From NCBI GenBank assembly GCA_019637295.1, contig JAHBVX010000009.1:1-64000 (forward strand): DNA of 64,000 nt. The letters are read 5' to 3'. The position numbers were made by a program, and so were the translations under genes. Positions 1-64,000 of this stretch are shown piece after piece. The DNA is from Polyangiaceae bacterium (GTDB lineage Bacteria > Myxococcota_A > Polyangia > Polyangiales > Polyangiaceae). Each line of letters opens with the position of its first letter. Position 1 is the first letter of the stretch. A model generated the notes under the pieces. The model saw only the letters and a program-made list of their open reading frames with translations. It did not search any database and was not told the DNA's origin.

Positions 1-1
1 C

Positions 2-658
2 GGCTGCCCGATCGTGTCTTGGAGTTTCGACACCTGTCCGAGCGGTTGGACGCCGGCGGGCAACGGCAATGACTGGGCGTGCGGCAAGCCCACCAATGGC
101 CCCGGAGGCGATCACACGACGGGTAGCGGCAACGCCTGGGCCACCAACCTGAGCAGCAACTCCGCCAACTGCGCCGACTCCACGCTCACCTCGCCGGTCG
201 TCGATCTCTCCGCCCACACCGGCCAGCAAGTCCGCATCCAGTACTGGCACTGGCACGACTTCCGGGCGTGTAACCCTGGCGGCTTGGGCGGGCTGTGTGG
301 CGCCGTGTGCACGCTGGAGAACTCGACCTACTCGGGCGGTATCGTCGAGGCGTTCAACGGCAGCTCGTGGCAGAAGGTCACGCCGACCACCGGCTACCCG
401 GGCAAGAACATCGAGTGCTACTACGTCAGCGCCGACGGCGGGACGACCTGCTCGCCCTGCGCGCTCGACGGACAGAAGGGCTTCGACGGCGCGTCCGGCG
501 TGTGGGTTCCCATCGAGCTCGATGTGTCGACCTTCACCCACGCGCAGTTTCAGCTGCGCTTTCACTTCGCGAGCTCTGCATCCGACCCCTTCTGCTATCC
601 GCCGAAGGCGGGCTGGTACATCGACGACGTGAGGGTGGCCAAGCTCAGCTGTCCGTGA
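2..658 (+). CDS. Exported protein with MAM/jelly-roll-like domain (5' end outside window)
   Basis: The reading frame is open to the left edge, so the N-terminus, including any signal peptide, is missing. About 218 residues are visible. The segment is rich in Cys, Gly, Trp and Asn, and its C-terminus carries the pattern W-Y-I-D-D-V-R-V. That pattern is typical of MAM-like or immune-inhibitor-A-like beta-sandwich domains of secreted proteins, where it closes the jelly roll. Such domains usually bind carbohydrate or other proteins outside the cell. An in-frame GTG at position 14 is unlikely to be the true start, because the domain begins before it. The overall function is unknown. Confidence 0.6.
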   Translation, partial: GCPIVSWSFDTCPSGWTPAGNGNDWACGKPTNGPGGDHTTGSGNAWATNLSSNSANCADSTLTSPVVDLSAHTGQQVRIQYWHWHDFRACNPGGLGGLCGAVCTLENSTYSGGIVEAFNGSSWQKVTPTTGYPGKNIECYYVSADGGTTCSPCALDGQKGFDGASGVWVPIELDVSTFTHAQFQLRFHFASSASDPFCYPPKAGWYIDDVRVAKLSCP

Positions 659-905
659 GGGTCTCGGGGTCAAGTGGGGTCGAAGTCGCGCGCGTCTGTA
701 AGAAATGGATGCAGCCGCTCCTGGATATCGCTCAGTTCCGGCTTGCCACTCCTTGTACCGCTGGGCGAGGATGGCAGTGCTCCAGAAGGGGATCTGGCTG
801 GGTTCGTCGCCGGCAGCGCCGGCGCGCGGGACCCTTGGAAGTTCCAGCGCGATTGTGCGGTGCCAGCCGCTCGAGGGGGTTGTCGCCGCCCGGCAGCAAG
901 GGTGG
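659..905. other. Intergenic stretch, nothing recognised
   Basis: About 250 bases separate the first two genes. On the minus strand a short frame ends near 670, but its start and codon use are unconvincing. No repeat, RNA gene or clear terminator is seen. The right end carries the promoter hexamer of the next gene. Confidence 0.4.
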
Positions 906-911
906 TAGTCT
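906..911 (+). promoter_or_regulatory. -10 hexamer TAGTCT of a probable leaderless promoter
   Basis: TAGTCT is followed by six bases (912-917) and then the ATG at 918, so the start codon falls at the expected +1. No Shine-Dalgarno sequence precedes the ATG. The -35 region is weak. The same geometry occurs at 3303, 7779 (minus), 39229 and 59165 (minus). Confidence 0.45.
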
Positions 912-917
912 CGCGCC

Positions 918-2030
918 ATGACAAGGGGATACTGGTTCGGGCGGGGCTTGGCGACGTCGGCCTTCGCGCTGCTGGGGCTCGGCGCGCTGCACTGCTCTGC
1001 GGAGGGCGGAGGCAACACCGTCGGTGGCGGCGGCGGAGCGGCCAAGAGCGGCGCGGACAGCGGGGGCGGTGGGACCTCCGGCGGCGGCGGCACGATCCTG
1101 ATCGATGGTGCGCAGCCGGACTACGACGAGAACGCGTTCTTCGCCGACGATCCCCCGCCGGCGGACTGCTCGGGCTCCGGGGCCAAGCCCGTGAAGCCGG
1201 GTGGCACGCCCGACTGCCCAGACGACAAGAACCTGCAGGGGTGCCCGTGCACCACCCTGGGCGAGACCGCGCCGTGTTGGCCGGGCTACCGCAAGCACCG
1301 CAATCGCGGCGCGTGCAAGGACGGAGTCGCCACCTGCGTGGCTGCGGGCGAGGTCAACAAGGTGTGGGGCGAGTGCAAGGGCTACTCGGGAATATCGCCG
1401 CCGACGTTCGCGCCGCCCGATGGCGCGACCGGCGCGGCCGCGTGTCGCTGCTTCAGCGGTGGCTTCTGGAACGTCAAGAACACGAGCCCCTGCTTCTACA
1501 CCCAGGGCACCACGGTCGTCGGCGCGGTCTCGACGATCCTGGAGGGCACTCAGGCGCGCTGCCCCACGACGCAGGAGATGAGCTTCGACACCAACACGCC
1601 GCCGTCGCAGCCGTTCTCGCCCAGCACGCTGCGGGTGGACTGCAACGGCTTCTTCAAGCTCTGCTTCACCATCAAGGCCCTGAGCGCGCCGGGCGCGCCG
1701 AAGGGCGCGGACTGCTCCTTGATGCAGGTGTGCACCGAGGCGTACTACGGGATGGCAGGCCAGGGACCGAATGGGACGGACGGCGAACAAGCCATGCCGG
1801 ACTTGCCGAGCTGGATCACCTCGACTCCCCAAGAGAAGGACTGCGCCGCGAAGTTCTACGCCAACGGCGGCTATGGCGAGCTCTCGGTCAAGGGTACGAG
1901 CGACGAGTGCGACGAGGTCCAGAAGAGCTTCGTCACGTTCGACTACTGCCCCTTCAAGTGCAACGATCCGGCGAACCAGAGCCTCCCCGAGTGCGTCAAC
2001 TGCACCAATGGCGGCGGCGGTCCCTTCTGA
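918..2030 (+). CDS. Cys-rich exported protein with Gly linker
   Basis: This 370-residue protein starts with a basic N-terminus and a hydrophobic stretch (about residues 8-26), followed by Cys and a long Gly/Ser/Ala linker (about 29-60). That is the usual design of myxobacterial surface lipoproteins. The residue before the putative lipid-accepting Cys is His, so lipidation is doubtful and simple export is possible. The mature part has many regularly spaced Cys, suggesting disulfide bonds in the periplasm or at the cell surface. No enzymatic motif is recognised. It is followed after 27 bases by another exported protein in the same direction, with which it may be cotranscribed. Confidence 0.7.
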   Translation: MTRGYWFGRGLATSAFALLGLGALHCSAEGGGNTVGGGGGAAKSGADSGGGGTSGGGGTILIDGAQPDYDENAFFADDPPPADCSGSGAKPVKPGGTPDCPDDKNLQGCPCTTLGETAPCWPGYRKHRNRGACKDGVATCVAAGEVNKVWGECKGYSGISPPTFAPPDGATGAAACRCFSGGFWNVKNTSPCFYTQGTTVVGAVSTILEGTQARCPTTQEMSFDTNTPPSQPFSPSTLRVDCNGFFKLCFTIKALSAPGAPKGADCSLMQVCTEAYYGMAGQGPNGTDGEQAMPDLPSWITSTPQEKDCAAKFYANGGYGELSVKGTSDECDEVQKSFVTFDYCPFKCNDPANQSLPECVNCTNGGGGPF

Positions 2031-2057
2031 TTCCGCGCCGACCCAGTCAAATCCAAG

Positions 2058-2498
2058 ATGACCCATCTACACAAAGCTCTTGCTGCCGCGTTGCTACTCG
2101 GCGCCGCGTTCGCGACGCCCTCTGCGTCCGCCTCCCAGCCCTGGAGCACGACCATTCGCTCGAACACCACCGTCCACGAGCACTCCTTCGATCGACTGTT
2201 GGTCAAGGGCGACGGCTGCACCGTCAGCGTCAAGGTGTCCTTCGATGCGCCGGCCAAGGCGTATCAGGCGAGCGTTCCAGCGCGAAACAGCTACCTGTTC
2301 CGTGCGCGGGTGAAGCTCAAGGGCGGGCAAGAGGTCGCGAGCGAAGTGTTCCGCAGCGGCAGCCCGTCGCGCCGCGGCTTCACCTTCACGCAGGACACCA
2401 CCGCCGACGGCTGCTGGGCCAAAGAGACGAACGCGCCCATCGATCTGAAGGTCGTGGGCTGCCGTGGCAGACGCTGCCGAGTACCGGACTTCGAGTGA
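2058..2498 (+). CDS. Small exported protein of unknown function
   Basis: A 146-residue protein with a clear Sec signal peptide: Lys near the N-terminus, an Ala/Leu core, and a cleavage site after the S-A-S-A region near residue 26. The mature part is about 120 residues, predicted to be mostly beta strand, with Cys in two places and a short basic C-terminus. No family is recognised. It lies 27 bases after the preceding exported-protein gene and is convergent with the enoyl-CoA hydratase gene, whose stop is only 6 bases away. Confidence 0.65.
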   Translation: MTHLHKALAAALLLGAAFATPSASASQPWSTTIRSNTTVHEHSFDRLLVKGDGCTVSVKVSFDAPAKAYQASVPARNSYLFRARVKLKGGQEVASEVFRSGSPSRRGFTFTQDTTADGCWAKETNAPIDLKVVGCRGRRCRVPDFE

Positions 2499-2504
2499 CT
2501 TGGG

Positions 2505-3203
2505 TCAGCCGACGGAGAACTCTTCCATGTTCTGCGCCAGGGTGTCCTTGATGTACTGAATCGTCCGGCGGCGAATCGACCGCTTGCTGATGGCGTACAT
2601 CTTCCCGGACAGCGCCGTCAGTCGCTGCGCCTCGGCGAGCGCCGTGTCCAGGAGTCGTTCGGGCTCTACCAGGCGATCGAGGTACCCCGCCTCGACCGCG
2701 CGCTCGGGCGTGAACTGACCGGCGCCCAGGGTCGCCTCGGTGAAGTAGCGACGACTCAAGCGATCGTGCGCGAGCTCGTGCGCGAGGATGGGCAGCGGCA
2801 TGCCGATGGCCAGCTCGTTCAAGCCGATCTTGAAGGCGCCGCTGGCGCCGATGCGCAGGTCGCCGGTCAGCACTACCAGCGCGCCGCCGGCGACGGCGTG
2901 ACCCGAGCAAGCGATGACCAGCGGCTGCGGGTGCGCGTACAAGCGCAGGAACGTGTCGGCGCCGCGCATCACGAGGGCGCGGGCGTTCTCGGGTCCGCTC
3001 ATCATCACGTTCAGATCGAAGCCCGCGCAGAAGCGGCCCGGTCGGCCCGTGAGCACGACCGTGCGCGCCTCGCGCTCAGCGCGGTCGAGCGCCGCCTCGA
3101 GGGCCTCGAGGGTCGCGATGCCCAGGGCGTTGGCCCGGCCGTCGTCCAGCTTGATGAGGGCGATGTGGTCTCGGATCTCCACGCTCACGCTCGCGTCGGT
3201 CAT
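2505..3203 (-). CDS. Enoyl-CoA hydratase/isomerase family protein
   Basis: A 232-residue crotonase-fold protein. The N-terminus (V-S-V-E-I-R-D-H-I-A) and the segment F-C-A-G-F-D-L-N near residue 60 match the CoA-binding and first oxyanion-hole region of the family. The second Gly-rich region (A-V-A-G-G-A) follows near residue 100. It should act in the cytosol on acyl-CoA esters in fatty acid breakdown or a related pathway, but the substrate cannot be read from sequence. It is slightly shorter than the usual 255-260 residues. The ATG at 3203 is chosen because the crotonase fold starts immediately after it; the upstream open frame is noncoding in character. It is divergent from the GH31 gene. 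Confidence 0.85.
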   Translation of the reverse strand: MTDASVSVEIRDHIALIKLDDGRANALGIATLEALEAALDRAEREARTVVLTGRPGRFCAGFDLNVMMSGPENARALVMRGADTFLRLYAHPQPLVIACSGHAVAGGALVVLTGDLRIGASGAFKIGLNELAIGMPLPILAHELAHDRLSRRYFTEATLGAGQFTPERAVEAGYLDRLVEPERLLDTALAEAQRLTALSGKMYAISKRSIRRRTIQYIKDTLAQNMEEFSVG

Positions 3204-3302
3204 GCCCTTCGAGGTAGAGCGGCTGCGCGCGGAATGGAAGCGCGGCGAGCGAGCTACCTCGAGGTACGCTGCAGAAGGGCTGGGCCGGGCGCGTCCCGCG
3301 GT

Positions 3303-3308
3303 TATACT
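3303..3308 (+). promoter_or_regulatory. -10 hexamer TATACT of a probable leaderless promoter
   Basis: TATACT, five of six matches to the sigma-70 consensus, is followed by six bases and then the GTG at 3315. Transcription would therefore begin at the start codon. No ribosome binding site is present. The expected -35 position (around 3280) is not recognisable. Confidence 0.55.
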
Positions 3309-3314
3309 GCGCCG

Positions 3315-5807
3315 GTGCTCAGCCGCCTCGCCCCCTTCGCGTTCGCTACGGTTCTGTTCGGCTGCGGTGACGGTGAGGAGGGGGCGGGCTCGCCGCCGGT
3401 GCGCTTCGCGGCGGACGACAGCTTCGTGACGCTCGCCGCGGGGACCCTCGAGCTCGGCCGCGGCGGGACGGTCTTGCTGCGCCTCGCGCCCCGCGACTTC
3501 GTGCTCGCGACGGTGGACGTGTTCGAGCCGAACAAGAGCTACGATCCCTACCCCATCCTGATCGAGGATGGCGCGAGCCTGCCACCCGCTGGCCTCACCT
3601 TTCATCCCGCGACGAGCATCCGCTCCCGCGGCGTGTCGGGCGACCACTGGGCGCTGGAGCTCCGCCACTCGGGCGGGTTGGTGTCGCAGATGACCATCAC
3701 CCGGATGGCGGATCGCTTCGTCACACACTGGGTGCCGCTTCCGTCGACTCGGCCGGTGGTGATGCTCTCGGTTGGCGGCGAGCCCTCCGCGAGTGAAGGC
3801 TTCTACGGTCTCGGCGAGGTGTTCGACGACGTCAACCACCGCGGCAAGGTGCGCGCCATGCAGCTCGAGCTCACGGATCTCGAGAGCGCGAACAACGAGG
3901 CCCACGTGCCCGTGCCGCTGCTGCTCGGCACCAGCGGCTGGGGGCTGTTCGTCGAGAGCCCGTACCCGGCCGCGTTCGACGTGGCCGCCTCGGATCCCGC
4001 GCGCATAGCGGCCACGTTCGGCACGGCGGACGCGTCGGAGATGGGCCTGCGCTTTCACCTGTTCACGGCGGATCATCCGCTCGATCTCACGCGCAGCTAT
4101 TTCGACGTGACGGGCTACCCCAGGCTGCCGGGGCCCTGGGCGCTCGGTCCTTGGATCTGGCGCGACGAGAACGACGACCAAGCTCAGGTGGAGAACGATC
4201 TGGAGACCATTCGCGCGCTGGATCTGGCCACCACGGCGTACTGGATCGATCGCCCCTACGCCACCGCGGTCAACACCTTCGACTACCTGCCGAGCCAGTT
4301 CCCGGATCCGGACGCGATGATGGCGAAGATGGAGGCGCTCGGCTTTCGCACGGCGCTCTGGCACACGCCGTATCTGGACGAGAAGCACGCGGCCACGCAG
4401 CAACTCAGGGAGCACGCCGAGTCCCAAGGCTTCTATCCGCCGTCGACGGGGCTGTTACTCAACGGTTGGGGCAAGCCCATCGATTTGACCAACCCGGAGG
4501 CCAAGGCCTGGTGGCAGAGCCTGGTGAAGCAGTACGTCGACCGCGGCGTCAGCGGCTTCAAGCTGGACTACGGCGAGGACATCTTGGCTGGCGCGTTCGG
4601 GTCGGGCAGCGGCTGGAAGTTCTCGGACGGCAGCACCGAACGCACGCAGCACAGTCAGTTCCAGCTCCACTACCACTCGACCTACGCGGAGCTGCTCGAG
4701 GACGAAGACAACTTCCTGCTCTGCCGCGGCGGCACCTACGGCGGTCAGCGGTACGCCAGCGTCATCTGGCCTGGCGATCTCGACGCCAGCTTCGCGCGCC
4801 ACGGTGAAGCCATCGACGATGCGTCGGGGAAGTACAAGGCCGTGGGCGGCCTGCCCGCGTCCCTGGTCGCCGCGCTCAGCCTGGGTCCGTCGGGCTATCC
4901 ATTCTACGGCTCGGACACGGGCGGCTACCGCCACTCCCCACCCGACAAAGAGGTGTTCATCCGTTGGTTTCAGCAGACGGCGCTCAGCACCGTCATGCAG
5001 ATCGGCACCAGCACGAATGACGTGGCCTGGGAGCCCACGGCGAAGAACGGCTTCGACGCGCAGGTGCTCGAGCTGTATCGCGTGTACACGCGGCTCCACC
5101 TGCGGCTGTTCCCCTACCTGTGGACCTACGCCAAGGCGCTCGCGGTCGACGGCCGTCCGATCCAGCGCGCGCTCGGCCTGGCCTACCCGGAGCTCGGCGC
5201 ACACCCGAACGACGTGTACCTGCTCGGGGATCACCTGCTCGTCGCGCCGATCGTCGATCGGGGCGTGGTCGAGCGGGACGTCTCGTTCCCGGCGGAGGCC
5301 TTCCTGGACTGGTGGACGGGCGAGGAGCGCGCGGGCCCCGGCACGCTCCGGGTGACGGCACCCTTGGACGTGCTGCCCTTGTTCATCCGGCGGGGTGGCA
5401 TCGTTCCGCTCCTGCGCCCGACCATCGACACCCTCAGCCCGGTCCAAGATCCCGACGCCATCGACTCTTTCGCGACCACGGCGGGCGTGCTCTACGCGCG
5501 CGTCGCGCCCGGACCCGCGTCGCGCTTCGAGCTGTACGATGGCTCGGCCATCGAGCAGAGCGACGCCGAGGACGCGGTGACCGTCTCGGTCGAGAGCGGC
5601 TCGGTGTTCGTCCACGGTTTCGAGCTCGAGACGTACCTGCCCACGCCGCCGCAGCAGGTCTTGCTCGACGGGGCGGCGCTCCCTGCCGCGGCGAATCGCG
5701 ACGCGCTGGCGCAGCTGGAGCAGGGGTATCTGTACGTCGCCGAACACGGGGGCCTAGTGGTCGTGCGCGTGCCGAAGGGTCAGCGAGTCGTGAAAATCCT
5801 GCGCTGA
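3315..5807 (+). CDS. Lipoprotein glycoside hydrolase family 31 (alpha-glucosidase/alpha-xylosidase-like)
   Basis: An 830-residue enzyme with a lipoprotein signal ending L-F-G-C at about residue 17. The central (beta/alpha)8 barrel shows the GH31 landmarks: W-I-D-R-P near the start of the active site, the nucleophile motif G-F-K-L-D-Y-G-E-D with Asp about residue 418, and the acid/base region G-S-D-T-G-G-Y about residues 533-539. The K-x-D-x-G-E form resembles alpha-xylosidases and YihQ-like enzymes more than classical alpha-glucosidases, but substrate is uncertain. It probably degrades alpha-linked oligosaccharides at the cell envelope. The GTG at 3315 is chosen because it gives a complete signal peptide and sits at +1 of the TATACT promoter; the longer upstream frame overlaps the divergent hydratase gene. 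Confidence 0.88.
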   Translation: MLSRLAPFAFATVLFGCGDGEEGAGSPPVRFAADDSFVTLAAGTLELGRGGTVLLRLAPRDFVLATVDVFEPNKSYDPYPILIEDGASLPPAGLTFHPATSIRSRGVSGDHWALELRHSGGLVSQMTITRMADRFVTHWVPLPSTRPVVMLSVGGEPSASEGFYGLGEVFDDVNHRGKVRAMQLELTDLESANNEAHVPVPLLLGTSGWGLFVESPYPAAFDVAASDPARIAATFGTADASEMGLRFHLFTADHPLDLTRSYFDVTGYPRLPGPWALGPWIWRDENDDQAQVENDLETIRALDLATTAYWIDRPYATAVNTFDYLPSQFPDPDAMMAKMEALGFRTALWHTPYLDEKHAATQQLREHAESQGFYPPSTGLLLNGWGKPIDLTNPEAKAWWQSLVKQYVDRGVSGFKLDYGEDILAGAFGSGSGWKFSDGSTERTQHSQFQLHYHSTYAELLEDEDNFLLCRGGTYGGQRYASVIWPGDLDASFARHGEAIDDASGKYKAVGGLPASLVAALSLGPSGYPFYGSDTGGYRHSPPDKEVFIRWFQQTALSTVMQIGTSTNDVAWEPTAKNGFDAQVLELYRVYTRLHLRLFPYLWTYAKALAVDGRPIQRALGLAYPELGAHPNDVYLLGDHLLVAPIVDRGVVERDVSFPAEAFLDWWTGEERAGPGTLRVTAPLDVLPLFIRRGGIVPLLRPTIDTLSPVQDPDAIDSFATTAGVLYARVAPGPASRFELYDGSAIEQSDAEDAVTVSVESGSVFVHGFELETYLPTPPQQVLLDGAALPAAANRDALAQLEQGYLYVAEHGGLVVVRVPKGQRVVKILR

Positions 5808-5841
5808 GCTGGGCGAGGAAGTCTGCTACCCTGGGAGCACT

Positions 5842-6801
5842 GTGAAGCTCCGCACGCAAGCACGGTCGCTGCTCGGTCTGGTGTTCGCGGTCTGCTTTGC
5901 GCCCGAGCTAGCCGCGCAGCCCGCGCCGCCGCCGCCGAGCCAACCGCCGCCCGAGCAGCCAGCGCCACCCCCAGGGCCGGCCCAGCCGCCGCCCGCCCAG
6001 CCGCCCGCGCAGCCACCGCCGGGCTACCCGCCCGCAGGCTACCCGCCCGCAGGCTACCCGCCCCCTGGCTACCCGCCGCCGGGTTACTCGCCCCAAGGCT
6101 ACCCGCCGGGGTATGGGCCGCAAGGCCCCTATGGTTACCCCGTCTACCCCGCGCCCCAGCAGCCCGCGCGGCCGCCGAAGCCGGTCCCGCCGGAGGACGC
6201 GGCGGTGCAGACCTCCCCGTTCCTTGACATGTTGGTCGCGGGCGTCGTGCTCGATCGTCGCTTCGATCATCTGTTCAACATCGGGCTGCAGGGTGGCGCG
6301 TATCTCGGCGGCCGGGTGCGCCTGGCCGCGCGGGCCATCATGTTCACCTCCGAGCCCAGCGACGACCTGAGCTACGAATACGGCGGCTTCGGTAGTTCGG
6401 AGGAGATCATCGCGCCGGGGTTCCTGGTGGATCCCTCGGACCCTCCGTTGTTCTTGTTCGGCGCGAGCCTCGGCATCGTCGCCGTCGGCAGTCGCAACTT
6501 CGTGCTGGCTCCAGGGCTCACGGTGAGTCGCACGGACGAGAGCGACTACGGCACCTTCCTCGGGCTGAGCTTGCCGTTCGAGTGGGTCACGGATAGCGGC
6601 GGTCGGTTCGGCTTCGAGCTCGGCGTCGGCCGCGGCATCGGCGGCACCGCGAGGGGAATATGTGCGAACTACGCTACTGCGGCTCAGTGCGCCCAAGGCG
6701 AGCGCCGGGACTTCGAGCGTCCGTCCGGTGCCGGCTTCTACGCGCAGTTCCAGATCGGATGGGGCTTCAACCGCCCTGCACCGGTGATGCCCTCGCAGTG
6801 A
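5842..6801 (+). CDS. Exported protein with Pro/Gly/Tyr repeats and a C-terminal envelope domain
   Basis: The 319-residue product has a signal peptide (cleavage near A-A-Q, about residue 27) and then a Pro-rich tract. This includes a run of Y-P-P-[AP]-G units (about 15 bp each, near 6022-6110). The C-terminal 190 residues look like an outer-membrane beta structure, with alternating hydrophobic and aromatic residues and many Gly. Proteins of this layout are common in myxobacteria as predicted envelope proteins of unknown role. The GTG start is preceded by TACCCT at 5827-5832, nine bases away, so a very short leader is possible. The 3' end is convergent with the next gene. Confidence 0.65.
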   Translation: MKLRTQARSLLGLVFAVCFAPELAAQPAPPPPSQPPPEQPAPPPGPAQPPPAQPPAQPPPGYPPAGYPPAGYPPPGYPPPGYSPQGYPPGYGPQGPYGYPVYPAPQQPARPPKPVPPEDAAVQTSPFLDMLVAGVVLDRRFDHLFNIGLQGGAYLGGRVRLAARAIMFTSEPSDDLSYEYGGFGSSEEIIAPGFLVDPSDPPLFLFGASLGIVAVGSRNFVLAPGLTVSRTDESDYGTFLGLSLPFEWVTDSGGRFGFELGVGRGIGGTARGICANYATAAQCAQGERRDFERPSGAGFYAQFQIGWGFNRPAPVMPSQ

Positions 6802-6824
6802 CCCGAGTGTCTGCTCCGGGCGCG

Positions 6825-7772
6825 CTACCCGTACTCGCGCAGGACCCAGCGCGAGGCCAGCGCGTAGTCCTCGGGGCTGGCGGTGACGGAGCGCACGTAG
6901 GCATCACCGAAGACGCGCACGCGAGCGTCGTGGTCGAGCAGATCGAAGCCCGAGGGCAGCGGGTACCGACGGAAGACGAGCCTCCCGCGCGCGACGCGTG
7001 GCGCTACGACGTGGCGTTGCCCGAGCAGCCGCTCGAGGGACGTTGGCGGGCGCCGGCGGCGGCCCAGGTGGTGGGAGAACACGGCCTGCTCGCGCGCGAA
7101 GTGCCGCAGCGTGAGCTCGCGCAAGGCCGCGAAGCGCGCCCCACGGTCGTCGATGCCGAGGGCGCTCACCAGCCCGCGCGCGATGCTGCGCGCCTCGGCG
7201 TCCATCACCACCGGGCAGGGGCCGGCGAGCAGCAGCTGCGCGAGCTCCGACCGGCCGGCGAGCTCGAGGGACCGACAGTGCAGCGCGTACAGGACCGTGG
7301 GCACCGAGTCCATGAAGATGGCTCGGTTGGTGCGCCGCAGGACGTCATCTACTCGTTCGATGCGCTCCGAGAGCGAGTCGAGGCCCAGACGCGACAGGCT
7401 GAGCCCTAGCGCGCCGAGCGCGTGAACGCGACCCAGGGAGCGCAGCACCTCGCTCAGCCCCAAGATGGCCACCACGGGCCAGGGGTAGTCGAAGTCCACC
7501 CGTCGCCCGAGCTCGATGTAGCCACGGATGCGCGTGTGGATGCTGGCCCCGTAGCGCACGACGAAGCCATGAGCCTCCGACAGTGCCTGTCGCTGCGTCG
7601 CTATCAGCTCGGTGCGCAGCGACGGCGGGACCGTCTCTTCCAGGGCGCGCTCGTGCTCCCGCGCCGCCAACGCCAGTCGATCCGGCGTGAGCACGATCAG
7701 ATCCTCCCCGAAGAACCGGAAGCTCTCCACCCTTTGGTCGAGCAGCGCGCTCACCTCGTCCAGCAGGCTCAC
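6825..7772 (-). CDS. Conserved-looking protein of unknown function
   Basis: A 315-residue soluble protein without signal peptide or membrane segment. It is rich in Leu, Arg and Glu and predicted largely helical. No catalytic motif is recognised. The GTG at 7772 is selected because TACCGT lies exactly six bases upstream, the same leaderless geometry as neighbouring genes. Codon use becomes unlike coding DNA further upstream, where the zinc peptidase gene lies in another frame. It follows that gene in the same direction with 40 bases between them, so its own promoter suggests independent expression. Confidence 0.6.
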   Translation of the reverse strand: MSLLDEVSALLDQRVESFRFFGEDLIVLTPDRLALAAREHERALEETVPPSLRTELIATQRQALSEAHGFVVRYGASIHTRIRGYIELGRRVDFDYPWPVVAILGLSEVLRSLGRVHALGALGLSLSRLGLDSLSERIERVDDVLRRTNRAIFMDSVPTVLYALHCRSLELAGRSELAQLLLAGPCPVVMDAEARSIARGLVSALGIDDRGARFAALRELTLRHFAREQAVFSHHLGRRRRPPTSLERLLGQRHVVAPRVARGRLVFRRYPLPSGFDLLDHDARVRVFGDAYVRSVTASPEDYALASRWVLREYG

Positions 7773-7778
7773 GCGGGG

Positions 7779-7784
7779 ACGGTA
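7779..7784 (-). promoter_or_regulatory. -10 hexamer TACCGT of a probable leaderless promoter
   Basis: Read on the minus strand, TACCGT is followed by CCCCGC and then the GTG at 7772. The six-base gap places the start codon at +1. No Shine-Dalgarno sequence is present. Confidence 0.4.
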
Positions 7785-7812
7785 CCACCACTTGGCCCCA
7801 GCCGGCGTGGGG

Positions 7813-8556
7813 CTAGCGCGGCCGCGGAGCGAGCAGCTCCTGCCGCGGCCCCGGCCCGGTCCGTGCCCAAGCGTCGCGGGTGCCGCGCACCAGGCGCTCG
7901 AGGCGAGTGGTGGGCGCGCGCGCGCAGTGGTCGAAGCCAGCAGCCAGCGCGCTCGCGGTAGCGTCGCCGCTCGGATGATCCGCGTCGGTGTCGAACGAGC
8001 TGCGCCGGAGCAGCCCGAGTCCACGCAGCAAGACGGCTCGGCGCATGCCGGCGCGCTGCAGCGCGCAGCCCGCGAGCACGTCGGCCACCAGCTCCCCGCG
8101 CCACTTCTGCCCCGACTGAACACCACCGAGCGCCCTGACGATGTCCAGGTGGTGACCGTACTCGTGGGCGACCACGTACAGCGGTCCCCAGGAGCCGAAC
8201 AGCCCTTCGTAGACCTTCGCCTTGGTGGGGTGGATCCCCAGCGTCGTCGCGTAGCGACCTGGCGACGCGCGTCCCGCGCTGTCGATGTTGGGGTCGAGCT
8301 CGAGGCGCACGCTGCCACATCGGGGCTCGCACAGCGGGGCCATCACGCTCCGTACGCGCCGAAGTGCGCGCTGCCAGTCGCTCTGCGTGGCCTGGTCGGG
8401 TGTCGGTCCGGTCTGGCCGACCGACCTCGGCCACAGCTCCGCGTGAGAGAGGGCGAGGGTGGGGCGGCGCACGCTCGACTTCTTGGACTGGGCGACCGAG
8501 GGGGCCGCCCACAGCGCAGCCGCGAGCAGTCCAGTCGCGAGCCAGGAGCAGCGCAT
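7813..8556 (-). CDS. Exported neutral zinc metallopeptidase-like protein
   Basis: The protein has 247 residues from the ATG at 8556. That start gives a signal peptide with a hydrophobic core of Leu/Ala/Trp and a cleavage site near A-Q-S (residue 24). The zinc signature H-E-Y-G-H-H lies at about residues 131-136, and a downstream E-L-V-A-D (Glu155) could be the third ligand. The spacing and the following Asp/Gly-rich segment and G-F-D-H-C region resemble the YpfJ-type neutral zinc peptidases (PF04228-like). It should act in the periplasm or outside. A TTG at 8631 is an alternative start but would put extra residues before the signal peptide. It lies downstream of metH in the same direction. 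Confidence 0.7.
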   Translation of the reverse strand: MRCSWLATGLLAAALWAAPSVAQSKKSSVRRPTLALSHAELWPRSVGQTGPTPDQATQSDWQRALRRVRSVMAPLCEPRCGSVRLELDPNIDSAGRASPGRYATTLGIHPTKAKVYEGLFGSWGPLYVVAHEYGHHLDIVRALGGVQSGQKWRGELVADVLAGCALQRAGMRRAVLLRGLGLLRRSSFDTDADHPSGDATASALAAGFDHCARAPTTRLERLVRGTRDAWARTGPGPRQELLAPRPR

Positions 8557-8667
8557 CCCTGGGCGGGAAGCAAGCGGCGTTCCGCAGCAAGACCCGGCGT
8601 CGGGATCGTGCACGCCCGGCGTGAGCGTCAACTCCCGGCTCCAACCGGGTGTGCGCCAGGTTCACGC

Positions 8668-11600
8668 TCAGCGCGCGGACAGCGTGCGCTCGGGCTTGTG
8701 CAGGCCCTCGGTGAGCTCGGTAATCCCGGCGCGCCCCTCGTCGCCGGGATCGTAGCCGAGGTTCGGCGCCAACCAGCGCTCTGCCTCCGCCACGCCCATG
8801 CCCTTGCGCCGGGCGTAGTCCTCGACCTGATCGCGACCGATGCGACCGACGTTGAAGTAACGCGCGCTGGGGTGGGAGAAGTAGACCCCGCTCACGCTAG
8901 CGGCCGGGAGCATGGCGAAGTGATCCGTGTACGTCAGGCCGATTCGGGCCGGCTCGAGCAGAGAGAACAGCTTGGCCTTCTCCGTGTGGTCGGGGCAAGC
9001 CGGATAGCCGAACGCGGGGCGGATGCCACGGAACTTCTCCTCCAAGAGCTCGTGGGGGGAGAGGTCCTCGGCGCGGCCATAGCCGAGATCTCGCCGGGCT
9101 TGCTGGTGCAGCTTCTCCGCAAAGGCCTCGGCCAGGCGATCCGCCAAGGCCTTGACCAGGATGGAGTCGTAGTCGTCGTGAGCGCGCTCGAAGCGCTCAG
9201 CGAGCTGACGCTCGCCGAGCCCGGCGGTGACGGCGAACAGCCCAACGTGATCGAGCAGTCCGGAGCCCACGGGAGCGATGAAGTCCGCGAGGCTACGGCA
9301 CGGGCTGTCATCGTGCTTGACCTGCTGACGCAGCATGTTGAAACGACACAGCTCGCGACTGTCTTCCGGGCTGGCGTAGACGACGATGTCCTCGGCGTCC
9401 GAAGCGGCGGGCCAGAAGCCATACACGCCCCGCGCCTCGAGGGTCTTGTCCTTGACGATGTGGTCGAGCAGGAGCCGGGCGTTGTCGTACAGCTCCCGGG
9501 CGGCCGCGCCATACTCGGGGTGCTCGAAGATGCGCGGGAACTTGCCGTTCAGCTCCCAGGCGGCGAAGAAGAAGGTCCAGTCGATGTACGGGATCAGCTC
9601 CTCGATCGAGGGGCTGACCACGCGGGGTCCCCAGAACGCGGGGGTCGCCACGTCCTCAGCGCGAAAATCGAGCACGACGCGCCTCGAACGCGCGTCGGCG
9701 ATGGGCATCGGAGGCCGCACGGTGCGCTGCCCGTGGGCGATTCGCAGCCGCTCCTGATCCGCCCGCGTGCTGGCGATGAACCCCTCGCGCTGGTTCTCGT
9801 CCAAGAGCGAGGAGACCACGTTGACCGCGCGCGAAGCGTCGTGGACGTGAATGACGGGGCCCGAGTAGGCCGGCGCGATCTTGACCGCCGTGTGCTGGCG
9901 GCTGGTCGTCGCGCCGCCGATCAGCAACGGGATGGTCATGCCCGTGCGCTGCATCTCCTTGGCCACGAACACCATCTCGTCCAAGCTGGGCGTGATCAGG
10001 CCGGACAGACCGATCATGTCCGCCTGATGCTCGGCCGCGGCGCGCAGGATCGCGTCGCAGGACACCATCACCCCGAGATCCACGACCTCGTAGTTGTTAC
10101 AGCCGAGCACGACGCCCACGATGTTCTTGCCGATGTCGTGCACGTCCCCCTTGACGGTGGCCATCACCACCTTGCCCGCGGCCTGACGGCGCTGCAGCGG
10201 GTCCGCGCGCTTCTCGGCGTCCATGTAGGGCTCGAGTAGCGCGACCCCACGCTTCATGACGCGGGCGCTCTTGACGACCTGCGGCAGGAACATCTTGCCC
10301 GCACCGAACAGGTCACCCACGACCGACATGCCCTGCATCATGGGTCCTTCGATGACCAGCAACGGGCGCCCGAGGGCGTGACGCGCTTCCTCCACGTCTT
10401 GGTCGATGAAGTCGACGATACCGTGCACGAGCGCGTGGGCGATCCGGTCCCCGACCGAGGTCTCTCGCCACGAGAGATCCACCACCCGCTTCATGCCGCT
10501 GCCCCGGACGCGCTCGGCCAGCTCCACCATGCGCTCGGTCGCGTCCTCGCGGCGATCGAACAGGACGTCCTCCACCCGCTCGAGCAGCTCGGCCTCGATG
10601 TCTTCGTAGACCACCAGCTGCCCGGCGTTCACGATGCCCATGTCCAGCCCCGCGCGGATGGCGTGAAACAGGAAGACCGAGTGGAACGCCTCCCGCACCG
10701 GGTCATTGCCGCGGAACGAGAACGACAAGTTGCTGATACCACCGGAGACCTTCGCACCGGGCAGCTCGGCCTTGATGCGCCGGGTCGCCTCGATGAACGC
10801 GATGCCGAAGCGGTTGTGACCGTCGATCCCCGTGGCGACGGCGAACACGTTCGGATCGAAGATGATGTCCTGCGGAGGAAAGCCCACTTGCTCGGTGAGC
10901 AGCCGGTAGGCACGCTGGCAGATCTCGAACTTGCGCTCCGCGCTCTCGGCCTGGCCGGACTCGTCGAAGGCCATGACCACCACGGCGGCGCCGTACGCGC
11001 GCACCGTGCGCGCCTTGTCCAGGAAGTCCGCCTCGCCCTCCTTGAGGCTGATGGAGTTGACGATGGCCTTGCCCTGGACGTTCCTCAGCCCCGCCTCGAT
11101 CACACTCCAGCGCGAGCTGTCGATCATGATCGGGACGCGGCAGATCTCCGGCTCGCTGGCGACGAGCCGCAGGAACGTCTCCATGGCCCGCTCGGAGTCG
11201 AGCATGGCCTCGTCCATGTTGATGTCGATGACGTTGGCGCCGCTGCGGACCTGCTCCATGGCCACCTCGAGCGCCGCGTCGTAGTTGCCGTCCTTGACCA
11301 AGCGCGAGAAGCGTTTGCTGCCGGTGACGTTGGTACGCTCACCGATCATGATGAAGTTGGAGTGCTGATCGACGGCCAGCGGTTCGAGCCCCGCGTAGCG
11401 CGTCACCGGGGCCAGCTTGGGTACGCGGCGAGGCGGCAGCTTGGCGACGCGTCGCGCGATGGCGGCGATGTGCTCGGGGGTGGTGCCGCAGCAGCCCCCA
11501 ACGATGTTGACCAGACCGTCCTTGGCGAACTGCTCGAGCAGCTGCCCAGTCTCGTCCGGGAGCTCGTCGTACTCGCCGAAGGTGTTGGGTAGTCCGGCGT

Positions 11601-12426
11601 TCGGGTAGCACGAGACGATGGTGTCGGAGATGCGCGACAGCTCTTCGACGTAGGGTCGCATCTCGCGCGCTCCGAGCGCGCAGTTGATGCCGATGGAGAT
11701 CGGGTTCGCGTGTCTGACGCTCGTCCAGAACGCGTCCAGGGTCTGCCCCGAGAGGGTGCGTCCGCTGCGGTCGGTGATGGTCAAGCTGATCATCACCGGC
11801 AGCCGCACACCCTTCTCGGCGAACACGCGCTCGATCGCCACGATGCACGCCTTGGCGTTCAGCGTGTCGATGATGGTCTCGGGCAGCAGCAAGTGTACGC
11901 CGCCGTCGATCAGCCCACGCACCTGTTCGGCGAAGGCCTCCGCCATCTCGTCGAAGGAGAGCGCACGATACCCGGGGTCCTCGACGCGCGGGGAGAGGCT
12001 CAGGGTCTTGGTCGTGGGGCCGATGGCGCCCGCGACGAAGCGCGGCTTGTCCGGGTTCTCGCGCGTGAAACGCTCCGCCACCCGGCAGGCGATCCGCGCC
12101 GCTTCCAGGTTGAGCTCGTAGGCGTGCGCCTCCAGACCGTAGTCTGCCTGAGAGATGCTGGTGCCGCTGAAGGTGTTCGTCTCGATCAGGTCGGCGCCCG
12201 CCGCCAGGTACTCGGCGTGGATCTCCTCCACCAAGCCTGGCCGGGTCAGCACGATCAGGTCGTTGTTGCCGCGCACGTCCTTGGGGTGCTCTCGAAAGCG
12301 CTCGCCGCGGAAGTCCGCCTCGGAGAGCTTGCGCTTCTGGATGGCGGTGCCCATGGCGCCATCGAGCACCAGGATTCGCTCCTCGGCGATCTGCCGCAGC
12401 GTGGCTGCAACGTCGGAGACAGTCAT
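8668..12426 (-). CDS. metH: Cobalamin-dependent methionine synthase
   Basis: A full-length 1252-residue enzyme (the family is usually 1220-1265). It transfers a methyl group from 5-methyltetrahydrofolate through cobalamin to homocysteine, making methionine in the cytosol. Domains in order: homocysteine-binding barrel with zinc-ligand pair in G-G-C-C-G-T-T (Cys312, Cys313), the pterin-binding domain (R-T-N-V-T-G-S near residue 365), the cobalamin cap and Rossmann domain with D-V-H-D-I-G-K-N (His763 is the lower axial ligand), and the C-terminal S-adenosylmethionine activation domain with [10 protein letters not shown]. Its ATG overlaps the stop of the upstream regulator by four bases (ATGA), so both genes form a translationally coupled operon under the palindrome at 13393-13420. 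Confidence 0.97.
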
Positions 12427-13394
12427 GTTCGCTTTCCATTCCTTGCTGCGGGTGAGCCCGCTGGCGCCCCCGGCTTCTCTGCAAACGCGGTGACGACCTG
12501 GAAGTATGGCTTCTTGCGCTCACGCGACGTGACCGCGCTGTGGCAGACAAGAAGCCCCGCAGCTGCACACCAGCCCGCGATGGTGTCTGGCGCGAAGCCG
12601 GGGTGAACGTGCCCGTAGGCTTGGGTGACGTCGAGGGACTGGTGGGCGTCGAGCGTCACGACCACCAGGCGACCCGTTGGGCGCAGGACGCGCGCGAGTT
12701 CGCGCAGCACCGCCGCCGGGTGCGGGACGTAGGTCAGGGCGTTCGAGCACAGCACCTCGTCGAACGCTTCCGCGTCGAAGGGCAGCTCCGCCATGTCCCC
12801 CACGACGCAGCGGACGTGCTCGCGATCGGAGAAGCGTCGGCGGGCCGCGGCGATCAGGCGTTCGCTCTTGTCCAGACAGGTCATGGTCCGGCACCGGGCC
12901 AGGAGCAGCTCCGCGATGGCGCCGTCCCCCGAACCGACGTCGAGCACGTCGCCCAGCCGCAAGAAGCCGAGCAGGCCGCGCGCGGTCGCCTCCCAGGTGC
13001 GACCCGGCGAGTAGTGTCGTTCCATCTCGCCCGCGATGGAGTCGGGCCAGGACGCGCCACGACGCAGCTCGCGCAGCTGCTCGGAGCGCCGGCGATCCGC
13101 GTCGAGCACGCGATCGGACACCTGCCCGCGGAGCAGTTCCCACACCTGACGCGCCGAGCCCGGCATGGCGCCGTTGAGCGCGTAGTAGGTGGAGGTGCCA
13201 TCCCGCCGGTCCCGGAGCAGGCCGGCCTCGCGTAGGCGGCCGAGGTGAGTGGACACCCGCGACTGGGGCAGCTCCGTGATCTGCGTCAGCTCCGCCACCG
13301 ACAGCTCGTCGCCCTGCAGCAGCGACAAGAGCCGCACGCGGGTGGCGTCGCCAAACACGTTCAGCAGGCTCACGGTGTGGTCGATGGACTCCAT
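12423..13394 (-). CDS. ArsR-family regulator fused to a SAM-dependent methyltransferase-like domain (SahR-like)
   Basis: A 323-residue two-domain protein. Residues 1-100 are a winged helix of the ArsR type, with the recognition helix in [14 protein letters not shown]. Residues about 135-290 are a class I methyltransferase fold with the SAM/SAH motif L-D-V-G-S-G-D-G. ArsR proteins with such a domain include SahR, which senses S-adenosylhomocysteine and represses methionine-cycle genes in Proteobacteria. The overlap with metH fits that role. The C-terminal domain probably senses the ligand rather than catalysing methyl transfer, but catalysis is not excluded. The start codon lies inside the near-perfect palindrome, which predicts autorepression. 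Confidence 0.88.
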
Positions 13395-13420
13395 ATCCGT
13401 ATATCAGGATATGCGGATAT
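13393..13420. promoter_or_regulatory. 28-bp palindromic operator overlapping the regulator start codon
   Basis: Two 14-base arms match at 12 positions when folded. The outer halves are ATATCCG and CGGATAT, the inner halves ATATC and GATAT. It is the only AT-rich stretch in the region. The ATG of the ArsR-methyltransferase gene (13392-13394, minus strand) overlaps its edge. Binding here would block transcription of the regulator-metH operon. The length suits two ArsR dimers or one dimer contacting two helical turns. Confidence 0.75.
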
Positions 13421-13438
13421 ACCATCCCGGGCACCCGG

Positions 13439-13897
13439 TCAAGCCCGGTCTAGGCCGACCTCCACCTTCTGGCCCGCCACCTCGGCACCCGGCTCGAGGC
13501 AGAGCAGGCGCATGCGTCCTGAGGCCACGAGGCGGCCCGAGTCGTCCCGGACGCTCGCCTCCCAGACCTGCGAGCGGCGGCCCTTGGCCACCGGGGTTGC
13601 GGTACAGGTCAAGGTCCCCCCGCGGACGGCGCGCAGCAGCGAGGTGTGATTCTCGAGCCCGACTACCGACTGACCGCGCTCGCGGGCGTCGAGGGCGCAG
13701 CCAATCGAGCAGGTGGACTCGATGAAAGCCGCATAGACGCCGCCATGCACCAGCCCGTAGGGCTGATGGTGGTGCGGCTCGACGGTCCAGGCGCCCACCA
13801 CCTGGTCTGCAGTGGCGCTGACGATGCGCAGACCCATCGCCAGGTTGAAGCCGCCGAGTCTCTGTCCAATCTCGTCCGCGAAGTCCGGGGTCGTCAT
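13439..13897 (-). CDS. PaaI/YdiI-like hotdog-fold thioesterase
   Basis: The 152-residue protein has the hotdog signature H-G-G-V-Y-A-A-F-I-E-S near residues 50-60. There Glu is the likely catalytic residue and His-Gly-Gly forms the CoA-facing turn. The family hydrolyses acyl-CoA or aryl-CoA thioesters in the cytosol. The residues G-L-E-N-H-T-S-L-L-R-A and the final strand A-S-G-R-M-R-L-L match the rest of the fold. It is oriented away from the regulator-metH operon promoter, ending 44 bases from it. The ATG is framed by an 8-bp inverted repeat and the GGAGG ribosome binding site lies in another, described separately. Confidence 0.85.
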   Translation of the reverse strand: MTTPDFADEIGQRLGGFNLAMGLRIVSATADQVVGAWTVEPHHHQPYGLVHGGVYAAFIESTCSIGCALDARERGQSVVGLENHTSLLRAVRGGTLTCTATPVAKGRRSQVWEASVRDDSGRLVASGRMRLLCLEPGAEVAGQKVEVGLDRA

Positions 13898-13918
13898 GAC
13901 CCCGGAGGTCCTACCTCC
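13885..13918 (-). promoter_or_regulatory. Two adjacent hairpins enclosing start codon and Shine-Dalgarno of the thioesterase gene
   Basis: The sequence CCGGGGTC (13885-13892) and its complement GACCCCGG (13898-13905) flank the start codon in a 5-base loop. Directly beside it GGAGGT (13904-13909) pairs with ACCTCC (13913-13918), and the minus-strand GGAGGT is the probable ribosome binding site. The two stems overlap by two bases, so they are mutually exclusive. This could control translation, or be chance in GC-rich DNA. Confidence 0.4.
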
Positions 13919-14060
13919 GCCCCGTCCACGGGGACAACCCCTAGCGCCAGGCGGTCTGGAGGGGAGGTCGCCCCGACCGCGAGCGTAGGGGACGGAGCCG
14001 AGGTCGACCGCGAGCCCAGGATGGCTCACAACTGCGGTCGGGCTCCGGAGGACACGCGAG

Positions 14061-15754
14061 ATGAAGACGACGACGCGATGGGTATCTCTGCTGGCTTTGG
14101 CGGGCGCGGTGACGGCCTGCGGCAGCGACTCGGGCGTGAGCTTCGGCCCGGGTGACGCTGGGACCGGCGCGAGCAGCAGCGGCGGCTTCGGCGCCCTGGG
14201 CAGCGGTGGGTCCGGGGGCACGAGCGCAGCCGCCGGCGCAGCGGGCGCAGCGGGCGCAGCGGGCGCGGAGGCGGCACGCGGGCGCGGCCGGCGCGGCTGG
14301 CGCGGGGGCGAGCGCCGGCACCGGCGGCGGCGCATGGCGGCGGCGGCACGGGCGGCGGCGGCACCGGCGGCGGCGGCACCGGCGGCGGCGGCGGCGGCGG
14401 CACTGGCGGCACCGGCGGTGGCTCCTGCGCGGGGCTGCCGACCGTGGATGACGACGGCGACGGCTTCACGGAGCTTCAAGGCGACTGCAACGACTGCGAT
14501 CCGAACATCAACCCTGGCGCGGTCGACATCATCTCGGTCGACGGCAATGGCAAGCCGTTGCCGGACAACCAGCAGGTGGACGAAGACTGCGACGGCACGG
14601 CGCTGCTGCCCTCCACCGACATCTCCTGCGACAACGACAGCGCGCTGGCGCTGGCTTCGACCGATCCCATCCATGCAGCGCGCGCCATGGACATCTGCAA
14701 GCTGGCGCAGAACGGCTCTTGGGGCATCGTGAGCGCGAAGTGGATCCAGGCGGATGGGACCGCGCTGCCAAGCACCGCGAACGCAGCGCTCGGCCACGGC
14801 ATCTTGCCGGGCTTCGGACCCAACGTCGCGCCAGAGCGAGGCGTGCGGCTGCTCGGTCTGTCGTCCGGCACCGCGCGGAGGCCAGGCGATCCGGGCTATC
14901 AGTCCAGCTTCAGCAAGGGCTACAGCAGCTCCTACCCGGCGGGCGTTCCGTTTCCGAGCACGAGCTGTCCGGGTGTGAACACGGGCACGCCGTTCGACTC
15001 CATCGGCCTCGAGCTGCAGCTCAAGGTGCCCACCAACGCCAAGAGCTTCACCTTCAAGACCAAGTTCTACACCAGCGAGTTTCCCGGCTTCATCTGCTCG
15101 ACCTACAACGACATCTTCTTGGCCACCATGAACCCACCGCCGGCGGGCGCGTCGCCCACGGGCACCTCGAACATCGCTTTCGACGCGACTGGTGAGCCGC
15201 TGAGCGTCAACAACGCCTTCCTCGACGTGTGCTCTCCGCAAACCGCAGGAGGCAAGACCTTCTCGTGCCCTGCGGGCACGGCGCAGCTGCAGGGAACGGG
15301 CTTCGAGACCCACGGCGGGACGACCTACGTGACCACCACGGCGCCGGTCGTCAGCGGTAGCACGATCACGCTGCGCTTCATGGTGTGGGACTCGGGTGAC
15401 GGCATCCTCGACTCCACGGTCCTGCTCGACGACTTCCGTTGGTCCGCCGAGGCAGGGCAGCTCGGGACGCGCTCGTGCACGAGCGGCGGCATCCCCGGAG
15501 AGGCGTGCAACGAGTGCATCGCGGCCAGCATCCTGGGCGATCAAGGCTGCTGCAACACAGAGTGGCAGGCCTGCCTGGGCAACACGGCCTGTCAGAACCT
15601 CTACACCTGCATGAACCTCTGCACGACCACGACCTGCAAGACCAACTGTCAGAACACGTACGCGGCGGGCAAGCCCCAGTACGATCCGCTCTCGGCCTGC
15701 TTGTTCGGCACGGGTGGAGCCAACGTGGGCTCCTGCGGTAAGGTCTGCCCCTGA
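14061..15754 (+). pseudogene. MopE-type metal-binding / choice-of-anchor L lipoprotein, two frameshifts in the Gly-rich linker
   Basis: The gene starts at the ATG at 14061, with GGAGGA 10 bases upstream. It encodes a lipoprotein signal (G-A-V-T-A-C at about residue 20) and an Ala/Gly linker. The Gly/Ala pattern then continues in the +1 frame at about 14281-14334, and in the third frame from about 14338 to the stop at 15752. The last frame encodes D-D-D-G-D-G-F-T, G-D-C-N-D-C-D-P-N and D-E-D-C-D-G, a MopE-like metal-binding repeat. A beta-sandwich domain of the choice-of-anchor L type and a Cys-rich tail follow. The break lies in a GGC/GCA repeat, so sequencing error is at least as likely as mutation. 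If intact it would be a roughly 560-residue surface protein. Confidence 0.75.
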
Positions 15755-15826
15755 GGCACTGCGCCGCGCAAGCGTAAGCCCGTGGTATCGCGCGGGAATC
15801 CGTGGCGGTCGCGGGTTCGGCTCGAC

Positions 15827-15857
15827 GCCGGACAGTCGGCGAATGAAACTGTCCGGC
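15827..15857. terminator. Inverted repeat between lipoprotein and kinase genes
   Basis: A perfect 10-bp stem, GCCGGACAGT (15827-15836) with ACTGTCCGGC (15848-15857), encloses an 11-base loop. It lies 70 bases after the lipoprotein stop and 22 bases before the kinase start. No T tract follows, so it could be a Rho-aided terminator or a regulatory site for the kinase operon. Confidence 0.4.
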
Positions 15858-15879
15858 GGTCGTCAGACCTGGAAGCGCC

Positions 15880-17976
15880 GTGAGCGACACAGCACCCGAG
15901 AGAGTCCTAGAAGCGGCGGCCCAAGCTGCGCGGGAGCCGGCCACCGACAGCCCGGAGCCGCCGCAGTCCGTGGAGCGCGCCGTAGGCGCGGGAGGGACGG
16001 AGATCGAAGACCCCCCGGCGAGCGACACCACCCCGGGGGAGCCACCCCCGAGCAGCGCCGCTGCACCGAGCGTACCCCCACCGGCCGAGGCGCTCGCGCT
16101 CGTCGGGCAGGTGCTCGCGGGTCGCTATCGCGTGGAGGAGCTCCTCGGCAGCGGGGGCATGGGCGCGGTCTACCGCGCGCAGCATGTCCACATGCGCAAG
16201 AACGTCGCGGTCAAGGTGCTGCATCGCGAGATGACCTACCTGCCCGAGGTCGTCGCGCGCTTCGAGCGCGAGGCCGTAGCGGCGGCCCGCATCGAGCACC
16301 CCCACGTGGCGGCCGCCACCGACTTTGGCCGGATCGAGGGCGGCGCGTTCTACCTGGTGCTGGAGTACGTCGAGGGTCGGAGCCTGCGACGCCTGCTCAA
16401 GGAGACCCACTCCCTCGCGCCGGCCCTCGCGCTGCACATCACGCGACAGATCGCCGAGGCCCTCGACGCCGCTCACGCCTCCGAGATCGTCCACCGCGAC
16501 CTGAAGCCGGACAACGTGATGCTGGTCGAGAAGGACGGCGACCCCTACTTCGTCAAGGTCCTCGACTTCGGCATCGCCAAGATCACGAGCGAGGTCGGCC
16601 AGCAGCTCACCCAGGTCGGTAGCGTGTTCGGCACTCCCGAGTACATGTCGCCGGAGCAAGCCACCGGAGCACCGGTGGATGCCCGCTCGGATCTCTACAC
16701 GGTGGGCATCATGCTCTACGAGATGCTCGCCGGGCAGACGCCCTTCGACGACGACGACCTGGTCGTGGTGCTCACCCGCCAAATGACGGCAGAGCCGCCC
16801 CCGCTCCCGGCCGCGGTGCCCCCGGGTGTCTCGTTGCTCGTCGCGCGGCTGCTGAGCAAGGATGCCGCCACGCGCCCGCAGACAGCCGGCGAGTTGATCC
16901 AGCACTGCGACCACCTGCTGGCGACCGAGGTCGATCAGCTGTTGGGTCTCATGCCCCACGGCGACTTGCCCATGCCGGCCAGCGTCGCCGCCGTGAGCGG
17001 ACCGGCGAGCATCGCCTACTCCGACACGATGCACAGCATTGCGCGCCCGCTCGTCGGCGAGACGCCCAACGTGTCGGTGGCAACTCCGCGCCCACCCCGT
17101 GCTCGCAGCGGCAGTTCGGGGCTGTTCGGTCCGCTCTTGCAGCGAGTGCCGGTGCTGGCCAAGAGCGTGAGCCTCGGCGGGCAGCCGGTGCCGGTGTGGG
17201 CGCTCGGGTTGGTCGGCACGGTCGTGGTGGGTCTGGGCTTCGTCCTGGTCGTGGGCGCGCTGCTCGCCAACACCGGGGGCGCTCGCGGCGCGAAGGGCGC
17301 GGACAACGAGCCCGCCGCCGTCAGCCAGCCCGACCTGGAGGCGCTGCTCGCGAGAGCCGAAGGGGGCGATCGCGAGGCGCTCGCCGAGCTGCAGACTCGC
17401 CCGGAGACCGACCGGTCGGCCAAGGAGTGGCGAGCCTTGGGCCGAGGTTTCTCGGCGATCGGCAACGTCAAGCCGAGCCTGGATGCGTACGACAAAGCGC
17501 TGGCCCTCGACGCCTCGCTGGCCAAGGACCCGGCGGTCGTGAAGGACATCAGCGCTGCCGCCACCGCGTCGGGCACGGCCCAGCTCGCGCTCGGCCTCGC
17601 TGCGCGCCGGCTCGGCGCCGACGGTGCGGACCTGGTGTACCACCTGCACCAGTCCAGCAAGTCGACCGACGCGGAGGTACACAAGTTCAGCAAGACGCTG
17701 CTGGAGGGTGAGAGCCTGCGCGCGCAGGCCTCGCCCGCGCTGCTCGTCGCGCTGGACCTGCAGAAGGCGCGAGGCTGTCAGGCCAGCAAGCCCGTGGTCA
17801 GTCGCGCGGCGCAGCACGCCGACGCGCGTTCGCTCGCCAAGCTCAGGTCCTTCAGCGCGCGTCGGGGCTGCGGCTTCTTGGGCATGAGCGACTGTTTCTC
17901 TTGCTTGCGCGTCAACAAAGACTTGAGCGACGCGATCAAGCGCGCGGAGAGCACCCCCGCGCCCAAGTTCGACTGA
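15880..17976 (+). CDS. Transmembrane Ser/Thr protein kinase (PknB-like)
   Basis: The product has 698 residues. After a Pro-rich leader of about 80 residues comes a complete Hanks-type kinase domain (about 83-350). Its landmarks are the glycine loop L-G-S-G-G-M-G-A-V-Y, Lys112 in V-A-V-K, V-H-R-D-L-K-P-D-N with Asp207, L-D-F-G-I-A-K and G-T-P-E-Y-M-S-P-E-Q. A single membrane segment spans about 437-463. The roughly 235-residue outer part looks helical and TPR-like and ends in a Cys cluster. It should phosphorylate cytosolic targets in response to an envelope signal. The GTG is preceded by a GGAAG site. The MurE-like gene starts six bases after the stop, so the two are probably one operon. Confidence 0.92.
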   Translation: MSDTAPERVLEAAAQAAREPATDSPEPPQSVERAVGAGGTEIEDPPASDTTPGEPPPSSAAAPSVPPPAEALALVGQVLAGRYRVEELLGSGGMGAVYRAQHVHMRKNVAVKVLHREMTYLPEVVARFEREAVAAARIEHPHVAAATDFGRIEGGAFYLVLEYVEGRSLRRLLKETHSLAPALALHITRQIAEALDAAHASEIVHRDLKPDNVMLVEKDGDPYFVKVLDFGIAKITSEVGQQLTQVGSVFGTPEYMSPEQATGAPVDARSDLYTVGIMLYEMLAGQTPFDDDDLVVVLTRQMTAEPPPLPAAVPPGVSLLVARLLSKDAATRPQTAGELIQHCDHLLATEVDQLLGLMPHGDLPMPASVAAVSGPASIAYSDTMHSIARPLVGETPNVSVATPRPPRARSGSSGLFGPLLQRVPVLAKSVSLGGQPVPVWALGLVGTVVVGLGFVLVVGALLANTGGARGAKGADNEPAAVSQPDLEALLARAEGGDREALAELQTRPETDRSAKEWRALGRGFSAIGNVKPSLDAYDKALALDASLAKDPAVVKDISAAATASGTAQLALGLAARRLGADGADLVYHLHQSSKSTDAEVHKFSKTLLEGESLRAQASPALLVALDLQKARGCQASKPVVSRAAQHADARSLAKLRSFSARRGCGFLGMSDCFSCLRVNKDLSDAIKRAESTPAPKFD

Positions 17977-17982
17977 GGAACC

Positions 17983-19224
17983 GTGGACCGCGAGCTGGCG
18001 TTCGTCGAGGTCACCGGCACCAACGGCAAGACGACCACGACTAGCCTGATCGCGAACATCGTCGCGTGCGCCGGCGAGGTCGACGCCCGAGTCACGACGC
18101 TCGGCTCGTGGGTCGGCGGCGAGTGCCTGGCCGAGACGACGGACACCGACGCCTTCACCCGCTGTCTGTCGCGCGCCCAAGAGCGAGGCGCGCGTACCCT
18201 GTGCGTCGAGACGACGAGCAAGGCGCTGGCCGAGGGCTTCGCGCAGCACTACCCCGCGAACGTCGCGGTGCTCACCAGCTTCTCGCGAGATCACTTGGAC
18301 TATCACGGCTCGCCCGAGCAGTACCTCGCCGCCAAGGCCCAGCTGTTCATGACCCTGCGCGACGGGGGGACCGCCGTGTTCGACGCCGACTGTGAAGCCG
18401 CGGCCCTGCTCGAGGAGGTGACGCCGCGCTCACGACGGCGCGCGTGGTTCTCGCTGCGCGCGGGGTGTTCGCGCGCCGATCTGATCGCGGCGCGGGTGGT
18501 CACCGAGCGCTCGGGGACCCGGGTCGAGCTCGCTCCGACACCGCTCGGGGTGGCGCTCGGAGGTGAGCTGCGACTGCGGCTGCTGGGCGAGGCCTTCGTC
18601 GCCGATGCCCTCGCGGCAGCGCTGGCCGCCCACGCCCTCGGCTACTCGCCCGCCGCGATCCGAGCGGGTCTCGAGAGCTTCGCCGGAGTGCCGGGTCGGT
18701 TTCAGCGGGTGTGCGAGGCGCCGCTGGTGGTCGTGGACTACGCGCACACGCCCGACGCGCTGGAGCACAGCCTGCGCCTCGCTCGCACGCTGGCGCCGGC
18801 CGGCCGGGTGCTCGCGGTGTTCGGCTGTGGGGGCGAGCGGGACCGGGGCAAGCGTCCGCTGATGGGTCGAGTGGCGGCGGAGCTGGCCGACTGGGTCGTG
18901 CTCACCAACGACAACCCTCGCAGCGAAGACCCGACGTGCATCCTGCAGGAGATCGCCGACGGATGCCGGGCTGCCGGCGCGCGGGAGGAAGCCGCGGACG
19001 CCCTCGGACGTATCTCAGAGCTGGAGCCTCGTGCGTTCATCCGTATCCCCAGCCGCGGCGAGGCCATCGGCGCCGCCCTCGCGGCGCTCGCCAATGAAGA
19101 TGTCGTGCTCATCGCGGGAAAGGGGCATGAGCAGGTGCAGTGGATCGGCAGCGAGGCCCACCCGTGCTCTGACGTCGCGCTGGCCGTGCAGGCGCTCGAA
19201 GCCTGCGGAAAGATGGGACCATGA
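17983..19224 (+). CDS. MurE-like Mur ligase lacking the N-terminal UDP-binding domain
   Basis: A 413-residue ATP-dependent amide ligase. The ATP loop T-G-T-N-G-K-T-T starts at residue 11, whereas normal MurE (about 490 residues) has roughly 90-100 residues before it that bind the UDP end of the substrate. The central S-R-D-H-L-D-Y-H-G motif and C-terminal D-N-P-R (310-313, followed by S-E-D-P) are MurE features; DNPR marks meso-diaminopimelate-adding enzymes. The truncation looks real: the GTG follows the kinase stop by six bases, with GAGGA at 17975-17979 as ribosome binding site. It may be a paralogue acting on another muropeptide or envelope substrate rather than the housekeeping MurE. Confidence 0.8.
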   Translation: MDRELAFVEVTGTNGKTTTTSLIANIVACAGEVDARVTTLGSWVGGECLAETTDTDAFTRCLSRAQERGARTLCVETTSKALAEGFAQHYPANVAVLTSFSRDHLDYHGSPEQYLAAKAQLFMTLRDGGTAVFDADCEAAALLEEVTPRSRRRAWFSLRAGCSRADLIAARVVTERSGTRVELAPTPLGVALGGELRLRLLGEAFVADALAAALAAHALGYSPAAIRAGLESFAGVPGRFQRVCEAPLVVVDYAHTPDALEHSLRLARTLAPAGRVLAVFGCGGERDRGKRPLMGRVAAELADWVVLTNDNPRSEDPTCILQEIADGCRAAGAREEAADALGRISELEPRAFIRIPSRGEAIGAALAALANEDVVLIAGKGHEQVQWIGSEAHPCSDVALAVQALEACGKMGP

Positions 19225-19604
19225 AGATCGATCGTGAGAAGTTCTTGCTGCTGGCCGCGTTCACCGGAGCGGTGACCAGCGGCTGCTACGTGGACAGCGG
19301 TCCGCCGCGCAATCAGGGGCAGCAACCGCCGCCCGGATATGGAGCGCCGCCCCCCGGGCAGCAGCCCGGCTACGCGCAGCAGCCGCCGCCTCAGCAGGGG
19401 CAGCAACCGCCGCCCCAGCACGGTCAGCCGCCGCCCCAGGGAACGGCCCAGCCGGGCCAGCCCGGCGCCATCCCCGGCATGCCTCCGGGATGGCAGCCGC
19501 CCCCGGGTTGGCAGCCGCCTGCCGGTTGGCAACCGCCCGCCGGCTGGTTCCCGCCACCCGCCGGCGAGGCTGGCACCGCGCCACCGCCCACCGGCGAGCA
19601 GTAG
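19221..19604 (+). CDS. Pro/Gln-rich repeat lipoprotein
   Basis: The 127-residue protein has a lipoprotein signal ending T-S-G-C at about residue 22. Nearly the whole mature chain is low complexity: P-P-P-G-Y, Q-Q-P-P-P and G-W-Q-P-P-[PA] units. Such chains are extended and may bridge the periplasm or interact with peptidoglycan. The ATG overlaps the MurE-like stop (ATGA), making it the third gene of the kinase operon. Its stop at 19602-19604 directly abuts the stop of the convergent SprT-like gene. No enzymatic role is expected. Confidence 0.75.
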   Translation: MKIDREKFLLLAAFTGAVTSGCYVDSGPPRNQGQQPPPGYGAPPPGQQPGYAQQPPPQQGQQPPPQHGQPPPQGTAQPGQPGAIPGMPPGWQPPPGWQPPAGWQPPAGWFPPPAGEAGTAPPPTGEQ

Positions 19605-20672
19605 TCACCGTCCGGTCAGCTGCTTGACCGGACCCGAGGGGCCGCCGCCGACGCCGCGATGCAGGACGATCTGCGCGCCGGCGAGCCGCCCCTCGCCGAA
19701 CGCGGCGGAGCGACCGCCACCCGCGTAGCGCGTCCAACGCAGGCGAGGATGGCGGCTGCGGAGGTAGCGCTCGAGCTCCGGATCTCCGATCCACACCAGC
19801 CCCTGCTCGCGGTTCTTCTTCGTCTCTTGGCGCAGGCGGTCGCGAAAGCCCGTCATGACTCCGGCGTGAAAGGTCTGCCGGTCTCGATTGGCGCGGATGC
19901 GGTTGGTCCGCTTGTGCTCCCGCCACAGCCGCTCGGCGGTGCTCAGCAGGAACTCGTGGACGTAGCTCGCGAGCTCGAGGTTCTCTGCGGTGCCGCACAC
20001 CTCGAGCACGCTGCCGCGCTTGCCCTCGGCGGCGCGCCAGACCGGTACCCACACCACCTGCACGAAGAAGTGCTCGCTCAAGATGGCCGCCAAGAGCCGG
20101 TGCGCCTCGGGCACTCGCCCGGATGGCACCCCCAGGTGACGGAACACGTAGCGTGCGCCGCCAGCCCCCGTCCACTCGATGTTGTGCTTGAGCATCAGCC
20201 GCTGCGCGGTGCTCATCGCGAGCTCCGCCTCGTGCTGGTTGGAGCTCTGGGCCAGCGCGAGCAGCTTGGCCACGCGCTCGAGCACCTTGCCCCGCGCGGA
20301 TGCAGGGTCCACCGTCACTGGCGCACCCGCGGCGCTGGCGTCGAAGCCTCGTTCTTCGCACACCCGTCGAAACGCCGGACCATGCGCCGACTGCTCCACG
20401 CCGAGCACTTCCTCCACGAACTGGTGCGCCATCTCGTGCTTGAGCACCTCGACAAGCACGCCCCAACCGTGGTCCGTGAGCAGCGAGGAGCTCAGCTCGA
20501 TGGTGCGTTGCTCGCCGACCCAGCGCCCCAGGCGGCCCTCCACGTTCGAGAACGCGAACGCCGGCGAGCGCAGCGACCGGCGGAAGAACGTCGCGTTCAG
20601 ATCGTAGTACGCCGCGACCACGGCACGCAGCGTTGCTCGGTGTAGCGTTGCCGAGAGGGCACCATCCGACAT
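19605..20672 (-). CDS. SprT-like zinc protein with DUF2786 domain
   Basis: A 355-residue cytosolic protein. The N-terminal 120 residues resemble the SprT/Spartan protease-like domain, with H-E-M-A-H (His79, Glu80, His83) and a third His near residue 97 in S-A-H-G-P-A-F. The following segment V-L-E-R-V-A-K-L-L-A-L-A-Q-S-S is characteristic of DUF2786, and H-E-A-E-L-A-M continues it. The pairing occurs in bacterial and phage proteins thought to act on DNA-protein or stress substrates, but the role is unproven. The ATG at 20672 is used. The stop codon touches that of the convergent lipoprotein gene without a gap. Confidence 0.8.
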   Translation of the reverse strand: MSDGALSATLHRATLRAVVAAYYDLNATFFRRSLRSPAFAFSNVEGRLGRWVGEQRTIELSSSLLTDHGWGVLVEVLKHEMAHQFVEEVLGVEQSAHGPAFRRVCEERGFDASAAGAPVTVDPASARGKVLERVAKLLALAQSSNQHEAELAMSTAQRLMLKHNIEWTGAGGARYVFRHLGVPSGRVPEAHRLLAAILSEHFFVQVVWVPVWRAAEGKRGSVLEVCGTAENLELASYVHEFLLSTAERLWREHKRTNRIRANRDRQTFHAGVMTGFRDRLRQETKKNREQGLVWIGDPELERYLRSRHPRLRWTRYAGGGRSAAFGEGRLAGAQIVLHRGVGGGPSGPVKQLTGR

Positions 20673-20812
20673 GTCAGACGGCTAGTACATCCGGGGGCCG
20701 AACGGAACCCGGGTCCAGGGCGAGAGCGTGCACTGCAGCGCCTACGCCTCCTGTGGTATCGACCACGCACCCGCGTCGGAGGTCGACAGGCGCCTCACGG
20801 GGCGCTTCGACC

Positions 20813-20949
20813 TCATTCACAGTACGGGACGTCGAGCTGCGCCAGGCCGGTCATCTGCCCGGACAGGCGAACGCAGTCGCTCCCGTTGCCCAGGAACGTC
20901 GACGTGGCGTCGATGACCGCGCCGAGGTTCTCGCTCACGCCACCTGCAT
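20813..20949 (-). pseudogene. 3' remnant of an exported-protein gene
   Basis: On the minus strand an open frame of about 45 codons ends at a TGA (20813-20815). Its codons are almost all G or C in the third position, strong evidence of real coding DNA. The peptide reads V-D-A-G-G-V-S-E-N-L-G-A and ends Q-L-D-V-P-Y-C-E, with two Cys, like the end of a secreted protein. No start codon or signal peptide exists: the frame runs into the broken short-chain dehydrogenase gene at about 20950. The gene was therefore cut at the point where the dehydrogenase also lost its start. Confidence 0.5.
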
Positions 20950-21747
20950 CCACCGGCCGCGGGCCGGCCGGAGACCATCGACGAGACCGCGGCGATCGTG
21001 ACCGCGCGCGGTGGCCGGGGCATCGCGGTGCGGGTGGACCACACGGAGCCTGAGCAGGTGGCGAGCCTGTTCGAGCGCGTGGGCGAGCTCGACATCCTGG
21101 TCAACGACATCTGGGGCGGCGACGACTTGATCGAGTGGGGCAAGCGGCTGTGGGAGACGAAGCTCGAGGACGGACTCTTACTCGTCGACCGCGCGCTCAA
21201 GACCCACATCATCACCAGCCACTACGGGCTGCCCCGACTGCGGACCGGTGGCCTGGTGGTGGAGGTGACGGACGGCGACGGCTTCTACTACCGAGGTCAC
21301 TTCTTCTACGACTTGGTGAAGACGACCGTCATCCGCATGGCCTTCGCCCTCTCGCAGGAGCTGAAGGACCGCGGGATAACGGCGGTCGCGGTCACGCCGG
21401 GCTTCTTGCGCTCCGAGTGGATGCTCGATCACTTCGGCGTCACCGAAGCGAACTGGCGCGACGCGGTGGAGAGGGTCCCGGAGTTCATCGCCTCGGAGAC
21501 GCCGCTGCTCCTGGGTCGCTGCGTGGCGGCGCTGGCCGCCGATCCGCTCGTCGCGAGCAAGAACGGACGAGTGTTCGCGTCCTGGGATCTGGCCGACGAG
21601 TACGGCGTGGACGACGCGGACGGCACCCGGCCCCACTTCGTGCGCTGGCTGGCAGCGAACATGCCCGAGGTCGCCGCCGGCATGAAGAGAGCAGACGACG
21701 GCCTCTATGCCTATTGGGGCGAGATGCCGTATCGGACTCCCGGGTGA
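20950..21747 (+). pseudogene. Short-chain dehydrogenase/reductase lacking its N-terminal NAD(P)-binding segment
   Basis: From about 20953 the frame reads G-R-P-E-T-I-D-E-T-A-A-I-V-T-A-R-G-G-R-G-I-A-V-R-V-D-H-T. This is the second half of the cofactor domain of DHRS1-like short-chain dehydrogenases. The remainder (L-D-I-L-V-N-D, the Y-x-x-x-K-like region F-Y-D-L-V-K, and V-T-P-G-F-L-R) is intact to the stop at 21747. The first roughly 45 residues, with T-G-x-x-x-G-I-G and the first strand, are absent, and no coding sequence for them lies upstream. A GTG at 20998 could start a shorter product, but it could not bind NAD(P) normally. Confidence 0.7.
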
Positions 21748-21778
21748 CCGGATGGCTGCGGTCTTGGGGGTGAGCGCC

Positions 21779-22162
21779 TCAATCGCGGAGCACGCAGCGC
21801 ACCGTGGCTCGAAACGTGGACGCGGGTGAGCCGCGAAAGGTCACGACCTCCTCGGACTGGCCCGCGCTCAAGGAGACGGCGATCGACTCGGGGTTCACGT
21901 CCGTGCGGACGGTGCAGTCAGCGTGCCGGTCACAGCCGTTGCTCAGCGTGACGATGTGGTCGTACCCATACGCGCCATAGCGCGCCTGCGCCGTCACGGC
22001 CACGCACGCGGGGTGGCCAGCGGCTCCGTCGGCCCGGGTGGCCGCCGGGCATGCCAAGAGCGCAACCGCGACCGCCGCGCCGAAGCGTCGAACACCGCGC
22101 CTACCGCGCCGATCCGGCAACAGTCGCGCACGCCAGGGGAGATCCGTTGTAACCAGGGGCAT
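21779..22162 (-). CDS. Small exported protein
   Basis: A 127-residue protein with an Arg-rich N-terminus, a hydrophobic Ala/Val/Leu core and a cleavage site near A-T-R-A-D (residue 45). The mature part of about 83 residues has four Cys (two probable disulfides) and T-L-S-N-G-C-D-R-H-A-D-C-T-V-R-T, a beta-rich pattern seen in small secreted proteins of unknown function. The ATG at 22162 overlaps the ATG of the divergent maeB gene (22161-22163). This makes the N-terminus of 20 residues before the hydrophobic core uncertain; a downstream start cannot be ruled out. No family is recognised. Confidence 0.5.
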   Translation of the reverse strand: MPLVTTDLPWRARLLPDRRGRRGVRRFGAAVAVALLACPAATRADGAAGHPACVAVTAQARYGAYGYDHIVTLSNGCDRHADCTVRTDVNPESIAVSLSAGQSEEVVTFRGSPASTFRATVRCVLRD

Positions 22163-24422
22163 GAGTCGCGCCGAAGACGCCTTGCTGTACCACTCCCTGG
22201 GGCGACCGGGAAAGATCGAGGTCCTGCCCTCGAAGCCGGTCGCTTCTCAGCTCGATCTATCGCTGGCGTACACACCCGGGGTGGCCGCGCCCTGCCGGGT
22301 CATCGCTCGGGACCCGGACAAGGTGGACGTGTACACCGCGCGGCGGAACCTGGTCGCGGTCGTGACCAACGGCACCGCCGTCCTGGGCTTGGGCAACATC
22401 GGGCCGCGCGCTGCCAAGCCGGTGATGGAGGGCAAGGCTGTCTTGTTCAAGCGTTTCGCCGACATCGACGTGTTCGATCTCGAGCTGGACGAGACGGACC
22501 CGGAGCGGGTGATCGACCTCGTGCGCGCGCTCGAGCCGACGTTCGGCGGCATCAACCTGGAGGACATCCGCGCGCCGGACTGCTTCGTGATCGAGCGCAC
22601 TCTGCGGGAGCGCATGAACATCCCCGTCTTCCACGACGACCAGCACGGCACGGCCATCATTTCCGCCGCGGCGCTGCTGAACGCCGCGGAGCTGCAGAAC
22701 AAGCAACTCGGGGAACTGCTGGTGACCTGTGTCGGCGCGGGCGCTGCCGCGACCGCCTGCATGGAAATGTGGATCCGCATGGGCGTGACGCGTGCCAACG
22801 TCACCATGGTCGATGTGGATGGTGTGCTGAGGGAGGATCGGGACGGCCTCGATCCGTATCGACGCGCGCTGGCCCGACCCAAGAGCGATCCGCGGCTCAC
22901 CCTGGCCGACGCCCTCGCCGACGCAGACGTGATGATCGGACTCGCGGCGGGCAATCTGGTTACGCCCGCGATGCTGCGCACCATGGCCCCTCGACCCATC
23001 GTCTTCGCGCTGGCCAATCCGGATCCCGAGATCCCCTACGAAGCGGCAGTAGCGGCGCGGCCGGACGCCATCGTGGCCACGGGTCGCAGCGACTACCCCA
23101 ATCAGGTCAACAACGTGCTCGGCTTCCCGTACATCTTCCGGGGCGCCCTGGACGTACTGGCGCGCACCATCGACGAAGGCATGAAGCTGGCCGCGGCCAA
23201 GGCCTTGGCTCGGCTGGCGCGCGAGGAGGTGACCGACGACGTGCTGCGAGCCTACGGCCGGCACCGCATGCGCTTCGGCAAGAACTACCTGATCCCGAAG
23301 CCCTTCGACAACCGCGTGCTGCACTGGGTCGCGCCCGCGGTGGCCAGGGCGGCGATGGAGAGCGGAGTCGCGCGAGAGTCCGTGGACGTCGACGAGTATC
23401 GCGATGCGCTGTTCAAGAAGCTGTCGCCGACTCGGCGCGTGATGTGGGCCGTCACCGAGACGGCGCGGGAGTCCACCAAGCGCATCGTGTTCCCGGAGAG
23501 CGACCAGGACAACGTCTTGCGCGCGGTCGAGCGCATCGTGGACGAGGGCATCGCGCAGCCCATCCTGGTCGGCCGCGAGGATCGGATCCGCCAGCAAGCG
23601 GCGCAGCTCGGGCTCGCACTCGAAGGCATCGTGATCGAGAACCCGCGCACCAGCGAGCGCCTGGAGCCCTACACCGAGACGTTCTGGCAGAAGCGGCAGC
23701 GTCACGGCATCACGCGGCTCGATGCCTACAAGACGATGCGCCGCTCACGAACCGCGTTCGGTCTGATGATGGTCGACCAGGGGGACGCCGACGGCTTGGT
23801 CGCGGGCTACGGGCAAGACTACCCGGCGACCATCCGTCCGGCGCTGCAGATCGTGGGGGTGGCCGAGGGCGTCAAGCGCGCGGCTGGCATGTACGTGGCC
23901 GTGACCAAGCGAGACGTGAAGCTGCTCGCGGACACCACCATCAACATCGACCCGGACGCCGACACCCTCGCGGAGACTGCCATCCTCGCCGCCGACACGG
24001 CGCGGGAGCTGGGGCTCACGCCACGCATCGCCATGCTCTCGTTCTCGAACTTCGGCGACGCACCCCACCCCTTCTCCAGGAAGGTGGCTGAGGCGACGCA
24101 GTTGGTCAAAGTGCGCCGGCCGGACCTGATGGTCGACGGCGAGATGCAGGCCAACGTCGCTCTCGACGAGCAAGCCCGCGCGCCGTATCCCTTCTCCACC
24201 CTGGTGGGCTCGGCCAACGTGCTGATCTTTCCCAACCTGGCGGCGGGCAACATCGCCTACAAGTTGTTGGCGGCCGCGGGCGGCGCCGACGTCATCGGAC
24301 CCATCGTGCTCGGCATGAAGAAGCCGGTGAACGTGCTGCAGCAGGGCGCGTCCGTAGACTCGATCGTGCACGTGACAGCCATCACCGCCGCACAGGCCGT
24401 GTACCGCGAGCGAACCCCCTGA
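22161..24422 (+). CDS. maeB: NADP-dependent malic enzyme with C-terminal phosphotransacetylase-like domain
   Basis: The 753-residue protein matches MaeB (759 residues in E. coli). It decarboxylates malate to pyruvate with reduction of NADP in the cytosol. The N-terminal malic domain has S-L-A-Y-T-P-G-V-A and H-D-D-Q-H-G-T-A, and the NADP-binding domain carries G-A-G-A-A-A. The last 330 residues (from about 430) form the Pta-like domain, [10 protein letters not shown] onwards, which in this family is regulatory and binds acetyl-CoA rather than transferring acetyl groups. The ATG at 22161 with AGGGG upstream is chosen because the M-S-R-A-E-D-A-L start matches the family; an upstream in-frame extension runs through the divergent gene. 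Confidence 0.93.
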
Positions 24423-24732
24423 CCTCAGCCCGACTCCGCGAGCGCCGCGCCGCGACCCGGTTCGCCCAACTCGCACCACTGATTGGTGATGCCCACCGGC
24501 CGGGCCTGGAATCCTGAAAGGGTTCGATCGCTTGGAGGGGCAGTATTCGCGCGGCAAGGTGACGACCGCGTCAACCCGGGTGAGGTCCGCGCCAACCTGG
24601 ACCTGATCACGGCGCGTGGCTACCACGGGAGTCAGGATTTGCAGGCGAAGCTCGACCAGCTCCTGCGAGACACTGAGCCGCGCGGACCACAGCGGCCCGC
24701 GTCGACGGCCCAGCGCCTCGTGCGCTCGAGCC
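24423..24732. other. Intergenic stretch with two possible gene fragments
   Basis: About 310 bases without an intact gene. On the minus strand a short GC3-rich frame ends at 24425 in A-L-A-E-S-G-stop. It echoes the end of the next gene (A-L-V-E-S-G-stop at 24733), and the DNA around both stops shares the 12 bases TCAGCCCGACTC. On the plus strand about 24550-24690 encodes D-D-R-V-N-P-G-E-V-R-A-N-L-D-L with coding-like third positions but no credible start. Both look like decayed fragments. No terminator is evident. Confidence 0.35.
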
Positions 24733-26109
24733 TCAGCCCGACTCCACGAGCGCCCACAGGTCCCCGCGTCGCTGGCCGCCAATCATGACCTTGCCGTCGA
24801 ACACGACCAGGGGTGCGGCGCAGTAGGTGTCGTCGAGCGAGAAGGGAGACTTCTGCTCCTCGACGCGCGCGACCACCTGCGCTCCCGCGGCGGACAGCTC
24901 CAGGAGCGCCCGCTCCGCCATCACCAGCAGCCGCTCGCCGACCCGGAGCACGTCGGTCGGGCGCCCGGCGTCTTGGGGCAGCTCGACCCGGGTCCAGGTG
25001 TCGCCATCCTCGGTCACCCGCAGCTCGCCGCCGCCCGCGCCGAGGGTGATCCAGTACAAGCGCCCGCGGTCCGCGTACCAGCGCAGCGTGTGCGCGCCGC
25101 CCGACACGGTCCCTCTCACCGCGCGGGCGTGCTCGAGGGTGAGCGCGGTCTCGTCGCGCGGCGGCGCGAGGACGACGTAGTCGTGACGATCGAGGCCGTA
25201 CAGCGGGCTGATGGCCACGTACAGTCGATCCCGAAAGCGCACCATGTAGCTCAGGCGCGCCGCAGCCTCGCCGGACGCACCCGGGTAGCTGTAGCTGGCG
25301 TCCCAGCGACTCGAGTGTCCCCCCTCTACGAACAGCACGCCGGGCGAGTGCGTCGCGGTCACCTTGGGTGGGACCGCCGCGCCGGAGGAGGCGTAGCGCT
25401 TGCCGCGGAAGCGGATCACGTCGAAGACGTGCAGCGCGCCCGGTAAGACGATGCTGCCCCCGCGGGCTTCGGTGGGCGCTCGGGGCGGTCGATGACCGGG
25501 GCGCGCCACGCGCTCGAAGCGACCCCGCTCGTCGCTCGTGAACACATAACCCTCGACGCCGAACGCCACGCCGAGCCCGAGGTAGGGCGGATCGGCGTCG
25601 GGCACGTGCAGCCGCCCGTCGATGATGCGTAGGCGCAGGAACCCCTGACCACCGGCGCCACCGCGCTCGGGCTCGCCGGGTCGATTCCAGTCGAACGCGA
25701 GCGCGAAGGCTTCCCGCTGCCGCGGATCGTAGCGCGTGACGGTGGCGCCGGTGAACGCCAGGGGTGAGGTGGCGTGCGCCATGAACAACGCGCCGCCGTG
25801 GGCGGCCAGATCGCACACCTTGTGCAGCGCTGCCCAGTGCCGGCCCAGCCGAGCGAAGCGGGGCTTCTCCGGCAACGCGACGGCGGGAGTGGGACGCTCG
25901 TCGTTGCCGTCCGGCTCGAGCTGGCTCGGCGGGAGCTGAGCCGCGATCACCGCCGGAGCCGCAGACACGGCGGCTGGCGCGGCGGCGCTGCCGTGGACCG
26001 TGGGCCGAGGCGACTGCTCGACGGGCGCCGCGGGACTCGCGCTACACGCGGCGGCGGCGAGGACCGGCACTGCCCGCGCGTCGCTCCACCAACACCGCCC
26101 ATGCGCCAT
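24733..26109 (-). CDS. Lipoprotein, possibly beta-propeller, unknown function
   Basis: A 458-residue protein with a lipoprotein signal (L-A-A-A-A-C near residue 22) and a Pro/Ala-rich linker of about 50 residues. The rest contains repeated blocks of about 45-60 residues with Gly-Arg-Leu-[YH]-[VW]-[AI] patterns (G-R-L-H-V, D-R-L-Y-V, G-R-L-Y-W), as in propeller-like repeat proteins. No catalytic motif is seen. It starts six bases after the stop of the upstream metalloprotease gene, with GAGG as ribosome binding site, and is the third gene of that operon. The protein may be an accessory of the two proteases, but that is inference from position only. Confidence 0.6.
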   Translation of the reverse strand: MAHGRCWWSDARAVPVLAAAACSASPAAPVEQSPRPTVHGSAAAPAAVSAAPAVIAAQLPPSQLEPDGNDERPTPAVALPEKPRFARLGRHWAALHKVCDLAAHGGALFMAHATSPLAFTGATVTRYDPRQREAFALAFDWNRPGEPERGGAGGQGFLRLRIIDGRLHVPDADPPYLGLGVAFGVEGYVFTSDERGRFERVARPGHRPPRAPTEARGGSIVLPGALHVFDVIRFRGKRYASSGAAVPPKVTATHSPGVLFVEGGHSSRWDASYSYPGASGEAAARLSYMVRFRDRLYVAISPLYGLDRHDYVVLAPPRDETALTLEHARAVRGTVSGGAHTLRWYADRGRLYWITLGAGGGELRVTEDGDTWTRVELPQDAGRPTDVLRVGERLLVMAERALLELSAAGAQVVARVEEQKSPFSLDDTYCAAPLVVFDGKVMIGGQRRGDLWALVESG

Positions 26110-26115
26110 GGCGCC

Positions 26116-27690
26116 TCAGCGAACGCGGGCCACCCGTAGCCGGGGCACGGCCGCGGCGTCGACGGTCAGCCCGACCGCGCGCGTCGGTGCGCCCGGGACG
26201 GCGTCCAGACTCAGGAACTCGGCGCCGCCGGAGCGTAGCTTGCCGCTCGCGGCGTCGAGGGGCTGCAGCTTCGGTCCCTTCATCTGCTGACCGTGGAAGG
26301 TCGCGAAGGTGCTCGCGCCCCGCTGGCGGCCGGTGACCGGATCGCTCATCGTGGGCAGGAAGGCGAAGCACTTGTTCGTCGGCGCCGCGTCACCGAGCAC
26401 GTCTCGATTGCTGAGCGCCAGGGTCGTCCAAAAGTCCATCGCTAGCTCCGGCGCGCTCTTGCCGGTCGCGCTCGGCAGCGCTCCGGTCAGCGACTCGGGG
26501 GCGTCGAGCAGGGTGCGGAGCAGCGCGGGGCCGCCACGACTCTCGATACCCGCAGAGGTCGCCAGATCCCCGCCGGCTCGATCGTAGAGCCAGCGCACGA
26601 AGAGGTACGATGCGCCGCGCAGCGCGCCGTCCCGCGGGGGATCGTACTTCGTCCCGTCGATGGTGACGTCCGCGAGCGAGAACGAGTCGATGCCGTCGAG
26701 CCCCGCCATGGTCACGTACAGGTTGCCGGATTGGTAGCCGAGCACGTCCTGCGCCAGCGCGCCGACTCCTTCGACGGAGTAGGAACTCTCGTTCCAGCCG
26801 AGCAGGGAGTTCCGCTTCACCTTTCGGTGATAGTGGATCATGTGCGACAGCTCGTGCGCCAGGATCTCCTTGATGGCGTTCGGCGTGTTGTACGGCGGCG
26901 GGATGGCGTTGGGCGGCGTGAGGTACAGGTACTCACCCTGATTGGAGCTCGCGCAGCCGAGGCTCACCCCGAGATCGCAGCTGCTGAAGAAGGCGACCGC
27001 GGTCTGGTGGGTGATGGGCGAGAACACCAGCCCGATGCGCCCATCCCCGTCCTGATCCGACTCGACGCCGAACACGGCTCGGGCCCGCGGCAAGATGATC
27101 TGCTCGAAGTCCGTCAAGAACTCGGTGACTACGGCGGCCTCGATCACGGCGGGCGCGGCGGGGGTCACGTCCCCCCACACGATGGCGTGGCTGCCCACCG
27201 CGAGCGCCTCCACCGTGATGGTCTTCGGCCCAGTCGGCGAGGGCACGGTCACGCTGCGCTGAGCCCCCGGCTGCACCGCGCCGGTGGCGCTCGGCGGGGT
27301 CTCGGAGGAGAGCGGCGCGTCCTTCCACTGCGCGTCATCGAGGGTGCAGCCGGTGACGAGCGCGGCGCTCGCGCTGGCCTCGGCACTCGAGGCGGGCGCG
27401 TAGTCGTAGAACGTCGTCGCGCTGCCGAGGTCGAGGGAGGCGAGCACGAGCACGAATCGCTCCTCGCCGCTCGGCGTGGCCAGCTCGAGGCTCAGCGAGC
27501 CGGAGTCGAGCTGCACCTCGGCGACCTCCCCCGGGGCGAGGGAGAGCGGTCCGGCGCCGGCGCCGGCGCTGCCGGCAGCGCCCGCCGCACCACCCAGGCC
27601 TCCGGACCCAGCGGCGCCGGCGGGGGCGTCGTCGGCGCCGCAGCCGAGCCAGAACACGCACGACAGAGCGAGCAGTGCGAGTGTCTTCAT
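26116..27690 (-). CDS. Lipoprotein zinc metalloprotease, M30/hyicolysin-like (second of pair)
   Basis: A 524-residue protein with a lipoprotein signal ending W-L-G-C at about residue 17 and a Gly/Ala linker. The zinc site is H-E-L-S-H (His279, Glu280, His283), with a further His at 288. D-Q-D-G-D-G-R-I-G upstream looks like a calcium loop. The layout resembles family M30 (hyicolysin) proteases, which cleave extracellular proteins. It overlaps the preceding protease gene by four bases (ATGA), so both are made from one message. The two are distant paralogues: they share the layout and the active-site region but little else. It probably works on the cell surface, perhaps on prey or matrix proteins. 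Confidence 0.75.
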   Translation of the reverse strand: MKTLALLALSCVFWLGCGADDAPAGAAGSGGLGGAAGAAGSAGAGAGPLSLAPGEVAEVQLDSGSLSLELATPSGEERFVLVLASLDLGSATTFYDYAPASSAEASASAALVTGCTLDDAQWKDAPLSSETPPSATGAVQPGAQRSVTVPSPTGPKTITVEALAVGSHAIVWGDVTPAAPAVIEAAVVTEFLTDFEQIILPRARAVFGVESDQDGDGRIGLVFSPITHQTAVAFFSSCDLGVSLGCASSNQGEYLYLTPPNAIPPPYNTPNAIKEILAHELSHMIHYHRKVKRNSLLGWNESSYSVEGVGALAQDVLGYQSGNLYVTMAGLDGIDSFSLADVTIDGTKYDPPRDGALRGASYLFVRWLYDRAGGDLATSAGIESRGGPALLRTLLDAPESLTGALPSATGKSAPELAMDFWTTLALSNRDVLGDAAPTNKCFAFLPTMSDPVTGRQRGASTFATFHGQQMKGPKLQPLDAASGKLRSGGAEFLSLDAVPGAPTRAVGLTVDAAAVPRLRVARVR

Positions 27691-29051
27691 GGCGCGAACG
27701 TGGCGTTGTAGGTGAAGGTGAGCTTGGGCGCGTCCTTACTCGTGGCCAGCGCCGGGCCGACGTCGGCCGCGATGACCAAGACAACGACCTGCCCAGCCGA
27801 CGTTGTCACGGCGATGGTCGCGCTGTTCGTCAGGTCGTGAGCCGTGACCTGGGCCCCGGCAGGGCTCGCGGCGTCGAAGACGACCGAGTGGGCGACGAGC
27901 TTGGCCAGCTCGGGCGACTCGATCAGCACGGACAAGGTGCCGGCCCCGGACGGGCTGAACTTCAGGTTGCGGCTGCCGAAAGCCACCACCTCGGCCCAGT
28001 GGGTGGCTCCGTCGATCAGCCCGGGGGTCTCGAAGCCGAGCCCGCTGAGCTCCACTGAGCTGAAGCCGAAGCGACCGTCGCCGATGCTCGGTTGATCGAG
28101 CGCGCACGCCACCATGAACTCGCCGAACACGCTGTTGAACGTGGAGCCGACCGGCAGATGCGACTCGACCGACGCGCGGCCCTTCTGCGGATCTTGTAGC
28201 ACTTTGGCCAGAAATGGCGGGCCGAAGCGGTCGAGCAGGTAGGTGCCGAAGCTGAACGTCGCGCCGTAGTCCGAGTAGCTCGTCACGCACAAGGGCGTGG
28301 TCGCCGTCGACTTCACGTAGCCCTTCGCTGCGGGCAGATCCGTGAGGTACCCGGCGCGGGTCATGGCCGCCTCCGCCAGGGCCTCGTCGAGCCAACCCTC
28401 TTCGCCGCTGTCATAGCGCGAGCCGATCAGGTGTACGAGCTCGTGCGCGGCGACGCCCAGCATGTAGTCCGAGTCGGGCGCGTTGGGCCCAGTCGCGTTC
28501 AGGTGCAACATCTCCGTCTGGTTCGACATGGCGCCCGGCGTCTGGTCCAGGCTGCGGAAGAAGCCGTCGAAGGTGTAGCCCTGAAAGCCCGCCATGTGCT
28601 GATAGAACAGGACGACGCGACCGTCCTGGTCGATGTCGGGTGGCTCCCCGAAGGTCTCGACGGTCAGCTCGTAGATGCCACGGCTAGGTTCGGCTGGCGT
28701 CGCGTGGGCAAAGGCCTGCACGATCACATCCACTTGGGGCTGCGACAGCGCGGTGTCCCACACGTCGTCCGCGACGTAGACGTAGGCGTGCTCGGTCTGC
28801 GCGCGACACGTGGCCGAGACCTGCACGTCCAGCGGCGGCATCACGCCGAGGTCCCAGGTCCAGAAGGACCGCGGGGGCGCCGTGCACGCCGTGCTCCCGC
28901 CGCCGCCGCCGGCGCCCGACGCTCCGCCGGAGCCAGCCGCCCCGCCGCTCCCCCCGCTCCCTCCGGTCGGCCCTGCGCTCGAGTCGTCGCTCGAGCACCC
29001 CAGGCTCGCGAGCGCGAGCGCGGCGCCCGCCAGCAGCCCAATCTTCTCCAT
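27687..29051 (-). CDS. Lipoprotein zinc metalloprotease, M30/hyicolysin-like (first of pair)
   Basis: The 454-residue protein starts at the ATG at 29051, which gives a textbook lipoprotein signal ending A-S-L-G-C (Cys18). A Gly/Ser linker of about 35 residues follows. The zinc motif is H-E-L-V-H (His203, Glu204, His207), followed by E-E-G-W-L-D-E-A-L-A-E, where the W-x-x-E-x-x-A-E pattern fits the M30-like third ligand. D-I-D-Q-D-G-R-V near residue 150 is a calcium-loop-like element shared with the second protease. TAGGCC lies five bases before the ATG, close to the leaderless pattern. It is the first gene of a three-gene operon. A longer start at 29066 is possible but weakens the signal peptide. 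Confidence 0.75.
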   Translation of the reverse strand: MEKIGLLAGAALALASLGCSSDDSSAGPTGGSGGSGGAAGSGGASGAGGGGGSTACTAPPRSFWTWDLGVMPPLDVQVSATCRAQTEHAYVYVADDVWDTALSQPQVDVIVQAFAHATPAEPSRGIYELTVETFGEPPDIDQDGRVVLFYQHMAGFQGYTFDGFFRSLDQTPGAMSNQTEMLHLNATGPNAPDSDYMLGVAAHELVHLIGSRYDSGEEGWLDEALAEAAMTRAGYLTDLPAAKGYVKSTATTPLCVTSYSDYGATFSFGTYLLDRFGPPFLAKVLQDPQKGRASVESHLPVGSTFNSVFGEFMVACALDQPSIGDGRFGFSSVELSGLGFETPGLIDGATHWAEVVAFGSRNLKFSPSGAGTLSVLIESPELAKLVAHSVVFDAASPAGAQVTAHDLTNSATIAVTTSAGQVVVLVIAADVGPALATSKDAPKLTFTYNATFAP

Positions 29052-29190
29052 GCCGCGGCCTAGCATGGGGTGAACCTCGTCTCCAGCCGGCGCCCGTGAT
29101 CGGCTCGGCCCACCGGACGAGCGGCCGGCAACGCGAGCGACCAGGACTTTCGCTTGTCACCCACTGCCCCGGTGGCATCCTTGCCGGCCC

Positions 29191-30534
29191 ATGAGCCAGG
29201 ACGACTTTGCCTCACTGCTGGAAGCATCCTCCAAAGGCGGCGCCAACCGCGAGCGCCTGAGGCTGCGTCAAGGCGACGTCGTCGAAGGCACGGTGATCCA
29301 GATCGCGCAAGACAGCGTCTTCCTCGACATCGGTGGGGCGAGCGATGCCCGCATCGAGCGCAGCGAGCTCGAGCTGAAGGACGGCACCGTACGCGTCAAG
29401 CTCGGCGATCGACTGCGCGCTACGGTCGTGGATGCGGAAGGAGACGCGCCACGGCTGTCCCTGTCCCTCGGGCGGGGTGGTGGCCAGCTGGATGCCACCG
29501 AGTTGAGAAACGCCCTCGAGGCCAAGCTGCCGGTATCGGCGCGGGTCAGCCGCGCGGTCAAGGGTGGACTCGAGCTCGACATCGCCGGCGTGCGCGCGTT
29601 CTGCCCGGCGTCGCAGATCGAGCTCGGACACACCGCTGATCTCGAGAGCTTCGTCGGACGCGAGGTCGAGGTCCTGGTCACGAAGGTCGAGGAGGGCGGG
29701 CGCAACGTGGTGGTCTCGCGGCGCGCGCTGCTCGAGACCGCGCAGAAGGAGCAGGCGCGCGAGATGGCTGCTACGCTCGCCATCGGCGCGGATCTTGAGG
29801 GCGAGGTCACCGCGCTGAACAAGCACGGCGCGATCGTCAATCTGGGCGGCCTCGACGGCTTCGTACACGTCTCCGAGCTCGCGCACCGGCGCGTCGGATC
29901 GCCCGAAGACGTGGTGAACGTCGGCGACCGAGTCGCGGTCCGCGTGCTCGCGGTCGAGGAGAGCGACAAGGGGCTTCGCGTGCGCCTCAGCATGAAGGCG
30001 CGCATGGAGCGAGCGGCCCCGCCCGCCGCGGACGAAGTGCTCACCGGCACCGTCATCAAGCACGCGGGGGGTGGCGTGATCGTGAGCACGCCCAAGGGCG
30101 AAGGGCTCGTGCCCTTGGCCGAGCTCGGGCTCCCTCCCGGCGCGGACTTTCGGCGCGCGTACCCCGCCGGAAAGACGCTCGAGGTGGTCGTGGTGTCCCG
30201 CGGTGACCGCCTGCGCTTCTCCGCCACGGGCGTCGCTCGCGTCGAGGAACGCAAGAACTACAAGGAGTTCTCGGCCGGCTCAGGCGGCGCCTCGGGGCTC
30301 GGGAGCCTCGGGGACGTGCTGCGCAAGAAGCTCGGCCTACCGGACGCTCCGCCTCCTGCTCCCGAGCCGAGTCCGCCGGCGGCGCCCGCCGCGAGCCCGA
30401 GCGCACCGTCGCCGTCCGTCGCGACCGCGGCCGAGCCCGCGCCGCCGCCGCCACCCGCTGCGCGACCCGAGGACGTGACAGCGCCGCTCTCCTCCCGGGA
30501 TGGGGTCGTGCGTCGTCGACGGATCAGCGAGTGA
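29191..30534 (+). CDS. S1-domain RNA-binding protein (ribosomal protein S1-like)
   Basis: A 447-residue cytosolic protein with four S1-type OB folds at about 28-95, 107-180, 195-270 and 283-350. The third is the most canonical (G-D-L-like E-G-E-V-T, N-K-H-G-A-I-V-N-L-G-G-L-D-G-F-V-H-V-S-E-L). A Pro/Ala-rich low-complexity tail of about 70 residues ends in a basic V-V-R-R-R-R. True S1 has six domains, so this is probably a paralogue acting on mRNA or translation rather than the essential ribosomal protein. It is divergent from the metalloprotease operon and convergent with htpX, with a three-base gap between the stop codons. Confidence 0.82.
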   Translation: MSQDDFASLLEASSKGGANRERLRLRQGDVVEGTVIQIAQDSVFLDIGGASDARIERSELELKDGTVRVKLGDRLRATVVDAEGDAPRLSLSLGRGGGQLDATELRNALEAKLPVSARVSRAVKGGLELDIAGVRAFCPASQIELGHTADLESFVGREVEVLVTKVEEGGRNVVVSRRALLETAQKEQAREMAATLAIGADLEGEVTALNKHGAIVNLGGLDGFVHVSELAHRRVGSPEDVVNVGDRVAVRVLAVEESDKGLRVRLSMKARMERAAPPAADEVLTGTVIKHAGGGVIVSTPKGEGLVPLAELGLPPGADFRRAYPAGKTLEVVVVSRGDRLRFSATGVARVEERKNYKEFSAGSGGASGLGSLGDVLRKKLGLPDAPPPAPEPSPPAAPAASPSAPSPSVATAAEPAPPPPPAARPEDVTAPLSSRDGVVRRRRISE

Positions 30535-30537
30535 CTC

Positions 30538-31425
30538 TCAGCGCCCCGCGGACAGCTGCAGGCGCCGGATGCGATCCTCGATCGGGGGATGGGTGCGGAA
30601 CAGGCTCATGAACCCGCCCTTGCCGCCCTTGATGCCGAACGCCGCCATGCTCGCGGGCAGGTCCGACTCGCCGCTGACCTGGCCGAGGCGCTGCAGCGCG
30701 GCGATCATCGCCGGCGCGCTGGCCAGCCGCGCGGCCCCCGCGTCGGCCCGGTACTCGCGCCAGCGCGAGAAAGCCATCACGATCAGGGTTGCCAAGATGC
30801 CCAGCACGATCTCGGCGACGAACACGGACAAGTAGAACCCGATGCCCGGCCCGCGGCTCTTCCCCTTCGAGAGCGCGCCGTCCACGATGTTGCCAATCAC
30901 CCGCGAGAAGAAGATCACGAACGTGTTCAGCACGCCCTGCACCAGAGCGAGCGTGACCATGTCCCCGTTGGCCGCGTGGCTGACCTCGTGGGCGAGCACC
31001 GCCTCCACCTCTTCGCGCCGCATCCCCCGAAGCAGCCCGCTGCTGACCGCGACCAGTGAGCTGTTGCGCGTGGGACCGGTCGCGAACGCGTTGAGCTCGC
31101 TCGACTCGTAGATGGCGACCTCGGGCATCGCGATGCCCGCCTGCTGGGCTTGCCGTTGCACGGTGGAGACCAGCCAGAGCTCGGTGTCGTTCTGCGGGTT
31201 GTTGATGACGCGCGCGCCGGTGGCCCGCTTGGCCACCCATTTGCTGACGAGCAGCGAGATGATCGACCCCCCGAAGCCGAACACGACGGAGAAGATCGCG
31301 AGTGGAAGGTAGGTCCAGTCGATGTCCTCGAGGATGCCGGTGGAGCGCAGCACGAACCACGCCACGCTCAAGAGGACGAGGACCGCAAGGTTGGTCAGCA
31401 AGAACAAGAGGACGCGAGTTGCCAT
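30538..31425 (-). CDS. htpX: HtpX-family membrane zinc protease
   Basis: The 295-residue protein is the length of E. coli HtpX (293). It has two N-terminal membrane helices (about 4-26 and 38-62), the zinc motif H-E-V-S-H (His146, Glu147, His150), two further hydrophobic segments (about 160-180 and 195-220) and E-Y-R-A-D with the third zinc ligand. The cytosolic active site degrades misfolded membrane proteins in the envelope stress response together with FtsH. It begins eight bases after the stop of the epimerase gene, with AGAGGT as ribosome binding site overlapping that stop, so the two genes form an operon. Confidence 0.93.
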   Translation of the reverse strand: MATRVLLFLLTNLAVLVLLSVAWFVLRSTGILEDIDWTYLPLAIFSVVFGFGGSIISLLVSKWVAKRATGARVINNPQNDTELWLVSTVQRQAQQAGIAMPEVAIYESSELNAFATGPTRNSSLVAVSSGLLRGMRREEVEAVLAHEVSHAANGDMVTLALVQGVLNTFVIFFSRVIGNIVDGALSKGKSRGPGIGFYLSVFVAEIVLGILATLIVMAFSRWREYRADAGAARLASAPAMIAALQRLGQVSGESDLPASMAAFGIKGGKGGFMSLFRTHPPIEDRIRRLQLSAGR

Positions 31426-31433
31426 GAGTACCT

Positions 31434-32531
31434 CTACTGTGTCGGGGGCGCCTGACGCGCACGGCTCACGATGGCGGCCAGCGCGCGGCGCGCCGCATCC
31501 GGCAAGCCCTCGGAGGTGCGCGGGTGGGCCGCTCCGCGGCGGATCAGATCCTCGACCGTATCCCGCAGGGTCTCACCGGGATCCCGGGCCACGAAGCCGA
31601 GCTCGCGCTCGGCCTTCGCGCTGCTCGCGTACCAGTAGTAGCAGCCCATCTCGAAGGTCGTCTCGTCGACCGGAGGCTCGCCGCCGAGTCCGCGAATCGC
31701 GCGCGAGAACAGCGCGTTGGCACCGACCGCCAGCGCGCGGGACGCGGGCAACACCAGGCGCGGCGCGGTCACGCCCGTGAGCCGCTCGAGGCGCTGGAAG
31801 AACGCGACCATCGTCATGTTCTTGCCATTGAGCAGGTAGCGCTCCCGAGCGCGACCGCGCTCGAAGGCAGCGACCATGCCCGTCGCCGCGTCGCGCACGT
31901 CCACGAAGGCGATCCCGCCCTGAGGTATGGCCGGGATCTCGCGCTCCAAGAAGCGGCGCACGTCCTCCGTCGAGCTGTCACGGAAGTCCCCGGGTCCGAG
32001 CAGCAGGGTGGGGTTGACGACGACCACCTCCAGCTCGTCATCGCTCGCGTCCAGGGCCTCGCGCTCGCCGTACAGCTTGCTGCGGTAGTAGGGGAAGCGC
32101 GAGATGAGCTCGACCGGCGCGGGCGAGTCTTCGTCGAAGATCTGGTCGGGCTCCTTGCCAATCGCGATCGTGCCGCTCGTGCTCGCGACGACCACGCGCC
32201 GAACCCCCGCTCGACGTAGTCCGCTGAGCGCCGTGCGGACCGCGGTGACGTTCATGCGATGCAAGAGCTCCGCGTCGTCCGGGTTGCGGGAGACCAGGCC
32301 GGTGCACAAGAACGCGCCGTCCATCCCCCGGGCGCTGTCGCACACGGCCGCCTCGTCCAGCACGTCCACGGCGCGCACCTCCACGCCCTCGAGCTCTCCC
32401 CCCGAGCGGCTGACGCCCACCACCTCGTGACCCGCGTCCCGCAGCGCCGCCGCGAGGTGTGCGCCCAGAAACCCGGTGGCCCCCCCCACCCAGTAGCGCT
32501 TGCTCTGCGACGCGCCGTTGCCCTGGCTCAT
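31434..32531 (-). CDS. NAD-dependent epimerase/dehydratase family protein (extended SDR)
   Basis: A 365-residue extended short-chain dehydrogenase with the Rossmann motif G-G-A-T-G-F-L-G (residues 16-23). The catalytic region holds S-T-S-G-T and Y-Y-R-S-K (Tyr and Lys of Y-x-x-x-K). The L-L-G-P-G-D and Y-L-L-N-G-K-N elements resemble dihydroflavonol reductase and HpnA-like enzymes that act on lipid-linked or sugar substrates. The substrate is not predictable. It is the first gene of an operon with htpX and is divergent from the RMD1-like gene. Confidence 0.85.
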   Translation of the reverse strand: MSQGNGASQSKRYWVGGATGFLGAHLAAALRDAGHEVVGVSRSGGELEGVEVRAVDVLDEAAVCDSARGMDGAFLCTGLVSRNPDDAELLHRMNVTAVRTALSGLRRAGVRRVVVASTSGTIAIGKEPDQIFDEDSPAPVELISRFPYYRSKLYGEREALDASDDELEVVVVNPTLLLGPGDFRDSSTEDVRRFLEREIPAIPQGGIAFVDVRDAATGMVAAFERGRARERYLLNGKNMTMVAFFQRLERLTGVTAPRLVLPASRALAVGANALFSRAIRGLGGEPPVDETTFEMGCYYWYASSAKAERELGFVARDPGETLRDTVEDLIRRGAAHPRTSEGLPDAARRALAAIVSRARQAPPTQ

Positions 32532-32674
32532 GATGGGCGTGTTTGTGTCGGTACCGATGGTGGGTCAAGGGTGCCCGGCCTGCGCTAGGCGTGCGCGGGT
32601 GGGTGCTCGGCCGCGCTCGACGTGCGCGAAACCCAGCCGGCCCAACAGGAACGCTGCAGCTGCACGCCGGGCGC

Positions 32675-32690
32675 GGGACTTGCAAATCCC
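32675..32690. promoter_or_regulatory. 16-bp palindrome before the RMD1-like gene
   Basis: GGGACTTGCAAATCCC is symmetric except for one base pair (GGGA-N-TTGCAA-N-TCCC). It ends 11 bases before the GTG at 32702 and is unusually AT-rich for this region. It may be an operator for the divergent RMD1-like and epimerase genes. Confidence 0.4.
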
Positions 32691-32701
32691 TCGCGGCAGC
32701 C

Positions 32702-33475
32702 GTGACCTCCCGCGATCTACCCGTCCGCGCTCTTCTGGTCGGCTCCCGCCTCGACCTGAGGGCGCTCGACGGTCGCCGACTGTCTCCGCGCGCGGTCGCC
32801 CTCGAGGCCGGCGGCGCCACCGCCATCGGCCTGCGCTTTGGCGCAGTCGTGCTGTTCGGCGTGAGCGACGGCGACGAGCGCGCGCTGCTCGACCGCCTCC
32901 GTCCTCACGTGGGCGATCCCGTCGATGCACCCGAGACCGAGGAGGCCACCTTGCGCGTCGAGCCCGGGTCCGCCTACCGGGTGCACGATGGCGTGCTCGT
33001 GACCCCTGCGGCGGATCTGCAGCACCTGGAGGTGATCGCGGACGCCCTCGCCAAGAGCGTGGCGCTCGCGCAGCACGAGGCCCGCATCGCGGAGGTGTTC
33101 CGTCGCATCGAGCCGCTGGCGCAGGCCCTTCACGCTTCGGGACGCCCGCACCGGCGTAGCCGCGAGCTCATCAGCCAGGTCGGCGCGTCCCTGCTCATGG
33201 AGTACCAGCTCATCGGTCGCATGGAGGTCGAGGACAAACCCGACATTTCGTGGGAGCACGCGGAGCTCGATCGACTGAATGCCATTCTCGTGGAGGAGTA
33301 CGAGCTCAAGGAGCGGCATCGCACCTTCGAGCGCAAGCTGGCGCTGGTGTCACGCACCGTGAACACCTTGCTGGAGTTGCTGCAAAATCGACGCGCGCTG
33401 CGCGTGGAGTGGCTGATCGCGCTCCTGATCGTGATGGAAGGCCTGCTCATGGCCTACGACGTGTTCAAGCCTTGA
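32702..33475 (+). CDS. RMD1/YagE family protein (DUF155)
   Basis: The 257-residue protein has the RMD1/YagE layout. It has an N-terminal alpha/beta part, the helical region L-A-K-S-V-A-L-A-Q-H-E near the middle, a coiled-coil stretch with R-T-F-E-R-K-L-A-L-V-S-R-T-V-N-T-L-L-E-L-L-Q-N-R-R, and a C-terminal membrane helix (about 236-255). In fungi and plants the family includes mitochondrial proteins needed for translation or manganese handling; in bacteria its role is unknown. The GTG at 32702 is chosen because the family N-terminus begins there. It is convergent with the ElbD-like gene, stops five bases apart. Confidence 0.8.
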   Translation: MTSRDLPVRALLVGSRLDLRALDGRRLSPRAVALEAGGATAIGLRFGAVVLFGVSDGDERALLDRLRPHVGDPVDAPETEEATLRVEPGSAYRVHDGVLVTPAADLQHLEVIADALAKSVALAQHEARIAEVFRRIEPLAQALHASGRPHRRSRELISQVGASLLMEYQLIGRMEVEDKPDISWEHAELDRLNAILVEEYELKERHRTFERKLALVSRTVNTLLELLQNRRALRVEWLIALLIVMEGLLMAYDVFKP

Positions 33476-33480
33476 GCAGC

Positions 33481-36400
33481 TCACCCCAGCGCGCTCGGCG
33501 CGTCCGGGGTGCCGCGGTCGGTTGGCTCCCGCGCGAGATCGAACGCCTGCTGGAACAGGAGCAGCTTGGGGATGTCGCTGGTCTTGACCACGCCGGAGAC
33601 GAACTCCGCGGGTGAAGGGGTGTAGCCGTCGCGCACGATGCGGCGAAAGATTTCGGGGCTCGTCTTGAGCACGCAGTCCGCGCGCTCCACCGCCTTGCCC
33701 GGGATGAGCTCGTAGCGCGCCGGCTCCAGCAGCAGGGTGTAGCGATCCCGCTCGCCGAGGGCGAAGTAGAAGCTGACGGGCTCGGTCACCACGCCGGAGA
33801 CGAAGCGCCCGTCGAGCTCAGCCAGGACGGCCTCGATCGAGTCGTCGTCGACCTGCGGGTCGAGCTCGATGGCGTCCAGCCGCGAGATGTCGAGCACCGT
33901 GCCGCGGCGCAACGCCAGGATGGCGCGACGCACCAACTCCGTCACGGCGCGAGACGCTTCCCCGCGCGTCATGTCCGCGGTCAGGCGCTGCAGGTGCGCG
34001 AACTCGAGCGGTGGCCCGATGCGAGCACCGACCTCGCGGGTTCGCAGCACGGTGGAGCCCTTGGGCAGCGCGCGATGGGTTCGATCCAGGTAGACCGGCA
34101 AGATGTCCGAGCGGTGGTGCAGCGCGAGGTAGCCGACGGCGCTCTTGAACTCGGCGATCTCGCCGTCCGAGCTGCGGGTCCCTTCGGGGAAGATGAGCAC
34201 GGTCTTGCCTTCGTCGAGCAGCGAGCCGGCCTTGCGAAGGCTCTGACGCAGGGAGCCCTCGCGACTCATGGCCACCAGGTTGGTCAGGTTGTCGAAGTAG
34301 GCCCGACGCCAGCGGTTGCCCTCGAAGAAGTAGTCCTGCGCCGCGAGTGAGACGATGTCGCGCCCGTAGGAGCCGAGGGCGTACTTCACCAACCCCATGT
34401 CGAGGTGGCTGGCGTGATTGGCGGCCACCAGCGTGTTGCGGTTGTAGGGGATGAAGGCCCGACCCGTGACGCGGGTGCGCAGCACCCGATCGTAAAACCC
34501 CATCTGGGCTCTTCCCATCCAGTGCATCGCCGCGTCGCGGAGCGCCGGCGGGATCTCGAGCGGCTCCTCCGCGGCGCGCTCGATGTGCGCGGTCGGAGAC
34601 GCCGCGCGAGCGCGGGACGCCTCGCGCATCAGCGCCTCGGCGTCGGCGATGGTGTCACACTCACTCAGGCGCTCGGCGTCGAGGGGTTGCCCCACCTGCG
34701 CCTCGAGTGCGACGAGCAACTCGAGCAACATGAGGGAGTCGAACCCGAGATCCCCACGCAACGACAGGCCCGGCTGCAGCTTCTGGGGATCCTTGCGGGT
34801 GATGGCGCCGACCGCTGCGCGGACTCGCTGGGCGGCGGTGTCGAGGTGGTCGGCCGCCTCCATGCGCGGGGGGCGCTCCGAGTAGGGTGCGACCCGCTCG
34901 AGCAGCACCCGCACCTCGTTGCGCCGCACTTTCCGCGTCGCAGTGCGGGGCAGCGGGGCGTCCACTAGCTGAACCACAGCCGGCTTCTGCGCGGCGGGGA
35001 GCTTGGCGATGGCTCGCTCGAGTGACTTCTTCGCGCGCGCGTGGCGCTCGGCGCGGGGGACCACCTCGTCGGACTCGGGCACGGCGACGCACGCGAGCCG
35101 CTCGCCGCCGCGGCCGTCCGCGACCCCCACGAACGCGAGCTCGGTCACATGCTCCACCTGGCCCAGGCGCGCCTCCACGTCGTCCGGGTACACGTTCTCG
35201 CCGCTGGCGGTGACGACGACGTCCTTGGCGCGACCGACGATCACCAGGTTACCGTGGCGGTCGAGCTTGCCCAGGTCGCCGGTGTGCAGCCAGCCGTCCG
35301 CGTCGATGACGTGTCGCGTGGACTCGGCGTCGTCGCTGTAGCCCAGCATGACGTTCGGACCGCGCGCGTGGACCTCACCCACACCCGTGGCGTCGGGGGC
35401 GTGGATTCGGATCTCGACGCCGGGGACGGGCTTGCCGACGTGACCCGAGCGAGCTCGCGGGCTGGCCTCGGCGACCGTGAGGACCGGCGCGGCCTCGGTC
35501 AGGCCGTAGCCCTCCGCCAAGTGCAGCCCGAGCCCGGCGAACAGGTGCTGGGTCTTCTCGGGCAGCGCGGCGCCGCCGCTGACCAGGTAGCGCAGGTGCC
35601 CGCCCAAGCCCGAGTGCACGGGACCGAACAGCACCTTGCCTGCGTCGATGCCCAGCCCCTTGCCCAGCGTGCGCGACAGCTCGACGGCGAAGTCGAACAC
35701 ATGCGAGGCGAGCTTGCCGTGCTCGGCGACGCGCGCCGTGATGCGTCGCTCGAGCATCTCCCACAGCGCGGGCACGCCGATCATGGCGGTGATGCGGCCG
35801 CTCTTCAGGGTCCCCTCCAGGCGCTCCGCGGTCAGCTCGTCGAGGTACACGACCCGCGAGCCTCGCGACAGCGGCAAGAGCAGCCCGCAGGTCAGCTCGA
35901 AGGTGTGATGCAGCGGCAGCACGCTCAGCACCCGGTCCCCTCGCCCCAGGGGGAACAAGGGCGCGAGCGCCGCCACCAGCGCGGCCAGGTTCTCGTGGGT
36001 CAGCATCACGCCCTTGGGCGTGCCCGTCGTGCCGCTGGTGTAGATCAAGACCGCGACGTCCTCGGGGGTCGAGGCCGGCGCGGAATCGAGCTGCGGGCCA
36101 CGCTCCATCAGCGTCCAGAGATCGAGCCAGCTGACGCCGTCGCCCACCTCGGCCGAAACGCGCGCTCGCACCTTGGCGTCCGCGACGAACACCCGGGCCT
36201 TCGACGCGCGAGCCAGGTTCTTGGCGACGAACGGCTCGACCCCGGCGTCGAGCGGCACCGCCGTCGCCCCGAGGTAGAGGATGGCGAACAGGGCGATGGG
36301 CCACGACGGGTGGTTCTGCCCCGCGAGCAGCACTCGGTCCCCGGGCTTCACGCCCGCGGCGACGAGCCGCTGTGCGCAGGCCAGCGTGCGCTCTCGCAGC

Positions 36401-38190
36401 TCGCGGTAGGTGATGCGCGAGAGCCCGTCGACCTCCGTACGCTGCAGAGCCACGGAGAGATCGTGGCGCTCGGCCATCTCGTCGAGCAGTGACGGCAGCG
36501 TCTCGTGGGCTTGCGGCGCGACCCGCGGCCGGCGGATGCGCTCGTCGATCTGGGGGAACACCCACTTCTCGAGCCCCGGCACGTGGACCTCGAGGAACCA
36601 GCTGCGCCACTCGATGGCCTCCGGCTCCCAGCGGATCCTGCGCCGGTCTTCGTCCCCGAGACGGGCGAAGGCCCGGCGCGTGTGATCGCAGCGAAACACG
36701 TAGTCGTACTGCGCCGTGAACGGCACGAACGCCTCGAGCACGTCGGCGATCTTGTGCTGTTGCTGCGAGAACTGGCCGGCGGCCTTGGCAGCCGGCGCCA
36801 TCAGCGCCTTGGCGGGTCCCACCGCGAGCTTGTTCAGCGCTCGGCTCAGCACCGACGTGCCCTTGGCGATGGTTCGCGGCCCGTAGCTCGCGAAGTCGTC
36901 CTTGCCGAGCAGCGCTCCTTCGAAGTGCGCCTGCAGCGCGCTGACCACCGGGCCACCGCGACCGGTGCGTTGGTAGTACTTGCGCTTGTATAGCCCCGAC
37001 AGCTCGAAGAACCGCCGCATGGAGCAGGGGTTGGTGTCGCTCGAGCCGTACTGGTAGACGGCAGGCGCGGTGCCCTCGAGCAGCTCGCACAGGGACAGCA
37101 CCATGGCGCCTGCCACCATGTCGCAGGGGATGAAGTCGAGGGGGTTGTCCCCGCCGGGGATCTGCGTCTGACCCTCACGTAGGGAGTAGATGAGCGGAGC
37201 GCTGGTGTTGATGCCCTCGTTCCAACCCGGGAACGGGTAGTAGGTCGTCGACTCCACGATCGCCGGACGCACGATGGTGAACCGCAAGCCCGAGCTGGCC
37301 ACGATCTGCTCGCCGATGGCCTTGGTGTAGGTATAGGTGTTGGGAAAGCCCCAAAAATGGGCGCGCTCCATGCCCATCTTCGCGAGCTCCGCCTCGACGA
37401 ACTTGCGCTTCACGCGCTCGATCTCGCGTTCGAGGACGGGGCCGCGAGCGGGCTCGTTGCGCTCGAGCAGCCGGCGCCTGGCCTCGTCGAGGAAGTGGCT
37501 CTGACGGAAGGCGTCGTTCATGCGATGCCGCGCTTGCTCCACCACGTCCAGGCACTCGGCGATCTCGCGATCCGGCTGCCAGTGGCTGGGTTCGAGCTCG
37601 CCTGCCCGCGGAAACGGGATCTCGCGGGGGTCTTTCTCCTCGATGAACCCGGTGCGACAGCCCGCGACGTAACAGGTGCTGGTGTGCAGCAGCGCCGCAC
37701 CCCCGAGGTCCCGCGTGAGATCGACCAGGTTCTGCACGCCGAAGGCGTTGACCTGCAGCGCCTCGTCCAGGGGTGGATCGAAGTCGACCACGCCCGAGGC
37801 GTTGATGACGACGTCGACCGCTCCTCGGAGCTCCGCGCGCAGGTCGGGCTCGAGGCCGCAGAAGGCGTGGCTCACGTCGCCCGCGATGGGGGTTACTTTC
37901 TCACGCAGGAAGGCGTCGTACCGAGCCCCGTGCTCGTCGCGCAGTGCCTTCAGGCACTCGCTGGTGGCGATGTCCTTCCAGAACCGCGCGCTGGCGGTCT
38001 GGCCCGGTCGCGGCCGCACCACGAGCCAGATGTGGCCCACGTCCGGATACTTGGACAGCAGGAAGGTCCAGAACACCTTGCCCAGGAAGCCCGTGCCGCC
38101 GATCACGACTAGGCGCTTGCCCCGGAGCAGCCCAGCGGGGTCGAGGGGCCCGGCGGGGGGTTGGTCGGAGACGCGAGGCGGGGAGGTCAT
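33481..38190 (-). CDS. elbD: Five-domain acyl reductase / AMP-ligase / ACP / PlsC acyltransferase / SCP2-like protein (ElbD-like)
   Basis: A 1569-residue cytosolic megaprotein. Domains in order: a fatty acyl-CoA or thioester reductase (G-G-T-G-F-L-G at 31-37, Y-T-Y-T-K active site); an acyl-adenylating ligase (Y-T-S-G-T-T-G-T-P-K-G from 717, E-G-Y-G-L-T-E); an acyl carrier domain with phosphopantetheine Ser1152 in G-F-D-S-L; a PlsC-type acyltransferase (N-H-A-S-H-L-D with His1259 and Asp1264, F-P-E-G-T-R-S); and an SCP2-like lipid-binding tail (about 1430-1569). The order matches ElbD of Myxococcus xanthus, implicated in alkyl ether lipid synthesis. A plausible cycle is to activate a fatty acid, load the carrier, reduce the acyl group to an alcohol, and acylate a glycerol phosphate. 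The symbol rests on recalled architecture, not alignment. Confidence 0.85.
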   Translation of the reverse strand: MTSPPRVSDQPPAGPLDPAGLLRGKRLVVIGGTGFLGKVFWTFLLSKYPDVGHIWLVVRPRPGQTASARFWKDIATSECLKALRDEHGARYDAFLREKVTPIAGDVSHAFCGLEPDLRAELRGAVDVVINASGVVDFDPPLDEALQVNAFGVQNLVDLTRDLGGAALLHTSTCYVAGCRTGFIEEKDPREIPFPRAGELEPSHWQPDREIAECLDVVEQARHRMNDAFRQSHFLDEARRRLLERNEPARGPVLEREIERVKRKFVEAELAKMGMERAHFWGFPNTYTYTKAIGEQIVASSGLRFTIVRPAIVESTTYYPFPGWNEGINTSAPLIYSLREGQTQIPGGDNPLDFIPCDMVAGAMVLSLCELLEGTAPAVYQYGSSDTNPCSMRRFFELSGLYKRKYYQRTGRGGPVVSALQAHFEGALLGKDDFASYGPRTIAKGTSVLSRALNKLAVGPAKALMAPAAKAAGQFSQQQHKIADVLEAFVPFTAQYDYVFRCDHTRRAFARLGDEDRRRIRWEPEAIEWRSWFLEVHVPGLEKWVFPQIDERIRRPRVAPQAHETLPSLLDEMAERHDLSVALQRTEVDGLSRITYRELRERTLACAQRLVAAGVKPGDRVLLAGQNHPSWPIALFAILYLGATAVPLDAGVEPFVAKNLARASKARVFVADAKVRARVSAEVGDGVSWLDLWTLMERGPQLDSAPASTPEDVAVLIYTSGTTGTPKGVMLTHENLAALVAALAPLFPLGRGDRVLSVLPLHHTFELTCGLLLPLSRGSRVVYLDELTAERLEGTLKSGRITAMIGVPALWEMLERRITARVAEHGKLASHVFDFAVELSRTLGKGLGIDAGKVLFGPVHSGLGGHLRYLVSGGAALPEKTQHLFAGLGLHLAEGYGLTEAAPVLTVAEASPRARSGHVGKPVPGVEIRIHAPDATGVGEVHARGPNVMLGYSDDAESTRHVIDADGWLHTGDLGKLDRHGNLVIVGRAKDVVVTASGENVYPDDVEARLGQVEHVTELAFVGVADGRGGERLACVAVPESDEVVPRAERHARAKKSLERAIAKLPAAQKPAVVQLVDAPLPRTATRKVRRNEVRVLLERVAPYSERPPRMEAADHLDTAAQRVRAAVGAITRKDPQKLQPGLSLRGDLGFDSLMLLELLVALEAQVGQPLDAERLSECDTIADAEALMREASRARAASPTAHIERAAEEPLEIPPALRDAAMHWMGRAQMGFYDRVLRTRVTGRAFIPYNRNTLVAANHASHLDMGLVKYALGSYGRDIVSLAAQDYFFEGNRWRRAYFDNLTNLVAMSREGSLRQSLRKAGSLLDEGKTVLIFPEGTRSSDGEIAEFKSAVGYLALHHRSDILPVYLDRTHRALPKGSTVLRTREVGARIGPPLEFAHLQRLTADMTRGEASRAVTELVRRAILALRRGTVLDISRLDAIELDPQVDDDSIEAVLAELDGRFVSGVVTEPVSFYFALGERDRYTLLLEPARYELIPGKAVERADCVLKTSPEIFRRIVRDGYTPSPAEFVSGVVKTSDIPKLLLFQQAFDLAREPTDRGTPDAPSALG

Positions 38191-38279
38191 GGTCGGGGCG
38201 AGGTGGGGATGCTCTCGCTCCCCCATGTGGACGCGGGTGTCAAGGTGGACGGCCCCGGGGCCGGTCAGCTCGGCGTCAG

Positions 38280-39143
38280 CTACTTGCCCGTCCAGGCCTC
38301 GCTCCGGCGCCAGAGCTCCGCGGCGAGGTCGCTGTCTTGGGCCAGGCGACTGGGCCTGCGTGGCTTGCACTTGTCGTAGTAGAGCCCCGTCTCCGACGCG
38401 AGCTCTGGGCTCGTCGCGCAGTGCAGCGTGGTCCGCGCGCCCTGCTCATTGCTGAGCATGAACAACTTCATCACGGCGCGCACGGGCAGGGGGACCTCGC
38501 GCCACACGTCCGTCGCGACCATCCCCGGGTTGAGCGAGTAGGTGGTCACCCCCGACGGGAGGCGGCGTGCGTGCTCCGCAGCGAACAGCACGTTGGCGAG
38601 CTTGCTGACCGCGTACTCCGGCAGCCCCGTGAGCGAGGCGGTGGGCTGCTGCAGTTTCTCCCAGTCGATGCTGCCCTTGGTCTGGTAGTGGGAGCCGCTC
38701 GACACGTTGACGATGCGCGACGGCGCCGACTCGCGCAGACGCTGCTCGAGCAGACGCGTGAACGCGAAGTGACCGAGGTGATTGACGCCGAACGCGATCT
38801 CGAAGCCGTCATCGCTGACGCCACGGGGCCCAGCCAGGCCGGCGTTGTTCACGAGCACGTGCAAGGGCAGGTCGCGCGCGAGGAACGTGCGCGCCGCGTC
38901 GCGCACCGAGCGGAGCGACGCGAGGTCGAGCTTCAGCAGCTCGACCTGCTCGTTCTTCGTCTCTCGGGTGATGCGCTCGAGCACCGGAACCGCGCGCTCC
39001 TTCGAGCGACACGCCAAGAACACATGTGCCCCGGCGCGGGCCAGCTCGCGGGCGGTGATCTCACCGATGCCGGTGTTGGCGCCGGTGACGATGCAGACGC
39101 GTCCGCTCATGTCTCGCGTCACTTCCTGGGCTGGATTCGCCAT
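38280..39143 (-). CDS. Short-chain dehydrogenase, retinol dehydrogenase-like
   Basis: A 287-residue classical SDR with T-G-A-N-T-G-I-G (cofactor), N-N-A-G, a Ser in V-N-V-S-S-G, and the catalytic Y-A-V-S-K. The sequence C-R-S after the second strand suggests NADP preference, and the L-N-P-G-M-V-A-T tail is typical of RDH/WWOX-like SDRs. It lies 89 bases upstream of the megaprotein gene in the same direction. It may therefore handle an alcohol, aldehyde or keto-lipid intermediate of the same lipid pathway, which is inference from position. TATGGC sits five bases before the ATG at 39143. Confidence 0.85.
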   Translation of the reverse strand: MANPAQEVTRDMSGRVCIVTGANTGIGEITARELARAGAHVFLACRSKERAVPVLERITRETKNEQVELLKLDLASLRSVRDAARTFLARDLPLHVLVNNAGLAGPRGVSDDGFEIAFGVNHLGHFAFTRLLEQRLRESAPSRIVNVSSGSHYQTKGSIDWEKLQQPTASLTGLPEYAVSKLANVLFAAEHARRLPSGVTTYSLNPGMVATDVWREVPLPVRAVMKLFMLSNEQGARTTLHCATSPELASETGLYYDKCKPRRPSRLAQDSDLAAELWRRSEAWTGK

Positions 39144-39228
39144 CGGTCGGCTGCCATAGCATCGTGACCCGTGGGGCGTCGACCACCGCGTCGTAATCCG
39201 ACACCTATGTCGGAGTGTGGAACTCCGC

Positions 39229-39234
39229 TACACT
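39229..39234 (+). promoter_or_regulatory. -10 hexamer TACACT of a probable leaderless promoter
   Basis: TACACT is followed by CGCCGC and then the ATG at 39241, so the start codon is at +1. No ribosome binding site is visible, and the upstream in-frame GTG lies before the hexamer. The -35 region is not obvious. Confidence 0.5.
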
Positions 39235-39240
39235 CGCCGC

Positions 39241-39924
39241 ATGCGCCGAGGCTGGGGACTGCTTCTCTTCACGCTGTTGCTCCGCTGCGGCGGGGAAGAT
39301 TTCTCCAGCGGCCCGGGCAGCTCGGGGAGCGGCGGCAGCGCAGGGGCCGGCGGCACCGGGGGTGGGACGGGCGGCACGGGTGGGGCGGGCGCTGGCGGCA
39401 GCGACGCGTCGAGCGATGCACCACCGGACGCGACGGAGGGCGACGCTGGCTCGGACGCTCCGAGCGACGCGCCCGCGGCTCCCGATGCGGAGGACGGCTG
39501 CACCCCGACGACGTGGTACCCGGACGCCGACGAGGATGGCTTCGGGCGAAGCTCCGGCGCGCTGGTGTCTTGCGACTCGCCCGGCAAGCAGTGGGCGACT
39601 CAGGGCGGCGACTGCAACGACGACGACCCCCTGGTGAACCCGGGACAGACCAACTTCTTTGACGGCCCCTACGAGTCCTCGGGCGGCCAGAAGTCCTTCG
39701 ACTACGACTGCAGCGGCTCCGAGCTCGGCGATCCGTCTCAGTTCGGCGCGGCTGCGAACTGCGGCCTGTTCGCGATCGGCAACTGCAACCAACAAGGCTT
39801 CTTGCCCGCGAACATCGGGACCAACCCGATCTGCGGCAGCAAGGCGATCCGCAAGTGCGTGCCGGACCTCGGCTTCTGCAAGGCGGAAGAGACGACCGTC
39901 GCGACGGGCAAGCGCTGTCGCTGA
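39241..39924 (+). CDS. MopE-like metal-binding exported protein
   Basis: The 227-residue protein has an R-R start, a Leu/Phe core and Cys16, followed by a long Gly/Ser then Asp/Ala/Pro linker (to about residue 85). The residue before Cys is Arg, atypical for lipidation. The mature part carries Y-P-D-A-D-E-D-G-F-G and G-G-D-C-N-D-D-D-P-L-V-N-P-G, the putative metal-binding motif of the MopE family, and several Cys pairs near the C-terminus. It is a probable surface protein binding calcium or copper. The ATG at 39241 is supported by the TACACT geometry. A strong terminator follows directly. Confidence 0.72.
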   Translation: MRRGWGLLLFTLLLRCGGEDFSSGPGSSGSGGSAGAGGTGGGTGGTGGAGAGGSDASSDAPPDATEGDAGSDAPSDAPAAPDAEDGCTPTTWYPDADEDGFGRSSGALVSCDSPGKQWATQGGDCNDDDPLVNPGQTNFFDGPYESSGGQKSFDYDCSGSELGDPSQFGAAANCGLFAIGNCNQQGFLPANIGTNPICGSKAIRKCVPDLGFCKAEETTVATGKRCR

Positions 39925-39929
39925 CTCAA

Positions 39930-39962
39930 GAGCTGTCGAATAATCGACAGCTCTCTCATTCT
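39930..39962 (+). terminator. Intrinsic terminator
   Basis: A perfect 10-bp stem GAGCTGTCGA / TCGACAGCTC with an ATAA tetraloop (39930-39953) starts five bases after the stop. It is followed by TCTCATTCT, a modest T-rich tail. It is the clearest hairpin terminator in the window. Confidence 0.8.
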
Positions 39963-40010
39963 GTCACCGGGGAGGCACGCGCCTCCCCGCCCCGCCGAAG
40001 TGAATTCGTC

Positions 40011-40079
40011 GGGGCCCCACCCCCCGCGGGCCGGCTCCGCCGGCGCGAACTGGGTCAATTCCTGACAGCCCTTCAGTTG
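40011..40079. repeat. Interspersed intergenic repeat, copy A
   Basis: This 69-bp segment matches 63514-63576 at about 53 of 63 aligned positions with one 6-base gap. It begins GGGGCCCCAC and ends CTTCAG. The stop codon of the minus-strand gene at 40073 lies within the repeat's last bases, as in copy B. Both copies separate the 3' ends of convergent genes. A role in two-way termination or mRNA 3' ends is possible. Confidence 0.65.
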
Positions 40080-40975
40080 CCCTCGGTCTGCAGGATGGAG
40101 ATCTGCGCGCCGCCGGCAGCGGGCCAGGCCATCACGAGCAGATCCACCCGGCCGTTGCTGAACACGCGCGCTTCGGCTACGCCGTCCACGGGGATGGCCC
40201 GCCAGCCGAGAGCCGGAAGCTGCTGCTGGTACGACGCGAGCACGGCGTCCGCGCTGGCGCGCGACTCGTAGACGAACAGCCCGTGGGGTGCCCGCTCCGC
40301 GCTGGCAGACAGCAGCCTCCGGGACTCGGGCGGTCGCGGCATCCCCTCGGGATCCCGGCCGGGCGCGTCCACGAAGTCCTTCGCGCCCGCGAGCGCGTCG
40401 ATGCGCAGGGCGCCGTCGGTCCACACGGTGATGGCGAGCACGCGGCCCTCGGGCGTGCGACGAGCGAAGAGGTAGCGCAGGTGTCCGACGTCGGCGAGAT
40501 CGAGGGTCTCGGAGAAGCGGTGCAGTCGGGAGGCGAGGCCTCCCGGCGCCTGGTTCGGGCTCCGAACCAGGCAGGCGACCACCCCTTCGTCGCCCCGCTC
40601 GGCGCGCAGCACCCCGAAGTTCCTCTCCCGGGCGGCGCGGGTGAGGGAGTCGTCCGCGATCACGCCGCCGAGGTCCGCCAGATCCCGCGCCACGACGCCA
40701 TCCTCGTGACACACCGCCTCGAAGCGCGTGAGCACTTCCGCGAGGTCCGCCTTCAGGCTGGCGCTCGCCACGTTCACGGGTTGACCGTTGAGCTCGAGCC
40801 GAGTGGCGCTGGCGGTGAACTGCTCGAGCTTGGCGAGCTGACGGCCCACGTCCAGCGCTCGTTCGGAGAAGTTCGCGGACGCGCGGCGCGCCAGCAGAGT
40901 CGACGTCACCGCGATGAGCAAGACCACATAGGCACCCGCTCGAACCGCCGCGCGCAGGCGAGGAGAGCGTGCCAT
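40073..40975 (-). CDS. Membrane-anchored protein next to TadG, unknown function
   Basis: A 300-residue protein with a basic N-terminus and a membrane anchor (about 13-29, A-Y-V-V-L-L-I-A-V-T-S-T-L-L-A), followed by an extracytoplasmic region. It has no recognised domain. Its ATG overlaps the TadG-like stop by one base (TGATG), so it is translated with that gene and may be part of the same pilus or secretion apparatus. The C-terminal 100 residues look alpha/beta with an S-Y-Q-Q-Q-L-P-A-L-G-W segment that resembles periplasmic domains which compute a squeezed average of repeated units; this is only an impression. The stop lies in repeat copy A. Confidence 0.6.
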   Translation of the reverse strand: MARSPRLRAAVRAGAYVVLLIAVTSTLLARRASANFSERALDVGRQLAKLEQFTASATRLELNGQPVNVASASLKADLAEVLTRFEAVCHEDGVVARDLADLGGVIADDSLTRAARERNFGVLRAERGDEGVVACLVRSPNQAPGGLASRLHRFSETLDLADVGHLRYLFARRTPEGRVLAITVWTDGALRIDALAGAKDFVDAPGRDPEGMPRPPESRRLLSASAERAPHGLFVYESRASADAVLASYQQQLPALGWRAIPVDGVAEARVFSNGRVDLLVMAWPAAGGAQISILQTEGN

Positions 40976-42444
40976 CAGTGCACCACTCCCGGGCTCACCG
41001 TCGCTCCAGCCTTCGCCAGCTCGCTCGACAGCCACTGTTCGGCCTTCGGGAAGGTGAAGCCGCGCATCATGGCGTCGAGGAACGAGCGGATCTGGGGGCG
41101 GTAGGCGCTGCCGGTCCGCGTGGCGAGCTGCTTCTCGAGCGCGTCGAGGCCGTGACTGTCGAAGGCCTCGCGCACGTCCACGCCCTGCAGCCGCACGCGC
41201 CGCAGGCGGGTCTGCCAGCGCATCTGCCACAGCGCGAGCGCGCGATTATCCGTCCACTCGCCGCCCGCGTCCCAGAAGAACTCGGCCTGCGCGAAGCGGT
41301 AGTCACCGAAGCCCGCGGTGGGGACGACGAGCCCGCCCGCCGCGGCCAGGGCGATGCCCCGGTCGAGGTGCCGCGGCCACTTCTCGTCGCCGAACGCCAC
41401 GCCCCAGACCTGAAACCAGTCGCCGCCGATGATGGCCGGCGCGTACAGCGTCTTGGGCACTCGCCCCGCGCCTAGCTCCGGTGCGCCCGCCGGCAGGGAG
41501 CTGCTCTGTTGCTTCTGCTTCAGCTGCTCGAGCTCGTCCTCGCGACACTGCTTCAGGTCGAAGGGCGGCGGGGTGAGGTTCTTCGCGTGCGCCTTGTCGT
41601 GCGCCTTCTTCTTTTGTTTGCACAGCGCGCTCGCGAGCTTCTTCAGATCCTTGGCGAGCTGCTGCTTCATGCCGGTGGCGGAGCCCTGGCCACAGTAGAA
41701 GCCGGGGAACTGCTCGGCCACCCCGCCGGCGGCCCAGGTCATGGCCTTCTCGGCGAAGGTTGGAGTCCAGAACAACGCCATGTCCGCGCCCAGCTCCGCG
41801 GAGCGCAGGCAGGCCTCTTGAGCGCCCATGTCCTCGATCGGCAATCCTTGACGGCGCCCCGCAGGGACGAGCGACGGGCTGACCATGACACCGGACTTGA
41901 CCAGGCTCAGCCCAGGACCGCTGCCGTTCTCGTCGGCGACGGCCACCGCCTTGGCCAGCGCGACGTGTGGACTGGTCTTGGCCACCACGGTCTGCGTCTT
42001 GCTCAGCACCGGCAGCACCTTGTCCACGACCTGCGCGTAGTTCTGCGTCGCGGTGCCGAGCTTGCTCTCCACCGGCGTCGCCCAGCCGACGAAGGGCCCG
42101 CAGAACGGCGCCACCGCAGCGGCGACGGTGCCCACCAGCGACGCGCAGGCGCCGAGGGTGATCTGCACCATGGTTGTCAGCAAGCGCAGCGACGCGAGGA
42201 TGGCCAAGAGCGCCGCGTCGATCAGGTTCACCAGCACGATCAGGTTCATGCCTCGGGCGTGCACGCCGCTGGCGCTGTAGGCGATGGCGTCGGACGTGTC
42301 TTGCAGGCGCTCGCGATAGATGATCGCGTTGCCGGTGCCGATCACGTAGAAGATGGCGGCCGCGAGCACGAAGGCCATCACCGCGCCCACCACGGCGATG
42401 GCTCCCCGCTCGTCACGACGCAGTCGGGAGGCGAGGGTGGCCAT
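40975..42444 (-). CDS. TadG-like Flp pilus assembly protein
   Basis: A 489-residue protein. Residues about 10-38 (D-E-R-G-A-I-A-V-V-G-A-V then a hydrophobic helix) form the TadE/TadG-type N-terminus that anchors minor pilins in the inner membrane. A long extracytoplasmic part with about eight Cys and a Lys-rich segment (K-Q-K-K-K-A-H-D-K-A-H near residue 300) follows. It probably serves a Flp/Tad pilus or related system. The ATG at 42444 has AAGGA as ribosome binding site at good spacing; an upstream in-frame start at 42531 would spoil the N-terminus. No tad ATPase or secretin gene is in the window. Confidence 0.7.
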   Translation of the reverse strand: MATLASRLRRDERGAIAVVGAVMAFVLAAAIFYVIGTGNAIIYRERLQDTSDAIAYSASGVHARGMNLIVLVNLIDAALLAILASLRLLTTMVQITLGACASLVGTVAAAVAPFCGPFVGWATPVESKLGTATQNYAQVVDKVLPVLSKTQTVVAKTSPHVALAKAVAVADENGSGPGLSLVKSGVMVSPSLVPAGRRQGLPIEDMGAQEACLRSAELGADMALFWTPTFAEKAMTWAAGGVAEQFPGFYCGQGSATGMKQQLAKDLKKLASALCKQKKKAHDKAHAKNLTPPPFDLKQCREDELEQLKQKQQSSSLPAGAPELGAGRVPKTLYAPAIIGGDWFQVWGVAFGDEKWPRHLDRGIALAAAGGLVVPTAGFGDYRFAQAEFFWDAGGEWTDNRALALWQMRWQTRLRRVRLQGVDVREAFDSHGLDALEKQLATRTGSAYRPQIRSFLDAMMRGFTFPKAEQWLSSELAKAGATVSPGVVH

Positions 42445-42675
42445 GTCCTTCCCGTAGAGCAACCCGCGTGCCGGGCCGCCAGCGGCGGTTCGTGCCGGAT
42501 CGGCCCGGGTGCGTCCGCGACGGATCCGCAAATTCGTCGAGGAACCGTGGTGTCCGAGTGTCAGACAGCGTCATGACACCGCCGAGCTCGCCGCCCGCAG
42601 CAAGGCTGCACAATACGCGGATAGGGGTGTCGGTCCGACGCGGAACCGTCGGCCTCGCGCCCCGGCAGAAGCGAG

Positions 42676-42691
42676 CGGCCGGGTTCTTGCA
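42676..42691 (+). promoter_or_regulatory. Candidate sigma-54 promoter
   Basis: CGGC (42676-42679), seven bases, then TTGCA (42687-42691) matches the -24/-12 layout, with GG and GC elements at the required spacing. It would start transcription at about 42702, just before the TadE-like ATG at 42705. The AC part of the consensus TGGCAC is not conserved. TAGCGA at 42693-42698, six bases before the ATG, is a competing sigma-70 hexamer. Confidence 0.35.
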
Positions 42692-42704
42692 CTAGCGAGC
42701 GACC

Positions 42705-43199
42705 ATGGCGCGCATCGGCCCTCGACGTCACTCGGCAGCGCGGGGTGCAGCCGCGGTCGAAGCCGTGGTGGTGGTCTGCACCCTCGCCGTCATGCTCGCC
42801 TGCTGTTGGGCCGCGTTCGCCTTCCAGAACGCCAAGGTGAGCGTGCTCGACGACGTCCGTACGGAGCTGTGGCCAACCGCGCTCGAGCCCTGTACCGGTC
42901 AGGAGGGCACCCTCGACGCCATCGAGCACGAGGCCGCGGCCGCGAACGCGACGCTCCCGTCCCTGTCCGGCAGCACCGGAGACTACCTCGACGTGCGTGC
43001 CACCTCGCTCGCTCGCGACAGCGGCTACACCGAGCGTTCGCGCTCCCGGCAGGTGAAGCTGCCCGACCTCGTGAGCAAGAGCCCCGCCAAGTTGCACGGT
43101 CGCTTGTTCGTACGCTGCGCGGAGCCGCGCGCGGACGAGAGGCTCACGGATTTCTTCAAGACCGGGTTCGGAGTAGCGCGATGGAAGTTCGGATTTTGA
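42705..43199 (+). CDS. TadE-like pilus protein
   Basis: The 164-residue protein begins with R-G-A-A-A-V-E-A-V-V-V-V then a hydrophobic stretch (about 18-42). This is the TadE-type pseudopilin-like N-terminus: an R-G-A-[AS]-x-V-E turn and one membrane helix. The rest is an extracytoplasmic domain with two Cys (C-T-G-Q and R-C-A). It is divergent from the TadG-like operon across 260 bases and likely belongs to the same Flp-type machine, as a minor pilin or assembly factor. Confidence 0.7.
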   Translation: MARIGPRRHSAARGAAAVEAVVVVCTLAVMLACCWAAFAFQNAKVSVLDDVRTELWPTALEPCTGQEGTLDAIEHEAAAANATLPSLSGSTGDYLDVRATSLARDSGYTERSRSRQVKLPDLVSKSPAKLHGRLFVRCAEPRADERLTDFFKTGFGVARWKFGF

Positions 43200-43284
43200 G
43201 CAACCGCTACTCCTGCCGTCCGTTTTGGGTCATGCTCGTCGGGCCGTGCCCGACTCCGCTGTGTCTGACTTCTGGAGGAGAATC

Positions 43285-43818
43285 ATGATGGTGTCGCGCA
43301 CTGTGTTCTGGGTACTCGCTGCCTCTTCGCTGCTCTTCGTCGGCTGCGGAAGTGAAGCCGGCGACGGTCCGCCGGGCCCCGGGGGCTCTGGCGCGAGCCC
43401 TGGCGGCGGCGCGGGGGGCGCGGACGACTCGGGCTACTCTATCGTCGCTGATCCCGGGACCTGCCAGAGGCTGTGCTGCTCGGCCGCGGACTGCGAAGCG
43501 GGGCAGCACTGTCAGGCCATCGACGCGAGCCTCGGCACGCTCGGCACCTGCGCGCCAGGCGAGCCGCCCGAACCACCCACTGGGCAACCGGGCGAGTTTC
43601 CCGCGAGCTGCTGGACCAAGAACGAAGCGGAGTGCAACCCGCTGACCAACGAACCTTGCCCCGCGGGCGAGGCCTGCGACATCGGCGGCCTCGGTGACTC
43701 GACGGTCGCTCCGGTGGTCGCTTGCTTCGGCGGTGACAACACCCAAGAGCCCGGCGAGGCCTGCGACAACTCCGAGGGCCCGTTCTGCCAGCCCGGCTAC
43801 CGTTGCGTCTCGGACTGA
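43285..43818 (+). CDS. Cys-rich lipoprotein
   Basis: The 177-residue protein starts at the ATG pair at 43285/43288, four and seven bases after a strong GGAGGAG (43274-43280), which decides the start region. The signal ends F-V-G-C (about residue 19), then a Gly/Pro/Ala/Ser linker. The mature part has at least 14 Cys in patterns such as C-Q-R-L-C-C-S-A-A-D-C-E-A-G-Q-H-C, as in small disulfide-rich domains of myxobacterial surface proteins. The role is unknown. The gene is followed by a GC hairpin and is convergent with the next lipoprotein. Confidence 0.75.
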   Translation: MMVSRTVFWVLAASSLLFVGCGSEAGDGPPGPGGSGASPGGGAGGADDSGYSIVADPGTCQRLCCSAADCEAGQHCQAIDASLGTLGTCAPGEPPEPPTGQPGEFPASCWTKNEAECNPLTNEPCPAGEACDIGGLGDSTVAPVVACFGGDNTQEPGEACDNSEGPFCQPGYRCVSD

Positions 43819-43874
43819 CGGGGGCTCGGGGTCGCTCGCGCGCGGGGCGCACGCGCGCGCGGGTCTGGCTGCTC

Positions 43875-43897
43875 GGGGTCGCGACTGCGGCGACCCC
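43875..43897. terminator. GC hairpin between convergent genes
   Basis: GGGGTCGC (43875-43882) pairs with GCGACCCC (43890-43897) across a 7-base loop, directly before the stop codon of the convergent gene (43899). It lacks a T tract in either direction. The stretch just before it, about 43845-43862, is a CG-alternating tract. Confidence 0.5.
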
Positions 43898-43898
43898 G

Positions 43899-44717
43899 TC
43901 AGTTCTGACGTTCCCACGGGTGAGGCTCGGGCTCGGGCGGGGAGTCCGACGTGTGGAGGGACCGTAGCAGTCTCACCTCCGGAGGATCCTCCAGCCGGAC
44001 CAGCGCTTCTCGTGTCACCAGATGCGGCGTGCCATCCAGCAGGATGAAGGCCCTCGCGCGAAAGGCATCCAGGTTCTTCGCGCCTGCGCTGAGCACGGTG
44101 ACACCGGTGCGGAAGGTTCGCAGCACCAGGGACGTGCCCGGGACCGGGAAGGCGTACTCCTTTCGGGTCGGTTCGCCCAGTCCGTCGCTCTGCGCGTCCA
44201 TGCTGGGCCAGTCAGGCAACATCTCGAAGCGCTCGACCTTGCTGACGGGCGGGCTGGCGACGGCCAGGTACTGCGCTCCCCCCTGGCAGGACTCGACCCG
44301 CCACGCCCCGCAGGTGGCCTTCAGTTCCGCGCTGCTCACATCGGCGAGCAACAGCTCTGCGCGCGCGTGGGTCGCTCGGCTGCACACCCCTTCGTCACCG
44401 ACCAAGAAGAACACGACCGCGACCTCGGCGGACGGCAGCGCCCGATAGCCCAGCACGCGTCGCTGCGGCCCATCGAAGCAGTCCGCGTCCGCAAGCAACA
44501 CCGCGTGGCGACCGAAGTAGATCGGGACAGTCACCGGCTCGGGCGCGTGCGGCGTCGCGCCGGAAACCGCCGGCCGCTCCACACTGCCAGTCTGAACGAC
44601 CGCCGCGGGCGGCGGGGTAGCGCGCCGAGGCGGGGCGCCGCAGGCAGCGAACGTCAGCAGCAAGGCTGACCCGCACCGGGCTCGAATCGAGTGCCTCCGC
44701 TTCCGGCCTCCACCCAT
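43899..44717 (-). CDS. Lipoprotein of unknown function
   Basis: A 272-residue protein from the ATG at 44717. This gives a signal with a basic N-terminus, a Leu-rich core and F-A-A-C (about residue 26), followed by a Pro/Ala linker. The body contains two or three Cys pairs and looks like an alpha/beta extracytoplasmic domain. No motif is recognised. AGGA on the minus strand upstream could be the ribosome binding site, and a perfect 6-bp inverted repeat lies just in front of the start. An upstream in-frame ATG at 44807 would add 30 residues before the signal peptide and is unlikely. Confidence 0.65.
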   Translation of the reverse strand: MGGGRKRRHSIRARCGSALLLTFAACGAPPRRATPPPAAVVQTGSVERPAVSGATPHAPEPVTVPIYFGRHAVLLADADCFDGPQRRVLGYRALPSAEVAVVFFLVGDEGVCSRATHARAELLLADVSSAELKATCGAWRVESCQGGAQYLAVASPPVSKVERFEMLPDWPSMDAQSDGLGEPTRKEYAFPVPGTSLVLRTFRTGVTVLSAGAKNLDAFRARAFILLDGTPHLVTREALVRLEDPPEVRLLRSLHTSDSPPEPEPHPWERQN

Positions 44718-44736
44718 GGTCACATCCTGGGTGACC
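44718..44736 (-). promoter_or_regulatory. Inverted repeat abutting a start codon
   Basis: GGTCAC, seven bases, GTGACC: a perfect 6-bp inverted repeat that begins at the base before the ATG of the minus-strand lipoprotein gene. It covers the probable ribosome binding site and could be an operator or an RNA hairpin. Confidence 0.35.
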
Positions 44737-44893
44737 GCCGCAGCCGGCGCAAGCCGCAAGTCTGCTCCAGCCGCGCGCGAGGAGCCGTGCCCGCGCCGAA
44801 CCGACAAGGAGATCGATTGCTCGACCTCGCCGCGGGTTGATGGTTGGCTCGGCGCATGAACGGAGCTGCGGACACGTCGCGTGGGCGTCGAGC

Positions 44894-45220
44894 ATGACCC
44901 GCCCCACCGATCGCCAGACCATCCTCGCGCGCCGCGCTCGGTTCATGGCCGCGGCGCTGGCCTCGATCGGATGCGGCGCGGCACCGCTTCCCGAGCCGGC
45001 GGGCCTGACCATCGCCGAGCCCGAGCCCGCGGCCGAGCCGACCTCCGAGACCGAGAAGGCAGCGCCAGCGACGCCGCCCGAACGCGCGGCAGCTCCGGAT
45101 CGGGACGGCGACGGCGTGCCCGACGACGACGACCGCTGCCCGGACGAGCCCGGAGCGCTCACGGGCGAGCTGCGCGGGTGCCCCGGCGTGCCCGCGATTT
45201 GCCTGTCCATCGACCCGTAG
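44894..45220 (+). CDS. Small lipoprotein with calcium-binding type-3 repeat
   Basis: The 108-residue protein has an R-R-A-R-F start, a short hydrophobic core and A-S-I-G-C (about residue 27). A Glu/Pro/Ala linker follows. Near the C-terminus D-R-D-G-D-G-V-P-D-D-D-D-R-C-P-D-E-P-G is a thrombospondin type-3-like calcium loop, common in OmpA-like envelope proteins, but the OmpA domain is missing. The twin Arg could allow Tat export. The ATG at 44894 is chosen because the signal peptide begins there. The tRNA gene follows on the other strand. Confidence 0.65.
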   Translation: MTRPTDRQTILARRARFMAAALASIGCGAAPLPEPAGLTIAEPEPAAEPTSETEKAAPATPPERAAAPDRDGDGVPDDDDRCPDEPGALTGELRGCPGVPAICLSIDP

Positions 45221-45248
45221 TCGGTGAGCGCCGGTCGCGCTGAAGCGG

Positions 45249-45346
45249 CGGAAGCGCACAGGAATCGAACCTGCCAGAGACGAGCGTTCACCCGCCTCTC
45301 ATCGGTTTTGAAGACCGAGGGCCGCACCAGCCTGCCAAGCGCTTCC
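45249..45346 (-). tRNA. selC: tRNA-Sec (selenocysteine, anticodon UCA)
   Basis: On the minus strand a 98-base tRNA folds with an 8-bp acceptor stem GGAAGCGC / GCGCTTCC (45339-45346 and 45250-45257) and a G discriminator at 45249. It has a 5-bp anticodon stem TCGGT/ACCGA with loop CTTCAAA (anticodon TCA), a long extra arm GAGA...TCTC, and a T arm CAGG-TTCGATT-CCTG. The 8-bp acceptor, UCA anticodon and long extra arm are those of bacterial tRNA-Sec; CCA is not encoded. It decodes UGA with SelA, SelB and SelD, none of which lie in the window. No UGA-containing selenoprotein gene is apparent here. Confidence 0.95.
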
Positions 45347-45446
45347 GCGGGTGAAGGTAGCAGGAAGATCGCGACGTTGGCGAGGGGGGGGCGCCGCAAC
45401 ACCCATGGCTACGGCGATGGACGGCGAGCCCGCCGCGGGTCTGCCG

Positions 45447-46175
45447 CTACAGCACGTTCATGCCGCGAGGTGGCGATGCGTTCACCAGCACTCCAGGGCG
45501 GCACTTGAAGCGGACTTTGCCCAGCGTGGTTCCCGCCTTGTGGCCGCTGAGGACGTAGTGTCCGGGCGCCACGTTGACGAACAATACCCCGCCGTCCTCG
45601 CTGCTCTGGGTGAGCGCCTTGTCCGGGATGACGCTGGCGTTGAAGTAGATCGGCCCGTGCTCGCTCGCGAGCCCCGGCGCCAGACTCACCGTCACGTCCG
45701 GCTCTCCGTGCGCCCCCGGCTCCAAGATGGTCCCGGCGTGGCGGGTGATGGTCGTCACCATCTGACATCGGGTCGGGTCGGGGGTGATCGCGACGATGGA
45801 CGCGAGCAGATCGTAGACCACTTGGGTTGGCACCTGGAACGTGAAGTCCTCGATGCCTTCGGACCCGAGCCGGTGCGTGCCGGTCTGGATCAGCGGATAG
45901 TCTGGATGCTCGAGCACCAGCGTCACGTCTTCGCCCTCGCGTAGGCCGCCGAACGAGAACAGCCCGTCGGCCCCCGTCGTCACTTGCATCTCCGGATGTT
46001 CGACCACCGACACGGTCGCGTCAGCGATGCGCCCGGTCACCGCGTCGTTGAAGATGGCGGCGACGCCCTTCACCGGCACGAGCTTTGGCGTGACCTTCGC
46101 GTCCGGGTCGTCGTCCGAACAGCTGACGCCGAGCGAGAACAGCACGCAGAGGCTCAGCCTCGAGGACCGCTTCAT
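45447..46175 (-). CDS. Lipoprotein with carboxypeptidase regulatory-like domain
   Basis: A 242-residue protein with a signal ending L-G-V-S-C (about residue 19). Residues about 35-110 form a carboxypeptidase-regulatory-like / transthyretin-like beta-sandwich: G-V-A-A-I-F-N-D-A-V-T-G-R-I-A-D-A-T-V then T-G-A-D-G-L-F-S-F-G-G-L. The C-terminal part repeats a similar beta pattern (V-L-F-V-N-V-A-P-G-H-Y-V-L-S-G-H). It is probably a surface or periplasmic binding protein. The ribosome binding site GAGGAG lies nine bases before the ATG. It is the next gene after selC on the same strand, reading towards the tRNA. Confidence 0.7.
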   Translation of the reverse strand: MKRSSRLSLCVLFSLGVSCSDDDPDAKVTPKLVPVKGVAAIFNDAVTGRIADATVSVVEHPEMQVTTGADGLFSFGGLREGEDVTLVLEHPDYPLIQTGTHRLGSEGIEDFTFQVPTQVVYDLLASIVAITPDPTRCQMVTTITRHAGTILEPGAHGEPDVTVSLAPGLASEHGPIYFNASVIPDKALTQSSEDGGVLFVNVAPGHYVLSGHKAGTTLGKVRFKCRPGVLVNASPPRGMNVL

Positions 46176-46443
46176 GGCGCTGGCTCCTCGCTCGGTCCCC
46201 AGCTTGCGGCAAGCGGAATCTCACGCGGCGAAGGCGCGTCGAGCGTGCGCCAGCGTCGCCGCAGCGCAGCTGATCTCCCTCCCCGCGGTCGACGTACTCC
46301 TCGCTGCCGGGTCAGCGGGAACTCCGCCCCGCCCCGGTAGCCCGGGTTGTCGCCCCAAGGGAGCGCTGCTAACCGTTCACCGTGATCACCTGCGACGGCT
46401 ACCAGCCCGTCACGGTCCGGGTGCGGCTCGGCGAGGTGGGGCA
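46176..46443. other. Intergenic stretch with a short coding-like tail before rsgA
   Basis: About 268 bases between divergent genes. The last 63 (from GTG 46382) are an open frame V-I-T-C-D-G-Y-Q-P-V-T-V-R-V-R-L-G-E-V-G-Q with coding-like third positions. It stops at 46445-46447, overlapping the rsgA start by ATGA. A TAA at 46370 closes it upstream. It may be a remnant of an earlier gene or a tiny leader. No other feature is seen. Confidence 0.35.
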
Positions 46444-47559
46444 ATGATGCCGCCCCATCCCGACGGGCTTGCCCACGCTCCGGCCAGCGAGCTGCGCGCG
46501 CTGGGTTTCGGGCCCTTCTTCGAGCAGCAGCTTCGACCCGAGGACGGCGCAGTGGTCATCCCGGCCCGCGTCGCCGCCGAGCATCGCGGCGAGTACGAGG
46601 TGTGGTCCGCCCGCGGTGCGGGCCGTGCGCGGGTCGCAGGCCGACTTCGTCGCGAGCTCGAGCAGTCGTCGCTGCCGGGCGCGGGGGACTGGGTGCTGCT
46701 GCGGGACGAGCCCGGTCCGGACCGCACCGCGGTGATCGAGCGCGTGCTCGACCGGCGAACCGCCTTCACGCGGGGCGCTGCCGGACGCGAGGTGCGCGCG
46801 CAGGTCGTGGCGGCCAACGTCGATCTCGTGTTCGCTGTGTGTGGTCTCGATGCCGACTTCAACGTGCGCCGTATCGAGCGCACTCTGGCGCGCATCTGGG
46901 CGAGCGGCGCGCAGCCGCTCGTGGTCCTCAACAAGGCTGACCTCTGCGCCGACCTCGGCGCGGCGATTACGGACGTCGAGACTCACGCCATCGGCGTGCC
47001 GGTCCACGCGGTAAGCGCGCTTCACGCCGACGGCATCGAGGCGCTGCGCGCCCGCATCCACGAAGGCATGACCGTGGCTTTGGTTGGCTCGTCGGGCGCC
47101 GGCAAGTCGACGCTGGTCAACGCGCTGCTCGGCGAGGAGCGGATGCACACGGGTGCGGTCCGCACGAGCGACGGCCGAGGCCGCCACGTCACGACCCACC
47201 GCCAGCTCGTGCTCTTGCCGGGTGGCGGCCTGCTGCTCGACACCCCCGGCATGCGCGAGCTGCAGCTGCTCGACGAGGAGGGCATCGACGCGGTGTTCGG
47301 GGACATCGCTGCGCTCGCGGAGCGCTGTCGCTTCCGCGACTGCACCCACCACGGCGAGCCGGGCTGCGCGGTGGAGCAAGCCGTCGACTCCGGAGAGCTG
47401 AGCGTCGAGCGCCTGGAGCACTACCAGAAGCTCGAGCGAGAGGCGCACGCCAACGAGCTTCGCCACGACGAGCACCGGCGGCGGCAAGCGGAGCGGGTGT
47501 GGGGCCGGCTGTCCGACGAGGTCGCGCAGCTACGCAAGTGGAAGGGTGGCAAGCCCTGA
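46444..47559 (+). CDS. rsgA: Ribosome small-subunit GTPase RsgA
   Basis: The 371-residue protein has the RsgA/YjeQ layout: an N-terminal OB-fold, then a circularly permuted GTPase. Motif order is N-K-A-D (G4), S-A (G5), G-S-S-G-A-G-K-S-T (G1) and D-T-P-G (G3), with the zinc cluster C-R-F-R-D-C-T-H-H-G-E-P-G-C-A after it. The enzyme helps 30S subunit maturation. Two adjacent ATGs (46444 and 46447) follow AGGTGG, and either could be used. No operon partner is evident; the kinase-FGE gene starts 174 bases downstream. Confidence 0.93.
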   Translation: MMPPHPDGLAHAPASELRALGFGPFFEQQLRPEDGAVVIPARVAAEHRGEYEVWSARGAGRARVAGRLRRELEQSSLPGAGDWVLLRDEPGPDRTAVIERVLDRRTAFTRGAAGREVRAQVVAANVDLVFAVCGLDADFNVRRIERTLARIWASGAQPLVVLNKADLCADLGAAITDVETHAIGVPVHAVSALHADGIEALRARIHEGMTVALVGSSGAGKSTLVNALLGEERMHTGAVRTSDGRGRHVTTHRQLVLLPGGGLLLDTPGMRELQLLDEEGIDAVFGDIAALAERCRFRDCTHHGEPGCAVEQAVDSGELSVERLEHYQKLEREAHANELRHDEHRRRQAERVWGRLSDEVAQLRKWKGGKP

Positions 47560-47733
47560 GGCGGCCGGTCGAGAGCGCGTGTCGACGGCGATCACGCGCC
47601 ACGGCCTTCGTAGGTCGGGTCGCGCAACCGATCGCTGTCGGTTCACTCGAGCCCTTCGACGACCGCTCGCGGGCGAGCTGCTTGGCCCGCTGAAATCGCG
47701 CGTGTGGGGCCATGATAAGCTTCCGCGACAGTC

Positions 47734-49704
47734 GTGGAGCTTCGCCCTGGAGTCGTCGTAGCCGAGAAGCTGCGCCTCATCGCGCCGCTCGGGCAGGGCG
47801 GGATGGGCGTGGTGTGGTCGGCCAGGCATCTGAGCCTCGACATGGACGTGGCCGTGAAGCTGATCCGTCCCGACCGGGTGGCGGCGGATCCGGCGCTGGT
47901 CGCGCGCTTCGAGCGCGAGGCGCGAGCGACGGCGCGGATCAGCAACCCGCACGTGGTGCGCGTGATGGACTTTGGCGCCGTCGACTCGGCCGTGCCCTAC
48001 CTGGTAATGGAGTTGCTCCAGGGTTTTTCTCTGGCCGAGATGCTCGATACGGGCGGGCGGCTCAGTCTGTCGTCGACGCTCTCGCTCGTGGAGCAGGTGG
48101 GCAGCGCGCTCGAGAGCGCGCACGCCGTTTCGGTCGTGCACCGCGACGTGAAGCCCCACAACGTGTTCATCACCGAGCACACCAGCGGGTACCCGCTGTT
48201 CGTCAAGGTGCTCGACTTCGGCGTGGCCAAGATGCTCAGCGACGCGCAGGTGCCCTCGGGGGATGCGCTGACCGAGACGGGCATGGTGATCGGCTCGCCG
48301 CCCTACATGAGCCCGGAGCAGCTCGAAGGTCGCAAGGACGTCGACCTGCGCGCGGATCTGTGGTCCCTCGGCGTGATCGTGTACGAGTGCCTGACGGGAC
48401 AGCTGCCGTTCCGCGGTGGTTCTCTCGTCTCCGTTGGCGCCGCGGTGCTCAAGGGGACCTACCCGCCGGCCACGTCGCTGAGGCCCTCGCTGCCGCGCTT
48501 CGTCGACGACTGGCTGGCCAAGGCGCTGTGTCTCGATCCAGATGGTCGCTTCCAGTCGGCACGCGAGATGGTCGATGCGCTGCGGGCACGCGAGAGGGCT
48601 GACTTCGCCGAGGCCGAGTCGCAGGGCTCCCGGCTCTTGGCCTCGTCGTCCGCGAGCGCGCTGGCGTACGCGCCGACGGAGCAGGTGAAGCTGCCCGCCG
48701 ATGACGCAGCGAGCGCGGCCACCGCGGCGGCGGTCGACGTTGCCGCTCTGGACGCGACGGTCGTTCACGCCGCGCCCGCCGAGCGCCCGGTCGCGATGGA
48801 GCTCGCGTCAACGGCCGGGCAGGGCAGGGGGCTCCACAAGGCGTGGCTGGCAGCGCCGCTGGCGCTACTGATCCCGGCGGGCGTCTACCTGGCGGTGGCG
48901 CCCACGGGTGGCCGCAACACGAGCGCGTGCCCGGCGGGCATGGTGCGAGTCGAAGCCGCGACATTTCGCATGGGCTCGCCGCCAGGCGGTGAGACGCCGA
49001 GCGACGAGATGCCGCAACACGACGTGCGGCTCGACGCCTTCTGCCTCGACGCGACCGAGGTCACCGTCGCCGACTACTCGCGCTGCAGGTCGTGCCAGCG
49101 CGCGGCGTCGACGGTCGAGCTCGAGGGGCTCACGCCCAACGGCCGCGCGTTCTGGAGCGAGTTCTGCAACCGGGACACGTCGAGTGATCACCCCATCAAC
49201 TGCGTGGACTGGGCGCAGGCGGACGCCTTCTGTCGCGACGCGGGCAAGCGACTACCGAGCGAAGCGGAGTGGGAGTTCGCGGCGCGAGGCAGCGATGGTC
49301 GGGCCTACCCCTGGGGCAACGCGCCGCCCTCGGCCGAGACCACCAACGCGTGCGGTGCGGAGTGCAGCCGCGCGCTCACCGCCCGGCTCGAGAAGGCGGG
49401 AAAGGGCGCGTGGCCTCGCCTGTACGAGGATGACGATCAGGCAGTCTCCACCTCGCCCGTGGGGCAGCGTCGAGCGGGGGCCAGCGCGCTGGGCGTGCTC
49501 GATCTGGCGGGCAACGTGTGGGAGTGGACCAGCAGTCACTACTGCCCCTACGACCGGGCCGGTTGCGGGGACTCTCGCCGCGTGCTGCGCGGCGGTGGCT
49601 GGGACACGGTGGAGAGTCAATACGTGCGCGCTGCGCACCGCCGGCCCAGCGCGCCCACCGCTCGCGGGTGGAGCATCGGCTTTCGCTGCGCCAAGAGCCT
49701 CTGA
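47734..49704 (+). CDS. Transmembrane Ser/Thr kinase fused to a formylglycine-generating enzyme/sulfatase-modifying domain
   Basis: A 656-residue protein. The kinase (about 10-275) has L-G-Q-G-G-M-G-V-V-W, V-A-V-K-L, V-V-H-R-D-V-K-P-H-N, L-D-F-G-V-A-K and G-S-P-P-Y-M-S-P-E-Q. An Ala-rich juxtamembrane region and one membrane helix (about 372-390) follow. The outer domain (about 395-656) has the FGE/SUMF1 fold: G-M-V-R-V-E-A-A-T-F-R-M-G-S, L-P-S-E-A-E-W-E-F-A-A-R-G, G-N-V-W-E-W-T, R-V-L-R-G-G-G-W and G-F-R-C-A-K. This fusion suggests a signalling receptor that reads the envelope through the FGE fold. The catalytic Cys pair of true FGE is not confirmed. The GTG is supported by TAAGCT 12 bases upstream. 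Confidence 0.9.
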   Translation: MELRPGVVVAEKLRLIAPLGQGGMGVVWSARHLSLDMDVAVKLIRPDRVAADPALVARFEREARATARISNPHVVRVMDFGAVDSAVPYLVMELLQGFSLAEMLDTGGRLSLSSTLSLVEQVGSALESAHAVSVVHRDVKPHNVFITEHTSGYPLFVKVLDFGVAKMLSDAQVPSGDALTETGMVIGSPPYMSPEQLEGRKDVDLRADLWSLGVIVYECLTGQLPFRGGSLVSVGAAVLKGTYPPATSLRPSLPRFVDDWLAKALCLDPDGRFQSAREMVDALRARERADFAEAESQGSRLLASSSASALAYAPTEQVKLPADDAASAATAAAVDVAALDATVVHAAPAERPVAMELASTAGQGRGLHKAWLAAPLALLIPAGVYLAVAPTGGRNTSACPAGMVRVEAATFRMGSPPGGETPSDEMPQHDVRLDAFCLDATEVTVADYSRCRSCQRAASTVELEGLTPNGRAFWSEFCNRDTSSDHPINCVDWAQADAFCRDAGKRLPSEAEWEFAARGSDGRAYPWGNAPPSAETTNACGAECSRALTARLEKAGKGAWPRLYEDDDQAVSTSPVGQRRAGASALGVLDLAGNVWEWTSSHYCPYDRAGCGDSRRVLRGGGWDTVESQYVRAAHRRPSAPTARGWSIGFRCAKSL

Positions 49705-49706
49705 GC

Positions 49707-50975
49707 TCAATCTCGTTGAACGCGCTTGCGCAGGCGCAGCAGCTTGCCGCGTGACACGCCGAGCTTCTCCGCTGCCTTGGTGACGTTGCCGGCGGCTGCC
49801 GCGATGGCCGCCTCGGCCACCTCCTCGGTCAACGCGCCGGTCGGGTGGGGCGCCGTGCCCAGCACCTCGGCCAGGGACCACAGGTGAAGCCCCGAGGGGT
49901 CGACGCGCCGCACCGCGCGCAGGGTAGCGTCGAGTTCGCGGACGTTGCCCGGCCAGGGCTCGAGCAGCAGCCGCTCCACCGCCTCGACCTCCACCTCCTC
50001 GGGCACGAACGGGGGTGCCCTGCGCGCCACCAACTCGCTGCAGATCGCGAACACGTCCTCGCGACGCTCCCGGAGCGGGGGCACACGGATGCGCGTCAAC
50101 GCGAGTCGGTTCAGCAGGTCCAAGCGGAACTCGCCCTGCTCGACTCGCTCAGCGAGGTCACGGTTGGTCGCCGCGATCAGCGCGACGTCCACCCGAGTGG
50201 GTCGCTGCGCCCCAACCGGCAAGATCTCGCGGTTCTCCAGCAGCCGGAGCAGCTTGGCCTGCAGCTCCAGGGGCAGCTCCCCGATTTCGTCCAGGAACAC
50301 CGCGCCGCCGTCGTGCGCCAGGATGATGCCGGCCGCCGCGCTGCGAGCGTCGGAGAACGCGCCGGCGACGTGGCCGAACATCTGCGACTCGAACACGCCC
50401 TTGGCTACGCCGGCGACGTTCACCGCTGCGTAGGGGCTCGCGCGTCCGAGCGCCGTCGCCGCGGCATGCGCGACCAGCTCTTTGCCGACGCCGGTCTCCC
50501 CTTCCACGAGCACGTTGCTCGCGCCGCCGGCGCGCAGGTCGTCGAGGGCTGCGGCGACGTCGCGCAGCCCGAAGGGGCCAACGAGTCCGTGGAGCGGTGG
50601 CGCGGGATCGAGCGAGCCGGTCAGGCGCTCTCGGTACACGAGCAGCGTGCGCCCGAGTCGGATGACCGCGCCGTCATCGACGGTGACGCGGTCCTGTGGC
50701 GTGAGCCGAGCGCCGTTGACCCAGGTGCCGTTGCGCGAGCCTGCGTCGCTGACCTGGAGCACGCCTCCGGCGCGATGTATGCCCAGATGCGCCCCCGACA
50801 CCTCCGTGTCTGCCAGCTCGCGCTCCGCGAGCCAGGTCCGACCGAGCACGGCGCCCGAGTCCGGTAGCGCAAACGCAATCGAGCGCGGGAAAGCGCAGAT
50901 CAGCGCGGCCCGCCGTCCGGGGGTCGCGGGTCGCACCGGGCCGCGATGCTCGATCGTGCTGTTCGGCTCCGCCAT
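49707..50975 (-). CDS. FHA-AAA+ sigma-54-activator-like regulator with degenerate GAFTGA loop
   Basis: The 422-residue protein has an FHA domain (about 25-115; phosphopeptide-binding G-R-T and S-D-A-G-S-R-N-G-T-W-V-N-G). An AAA+ sigma-54 interaction domain (about 130-350) follows, with Walker A G-E-T-G-V-G-K-E at 159-166 and F-L-D-E-I-G. A Fis-like helix-turn-helix closes it (about 380-418). The loop that normally reads G-A-F-T-G-A reads G-A-F-S-D-A (205-210), so contact with sigma-54 is likely lost or changed. FHA links it to Ser/Thr kinase signalling. It is convergent with the kinase-FGE gene, stops two bases apart. The ATG is not preceded by a clear ribosome binding site. Confidence 0.88.
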   Translation of the reverse strand: MAEPNSTIEHRGPVRPATPGRRAALICAFPRSIAFALPDSGAVLGRTWLAERELADTEVSGAHLGIHRAGGVLQVSDAGSRNGTWVNGARLTPQDRVTVDDGAVIRLGRTLLVYRERLTGSLDPAPPLHGLVGPFGLRDVAAALDDLRAGGASNVLVEGETGVGKELVAHAAATALGRASPYAAVNVAGVAKGVFESQMFGHVAGAFSDARSAAAGIILAHDGGAVFLDEIGELPLELQAKLLRLLENREILPVGAQRPTRVDVALIAATNRDLAERVEQGEFRLDLLNRLALTRIRVPPLRERREDVFAICSELVARRAPPFVPEEVEVEAVERLLLEPWPGNVRELDATLRAVRRVDPSGLHLWSLAEVLGTAPHPTGALTEEVAEAAIAAAAGNVTKAAEKLGVSRGKLLRLRKRVQRD

Positions 50976-51041
50976 GCGTTCGCGCAGCCTGCCACGCGGG
51001 CCGCGCCCCGGGAAGGCGCGGCCCGCGCGGGGAGCGCTGCC

Positions 51042-52064
51042 TCAGAACAACGGTCGGCCGTCCAGACCGCAGCCCGGATCGCCGGCGACGCAGCGGCGCT
51101 CGGGTTGAACGGCGGCGACCGGTTGGCTGCCGCCTATCGGTCGCGAGGTCGCGCCCGTACGCTGCCCGAGCCCGTCCCGATAGCGATCGAGCGCGAGCTC
51201 GTAGGCGCGCACGGCGCTTGGGTCGCCGCCCTTGGCGCGCTCGCTCGCTTCCTTCGCGACGGCGGCCGCGTCGAGCCTGCGGGTGGTCGAGGCCCACGCG
51301 TCCAGGTCGGCGTGACGTTGCTCGAGCAGCGCCAGCCGCTCGCGCGCCGCCAGGTTCGCTTCCAATGCGTCCAGCGCGTCGGCGAACGTTCGCAAGTGAC
51401 CGTGCTCACCGCCAGACTCGAGCGCGCGTCGCGCTGCGGCCGCCGTCTTCAACGCGTCAGTGGCCTCCTTCGCGTGGGGCCGCGCGCGGAGATCCTCGTG
51501 GCGGCGATCGAGGGTCGCGAGCTGCGCGGACTTCGCGCTGTCGCGCTCTCGCACCAACGCGGCGTTGGCGCCGCGCAGCGAGTCCGATTCGCGCTCGACG
51601 GCGGCCAGTGACCGCGAGGTGTCGTAGACGGCGGCGGCCCCGCTCACCATCACCAGGGCGAGCGCTGCCCCGAGCACCTGGGTCAGCCGCCGGCGGCCCG
51701 CGGTCGTGCGCGCCGTGATGAGCGCGAGCTCGTGGGCCCGAGCAGCGTTGTCGGCTTCGAGCTTCGCGCGGGCCTCGGCTCCGATGCGCGCCACGTCGAG
51801 GGCCGCCTGTCGCTCGACCTGCAAGCGCGCAGCGAGGCGGGCGCGCTCGTGCTCGGTCTGAAGCGCCAGCGCCGCAGCCTTCTCGGCCTCTTCTTGCTCG
51901 GCCCGCAGCCGCTCCTCCTCCGCTCGGCGGCGCGCCTGCTCGCGGGCCGCGCGGTCGGCGGCGTGGGCGGCGCGCTCGGCGGCGATGCGTTCATCCTCGA
52001 GCCGAGTGAGCTCGGCGAGGGAAAAAGTCACGGAGGTATCGGTGGCGCGGGCGGGGTTCGACAT
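51042..52064 (-). CDS. Coiled-coil membrane protein
   Basis: A 340-residue protein with AAGGAG (52072-52077) eight bases before the ATG at 52064. Residues about 25-120 are an Ala/Glu/Arg-rich coiled coil. A single membrane segment (about 129-150, Q-V-L-G-A-A-L-A-L-V-M-V-S-G-A-A-A-V) is followed by a second coiled-coil or helical region and a Cys-containing tail. Both sides would be long helices, typical of scaffolding or signal-coupling proteins. No domain is recognised. It lies directly upstream of the FHA regulator on the same strand (66 bases) and could form an operon with it. Confidence 0.65.
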   Translation of the reverse strand: MSNPARATDTSVTFSLAELTRLEDERIAAERAAHAADRAAREQARRRAEEERLRAEQEEAEKAAALALQTEHERARLAARLQVERQAALDVARIGAEARAKLEADNAARAHELALITARTTAGRRRLTQVLGAALALVMVSGAAAVYDTSRSLAAVERESDSLRGANAALVRERDSAKSAQLATLDRRHEDLRARPHAKEATDALKTAAAARRALESGGEHGHLRTFADALDALEANLAARERLALLEQRHADLDAWASTTRRLDAAAVAKEASERAKGGDPSAVRAYELALDRYRDGLGQRTGATSRPIGGSQPVAAVQPERRCVAGDPGCGLDGRPLF

Positions 52065-52149
52065 GGGCTGACTCCTTGTGAATCAGCCTCGTTGCAGCGG
52101 CCGTGCCGCGCACTTAGTTGCCATGAATTCAAGTCTTTACGCGCTGCGC

Positions 52150-52200
52150 GCCGCGATCGCGATCGCGACGAGGGGCGCGCCGGGCGATCGCGATCGCGCT
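52150..52200. repeat. Twin GCGATCGC palindromes forming a long hairpin
   Basis: Two copies of GCGATCGCGATCGC (about 52158-52171 and 52186-52199) lie 14 bases apart. Each is self-complementary, and together they can form a long hairpin. It is placed between the stop of the esterase gene and the start of the coiled-coil gene. No T tract follows. A terminator role or a chance GATC cluster are both possible. Confidence 0.45.
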
Positions 52201-52205
52201 CGCGC

Positions 52206-53600
52206 TCAGTTCCACGCGGCGCAGGTCGGGAACAGGTTCGCGGCGGCGGAGTTGGTGTTGATGGTCTGGCACAGGCGAGTGCACACCCCGCTGTCCAGCT
52301 TGCCGTCGCAGCAGGCGTTGGCGGCGTTGACGAACGGGAGCACACCCGTGATGCCCTCCTCGCAGACCGCGGAGCCGAAGGCTTGGTCCAGGCACGAGAG
52401 CACTCCCGCGTCCGAGGAGTGGGAGGCGTCGCTCGCGCACTGCCCCAGGCAGCCGGTGCAGCTCGTGTGGCCGGGCCCGCTGAAGCCAAGGGCGTCGAGC
52501 TGCGGGCCGAGCACGGGCTCGACGGTCGCGTTCTCGGCGGCGCAGTCGCCGAGAAACTGGCAGTAGCTCTGGCATCCCGCCTTGGTGCTCTCGGCGCAGA
52601 CCACCTCCGTTCCCGCGGGCAGCGGCACCACGTCCGTGCCGCAGGACGCTGCCGAGGTGGTGGGCTGCGCGAGCTGCCAGGGGCTCTGCCCGGCGAGACC
52701 CTTGGGGTGAGCGAGCAAGAAGTCGATCATCCAGTCGTTGACGGGCGAGAGCCAGGCGTGTCCCAAGTCCGCGCCCTGGCACCAGGCCTGGGTGACGCTC
52801 GGCTGACCCGAGTAGTGAGCGCTCGCGATGGCCGCCTGCTCCACGAAGCTGAAGTTCGGTACCGCGACGCCGGCGCCGCTGCTGCCGCTGTACGAGTCGT
52901 TGTCACCGCCCCAGGTCACCAGCACGGCCATCGAGTCCAGCTCCGTCTGGGGGCTCGGGCCGGTGAGATCGAACACGCCCGACGCGGGCAGGCCGCCCGC
53001 GAGCAGCGCGCTTCGACGCTGCAGCACGTGGTTGGTGAAGATCCCTCCCGCCGAGTGTCCGGCGACGTACAGCCGCTTCTCGTCGAGGGCGAGGTGGGCC
53101 GCGACACACGACAAGAGCTGGTCGAAGAACTCCAGGTCCGCGTTGGGAAGGCTCTCGTCGCCCGGCAGACGCAGACCATCCCACACCGGCCAGAGGGTGC
53201 CGTTGGCGTTGCTGTCCGGCGCGATCACGACGAAGCCGCGGTCCACGAAGGCCTGGGCTTGGGCGCGGGCGAAGATGCCCTGTCCCGTCTCGCCAGTGCC
53301 GTTGAAGAGCACCAGCGTGGGCCGGGGCCCCGTGAAGGTCGCCGGCGGCAACGCGAGCCAGAAGCTCCGCTGTTGCCCCGCGCTAGCGAAGCCGCTGTGT
53401 TGTCCCGTGGAAGGTGGCGCGGCCAGGGACGAGCCACAGCTCGCGAGCTCGCCGGACAGCGCCGAGGCGGGGACGGCGTCATAGTACGGATCGCCCGAGC
53501 TCGCGCCTCCGCTGCCGCCGCCGGTAGGCTTCGATTCGCTGCTGCAGCCGGGCAGCGAGCACGCCAGCAAGATCAGAGCGCGGACACGCATCGCGATCAC
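52206..53600 (-). CDS. Lipoprotein esterase of the PHB-depolymerase/feruloyl-esterase type
   Basis: A 464-residue alpha/beta hydrolase with a lipoprotein signal ending L-P-G-C (about residue 19). The nucleophile elbow G-H-S-A-G-G has Ser183 when counted from the GTG at 53600. An oxyanion region F-N-G-T-G-E-T and a C-D-x-x-H-like end (H-A-W) fit secreted polyester or feruloyl esterases. The C-terminal 130 residues are Cys-rich and may bind a polymer. The GTG overlaps the stop of the TerB gene (GTGA); an ATG three codons later (53591) is an alternative. The hairpin after the stop may end the transcript. Confidence 0.82.
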   Translation of the reverse strand: MIAMRVRALILLACSLPGCSSESKPTGGGSGGASSGDPYYDAVPASALSGELASCGSSLAAPPSTGQHSGFASAGQQRSFWLALPPATFTGPRPTLVLFNGTGETGQGIFARAQAQAFVDRGFVVIAPDSNANGTLWPVWDGLRLPGDESLPNADLEFFDQLLSCVAAHLALDEKRLYVAGHSAGGIFTNHVLQRRSALLAGGLPASGVFDLTGPSPQTELDSMAVLVTWGGDNDSYSGSSGAGVAVPNFSFVEQAAIASAHYSGQPSVTQAWCQGADLGHAWLSPVNDWMIDFLLAHPKGLAGQSPWQLAQPTTSAASCGTDVVPLPAGTEVVCAESTKAGCQSYCQFLGDCAAENATVEPVLGPQLDALGFSGPGHTSCTGCLGQCASDASHSSDAGVLSCLDQAFGSAVCEEGITGVLPFVNAANACCDGKLDSGVCTRLCQTINTNSAAANLFPTCAAWN

Positions 53601-54025
53601 TGTGCCGGCTCGAAACGACGCACCAGCTCGGCCACTTCGTTGGTGTCGAGCTCGAGCGCCTCGGCCGTCTCCAAGATCATCTCTCGCTCCGAGGTGCGAA
53701 TGATCCCGTCGGCAGCCATGACCTGCAGCGCGAGCTGCAGCGCAACCTTGCGCACGCGCTCATCCGGCAGTCGCTCCTTGACCGCGGTCAGGCGGGCGGC
53801 GCGTCCGGCCTCGGCCAGCTGCGTCGCGCAGCGGGCGAGCATGTCGTCCAGGGCCTGCCCCTGCAGTCGCTGGTCCGTCAGCGACTGCAGGCTCGTCTTG
53901 AAGTGTGCCTGCTCCTCGTCGGAGAACTCCTCGTCGGCGTAAGCAGCCAAGAACATCATCTCGACGAGCGCCTCGAGCTTGTCGTTGGGCAGGTCGAGAG
54001 CGGGGGAGAGATCCAGCTGGGTCAT
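53597..54025 (-). CDS. TerB/DjlA-like helical domain protein
   Basis: A 142-residue protein of helical bundle type with D-E-E-F-S-D-E-E and M-A-A-D-G-I-I-R-T-S-E-R-E acid-rich loops, the hallmark of TerB-like domains. Such proteins sit at membranes or metal-stress systems, but the function is open. The ATG at 54025 is favoured because the domain starts soon after and TAGGCT lies eight bases upstream. The next gene (esterase) overlaps by four bases. No other ter gene is nearby, so tellurite resistance is not implied. Confidence 0.75.
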   Translation of the reverse strand: MTQLDLSPALDLPNDKLEALVEMMFLAAYADEEFSDEEQAHFKTSLQSLTDQRLQGQALDDMLARCATQLAEAGRAARLTAVKERLPDERVRKVALQLALQVMAADGIIRTSEREMILETAEALELDTNEVAELVRRFEPAQ

Positions 54026-54093
54026 CGCCGGCGAGCCTACTGCGCTCGCTGGACCCGTGCACCCGCCCACGGGGTGGGGCGTCGAGAACGCCG

Positions 54094-54099
54094 TTGACA
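54094..54099 (+). promoter_or_regulatory. Consensus -35 element TTGACA for the imelysin operon
   Basis: A perfect TTGACA lies 64 bases before the imelysin ATG. A matching -10 is unclear: CAAGCT at 54118-54123 (18-base spacing) is the best candidate. The Fur-like palindrome starts at 54126, so a bound repressor would cover the start region. Confidence 0.4.
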
Positions 54100-54125
54100 A
54101 GACCAGTCGCGGAAGTGCAAGCTAT

Positions 54126-54142
54126 TTGAAATTGATTTTCAA
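54126..54142. promoter_or_regulatory. Fur-box-like palindrome before the imelysin gene
   Basis: TTGAAA, TTGAT, TTTCAA: perfect 6-bp inverted arms with a 5-base spacer, AT-rich in a GC-rich region, 21 bases before the ATG. The core GAAATTGATTTTC resembles Fur boxes (GATAATGATAATCATTATC type). A related site precedes the receptor gene at 59171. Iron repression is inferred. Confidence 0.7.
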
Positions 54143-54163
54143 GTTCAGCTCACCGCCGCCGTC

Positions 54164-55489
54164 ATGAACCTCCGGCAATTCTCGCTGTTCTTGGGCCTGG
54201 CGGCGGCCCTCGGCCTCGGTGCGTGCCGCAAGCCTGCGCCCGACGAGACCGTGTACACGGGCAAGTCGCCGTCCACCGGCGGCGTCGGCGGCGTCGGCGG
54301 CACGGGCGGCGCGCTGCCCACCGGCGGCAGCGCAGGGAGCGCGGGCGGGGACGGCGGTGTCGCGGTGTTCGACGGGATCGACGGCGCGGCGCCCGACGTC
54401 CCGTTCAGCAAACCCGCGCTGCTATCGCAGCTCGCGGACTGCGCGGTCGCCCACTACCAGCACTTCGCAGCGCAGGCGGACGAGCTCGAGAAGGCAGCCT
54501 CCGGACATGCGGCTGCGCGCACGCCGGCGACGTCGTCCTCGGCCCGAGGCGCCTTCGTACAGGCCATGGCTGCGTGGCAGCAAGCGGAGCTGTTCCGTTT
54601 CGGGCCCGCTGCGCAGGCGACCGAGCCGGGCGGTCAGGACTTCCGCGACAACATCTACGCTTGGCCGCTGTTCGGTCGCTGCAAGGTCGAGGAGCAGCTC
54701 GTCAGTCAGGCGTATTCGGGTCCGGGCTTCGCCACGTCGCTGATCAACGGGCGCGGACTCGGGGCCCTCGAGTACACCCTGTACTACTCGGGCAGCGACA
54801 ACGCTTGCACTCAGTTCTCGGCCATCAACGCCAACGGGACGTGGGCCGCGCTGGGGGACCCCGAGCTCGCGCTGCGCAAGGCCCACTACGCCGCCGCCGT
54901 CGCCAAGGACGTCCGCGCCCGCTCGCTGGGGCTGCTCTCGGCCTGGAGTCCCGCCGGCGGGAACTTCCGCTTCGAGTTGGCGAAGGCTGGCTCGGGCAGC
55001 GCCGTGTTCGCGTCGGACCAGAAGGCGCTCAACGCAGTGAGCGACGCCCTGTTCTACATCGAGCGCGAGGTGAAGGACCTCAAGCTAGGCCGGCCGATCG
55101 GCCTCGTCGAGTGCTTCACGGCGACTTGCCCCGAGGCCGTGGAGTCGCCCTACGCTGGGCTCTCGGTCGACCACGTTCGCCAGAACCTGATCGCACTGCG
55201 CCGGTTGTTTCACGGCTGCTACCCCGGAAACACGGGCCTCGGCTTCGAGGACTGGCTGCGCGCGGTCGGCGCGAGCGACATCGCCGACGACCTGGGCGCG
55301 GCCATCGCCGGCGCGCTCGTCGCGACCACGACCATCGACCTGCCCCTCGAGCAGGCCGTGGTCGCCGAGCCGGCCAAGGCGGCAGCGCTGCACCAAGCCA
55401 TCAAGCAGATCTCCGATCTGCTCAAGGTGGAGTTCGTCACCGTGTTGAACCTCGAGCTGCCGAAGACGGTCGTGGGGGACAATGACTGA
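54164..55489 (+). CDS. Imelysin-family lipoprotein
   Basis: The 441-residue protein has a signal ending G-L-G-A-C (about residue 21) and a Gly/Ser/Thr linker (to about 65). The body has the two four-helix-bundle layout of imelysins. The characteristic G-x-H-x-x-E motif of the family reads G-L-G-A-L-E-Y-T-L-Y-Y (near residue 197), so the His is missing while Glu is kept. Imelysins are Fur-regulated iron-uptake proteins that are not true peptidases in most cases. The loss of His is seen in some family branches. It overlaps the next gene by eight bases. Confidence 0.82.
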   Translation: MNLRQFSLFLGLAAALGLGACRKPAPDETVYTGKSPSTGGVGGVGGTGGALPTGGSAGSAGGDGGVAVFDGIDGAAPDVPFSKPALLSQLADCAVAHYQHFAAQADELEKAASGHAAARTPATSSSARGAFVQAMAAWQQAELFRFGPAAQATEPGGQDFRDNIYAWPLFGRCKVEEQLVSQAYSGPGFATSLINGRGLGALEYTLYYSGSDNACTQFSAINANGTWAALGDPELALRKAHYAAAVAKDVRARSLGLLSAWSPAGGNFRFELAKAGSGSAVFASDQKALNAVSDALFYIEREVKDLKLGRPIGLVECFTATCPEAVESPYAGLSVDHVRQNLIALRRLFHGCYPGNTGLGFEDWLRAVGASDIADDLGAAIAGALVATTTIDLPLEQAVVAEPAKAAALHQAIKQISDLLKVEFVTVLNLELPKTVVGDND

Positions 55490-56945
55490 AGCGCTGACAG
55501 CTCTCGAGCGCTGGTCGGCGCGTTTGCTGGCGAGGCTGTCCGAGCCCGTCGATGCGGCCTGGCTCGTGATGATGCGCGTCCTGTTCGGCTCGGTGATGCT
55601 CGTCAGCATGCTGCGCTTCCCGCTGTACGGCTGGGTGGACGAGTTCTATGTCGAGCGAAATTTTCACTTCAAGTACTGGGGCTTTCACTGGGTAGAGCCG
55701 CTGTCTGGACCCGCCATGCACGCTCTTCTGTGGGTGCTGGCGGCGTGCGCACTGTGCGTGATCTTCGGGCTCTTCTTCCGTCCGGCCGCGCTCGTGCTGC
55801 TGCTCGGCTACTCCTACGTCCAGCTGATCGACGTCACGACCTACATCAATCACTACTACCTCGCGAGCCTGCTCACGCTCTTGCTCGCGCTCTCGCCGGC
55901 CGCAGAGAGCTTCTCCCTCGACGCTCTGCGCCGCCGAGGGCGAGCCCCGTCCGCGACCGTCCCGCGGTTTTGGCTGTACCTGCTGCGCTTCCAGGTTGGA
56001 GTCGTCTACACCTTCGCCGGGCTCGCCAAGGCGCAGAGCGACTGGCTGCTCCACGCCCAGCCGCTCGGTATCTGGCTCGGCGCGCACACCGGGATGCCGC
56101 TGCTCGGGCCGCTCTTCTCCCAGCCCTGGGCCGCGCCGGTGATGAGCTGGGCTGGGTTCCTCTTCGACACCACGGTGGTCTGGTTCCTGCTCTTCGCGCG
56201 CACCCGGCCTTTCGCCTACGTCGCCGTGATCCTGTTTCATGCCGTCACGCGCGCGCTGTTCCCGATCGGGATGTTCCCGTTCATCATGGTGCTGTCGGCG
56301 CTCGTGTTCTTCCCGCCGGACTGGCCGCGGGCCCTCGTCGCGCGGGCGCGCGCTCTCCTGGGTCGGGCGTCCGTGAGCGCGGAGCCGCCGCCGGCGGCTC
56401 TCGTGTCGCCGCGTCGCATCCCACTCTGGCTGGTCGCCCTGGCCGGCGTGTACTGCGCGGTGCACCTCGTCGTGCCAATGCGCTTCTTGCTCCATGACGG
56501 GAACGTGCTGTGGCACGAGCAGGGGATGCGCTTCTCGTGGCGCGTCATGGTGCGCGAGAAGAACGGCAGCATCACCTACCTCGTGCGGCAGCGGGAGGGT
56601 GGGAAGCTTTGGCACGTTTCACCGCGCAAGTACCTCGATCGCGTGCAGGAGCGGGAGATGTCCGGTCAGCCGGATCTCGTGCTGCAGCTCGCCCACCACG
56701 TCGCACGGGACTTCGAGGCGCGCGGCCTCGGCCCCGTCGAGGTGCGCGTGGACGCCCGGGTGTCCCTCAACGGGCGTCGCGCCGCGCCCCTGATCGATCC
56801 CGAGGTAGACTTGACTCGGGTGTCGGACGGGCTCGGCCCCGCCCCCTGGATCACGCCGGCCCCGGCGAGTGATCCCCCGCGGCTGCGGCCGCTGCCGCAG
56901 CGCGGCGTCGCCCTCGAGCGAGTGAGTGTGCTGGGATCGCCCTGA
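55482..56945 (+). CDS. Vitamin K-dependent gamma-carboxylase-like (HTTM) membrane protein
   Basis: A 487-residue polytopic membrane protein. Residues about 25-300 hold the HTTM membrane core with N-H-Y-Y-L (His124) and A-G-L-A-K-A-Q-S-D-W (Lys183), which line up with the His and catalytic Lys of animal gamma-carboxylase (A-G-V-K-K-L-D-A-D-W). The C-terminal part (from about 345) has G-M-R-F-S-W-R-V-M-V-R, matching the lumenal domain of that enzyme. Thus not only the HTTM core but also the second domain is present. The substrate in bacteria is unknown. The start overlaps the imelysin stop by eight bases. It is convergent with the TonB receptor, stops two bases apart. Confidence 0.88.
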   Translation: MTEALTALERWSARLLARLSEPVDAAWLVMMRVLFGSVMLVSMLRFPLYGWVDEFYVERNFHFKYWGFHWVEPLSGPAMHALLWVLAACALCVIFGLFFRPAALVLLLGYSYVQLIDVTTYINHYYLASLLTLLLALSPAAESFSLDALRRRGRAPSATVPRFWLYLLRFQVGVVYTFAGLAKAQSDWLLHAQPLGIWLGAHTGMPLLGPLFSQPWAAPVMSWAGFLFDTTVVWFLLFARTRPFAYVAVILFHAVTRALFPIGMFPFIMVLSALVFFPPDWPRALVARARALLGRASVSAEPPPAALVSPRRIPLWLVALAGVYCAVHLVVPMRFLLHDGNVLWHEQGMRFSWRVMVREKNGSITYLVRQREGGKLWHVSPRKYLDRVQEREMSGQPDLVLQLAHHVARDFEARGLGPVEVRVDARVSLNGRRAAPLIDPEVDLTRVSDGLGPAPWITPAPASDPPRLRPLPQRGVALERVSVLGSP

Positions 56946-56947
56946 CT

Positions 56948-59158
56948 TCAGAACGACACCTTGGCGCCGGCTTGCACCCAGCGCGGGGCGTTCGGCCGGG
57001 CGCCGAAGGGGCGGCGGGACACGATGAAGTGCGAGTTCGCGACGTTCTTCGCGGTGACGTACAGCTCCACGGGGGACGCGACTCGAACCTTGGCGGCGGC
57101 GTCGAACACCAGCTGCTCGTCCGTGGACAGGACCTGGCCGAGCGGCGCCGAGCCTGCGCGCTCGCGCATCGCCGCGACGTACGTCGCGCCCACCGAGGCC
57201 CCGGCCCGTGAGGTCTCGAGGCCCAGCGATGCGAACAGCTGGTGTCGCGGGACGTAGGGCAGCTCGTCTCCCGCGGCGACGTCGCCGAACATGGGATCCG
57301 CCGAGGTGAAGCTGTTCCGGAACTCCGTCTGGGTGAGGGTGTACGCGACGCTCAAGGGCACCCCGAGCGCTCCGACGCTGAGCGTGTGATCCGCCAGCGC
57401 CTCGAAGCCGAAGATGCGCGCTCGTCCCGCGTCGAACTGCCGATCCAAGTCCGCGGACAGGCAGCCGCTCGAGAAGGTGCACACGTCCGTCAGGTTGTCG
57501 TAGTCGTTGTAGAACCCGATCAGCTCGAGGCGGCTCTTGCGCGTCATGTAGCGGCCGCCCGCCTCGTAGTTGCGGCTCAGCTCGGGCTCCACGAAGCTCG
57601 GGCTCCCCGGCGCGGGCGGGCTGAACCCGCGGTACGCGCCCGCGAGCACCCCCACCTCGTCCGTCAGGGCGTAGTGCGCGCCGGCCCCGGGCAGCACCGC
57701 CCGCACGATGCGGCCCGACTTCTCGTCCGTGATGCGATCGCGTGCGGCAGAGCGCAGCCACTCGACCCGCACGCCCGGCGTCAGCGTCAGGCGCCCCCAG
57801 GCGAGCTTGTCGGCGACGTGCAGTGCCAACGCGTCCGTCGAGGCTTCGTTGAAGGCCGTGGTCACCGTCGGGCTGCCCTCGGGGATCAGGCGGCCGCCGA
57901 TCACCAGAAAGCCATCTTCGCTGTGCCGGCGCTCGATCCGGTCGTGGTGCAGACGGACGCCGTACTCGAGCTGGTGCGTGACAGGTCCGGTGCGCGCGCT
58001 CAGCTCGAAGCGGCTCTCTACGCCTTGAGACACGTAGTCGCGATCGTTCGGTCCGATGAGCAGAGTCTCGCCCGGGGAGGACGAGTCCGACCCGCCGTTC
58101 AGCACCGCGTAGTAGACCGAGTTCTCCGCGGTGGTCGGTTCGGTGAGCACCGAGAACAGATCCTTGCCTCGGAACCCGTTGACCTTGCGCCACTGCCGGC
58201 TCAGATCATGTCGATAGGCGGTGGAGGTGATCTTCAGGTTCGCCTGAGGCTGCAGCGCGTAGGTGAGCGCGAACGAGGTGCGATGCCAACGCATGCGGTC
58301 GAGGCGGCTCGGGCCGTAGCGGGCCAGGGGATTCCTGGCGAAGTCCGCGTCGGTCAGCCCCAGGTACGTCTCGTTGGACAGCTCGTCCGAGTAGGACGCC
58401 TTGAATCGAACCTCGTGGGGGTACTCGGCGTTCGGGTCGACGACGTAGACGGTCTTGAGCATCCACTCGTTGCGATAGAAGCCCGTGTCCGAGCCGTCCG
58501 GCAGCTCTTTGAAACCGTCGGCCGAGATGTGCGCGCCTTCGATCAGGTACCCGGTGCGCTCGTCGCTCGAGCCGTGCCAAGCGTGCAGCTTGGTGTAGCC
58601 GTACTCGCCGAGGCCCAAGTCCAAGAAGCCGGCTGGGCCGGAGGGGATGGCGCGGGTCACCAGATCCACCGCGCCTCCGACGGTCTGCGGACCGTAGACG
58701 AGCGCGGCGGGACCCTTGATGATCCGCAGCCCCGACATGCGCGTGACCAAGGGAAAATAGTAGGCGGCCGGCGCCGAGTAGGGGGCAGGTCCCACCAGGA
58801 TGCCGTCCTCGAGCAGCGTGATCTTCTTGCTGCGGTCGGGGTTGACGCCGCGGATGCCGAGGTTCGGTCGCAGGCCGATCCCGTCCTCGCCCCGGGAGTA
58901 GACCCCCGGCACCGCCGCCATCACCGCGTGCGGATCGTCGTGCTCGAAGCGCTCGAGCTGCTTGGCGCCGAGCACGTGGGCGGAGCCCGCGGTCTGCCTC
59001 AGCGGCGTCCCCACCACGGTGACCGAGAGCGCTTCCTCGCCGTCCGCGCTCGCGCCTTCGCCCTGCGCGGGCGCAGGGGTCGAGTCGGAGGCGCCAGGCT
59101 GAGCCCGGGCTAGCCCCGCACTCAGAGAGATCAGTGAAATCCACGCGAAATGCCGCAC
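56948..59158 (-). CDS. TonB-dependent outer-membrane receptor, FecA-like
   Basis: The 736-residue protein has a signal peptide (cleavage near A-R-A-Q, residue 19). A plug domain (about 45-170) follows with I-R-G-V-N-P-D-R-S-K-K-I-T-L-L-E-D-G and R-I-I-K-G-P-A-A-L-V-Y-G-P-Q-T-V-G-G-A-V, very close to FecA-type ferric dicitrate receptors. A 22-strand barrel ends in F (K-V-S-F). There is no N-terminal signalling extension, so it does not act through a FecR pathway. It should import an iron chelate with TonB energy. The GTG at 59158 is set by the TAGGCT geometry. A Fur-like box lies in its promoter. Confidence 0.92.
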   Translation of the reverse strand: MRHFAWISLISLSAGLARAQPGASDSTPAPAQGEGASADGEEALSVTVVGTPLRQTAGSAHVLGAKQLERFEHDDPHAVMAAVPGVYSRGEDGIGLRPNLGIRGVNPDRSKKITLLEDGILVGPAPYSAPAAYYFPLVTRMSGLRIIKGPAALVYGPQTVGGAVDLVTRAIPSGPAGFLDLGLGEYGYTKLHAWHGSSDERTGYLIEGAHISADGFKELPDGSDTGFYRNEWMLKTVYVVDPNAEYPHEVRFKASYSDELSNETYLGLTDADFARNPLARYGPSRLDRMRWHRTSFALTYALQPQANLKITSTAYRHDLSRQWRKVNGFRGKDLFSVLTEPTTAENSVYYAVLNGGSDSSSPGETLLIGPNDRDYVSQGVESRFELSARTGPVTHQLEYGVRLHHDRIERRHSEDGFLVIGGRLIPEGSPTVTTAFNEASTDALALHVADKLAWGRLTLTPGVRVEWLRSAARDRITDEKSGRIVRAVLPGAGAHYALTDEVGVLAGAYRGFSPPAPGSPSFVEPELSRNYEAGGRYMTRKSRLELIGFYNDYDNLTDVCTFSSGCLSADLDRQFDAGRARIFGFEALADHTLSVGALGVPLSVAYTLTQTEFRNSFTSADPMFGDVAAGDELPYVPRHQLFASLGLETSRAGASVGATYVAAMRERAGSAPLGQVLSTDEQLVFDAAAKVRVASPVELYVTAKNVANSHFIVSRRPFGARPNAPRWVQAGAKVSF

Positions 59159-59164
59159 GCACCG

Positions 59165-59170
59165 AGCCTA
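59165..59170 (-). promoter_or_regulatory. -10 hexamer TAGGCT of a probable leaderless promoter
   Basis: On the minus strand TAGGCT is followed by CGGTGC and the GTG at 59158, the same six-base geometry as at 906, 3303, 7779 and 39229. The Fur-like box (59171-59187) directly precedes it and fills the 17-base space up to the -35 position. Confidence 0.55.
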
Positions 59171-59187
59171 TTGAAAACGAATTTCAC
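59171..59187. promoter_or_regulatory. Fur-box-like palindrome in the TonB receptor promoter
   Basis: TTGAAA, ACGAA, TTTCAC: five of six arm pairs match, with the same 5-base spacing as the site at 54126. Its 17 bases exactly occupy the gap between the -10 hexamer and the place where the -35 element is expected (59188-59193). Repressor binding would exclude RNA polymerase. Confidence 0.65.
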
Positions 59188-59237
59188 TTTCACTACGCGG
59201 TCCCGCGCCGTCGGTCAAGAGCCGATCGCACCCCGCG

Positions 59238-60281
59238 TCAGAGCTCGAAGAACGGCTGGCCGGTGAACGCGCGCACGACCTCGGTGGCGTAGCTGCCCGC
59301 GGGCAGGAAGAACGCCAGGCGCAGCTCGTCGCCGTCCGCCTCCACCGTCAAGTGCTCGGGCCTGACGCGCACGTCGCGTCGCGTGCCGGGTGCGTGGCGG
59401 CCGAGGTCCCGGAGGACACTCGGGTCGAGCCCGAGGTCGCCGAGCACCTGCAGCTCGAGCTCGAGGGCCGCGGCGCGCGCCGCTCGCAGCTTCGGGCCCG
59501 GCAGCGGTCCAGTCAGGTGGATGTCTCCGGACTCGAGCCGCGGTTGCTCGGCGAGCGGATCGCCGACGATGAACGTGGTGTGGGTGCCGTCGAGGCGCAC
59601 GACCTCGCCCTCGAGCAGCCGGTCGAGACCGAGCTCGCTGCGCGCTGTCACGTAGCGATTGAAGACCTCCGACTGAAGGACGCTGGGCAGGAACTTCTTG
59701 TCGAAGCGCGAGCCACGCCCGCGCCGGGCGCCACCCGACGTCAGCCAGGCGAGCGCGCGCGCCAGGTTCTCTCCTCCGCGACCGAAGCGCTGCGCGCCGA
59801 ACACGTTGAGCAGTCCGTCCGTCGCCAGCCGTGCCGCGAGCGCGACGGCCCGCTCGGCGCTACCGGGATCGCAGCCCACCAGCCGAAGGCGAAAGTGATT
59901 ACCCCGGAGCTGCCCGGTGCGGAGCTTGTTGTCGTCGAGCGCGTGCTCGAGCACGCGGATGCCGTCGAGCGGGGGCCACAGCTCGGGGCTCACGCTCTGT
60001 GCGGGCAGGCTGAGCCACTGGGTGGTCACGGCGTGCTTGTCCTTCATGCCCGCGTAGCCCACGTCGCGCTCGTTCACCGCGGCCGCCTCCGCCACTCGCA
60101 CTACCGCGTCCCGGGTGTTGAGCCTGACCTTCTCGATGCGGACCAGCCGATGCTGCCCGGTGCCTGCGGGAGCGCGGTCGAGCTCTTCGTCCACGCGGAA
60201 GTCCTCCGGCTCGGGTCCGAGCCTTCCGCCCGTGCGGGCGAGGTCCTTCCCGGCCAACGGAGGCTCGAACGGGTGGCTCAT
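59238..60281 (-). CDS. truD: tRNA pseudouridine(13) synthase TruD
   Basis: A 347-residue protein (E. coli TruD has 349). It has the catalytic motif G-M-K-D-K-H-A-V-T-T-Q with Asp in the K-D-[RK]-H-A context, G-N-H-F-R-L-R-L and the insertion domain pattern N-x-F-G-x-Q-R-F-G-R (N-V-F-G-A-Q-R-F-G-R-G-G). It modifies uridine 13 of tRNA in the cytosol. The ATG overlaps the stop of the phosphatase gene (ATGA), so the two are coupled. Confidence 0.95.
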   Translation of the reverse strand: MSHPFEPPLAGKDLARTGGRLGPEPEDFRVDEELDRAPAGTGQHRLVRIEKVRLNTRDAVVRVAEAAAVNERDVGYAGMKDKHAVTTQWLSLPAQSVSPELWPPLDGIRVLEHALDDNKLRTGQLRGNHFRLRLVGCDPGSAERAVALAARLATDGLLNVFGAQRFGRGGENLARALAWLTSGGARRGRGSRFDKKFLPSVLQSEVFNRYVTARSELGLDRLLEGEVVRLDGTHTTFIVGDPLAEQPRLESGDIHLTGPLPGPKLRAARAAALELELQVLGDLGLDPSVLRDLGRHAPGTRRDVRVRPEHLTVEADGDELRLAFFLPAGSYATEVVRAFTGQPFFEL

Positions 60282-61252
60282 GGCTTGTGTCGTTCGACGG
60301 CGCGACCGAGGGCGGCGATCAAGTCGTCGCCGGCGTCGTCCATGGAGCGGGCGAGATCGAGCTCCTCGATCCCGAGGATGAGCAGCTCGGGATCCGACTC
60401 ACGACCCGACTCCTCGCGCCACTGCCGCTCCGCGGCCTCGACGGGCACGGCGAGCTCTGCCCCCTGCAGGCAGTCGACGATCACGACGCCGATGTTGTCG
60501 GGGCCGCCACAGGCGTTCGCGCGGGCGATCAGCTGCTCGACGACGTCCTGTGGCTCCTCCCACTCGGTCAGGATCTCCGCGATCTCCCAGGCCGGCGTCG
60601 GGCCCGAGAGTCCGTCGGTGCAGAGCAGGAAGCGATCGCCGGCGACGACCGGCCGTGTCTGCACGCTGACGCGGACGGTGTCCCCCATGCCGAGCGCGCG
60701 GGTCACGACGTGTCTGGGCAAGCGCTCGAGCACTTTGTCGTCTAGATCCGGCCGGCGCTCGAGCACGTCCGTGCCCACCGAGTGATCCACTGTCAAGAGC
60801 TCGAGGTGGCCGCCGCGCATGCGGTAGCAGCGGCTATCGCCCACGTGCGCGATCGCGACGCGGGAACTATCCGACGAAAAGAGCAGCGCCACCACCGTCG
60901 TGCCCATGCCCTTCTCGCTGCCCGAGGCTTGCGCGATCTGCACGATGTCGCGGTGCGCGCGATGCAGGGCCTGGCACAGCAGCCGAGCGTCCGGATCGAT
61001 CCCGAGCCGCTCGAGGCTCGGGGTCGACAGGGGACTCGGGCCGCTCTCCTCCACGTGCCGGCTGACGGAGCGCGCGGCCGCCTGCGCGGCGATGTCTCCG
61101 GCCTCGTGCCCGCCCGCGCCGTCGGCCACGACGAACAGCCCGAGCTCCCCTCGGAGCGTGACGAAGTCCTCGTTGTGGGCGCGCCGTTTGCCCGGATCCG
61201 TAGCGCCGGCCGCCCTCAATGCCATGCCCGCAGCGCTCTTGCCGGAAGTCAC
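60278..61252 (-). CDS. PP2C-type Ser/Thr protein phosphatase
   Basis: The 324-residue protein contains the PPM/PP2C motif series: R-x-x-N-E-D (A-H-N-E-D), V-A-D-G-A-G-G-H, G-M-G-T-T-V-V-A, H-V-G-D-S-R-C-Y, D-H-S-V-G, L-L-C-T-D-G-L-S and G-G-P-D-N-I. The conserved Asp residues bind two metal ions. It should reverse phosphorylation by the Ser/Thr kinases typical of this genome. The N-terminal D-P-G-K-R-R-A-H-N-E-D and a C-terminal extension of about 60 residues are unassigned. The GTG at 61252 has TAGCCC six bases upstream; an ATG at 61225 is an alternative. Confidence 0.92.
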   Translation of the reverse strand: MTSGKSAAGMALRAAGATDPGKRRAHNEDFVTLRGELGLFVVADGAGGHEAGDIAAQAAARSVSRHVEESGPSPLSTPSLERLGIDPDARLLCQALHRAHRDIVQIAQASGSEKGMGTTVVALLFSSDSSRVAIAHVGDSRCYRMRGGHLELLTVDHSVGTDVLERRPDLDDKVLERLPRHVVTRALGMGDTVRVSVQTRPVVAGDRFLLCTDGLSGPTPAWEIAEILTEWEEPQDVVEQLIARANACGGPDNIGVVIVDCLQGAELAVPVEAAERQWREESGRESDPELLILGIEELDLARSMDDAGDDLIAALGRAVERHKP

Positions 61253-61258
61253 GGACGC

Positions 61259-61264
61259 GGGCTA
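61259..61264 (-). promoter_or_regulatory. Weak -10-like hexamer TAGCCC six bases before a GTG
   Basis: On the minus strand TAGCCC is followed by GCGTCC and the phosphatase GTG at 61252. The spacing equals that of the better boxes, but the final T is missing, so it is a weaker member of the set. Confidence 0.25.
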
Positions 61265-61334
61265 CCAGGGCGGCTGGCCCGCGTCCAGGGACGTGATGGT
61301 GTCAGCCTCGACAGGTGATAGGCTCCCCCTCGTC

Positions 61335-63506
61335 GTGGCCCCCCGAAGTGTATGGAGCGGCGTGGTGCTTTGTCTGGCGCTACTGCCCGGCGCGTGTGGC
61401 GCCGATGAGCCCATGCCGCCCGAGGTCCCGGCGTGTCGAGCCGGCGCCCCCGTAGGCCTCGAGCAGGTCTCCGCTGACCGCGTCGTCGTCGGGCTAGAGC
61501 TGCCGCCGGGGCTCCAGCGCGAGCGAGTGGCCGCCGATCTGGTCGCCGTGCTGGGGGCTTTGTGGGGCGTGCCCGTCGAGATCACCACGGGCGCCAACGC
61601 CCCGGAGCCGGCCGCTGGAGTCGGCATCTGGATCTCCTCGAGCCCGGCGGCCCGCGCCGCCGCGAGCCCGGCGCCGCAGGGCTTCGCGCTGGTGCGGGAG
61701 GCGACTCCGAGCGGGACACGGGTGGTGGTCGCGGCGGCGGACGACGCCACGCTGGTAGCGGGCACGTACGCGCTGCTCGAGGAGCTGGGCGCGCGCTTCT
61801 TCCACCCCTTGCAGCAGCTGGTCCCGAGCTACGGTGCCGTGCACTTGCCGCCGGTGCTCGAGGTCCGGCGCCAGCCCGCGTTCGCCGTGCGCGGGGTTCA
61901 GCTCCACACGCTGCACCCCATCGAGTGGTTCCGCCCGTTCAACGAGCCCGGGGCGGAGAACTTGGAGCGCGCGAAGGCCTTCATCGACTGGCTGCTCCGG
62001 ACTGGCCAGAACCATGTGCAGTGGTACCTCCTGCGCGGGATGGATCTCGAGGCGTGGCGCCCGCACGGCAAGGCCATCTTGGACTACGCCCACGCGCGCG
62101 GGGTGACGGTCGCGGTGCTGACGCAGCTGTGGCGAGGGGCATCGCTGCAAGACTCGCTCTACCTGGTGAGCAGCAGCGACGACTGGCAAGCGCAGATGGA
62201 GAGCGGCATCGACGAGCTGATGACGTTGCCCTGGGACGGCATCGAGCTGTCCATGGGCGAGTTCCTGGCGGGGGATCCGGACTCGGTGGTCGAGTGGCTG
62301 AACCACGCTACCGCGTACGTGCACGACCACTACCCGGGGGTGGAGCTCTCGGTGAAGAACCACATCGGCAACGAAGAGGCCTTGTGGGTCGACTACCAGG
62401 GCAAGAAGACCTTCTACTACCACCTGCCGGGGCAGGCGGATCCGCGACTGGTCAACAACATCCACACGGTGATGTGGTTCGATCTGTATCGTGAGGGCGG
62501 CGCCTACGGACACCCGAACTTCCACCTGCACCGGGAGTTCTTGCTCGAGCAGCTCGACACTCGCCTCATGGGGTACAGCCCCGAGTCAGCGTACTGGGTG
62601 ACCGCGGACATCGACGTCCCGGCGTTCCTGCCAGAGTACATCAACGCTCGCTACATCGACATCAATGGCCTGCACCGGGACACCACCCTCGCGGGCAAGA
62701 AGGCGGTTCACTCGCACGTCATGTTCTCCACCGGGCACGAGTGGGGTTACTGGCTGACGGACTACCTCGCCGCCAAGATGATGTGGGAGCCCGAGGCGCC
62801 GCGCGCGCGGTTCTTCGAGCACTACGCCGCGGCCTTCGGCAACTGTCGCTCGGAGGCCTCACAGCTACTCACCGAGTTCACGGAGCTTCAGACCAAGTAC
62901 CTGTTCGACCAAGCGCTGATGCCCTACGTCTCGGGCGAGGACAACGCGGACGACGCCGGCTACCTGATCGGTGTCGTGACGCACGCGCCACGCGTGGCGT
63001 TCCACGACGTGATCGCGTGGAGCGACGCGCAGCAGCGAGCCTTCGAGGCCAGCGTGGTCGACGCGCTCGACGCGGCCGCCGCCGAGACGTTGCCCCTCGA
63101 GCAGCGAGCCCGACGGCTGTGTCAGCGAGCGGACGCGGCGCTCGCGCCCTGGTGCTCGGAGCTGGCCGACGGCGTGGCGATCGTGCGCCTGCGCCTCTCT
63201 CACTCCGCCCGGCTGTATCGCGCGGTCCTGGCGTCCGCCCGGGGCACGAGCGCGAGCACGCAGCTCGGCGCCGCCAAGAGCCTGCGCGCCCAGGCGCTCT
63301 CGGTCGTGCGCCGTCGCGAGCAGGCCTATCGCTTCCCGCTCGCCGAGCTGGTGGACCCTTGGAAGAACCCCACCATCTACAAGTTCGGCTATCTCCGTCA
63401 GGCGCACACCCTCTGCCTGTGGGAGCGCCAGGCGGCGCAAGCCCAGTACGTCGTCGACAACGGAGTAGCGCCCGGCTTCGGGGACGTCCCGAGCTGCTTG
63501 GATTGA
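61335..63506 (+). CDS. Large exported lipoprotein, glycosidase-like (GH20-domain-2/alpha-glucuronidase-like layout)
   Basis: The 723-residue protein has a signal ending L-P-G-A-C (about residue 18). Residues about 40-160 resemble the small alpha/beta domain that precedes the barrel in GH20 and GH67/GH115-like enzymes, with G-T-Y-A-L-L-E-E-L-G-A-R-F-F-H-P. The barrel-like part follows: F-A-V-R-G-V-Q-L-H, N-H-V-Q-W-Y-L-L, W-D-G-I-E-L-S-M-G-E-F and W-V-T-A-D-I-D-V. Acidic residues in these stretches could be catalytic, but no specific family is assigned. The tail is helical. GTG 61335 is chosen because it yields a complete lipoprotein signal; TAGGCT (61319-61324) precedes it by ten bases. Other in-frame starts lie upstream. 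Confidence 0.6.
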   Translation: MAPRSVWSGVVLCLALLPGACGADEPMPPEVPACRAGAPVGLEQVSADRVVVGLELPPGLQRERVAADLVAVLGALWGVPVEITTGANAPEPAAGVGIWISSSPAARAAASPAPQGFALVREATPSGTRVVVAAADDATLVAGTYALLEELGARFFHPLQQLVPSYGAVHLPPVLEVRRQPAFAVRGVQLHTLHPIEWFRPFNEPGAENLERAKAFIDWLLRTGQNHVQWYLLRGMDLEAWRPHGKAILDYAHARGVTVAVLTQLWRGASLQDSLYLVSSSDDWQAQMESGIDELMTLPWDGIELSMGEFLAGDPDSVVEWLNHATAYVHDHYPGVELSVKNHIGNEEALWVDYQGKKTFYYHLPGQADPRLVNNIHTVMWFDLYREGGAYGHPNFHLHREFLLEQLDTRLMGYSPESAYWVTADIDVPAFLPEYINARYIDINGLHRDTTLAGKKAVHSHVMFSTGHEWGYWLTDYLAAKMMWEPEAPRARFFEHYAAAFGNCRSEASQLLTEFTELQTKYLFDQALMPYVSGEDNADDAGYLIGVVTHAPRVAFHDVIAWSDAQQRAFEASVVDALDAAAAETLPLEQRARRLCQRADAALAPWCSELADGVAIVRLRLSHSARLYRAVLASARGTSASTQLGAAKSLRAQALSVVRRREQAYRFPLAELVDPWKNPTIYKFGYLRQAHTLCLWERQAAQAQYVVDNGVAPGFGDVPSCLD

Positions 63507-63513
63507 CCGCGCT

Positions 63514-63576
63514 GGGGCCCCACCCGACGCGGGCCGGCTGCGCGAACTGGAGCAGTCCTCGACAGTCCTTCAGTCG
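63514..63576. repeat. Interspersed intergenic repeat, copy B
   Basis: This 63-bp copy of the repeat at 40011-40079 begins GGGGCCCCAC and ends CTTCAGTCG. Like copy A it follows a plus-strand gene and includes the stop codon (63570-63572) of the minus-strand gene. A 6-base block (CCGCCG in copy A) is absent. Confidence 0.65.
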
Positions 63577-64000
63577 TCCATCGTCGGCGGTGTGTCCGCC
63601 GACTGACCGTGCGCCAGCGCCAGTGCGCGCCGCACGCGCGCCGCGTGACTCTGACCGTAGCCGACCTGGTAGTCCACCAGGTAGCCGTGCTTGCCGACGA
63701 TCGCGACCGCGGGCACGGTCTGCATCGGGCCGTAGGCGAGCGCGAAGCGTGGGTACTCGTCGGCGCGCACGGTCGGATAGGCGATCTGGTGGCGACGGAG
63801 GAACGACGCGACCTCGGGCCAGGTCTGGCGGTCATCCACGGCCACGCCGATGAGGGGGGTCGGCGTTGCGCTCTCGGCCACGGCCGCGTGCAGGACGGGC
63901 AGCTTGAGGTCGCACACGTCGCACCAGGTGGCGAAGAAGACCACGACGAACGCCTGCTTGCCGATCAGCGCGTTGGAGTCGAGCAGCGTCCCGTCCACGG
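63570..64000 (-). CDS. TlpA/thioredoxin-like protein (5' end outside window)
   Basis: About 143 residues are visible. The frame is still open at the right edge, so any signal peptide or anchor is beyond it. F-F-A-T-W-C-D-V-C-D-L-K is the thioredoxin active site C-x-x-C (W-C-D-V-C), and V-P-A-V-A-I-V with the cis-Pro loop follows near residue 95. TlpA-like proteins reduce disulfides or serve cytochrome and redox tasks outside the cytosol. The C-terminus ends in an Asp-Asp pair inside repeat copy B. Confidence 0.8.
   Translation of the reverse strand, partial: VDGTLLDSNALIGKQAFVVVFFATWCDVCDLKLPVLHAAVAESATPTPLIGVAVDDRQTWPEVASFLRRHQIAYPTVRADEYPRFALAYGPMQTVPAVAIVGKHGYLVDYQVGYGQSHAARVRRALALAHGQSADTPPTMDD

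Follow-up and report, generated by a model that had tools for sequence, protein, structure and literature searches.

A probable ether-lipid enzyme of the ElbD type with a C-terminal SCP2-fold tail in a Polyangiaceae bacterium

The protein encoded at positions 33481-38190 on the minus strand of the window (the whole stretch of DNA analysed, 64,000 nucleotides from the start of contig JAHBVX010000009.1 of a Polyangiaceae bacterium) is probably an ether-lipid enzyme of the ElbD type, extended at its C-terminus by an SCP2 domain. Judged from its sequence, the body of the protein is a homologue of ElbD, the protein of Myxococcus xanthus reportedly described by Lorenzen et al. in 2014, and the C-terminal ~100 residues have the SCP2 fold according to the sequences of homologues and a predicted structure. 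This tail is absent from the Myxococcus-type ElbDs examined. Because ElbDs that carry a lipid-carrier fold form a large natural group, they provide a direct handle on how ElbD leads to the ether bond.

The elbD homologue has 1569 residues, counting from the ATG at 38190, and is read in a single minus-strand frame. The frame itself opens further out, with a GTG at 38370, and runs to 33481; another in-frame ATG is located at 38226. The use of the GTG as the start would result in an overlap with the gene of a short-chain dehydrogenase/reductase (SDR), located 89 bases upstream of elbD (38280..39143, minus strand; Pfam adh_short, 1.6e-27). The range 33481-39143 given in the original prediction contains two genes, elbD and the SDR gene; the single-frame multidomain protein itself was confirmed.

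Four body domains were found by Pfam, all on the minus strand and above the cut-off: a fatty acyl-CoA reductase domain (NAD_binding_4; residues 31-363, 37102..38100, 3.8e-45), an AMP-binding ligase (residues 573-951, 35338..36474, 8.3e-81) with its AMP-binding_C part (residues 1005-1087 including K1087, 34930..35178, 7.8e-6), an acyl carrier domain (PP-binding; residues 1121-1185 with Ser1152, 34636..34830, 6.2e-10), and a PlsC acyltransferase domain (Acyltransferase; residues 1239-1368, 34087..34476, 2.2e-18). A Sterile (FAR C-terminal) domain between reductase and ligase (residues 474-545, 36556..36771, minus strand) was weak, with 4.7e-4 and 20.7 bits against a cut-off of 35.4, and it was also below the Pfam cut-off in the ElbDs of Citreicoccus and Sorangium. 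In an alignment of 20 homologous rows, the invariant positions were, for the reductase, G31-F35, G37, K38 and the pair Y286xxxK290; for the ligase, TSGTTGxPKG, EGYGLTE, TGD and K1087; for the carrier, D1151-S1152-L1153; and for the acyltransferase, H1259, D1264 and FPEGTR (1334-1339). We take these residues of all four domains to be the catalytic ones. The proposed layout of five domains in one 1569-residue frame was thus upheld, with the four body domains identified by Pfam and the tail through its homologues and fold.

A search of 59 genomes, including that of the window, yielded matches at 1e-60 in 45 of them, and the weaker matches were only ligases or reductases. At 24 loci (L009-L032), the alignment was in one piece, starting within the first 17 residues and reaching at least residue 1430. 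The ElbD of Citreicoccus showed the same domain order (reductase, ligase, carrier and PlsC), and the ElbDs of Corallococcus, with 41-42% in the best segment, were matched from query residue 8 or 11 to residue 1440. A body profile built from the tailed rows matched the ElbDs of Myxococcaceae and Archangiaceae end to end with ~1570-1590 bits. The kinship to ElbD put forward in the original prediction is therefore well founded, both in the domain order and in the end-to-end match of the body to Myxococcaceae ElbD. In the Sorangium homologue, no Pfam match of PP-binding was obtained at E 0.1.

The tail comprises residues 1452-1552 (33535..33837, minus strand). In the window protein itself, no Pfam SCP2 match was obtained for the tail even at E 1, and a PF02036 search of its genome matched two other proteins but not the elbD tail. 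With E values of 1 or lower, the same Pfam family (SCP2, PF02036) matched 34 of 36 homologous tails; the best value was 1.5e-5, and the tail of the window was one of the two misses; the Sorangium ElbD tail scored 19.8 bits, below the cut-off of 21.3. A profile of the 36 tails matched the SCP2 domain of human MFE-2 (1ikt) in the PDB at 8.5e-5. Ranks 1-5 of this search were the MFE-2 SCP2 domain and its variants, and rank 6 was a colicin at 0.13. The HMM domain search therefore detected the reductase and the other body domains, whereas SCP2 was missed in this protein alone and found by way of its homologues. An origin of the tail by chance or as a translation artefact was also considered and ruled out by 36 rows with 13 invariant columns.

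The AlphaFold (AF2) model of the tail, with the window sequence and nine named homologues as the alignment input, showed a pLDDT of 82.9 and a pTM of 0.70. In a Foldseek search with this model, alkylsulfatases and SCP2 proteins were at the top, and UbiJ, MycE methyltransferases and Eis acetyltransferases were lower. VIA-align ranked the alkylsulfatase 2yhe_A first, with Z 13.4 but at 6.5 A; the values were Z 12.0 at 2.7 A over 104 residues for 2cfz, and Z 10.9 at 2.7 A over 101 aligned residues for 1ikt. Eis, with Z 9.1 at 4.8 A, was below 1ikt. Together with the 34 of 36 homologous tails and the profile match, the model bears out the SCP2-like nature claimed for the tail. The SCP2-like domain of human MFE-2 is fused to a beta-oxidation enzyme, and it shares with the tail both the fold and the place in a multifunctional lipid enzyme; unlike the tail, it is not attached to a ligase, carrier and acyltransferase, and its identity to the tail is 23%. 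The C-terminal SCP2-like domain of the alkylsulfatase SdsA1 (2cfz) is similar in fold, but its host enzyme is a hydrolase whose catalytic part is unrelated, and it is 15% identical to the tail. According to its entry title, SdsA1 was crystallised with 1-dodecanol, which may or may not touch the SCP2-like domain.

From its sequence, the window protein would function in ether-lipid formation. The ligase would form an acyl-adenylate and transfer its acyl group to the phosphopantetheine carried by Ser1152. Reduction of the resulting thioester to an aldehyde or alcohol would fall to the reductase domain, while an acceptor of the glycerol-phosphate type would be acylated by the PlsC domain. The SCP2 domain, connected to the acyltransferase by a short linker, would most likely hold the hydrophobic chain or the lipid product and deliver it to a following enzyme or the membrane. 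We infer the reduction and the acyl transfer, the order of these steps, the channelling and any role of the tail. Lipid holding and hand-over would be the most likely role, because the host enzyme acts on long chains and the close structural relatives of the tail include SCP2 proteins with ligand (1ikt, named "liganded" in its PDB title, and 1pz4, whose title names a C16 fatty acid). The fold itself says little about the cargo, because SCP2 folds are also found in very different proteins (UbiJ, Eis and MycE).

The main rival to lipid holding is a docking or membrane-anchoring module, in which the tail would contact a partner protein or the bilayer with no lipid cargo. In the model of the acyltransferase with the tail (pTM 0.65), both domains are predicted with confidence and the linker between them (residues 1444-1448) with low confidence, as would be expected for a tether; it fits a tethered domain, the orientation of which is not fixed by the model. 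The conserved ADCVLKT and K1536 could be surface contacts, and SCP2-like folds also occur in Eis and MycE, for which we know of no role as lipid carriers. We nevertheless regard docking as rather unlikely, given the ligand-named SCP2 entries (1ikt, 1pz4) among the close structural matches and the lack of a known partner.

In M. xanthus, ElbD has been described with FAR, ACS, ACP and AGPAT-like domains, with ligase and carrier activity in vitro, and elbD is needed for ether lipid formation (PMC9131029). Neither acyltransferase activity nor fatty alcohol was detected in M. xanthus, and the same article gives the function of elbC as unknown, likewise how the ether bond is reached (PMC9131029). 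The presence of an ElbD homologue does not guarantee ether lipids, as noted in a report on Pontiella, which also names ABF88003.1 as the M. xanthus ElbD record (PMC11868695). Our literature search, outside of which Lorenzen et al. 2014 lay, found no paper on ElbD with sterol carrier and none in which SCP2 is combined with the other domains.

The genes around elbD were compared with the flanks of 58 other loci by tblastn at E 1e-15. An elbE homologue of the NAD-dependent epimerase/dehydratase family (31434..32531, minus strand; 365 aa; Pfam Epimerase, 1.6e-26) was found near elbD in 44 of these 58 loci, of which one (L037) is not an ElbD and the flanks are often no more than 1.5 kb. It is a conserved partner that the original prediction did not include, and the ElbE of the window is 45.5% identical to a stretch beside the elbD of Citreicoccus. 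Between elbD and elbE lies a DUF155 gene on the plus strand (32543..33475; Pfam 6.8e-28), of the RMND1/Sif2-Sif3/Mrx10 kind, for which none of the 58 loci gave a hit at 1e-15. Elsewhere in the window, at positions 24733-29066, three open frames of 458-524 aa follow one another on the minus strand; their G+C content across codon positions is biased as in coding DNA, and Pfam matched none of them at 0.001.

The original prediction had also suggested that the SDR could act on an intermediate, so that elbD and the SDR gene would form a functional two-gene unit. The two genes are on the same strand with 89 bases between them, as such a unit would have; against this, none of the flanks of the 58 other loci contained an SDR homologue at 1e-15, including those of the closest relative, whose ElbD is 77% identical. 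A weaker SDR relative (blastp, 1e-8) was located ~3 kb from an Archangiaceae elbD on the opposite strand. The upstream SDR is thus probably not part of the system, and a joint function of the two genes appears very unlikely.

Homologues of elbB and elbC, also missing from the original prediction, were found side by side on contig 20 (~191799-194109). The system of the window resembles that of M. xanthus in the order of reductase, ligase, carrier and acyltransferase, in the nearby elbE, and in a body collinear with the ElbDs of Myxococcaceae relatives, with Corallococcus and Citreicoccus standing in for the M. xanthus sequence. It differs in the SCP2 tail of ~100 residues, in the DUF155 gene between elbD and elbE, and in the location of elbB-elbC on another contig. 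A homologue of the alkyl-DHAP synthase AGPS was found on contig 24 (~191576-193177; L215:658-2259) and matched PDB 2uuu at 4.8e-75. CarF was not found in the genome of the window, with Citreicoccus as the positive control. Given the AGPS homologue, the elb genes and the absence of CarF, this gene content would make alkyl ether lipids possible by two routes, and plasmalogens via the CarF step would not be expected.

The enzyme might instead make another acyl product, such as a wax ester, a fatty alcohol or an acylated glycolipid, for which a reductase, a ligase and an acyltransferase would also be suited. The separation of elbB and elbC from elbD and the lack of CarF, which converts alkyl ether lipids to plasmalogens, would agree with such a product. 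However, the elbE homologue nearby, the elbB-elbC pair and the AGPS homologue in the genome, and the collinearity of the body with Myxococcaceae ElbD all favor ether lipids, and CarF is described as a requirement for plasmalogens, not for alkyl ethers (PMC9131029). Another product is accordingly considered improbable.

ElbC belongs to the LarA superfamily, with Pfam Lar_N in the copy of the window's genome (contig 20, ~192526-194109, L149:8527-10110) and in two others (L049:6328-7938 and L051:6356-7933). The own copy matched NCBIfam NF052592 (NPN-dependent hydroxyacid isomerase LarAH14/15/16) with 794.8 bits against a cut-off of 740. The HR, GG(H/Y)KS and HH positions were conserved in 7 rows, and a LarC-type nickel insertion gene was present in all three genomes queried. 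In papers on the LarA superfamily, D-mannonate is a substrate of LarAH15, whereas LarAH14 was inactive; the word "lipid" does not occur in their main texts. We also considered the SCP2 tail as a shuttle of the elb route, which would take the ElbD-bound aldehyde, alcohol or early ether product to partners including the nickel-pincer LarA-type ElbC, so that the ether bond would arise without AGPS by a hydride-transfer chemistry not yet described for lipids. This idea is a long shot, and we rate it as very unlikely.

The distribution of the tail was determined in two sets of genomes. The named set, a sample consisting of the best 80 of 586 candidates from two peptide patterns, contained 29 loci (L038-L066) that are ElbDs or fragments: 9 tailed, 18 tailless and 2 that end early (L058, from a Myxococcaceae bin, and L063). 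The tailed ones include those of Labilithrix, Sorangium cellulosum So ce26, Enhygromyxa salina and a Bradymonadaceae bin, and the tailless ones those of Corallococcus, Citreicoccus, an Archangiaceae bin and four Acidobacteriota bins. No tail was present in 5 Myxococcaceae, 1 Archangiaceae and 4 Acidobacteriota ElbDs, each read to its end, and those of Corallococcus, Citreicoccus and Archangiaceae stop 10-19 residues past the body profile match. The original prediction had left it to an alignment with ElbD whether the tail is shared; judged by these ElbDs as stand-ins for that of M. xanthus, it is not. Since these ElbDs of Myxococcaceae, Archangiaceae and Acidobacteriota are tailless, the tail is a lineage variant.

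In a draw of 112 genomes of the phylum, 38 had a reductase-domain match at 1e-80. Among these, 33 had an ElbD-tail match, 3 had a complete tailless ElbD, and 2 had no ElbD; in these two, the open frame with the reductase was shorter, and the only tail relative was small and separate. The tailed share was therefore 33 of the 36 genomes counted as ElbD-bearing, a count restricted to ElbDs that reach the 1e-80 reductase threshold; 24 of the 33 were read as sequence and 9 were not, including the fragments G110 and G115. One genome (G127), with the tail in a 1298-residue frame and no reductase match, was left out of the count. Tailed ElbDs are common in Myxococcota. The three tailless ElbDs of the draw belong by tool label to the window's own class, so the tail does not simply follow class. 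The elbD gene has already been reported from all three myxobacterial suborders (PMC9131029). According to an antiSMASH-based survey, conservation of the VEPE/AEPE cluster does not extend to Polyangium, Sorangium and Nannocystis (PMC12224551); in contrast, S. cellulosum So ce26 has elbD with an elbE homologue.

The history of the tail was examined using trees of the body and of the tail. The body tree, a quick tree with SH-aLRT only and with the long-branch row L064 in play, comprised 67 rows (66 different) in which the body match starts before profile position 60 and ends past 1380, and 49 of these rows have the tail. The tail label required two changes on this tree compared with 16.1 in shuffles, and the starred branches were compatible with a single origin; a one-clade constraint on all tailed bodies was borderline (p 0.056). 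In the tail tree, built from 110 columns with a bootstrap that had not settled, the 51 ElbD tails formed one group against 13 other tail relatives, with support of 100/100. Perhaps a small SCP2 protein became fused to an ElbD once, and the tail may since have been lost or transferred in places.

A separate tail relative beside the elbD of tailless Myxococcaceae was sought with the tail profile over all open frames of 117 loci, which returned only the 36 tailed ElbD frames. ElbC was rejected as a candidate for such a relative, being a LarA-family protein. The 13 tail relatives outside ElbD are encoded in open frames of 105-219 residues in 11 cases and in longer frames in 2, and the stretches read around them contained no ElbD, ElbB, ElbC or ElbE match; three (L152, L154 and L156) have a distant ligase-like or PlsC-like neighbour. 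Small SCP2 proteins of ~105 residues related to the tail were observed in other Myxococcota (L151-L162, e.g. L151:8085-8411), and several of their loci adjoin a common set of genes (families 1-6).
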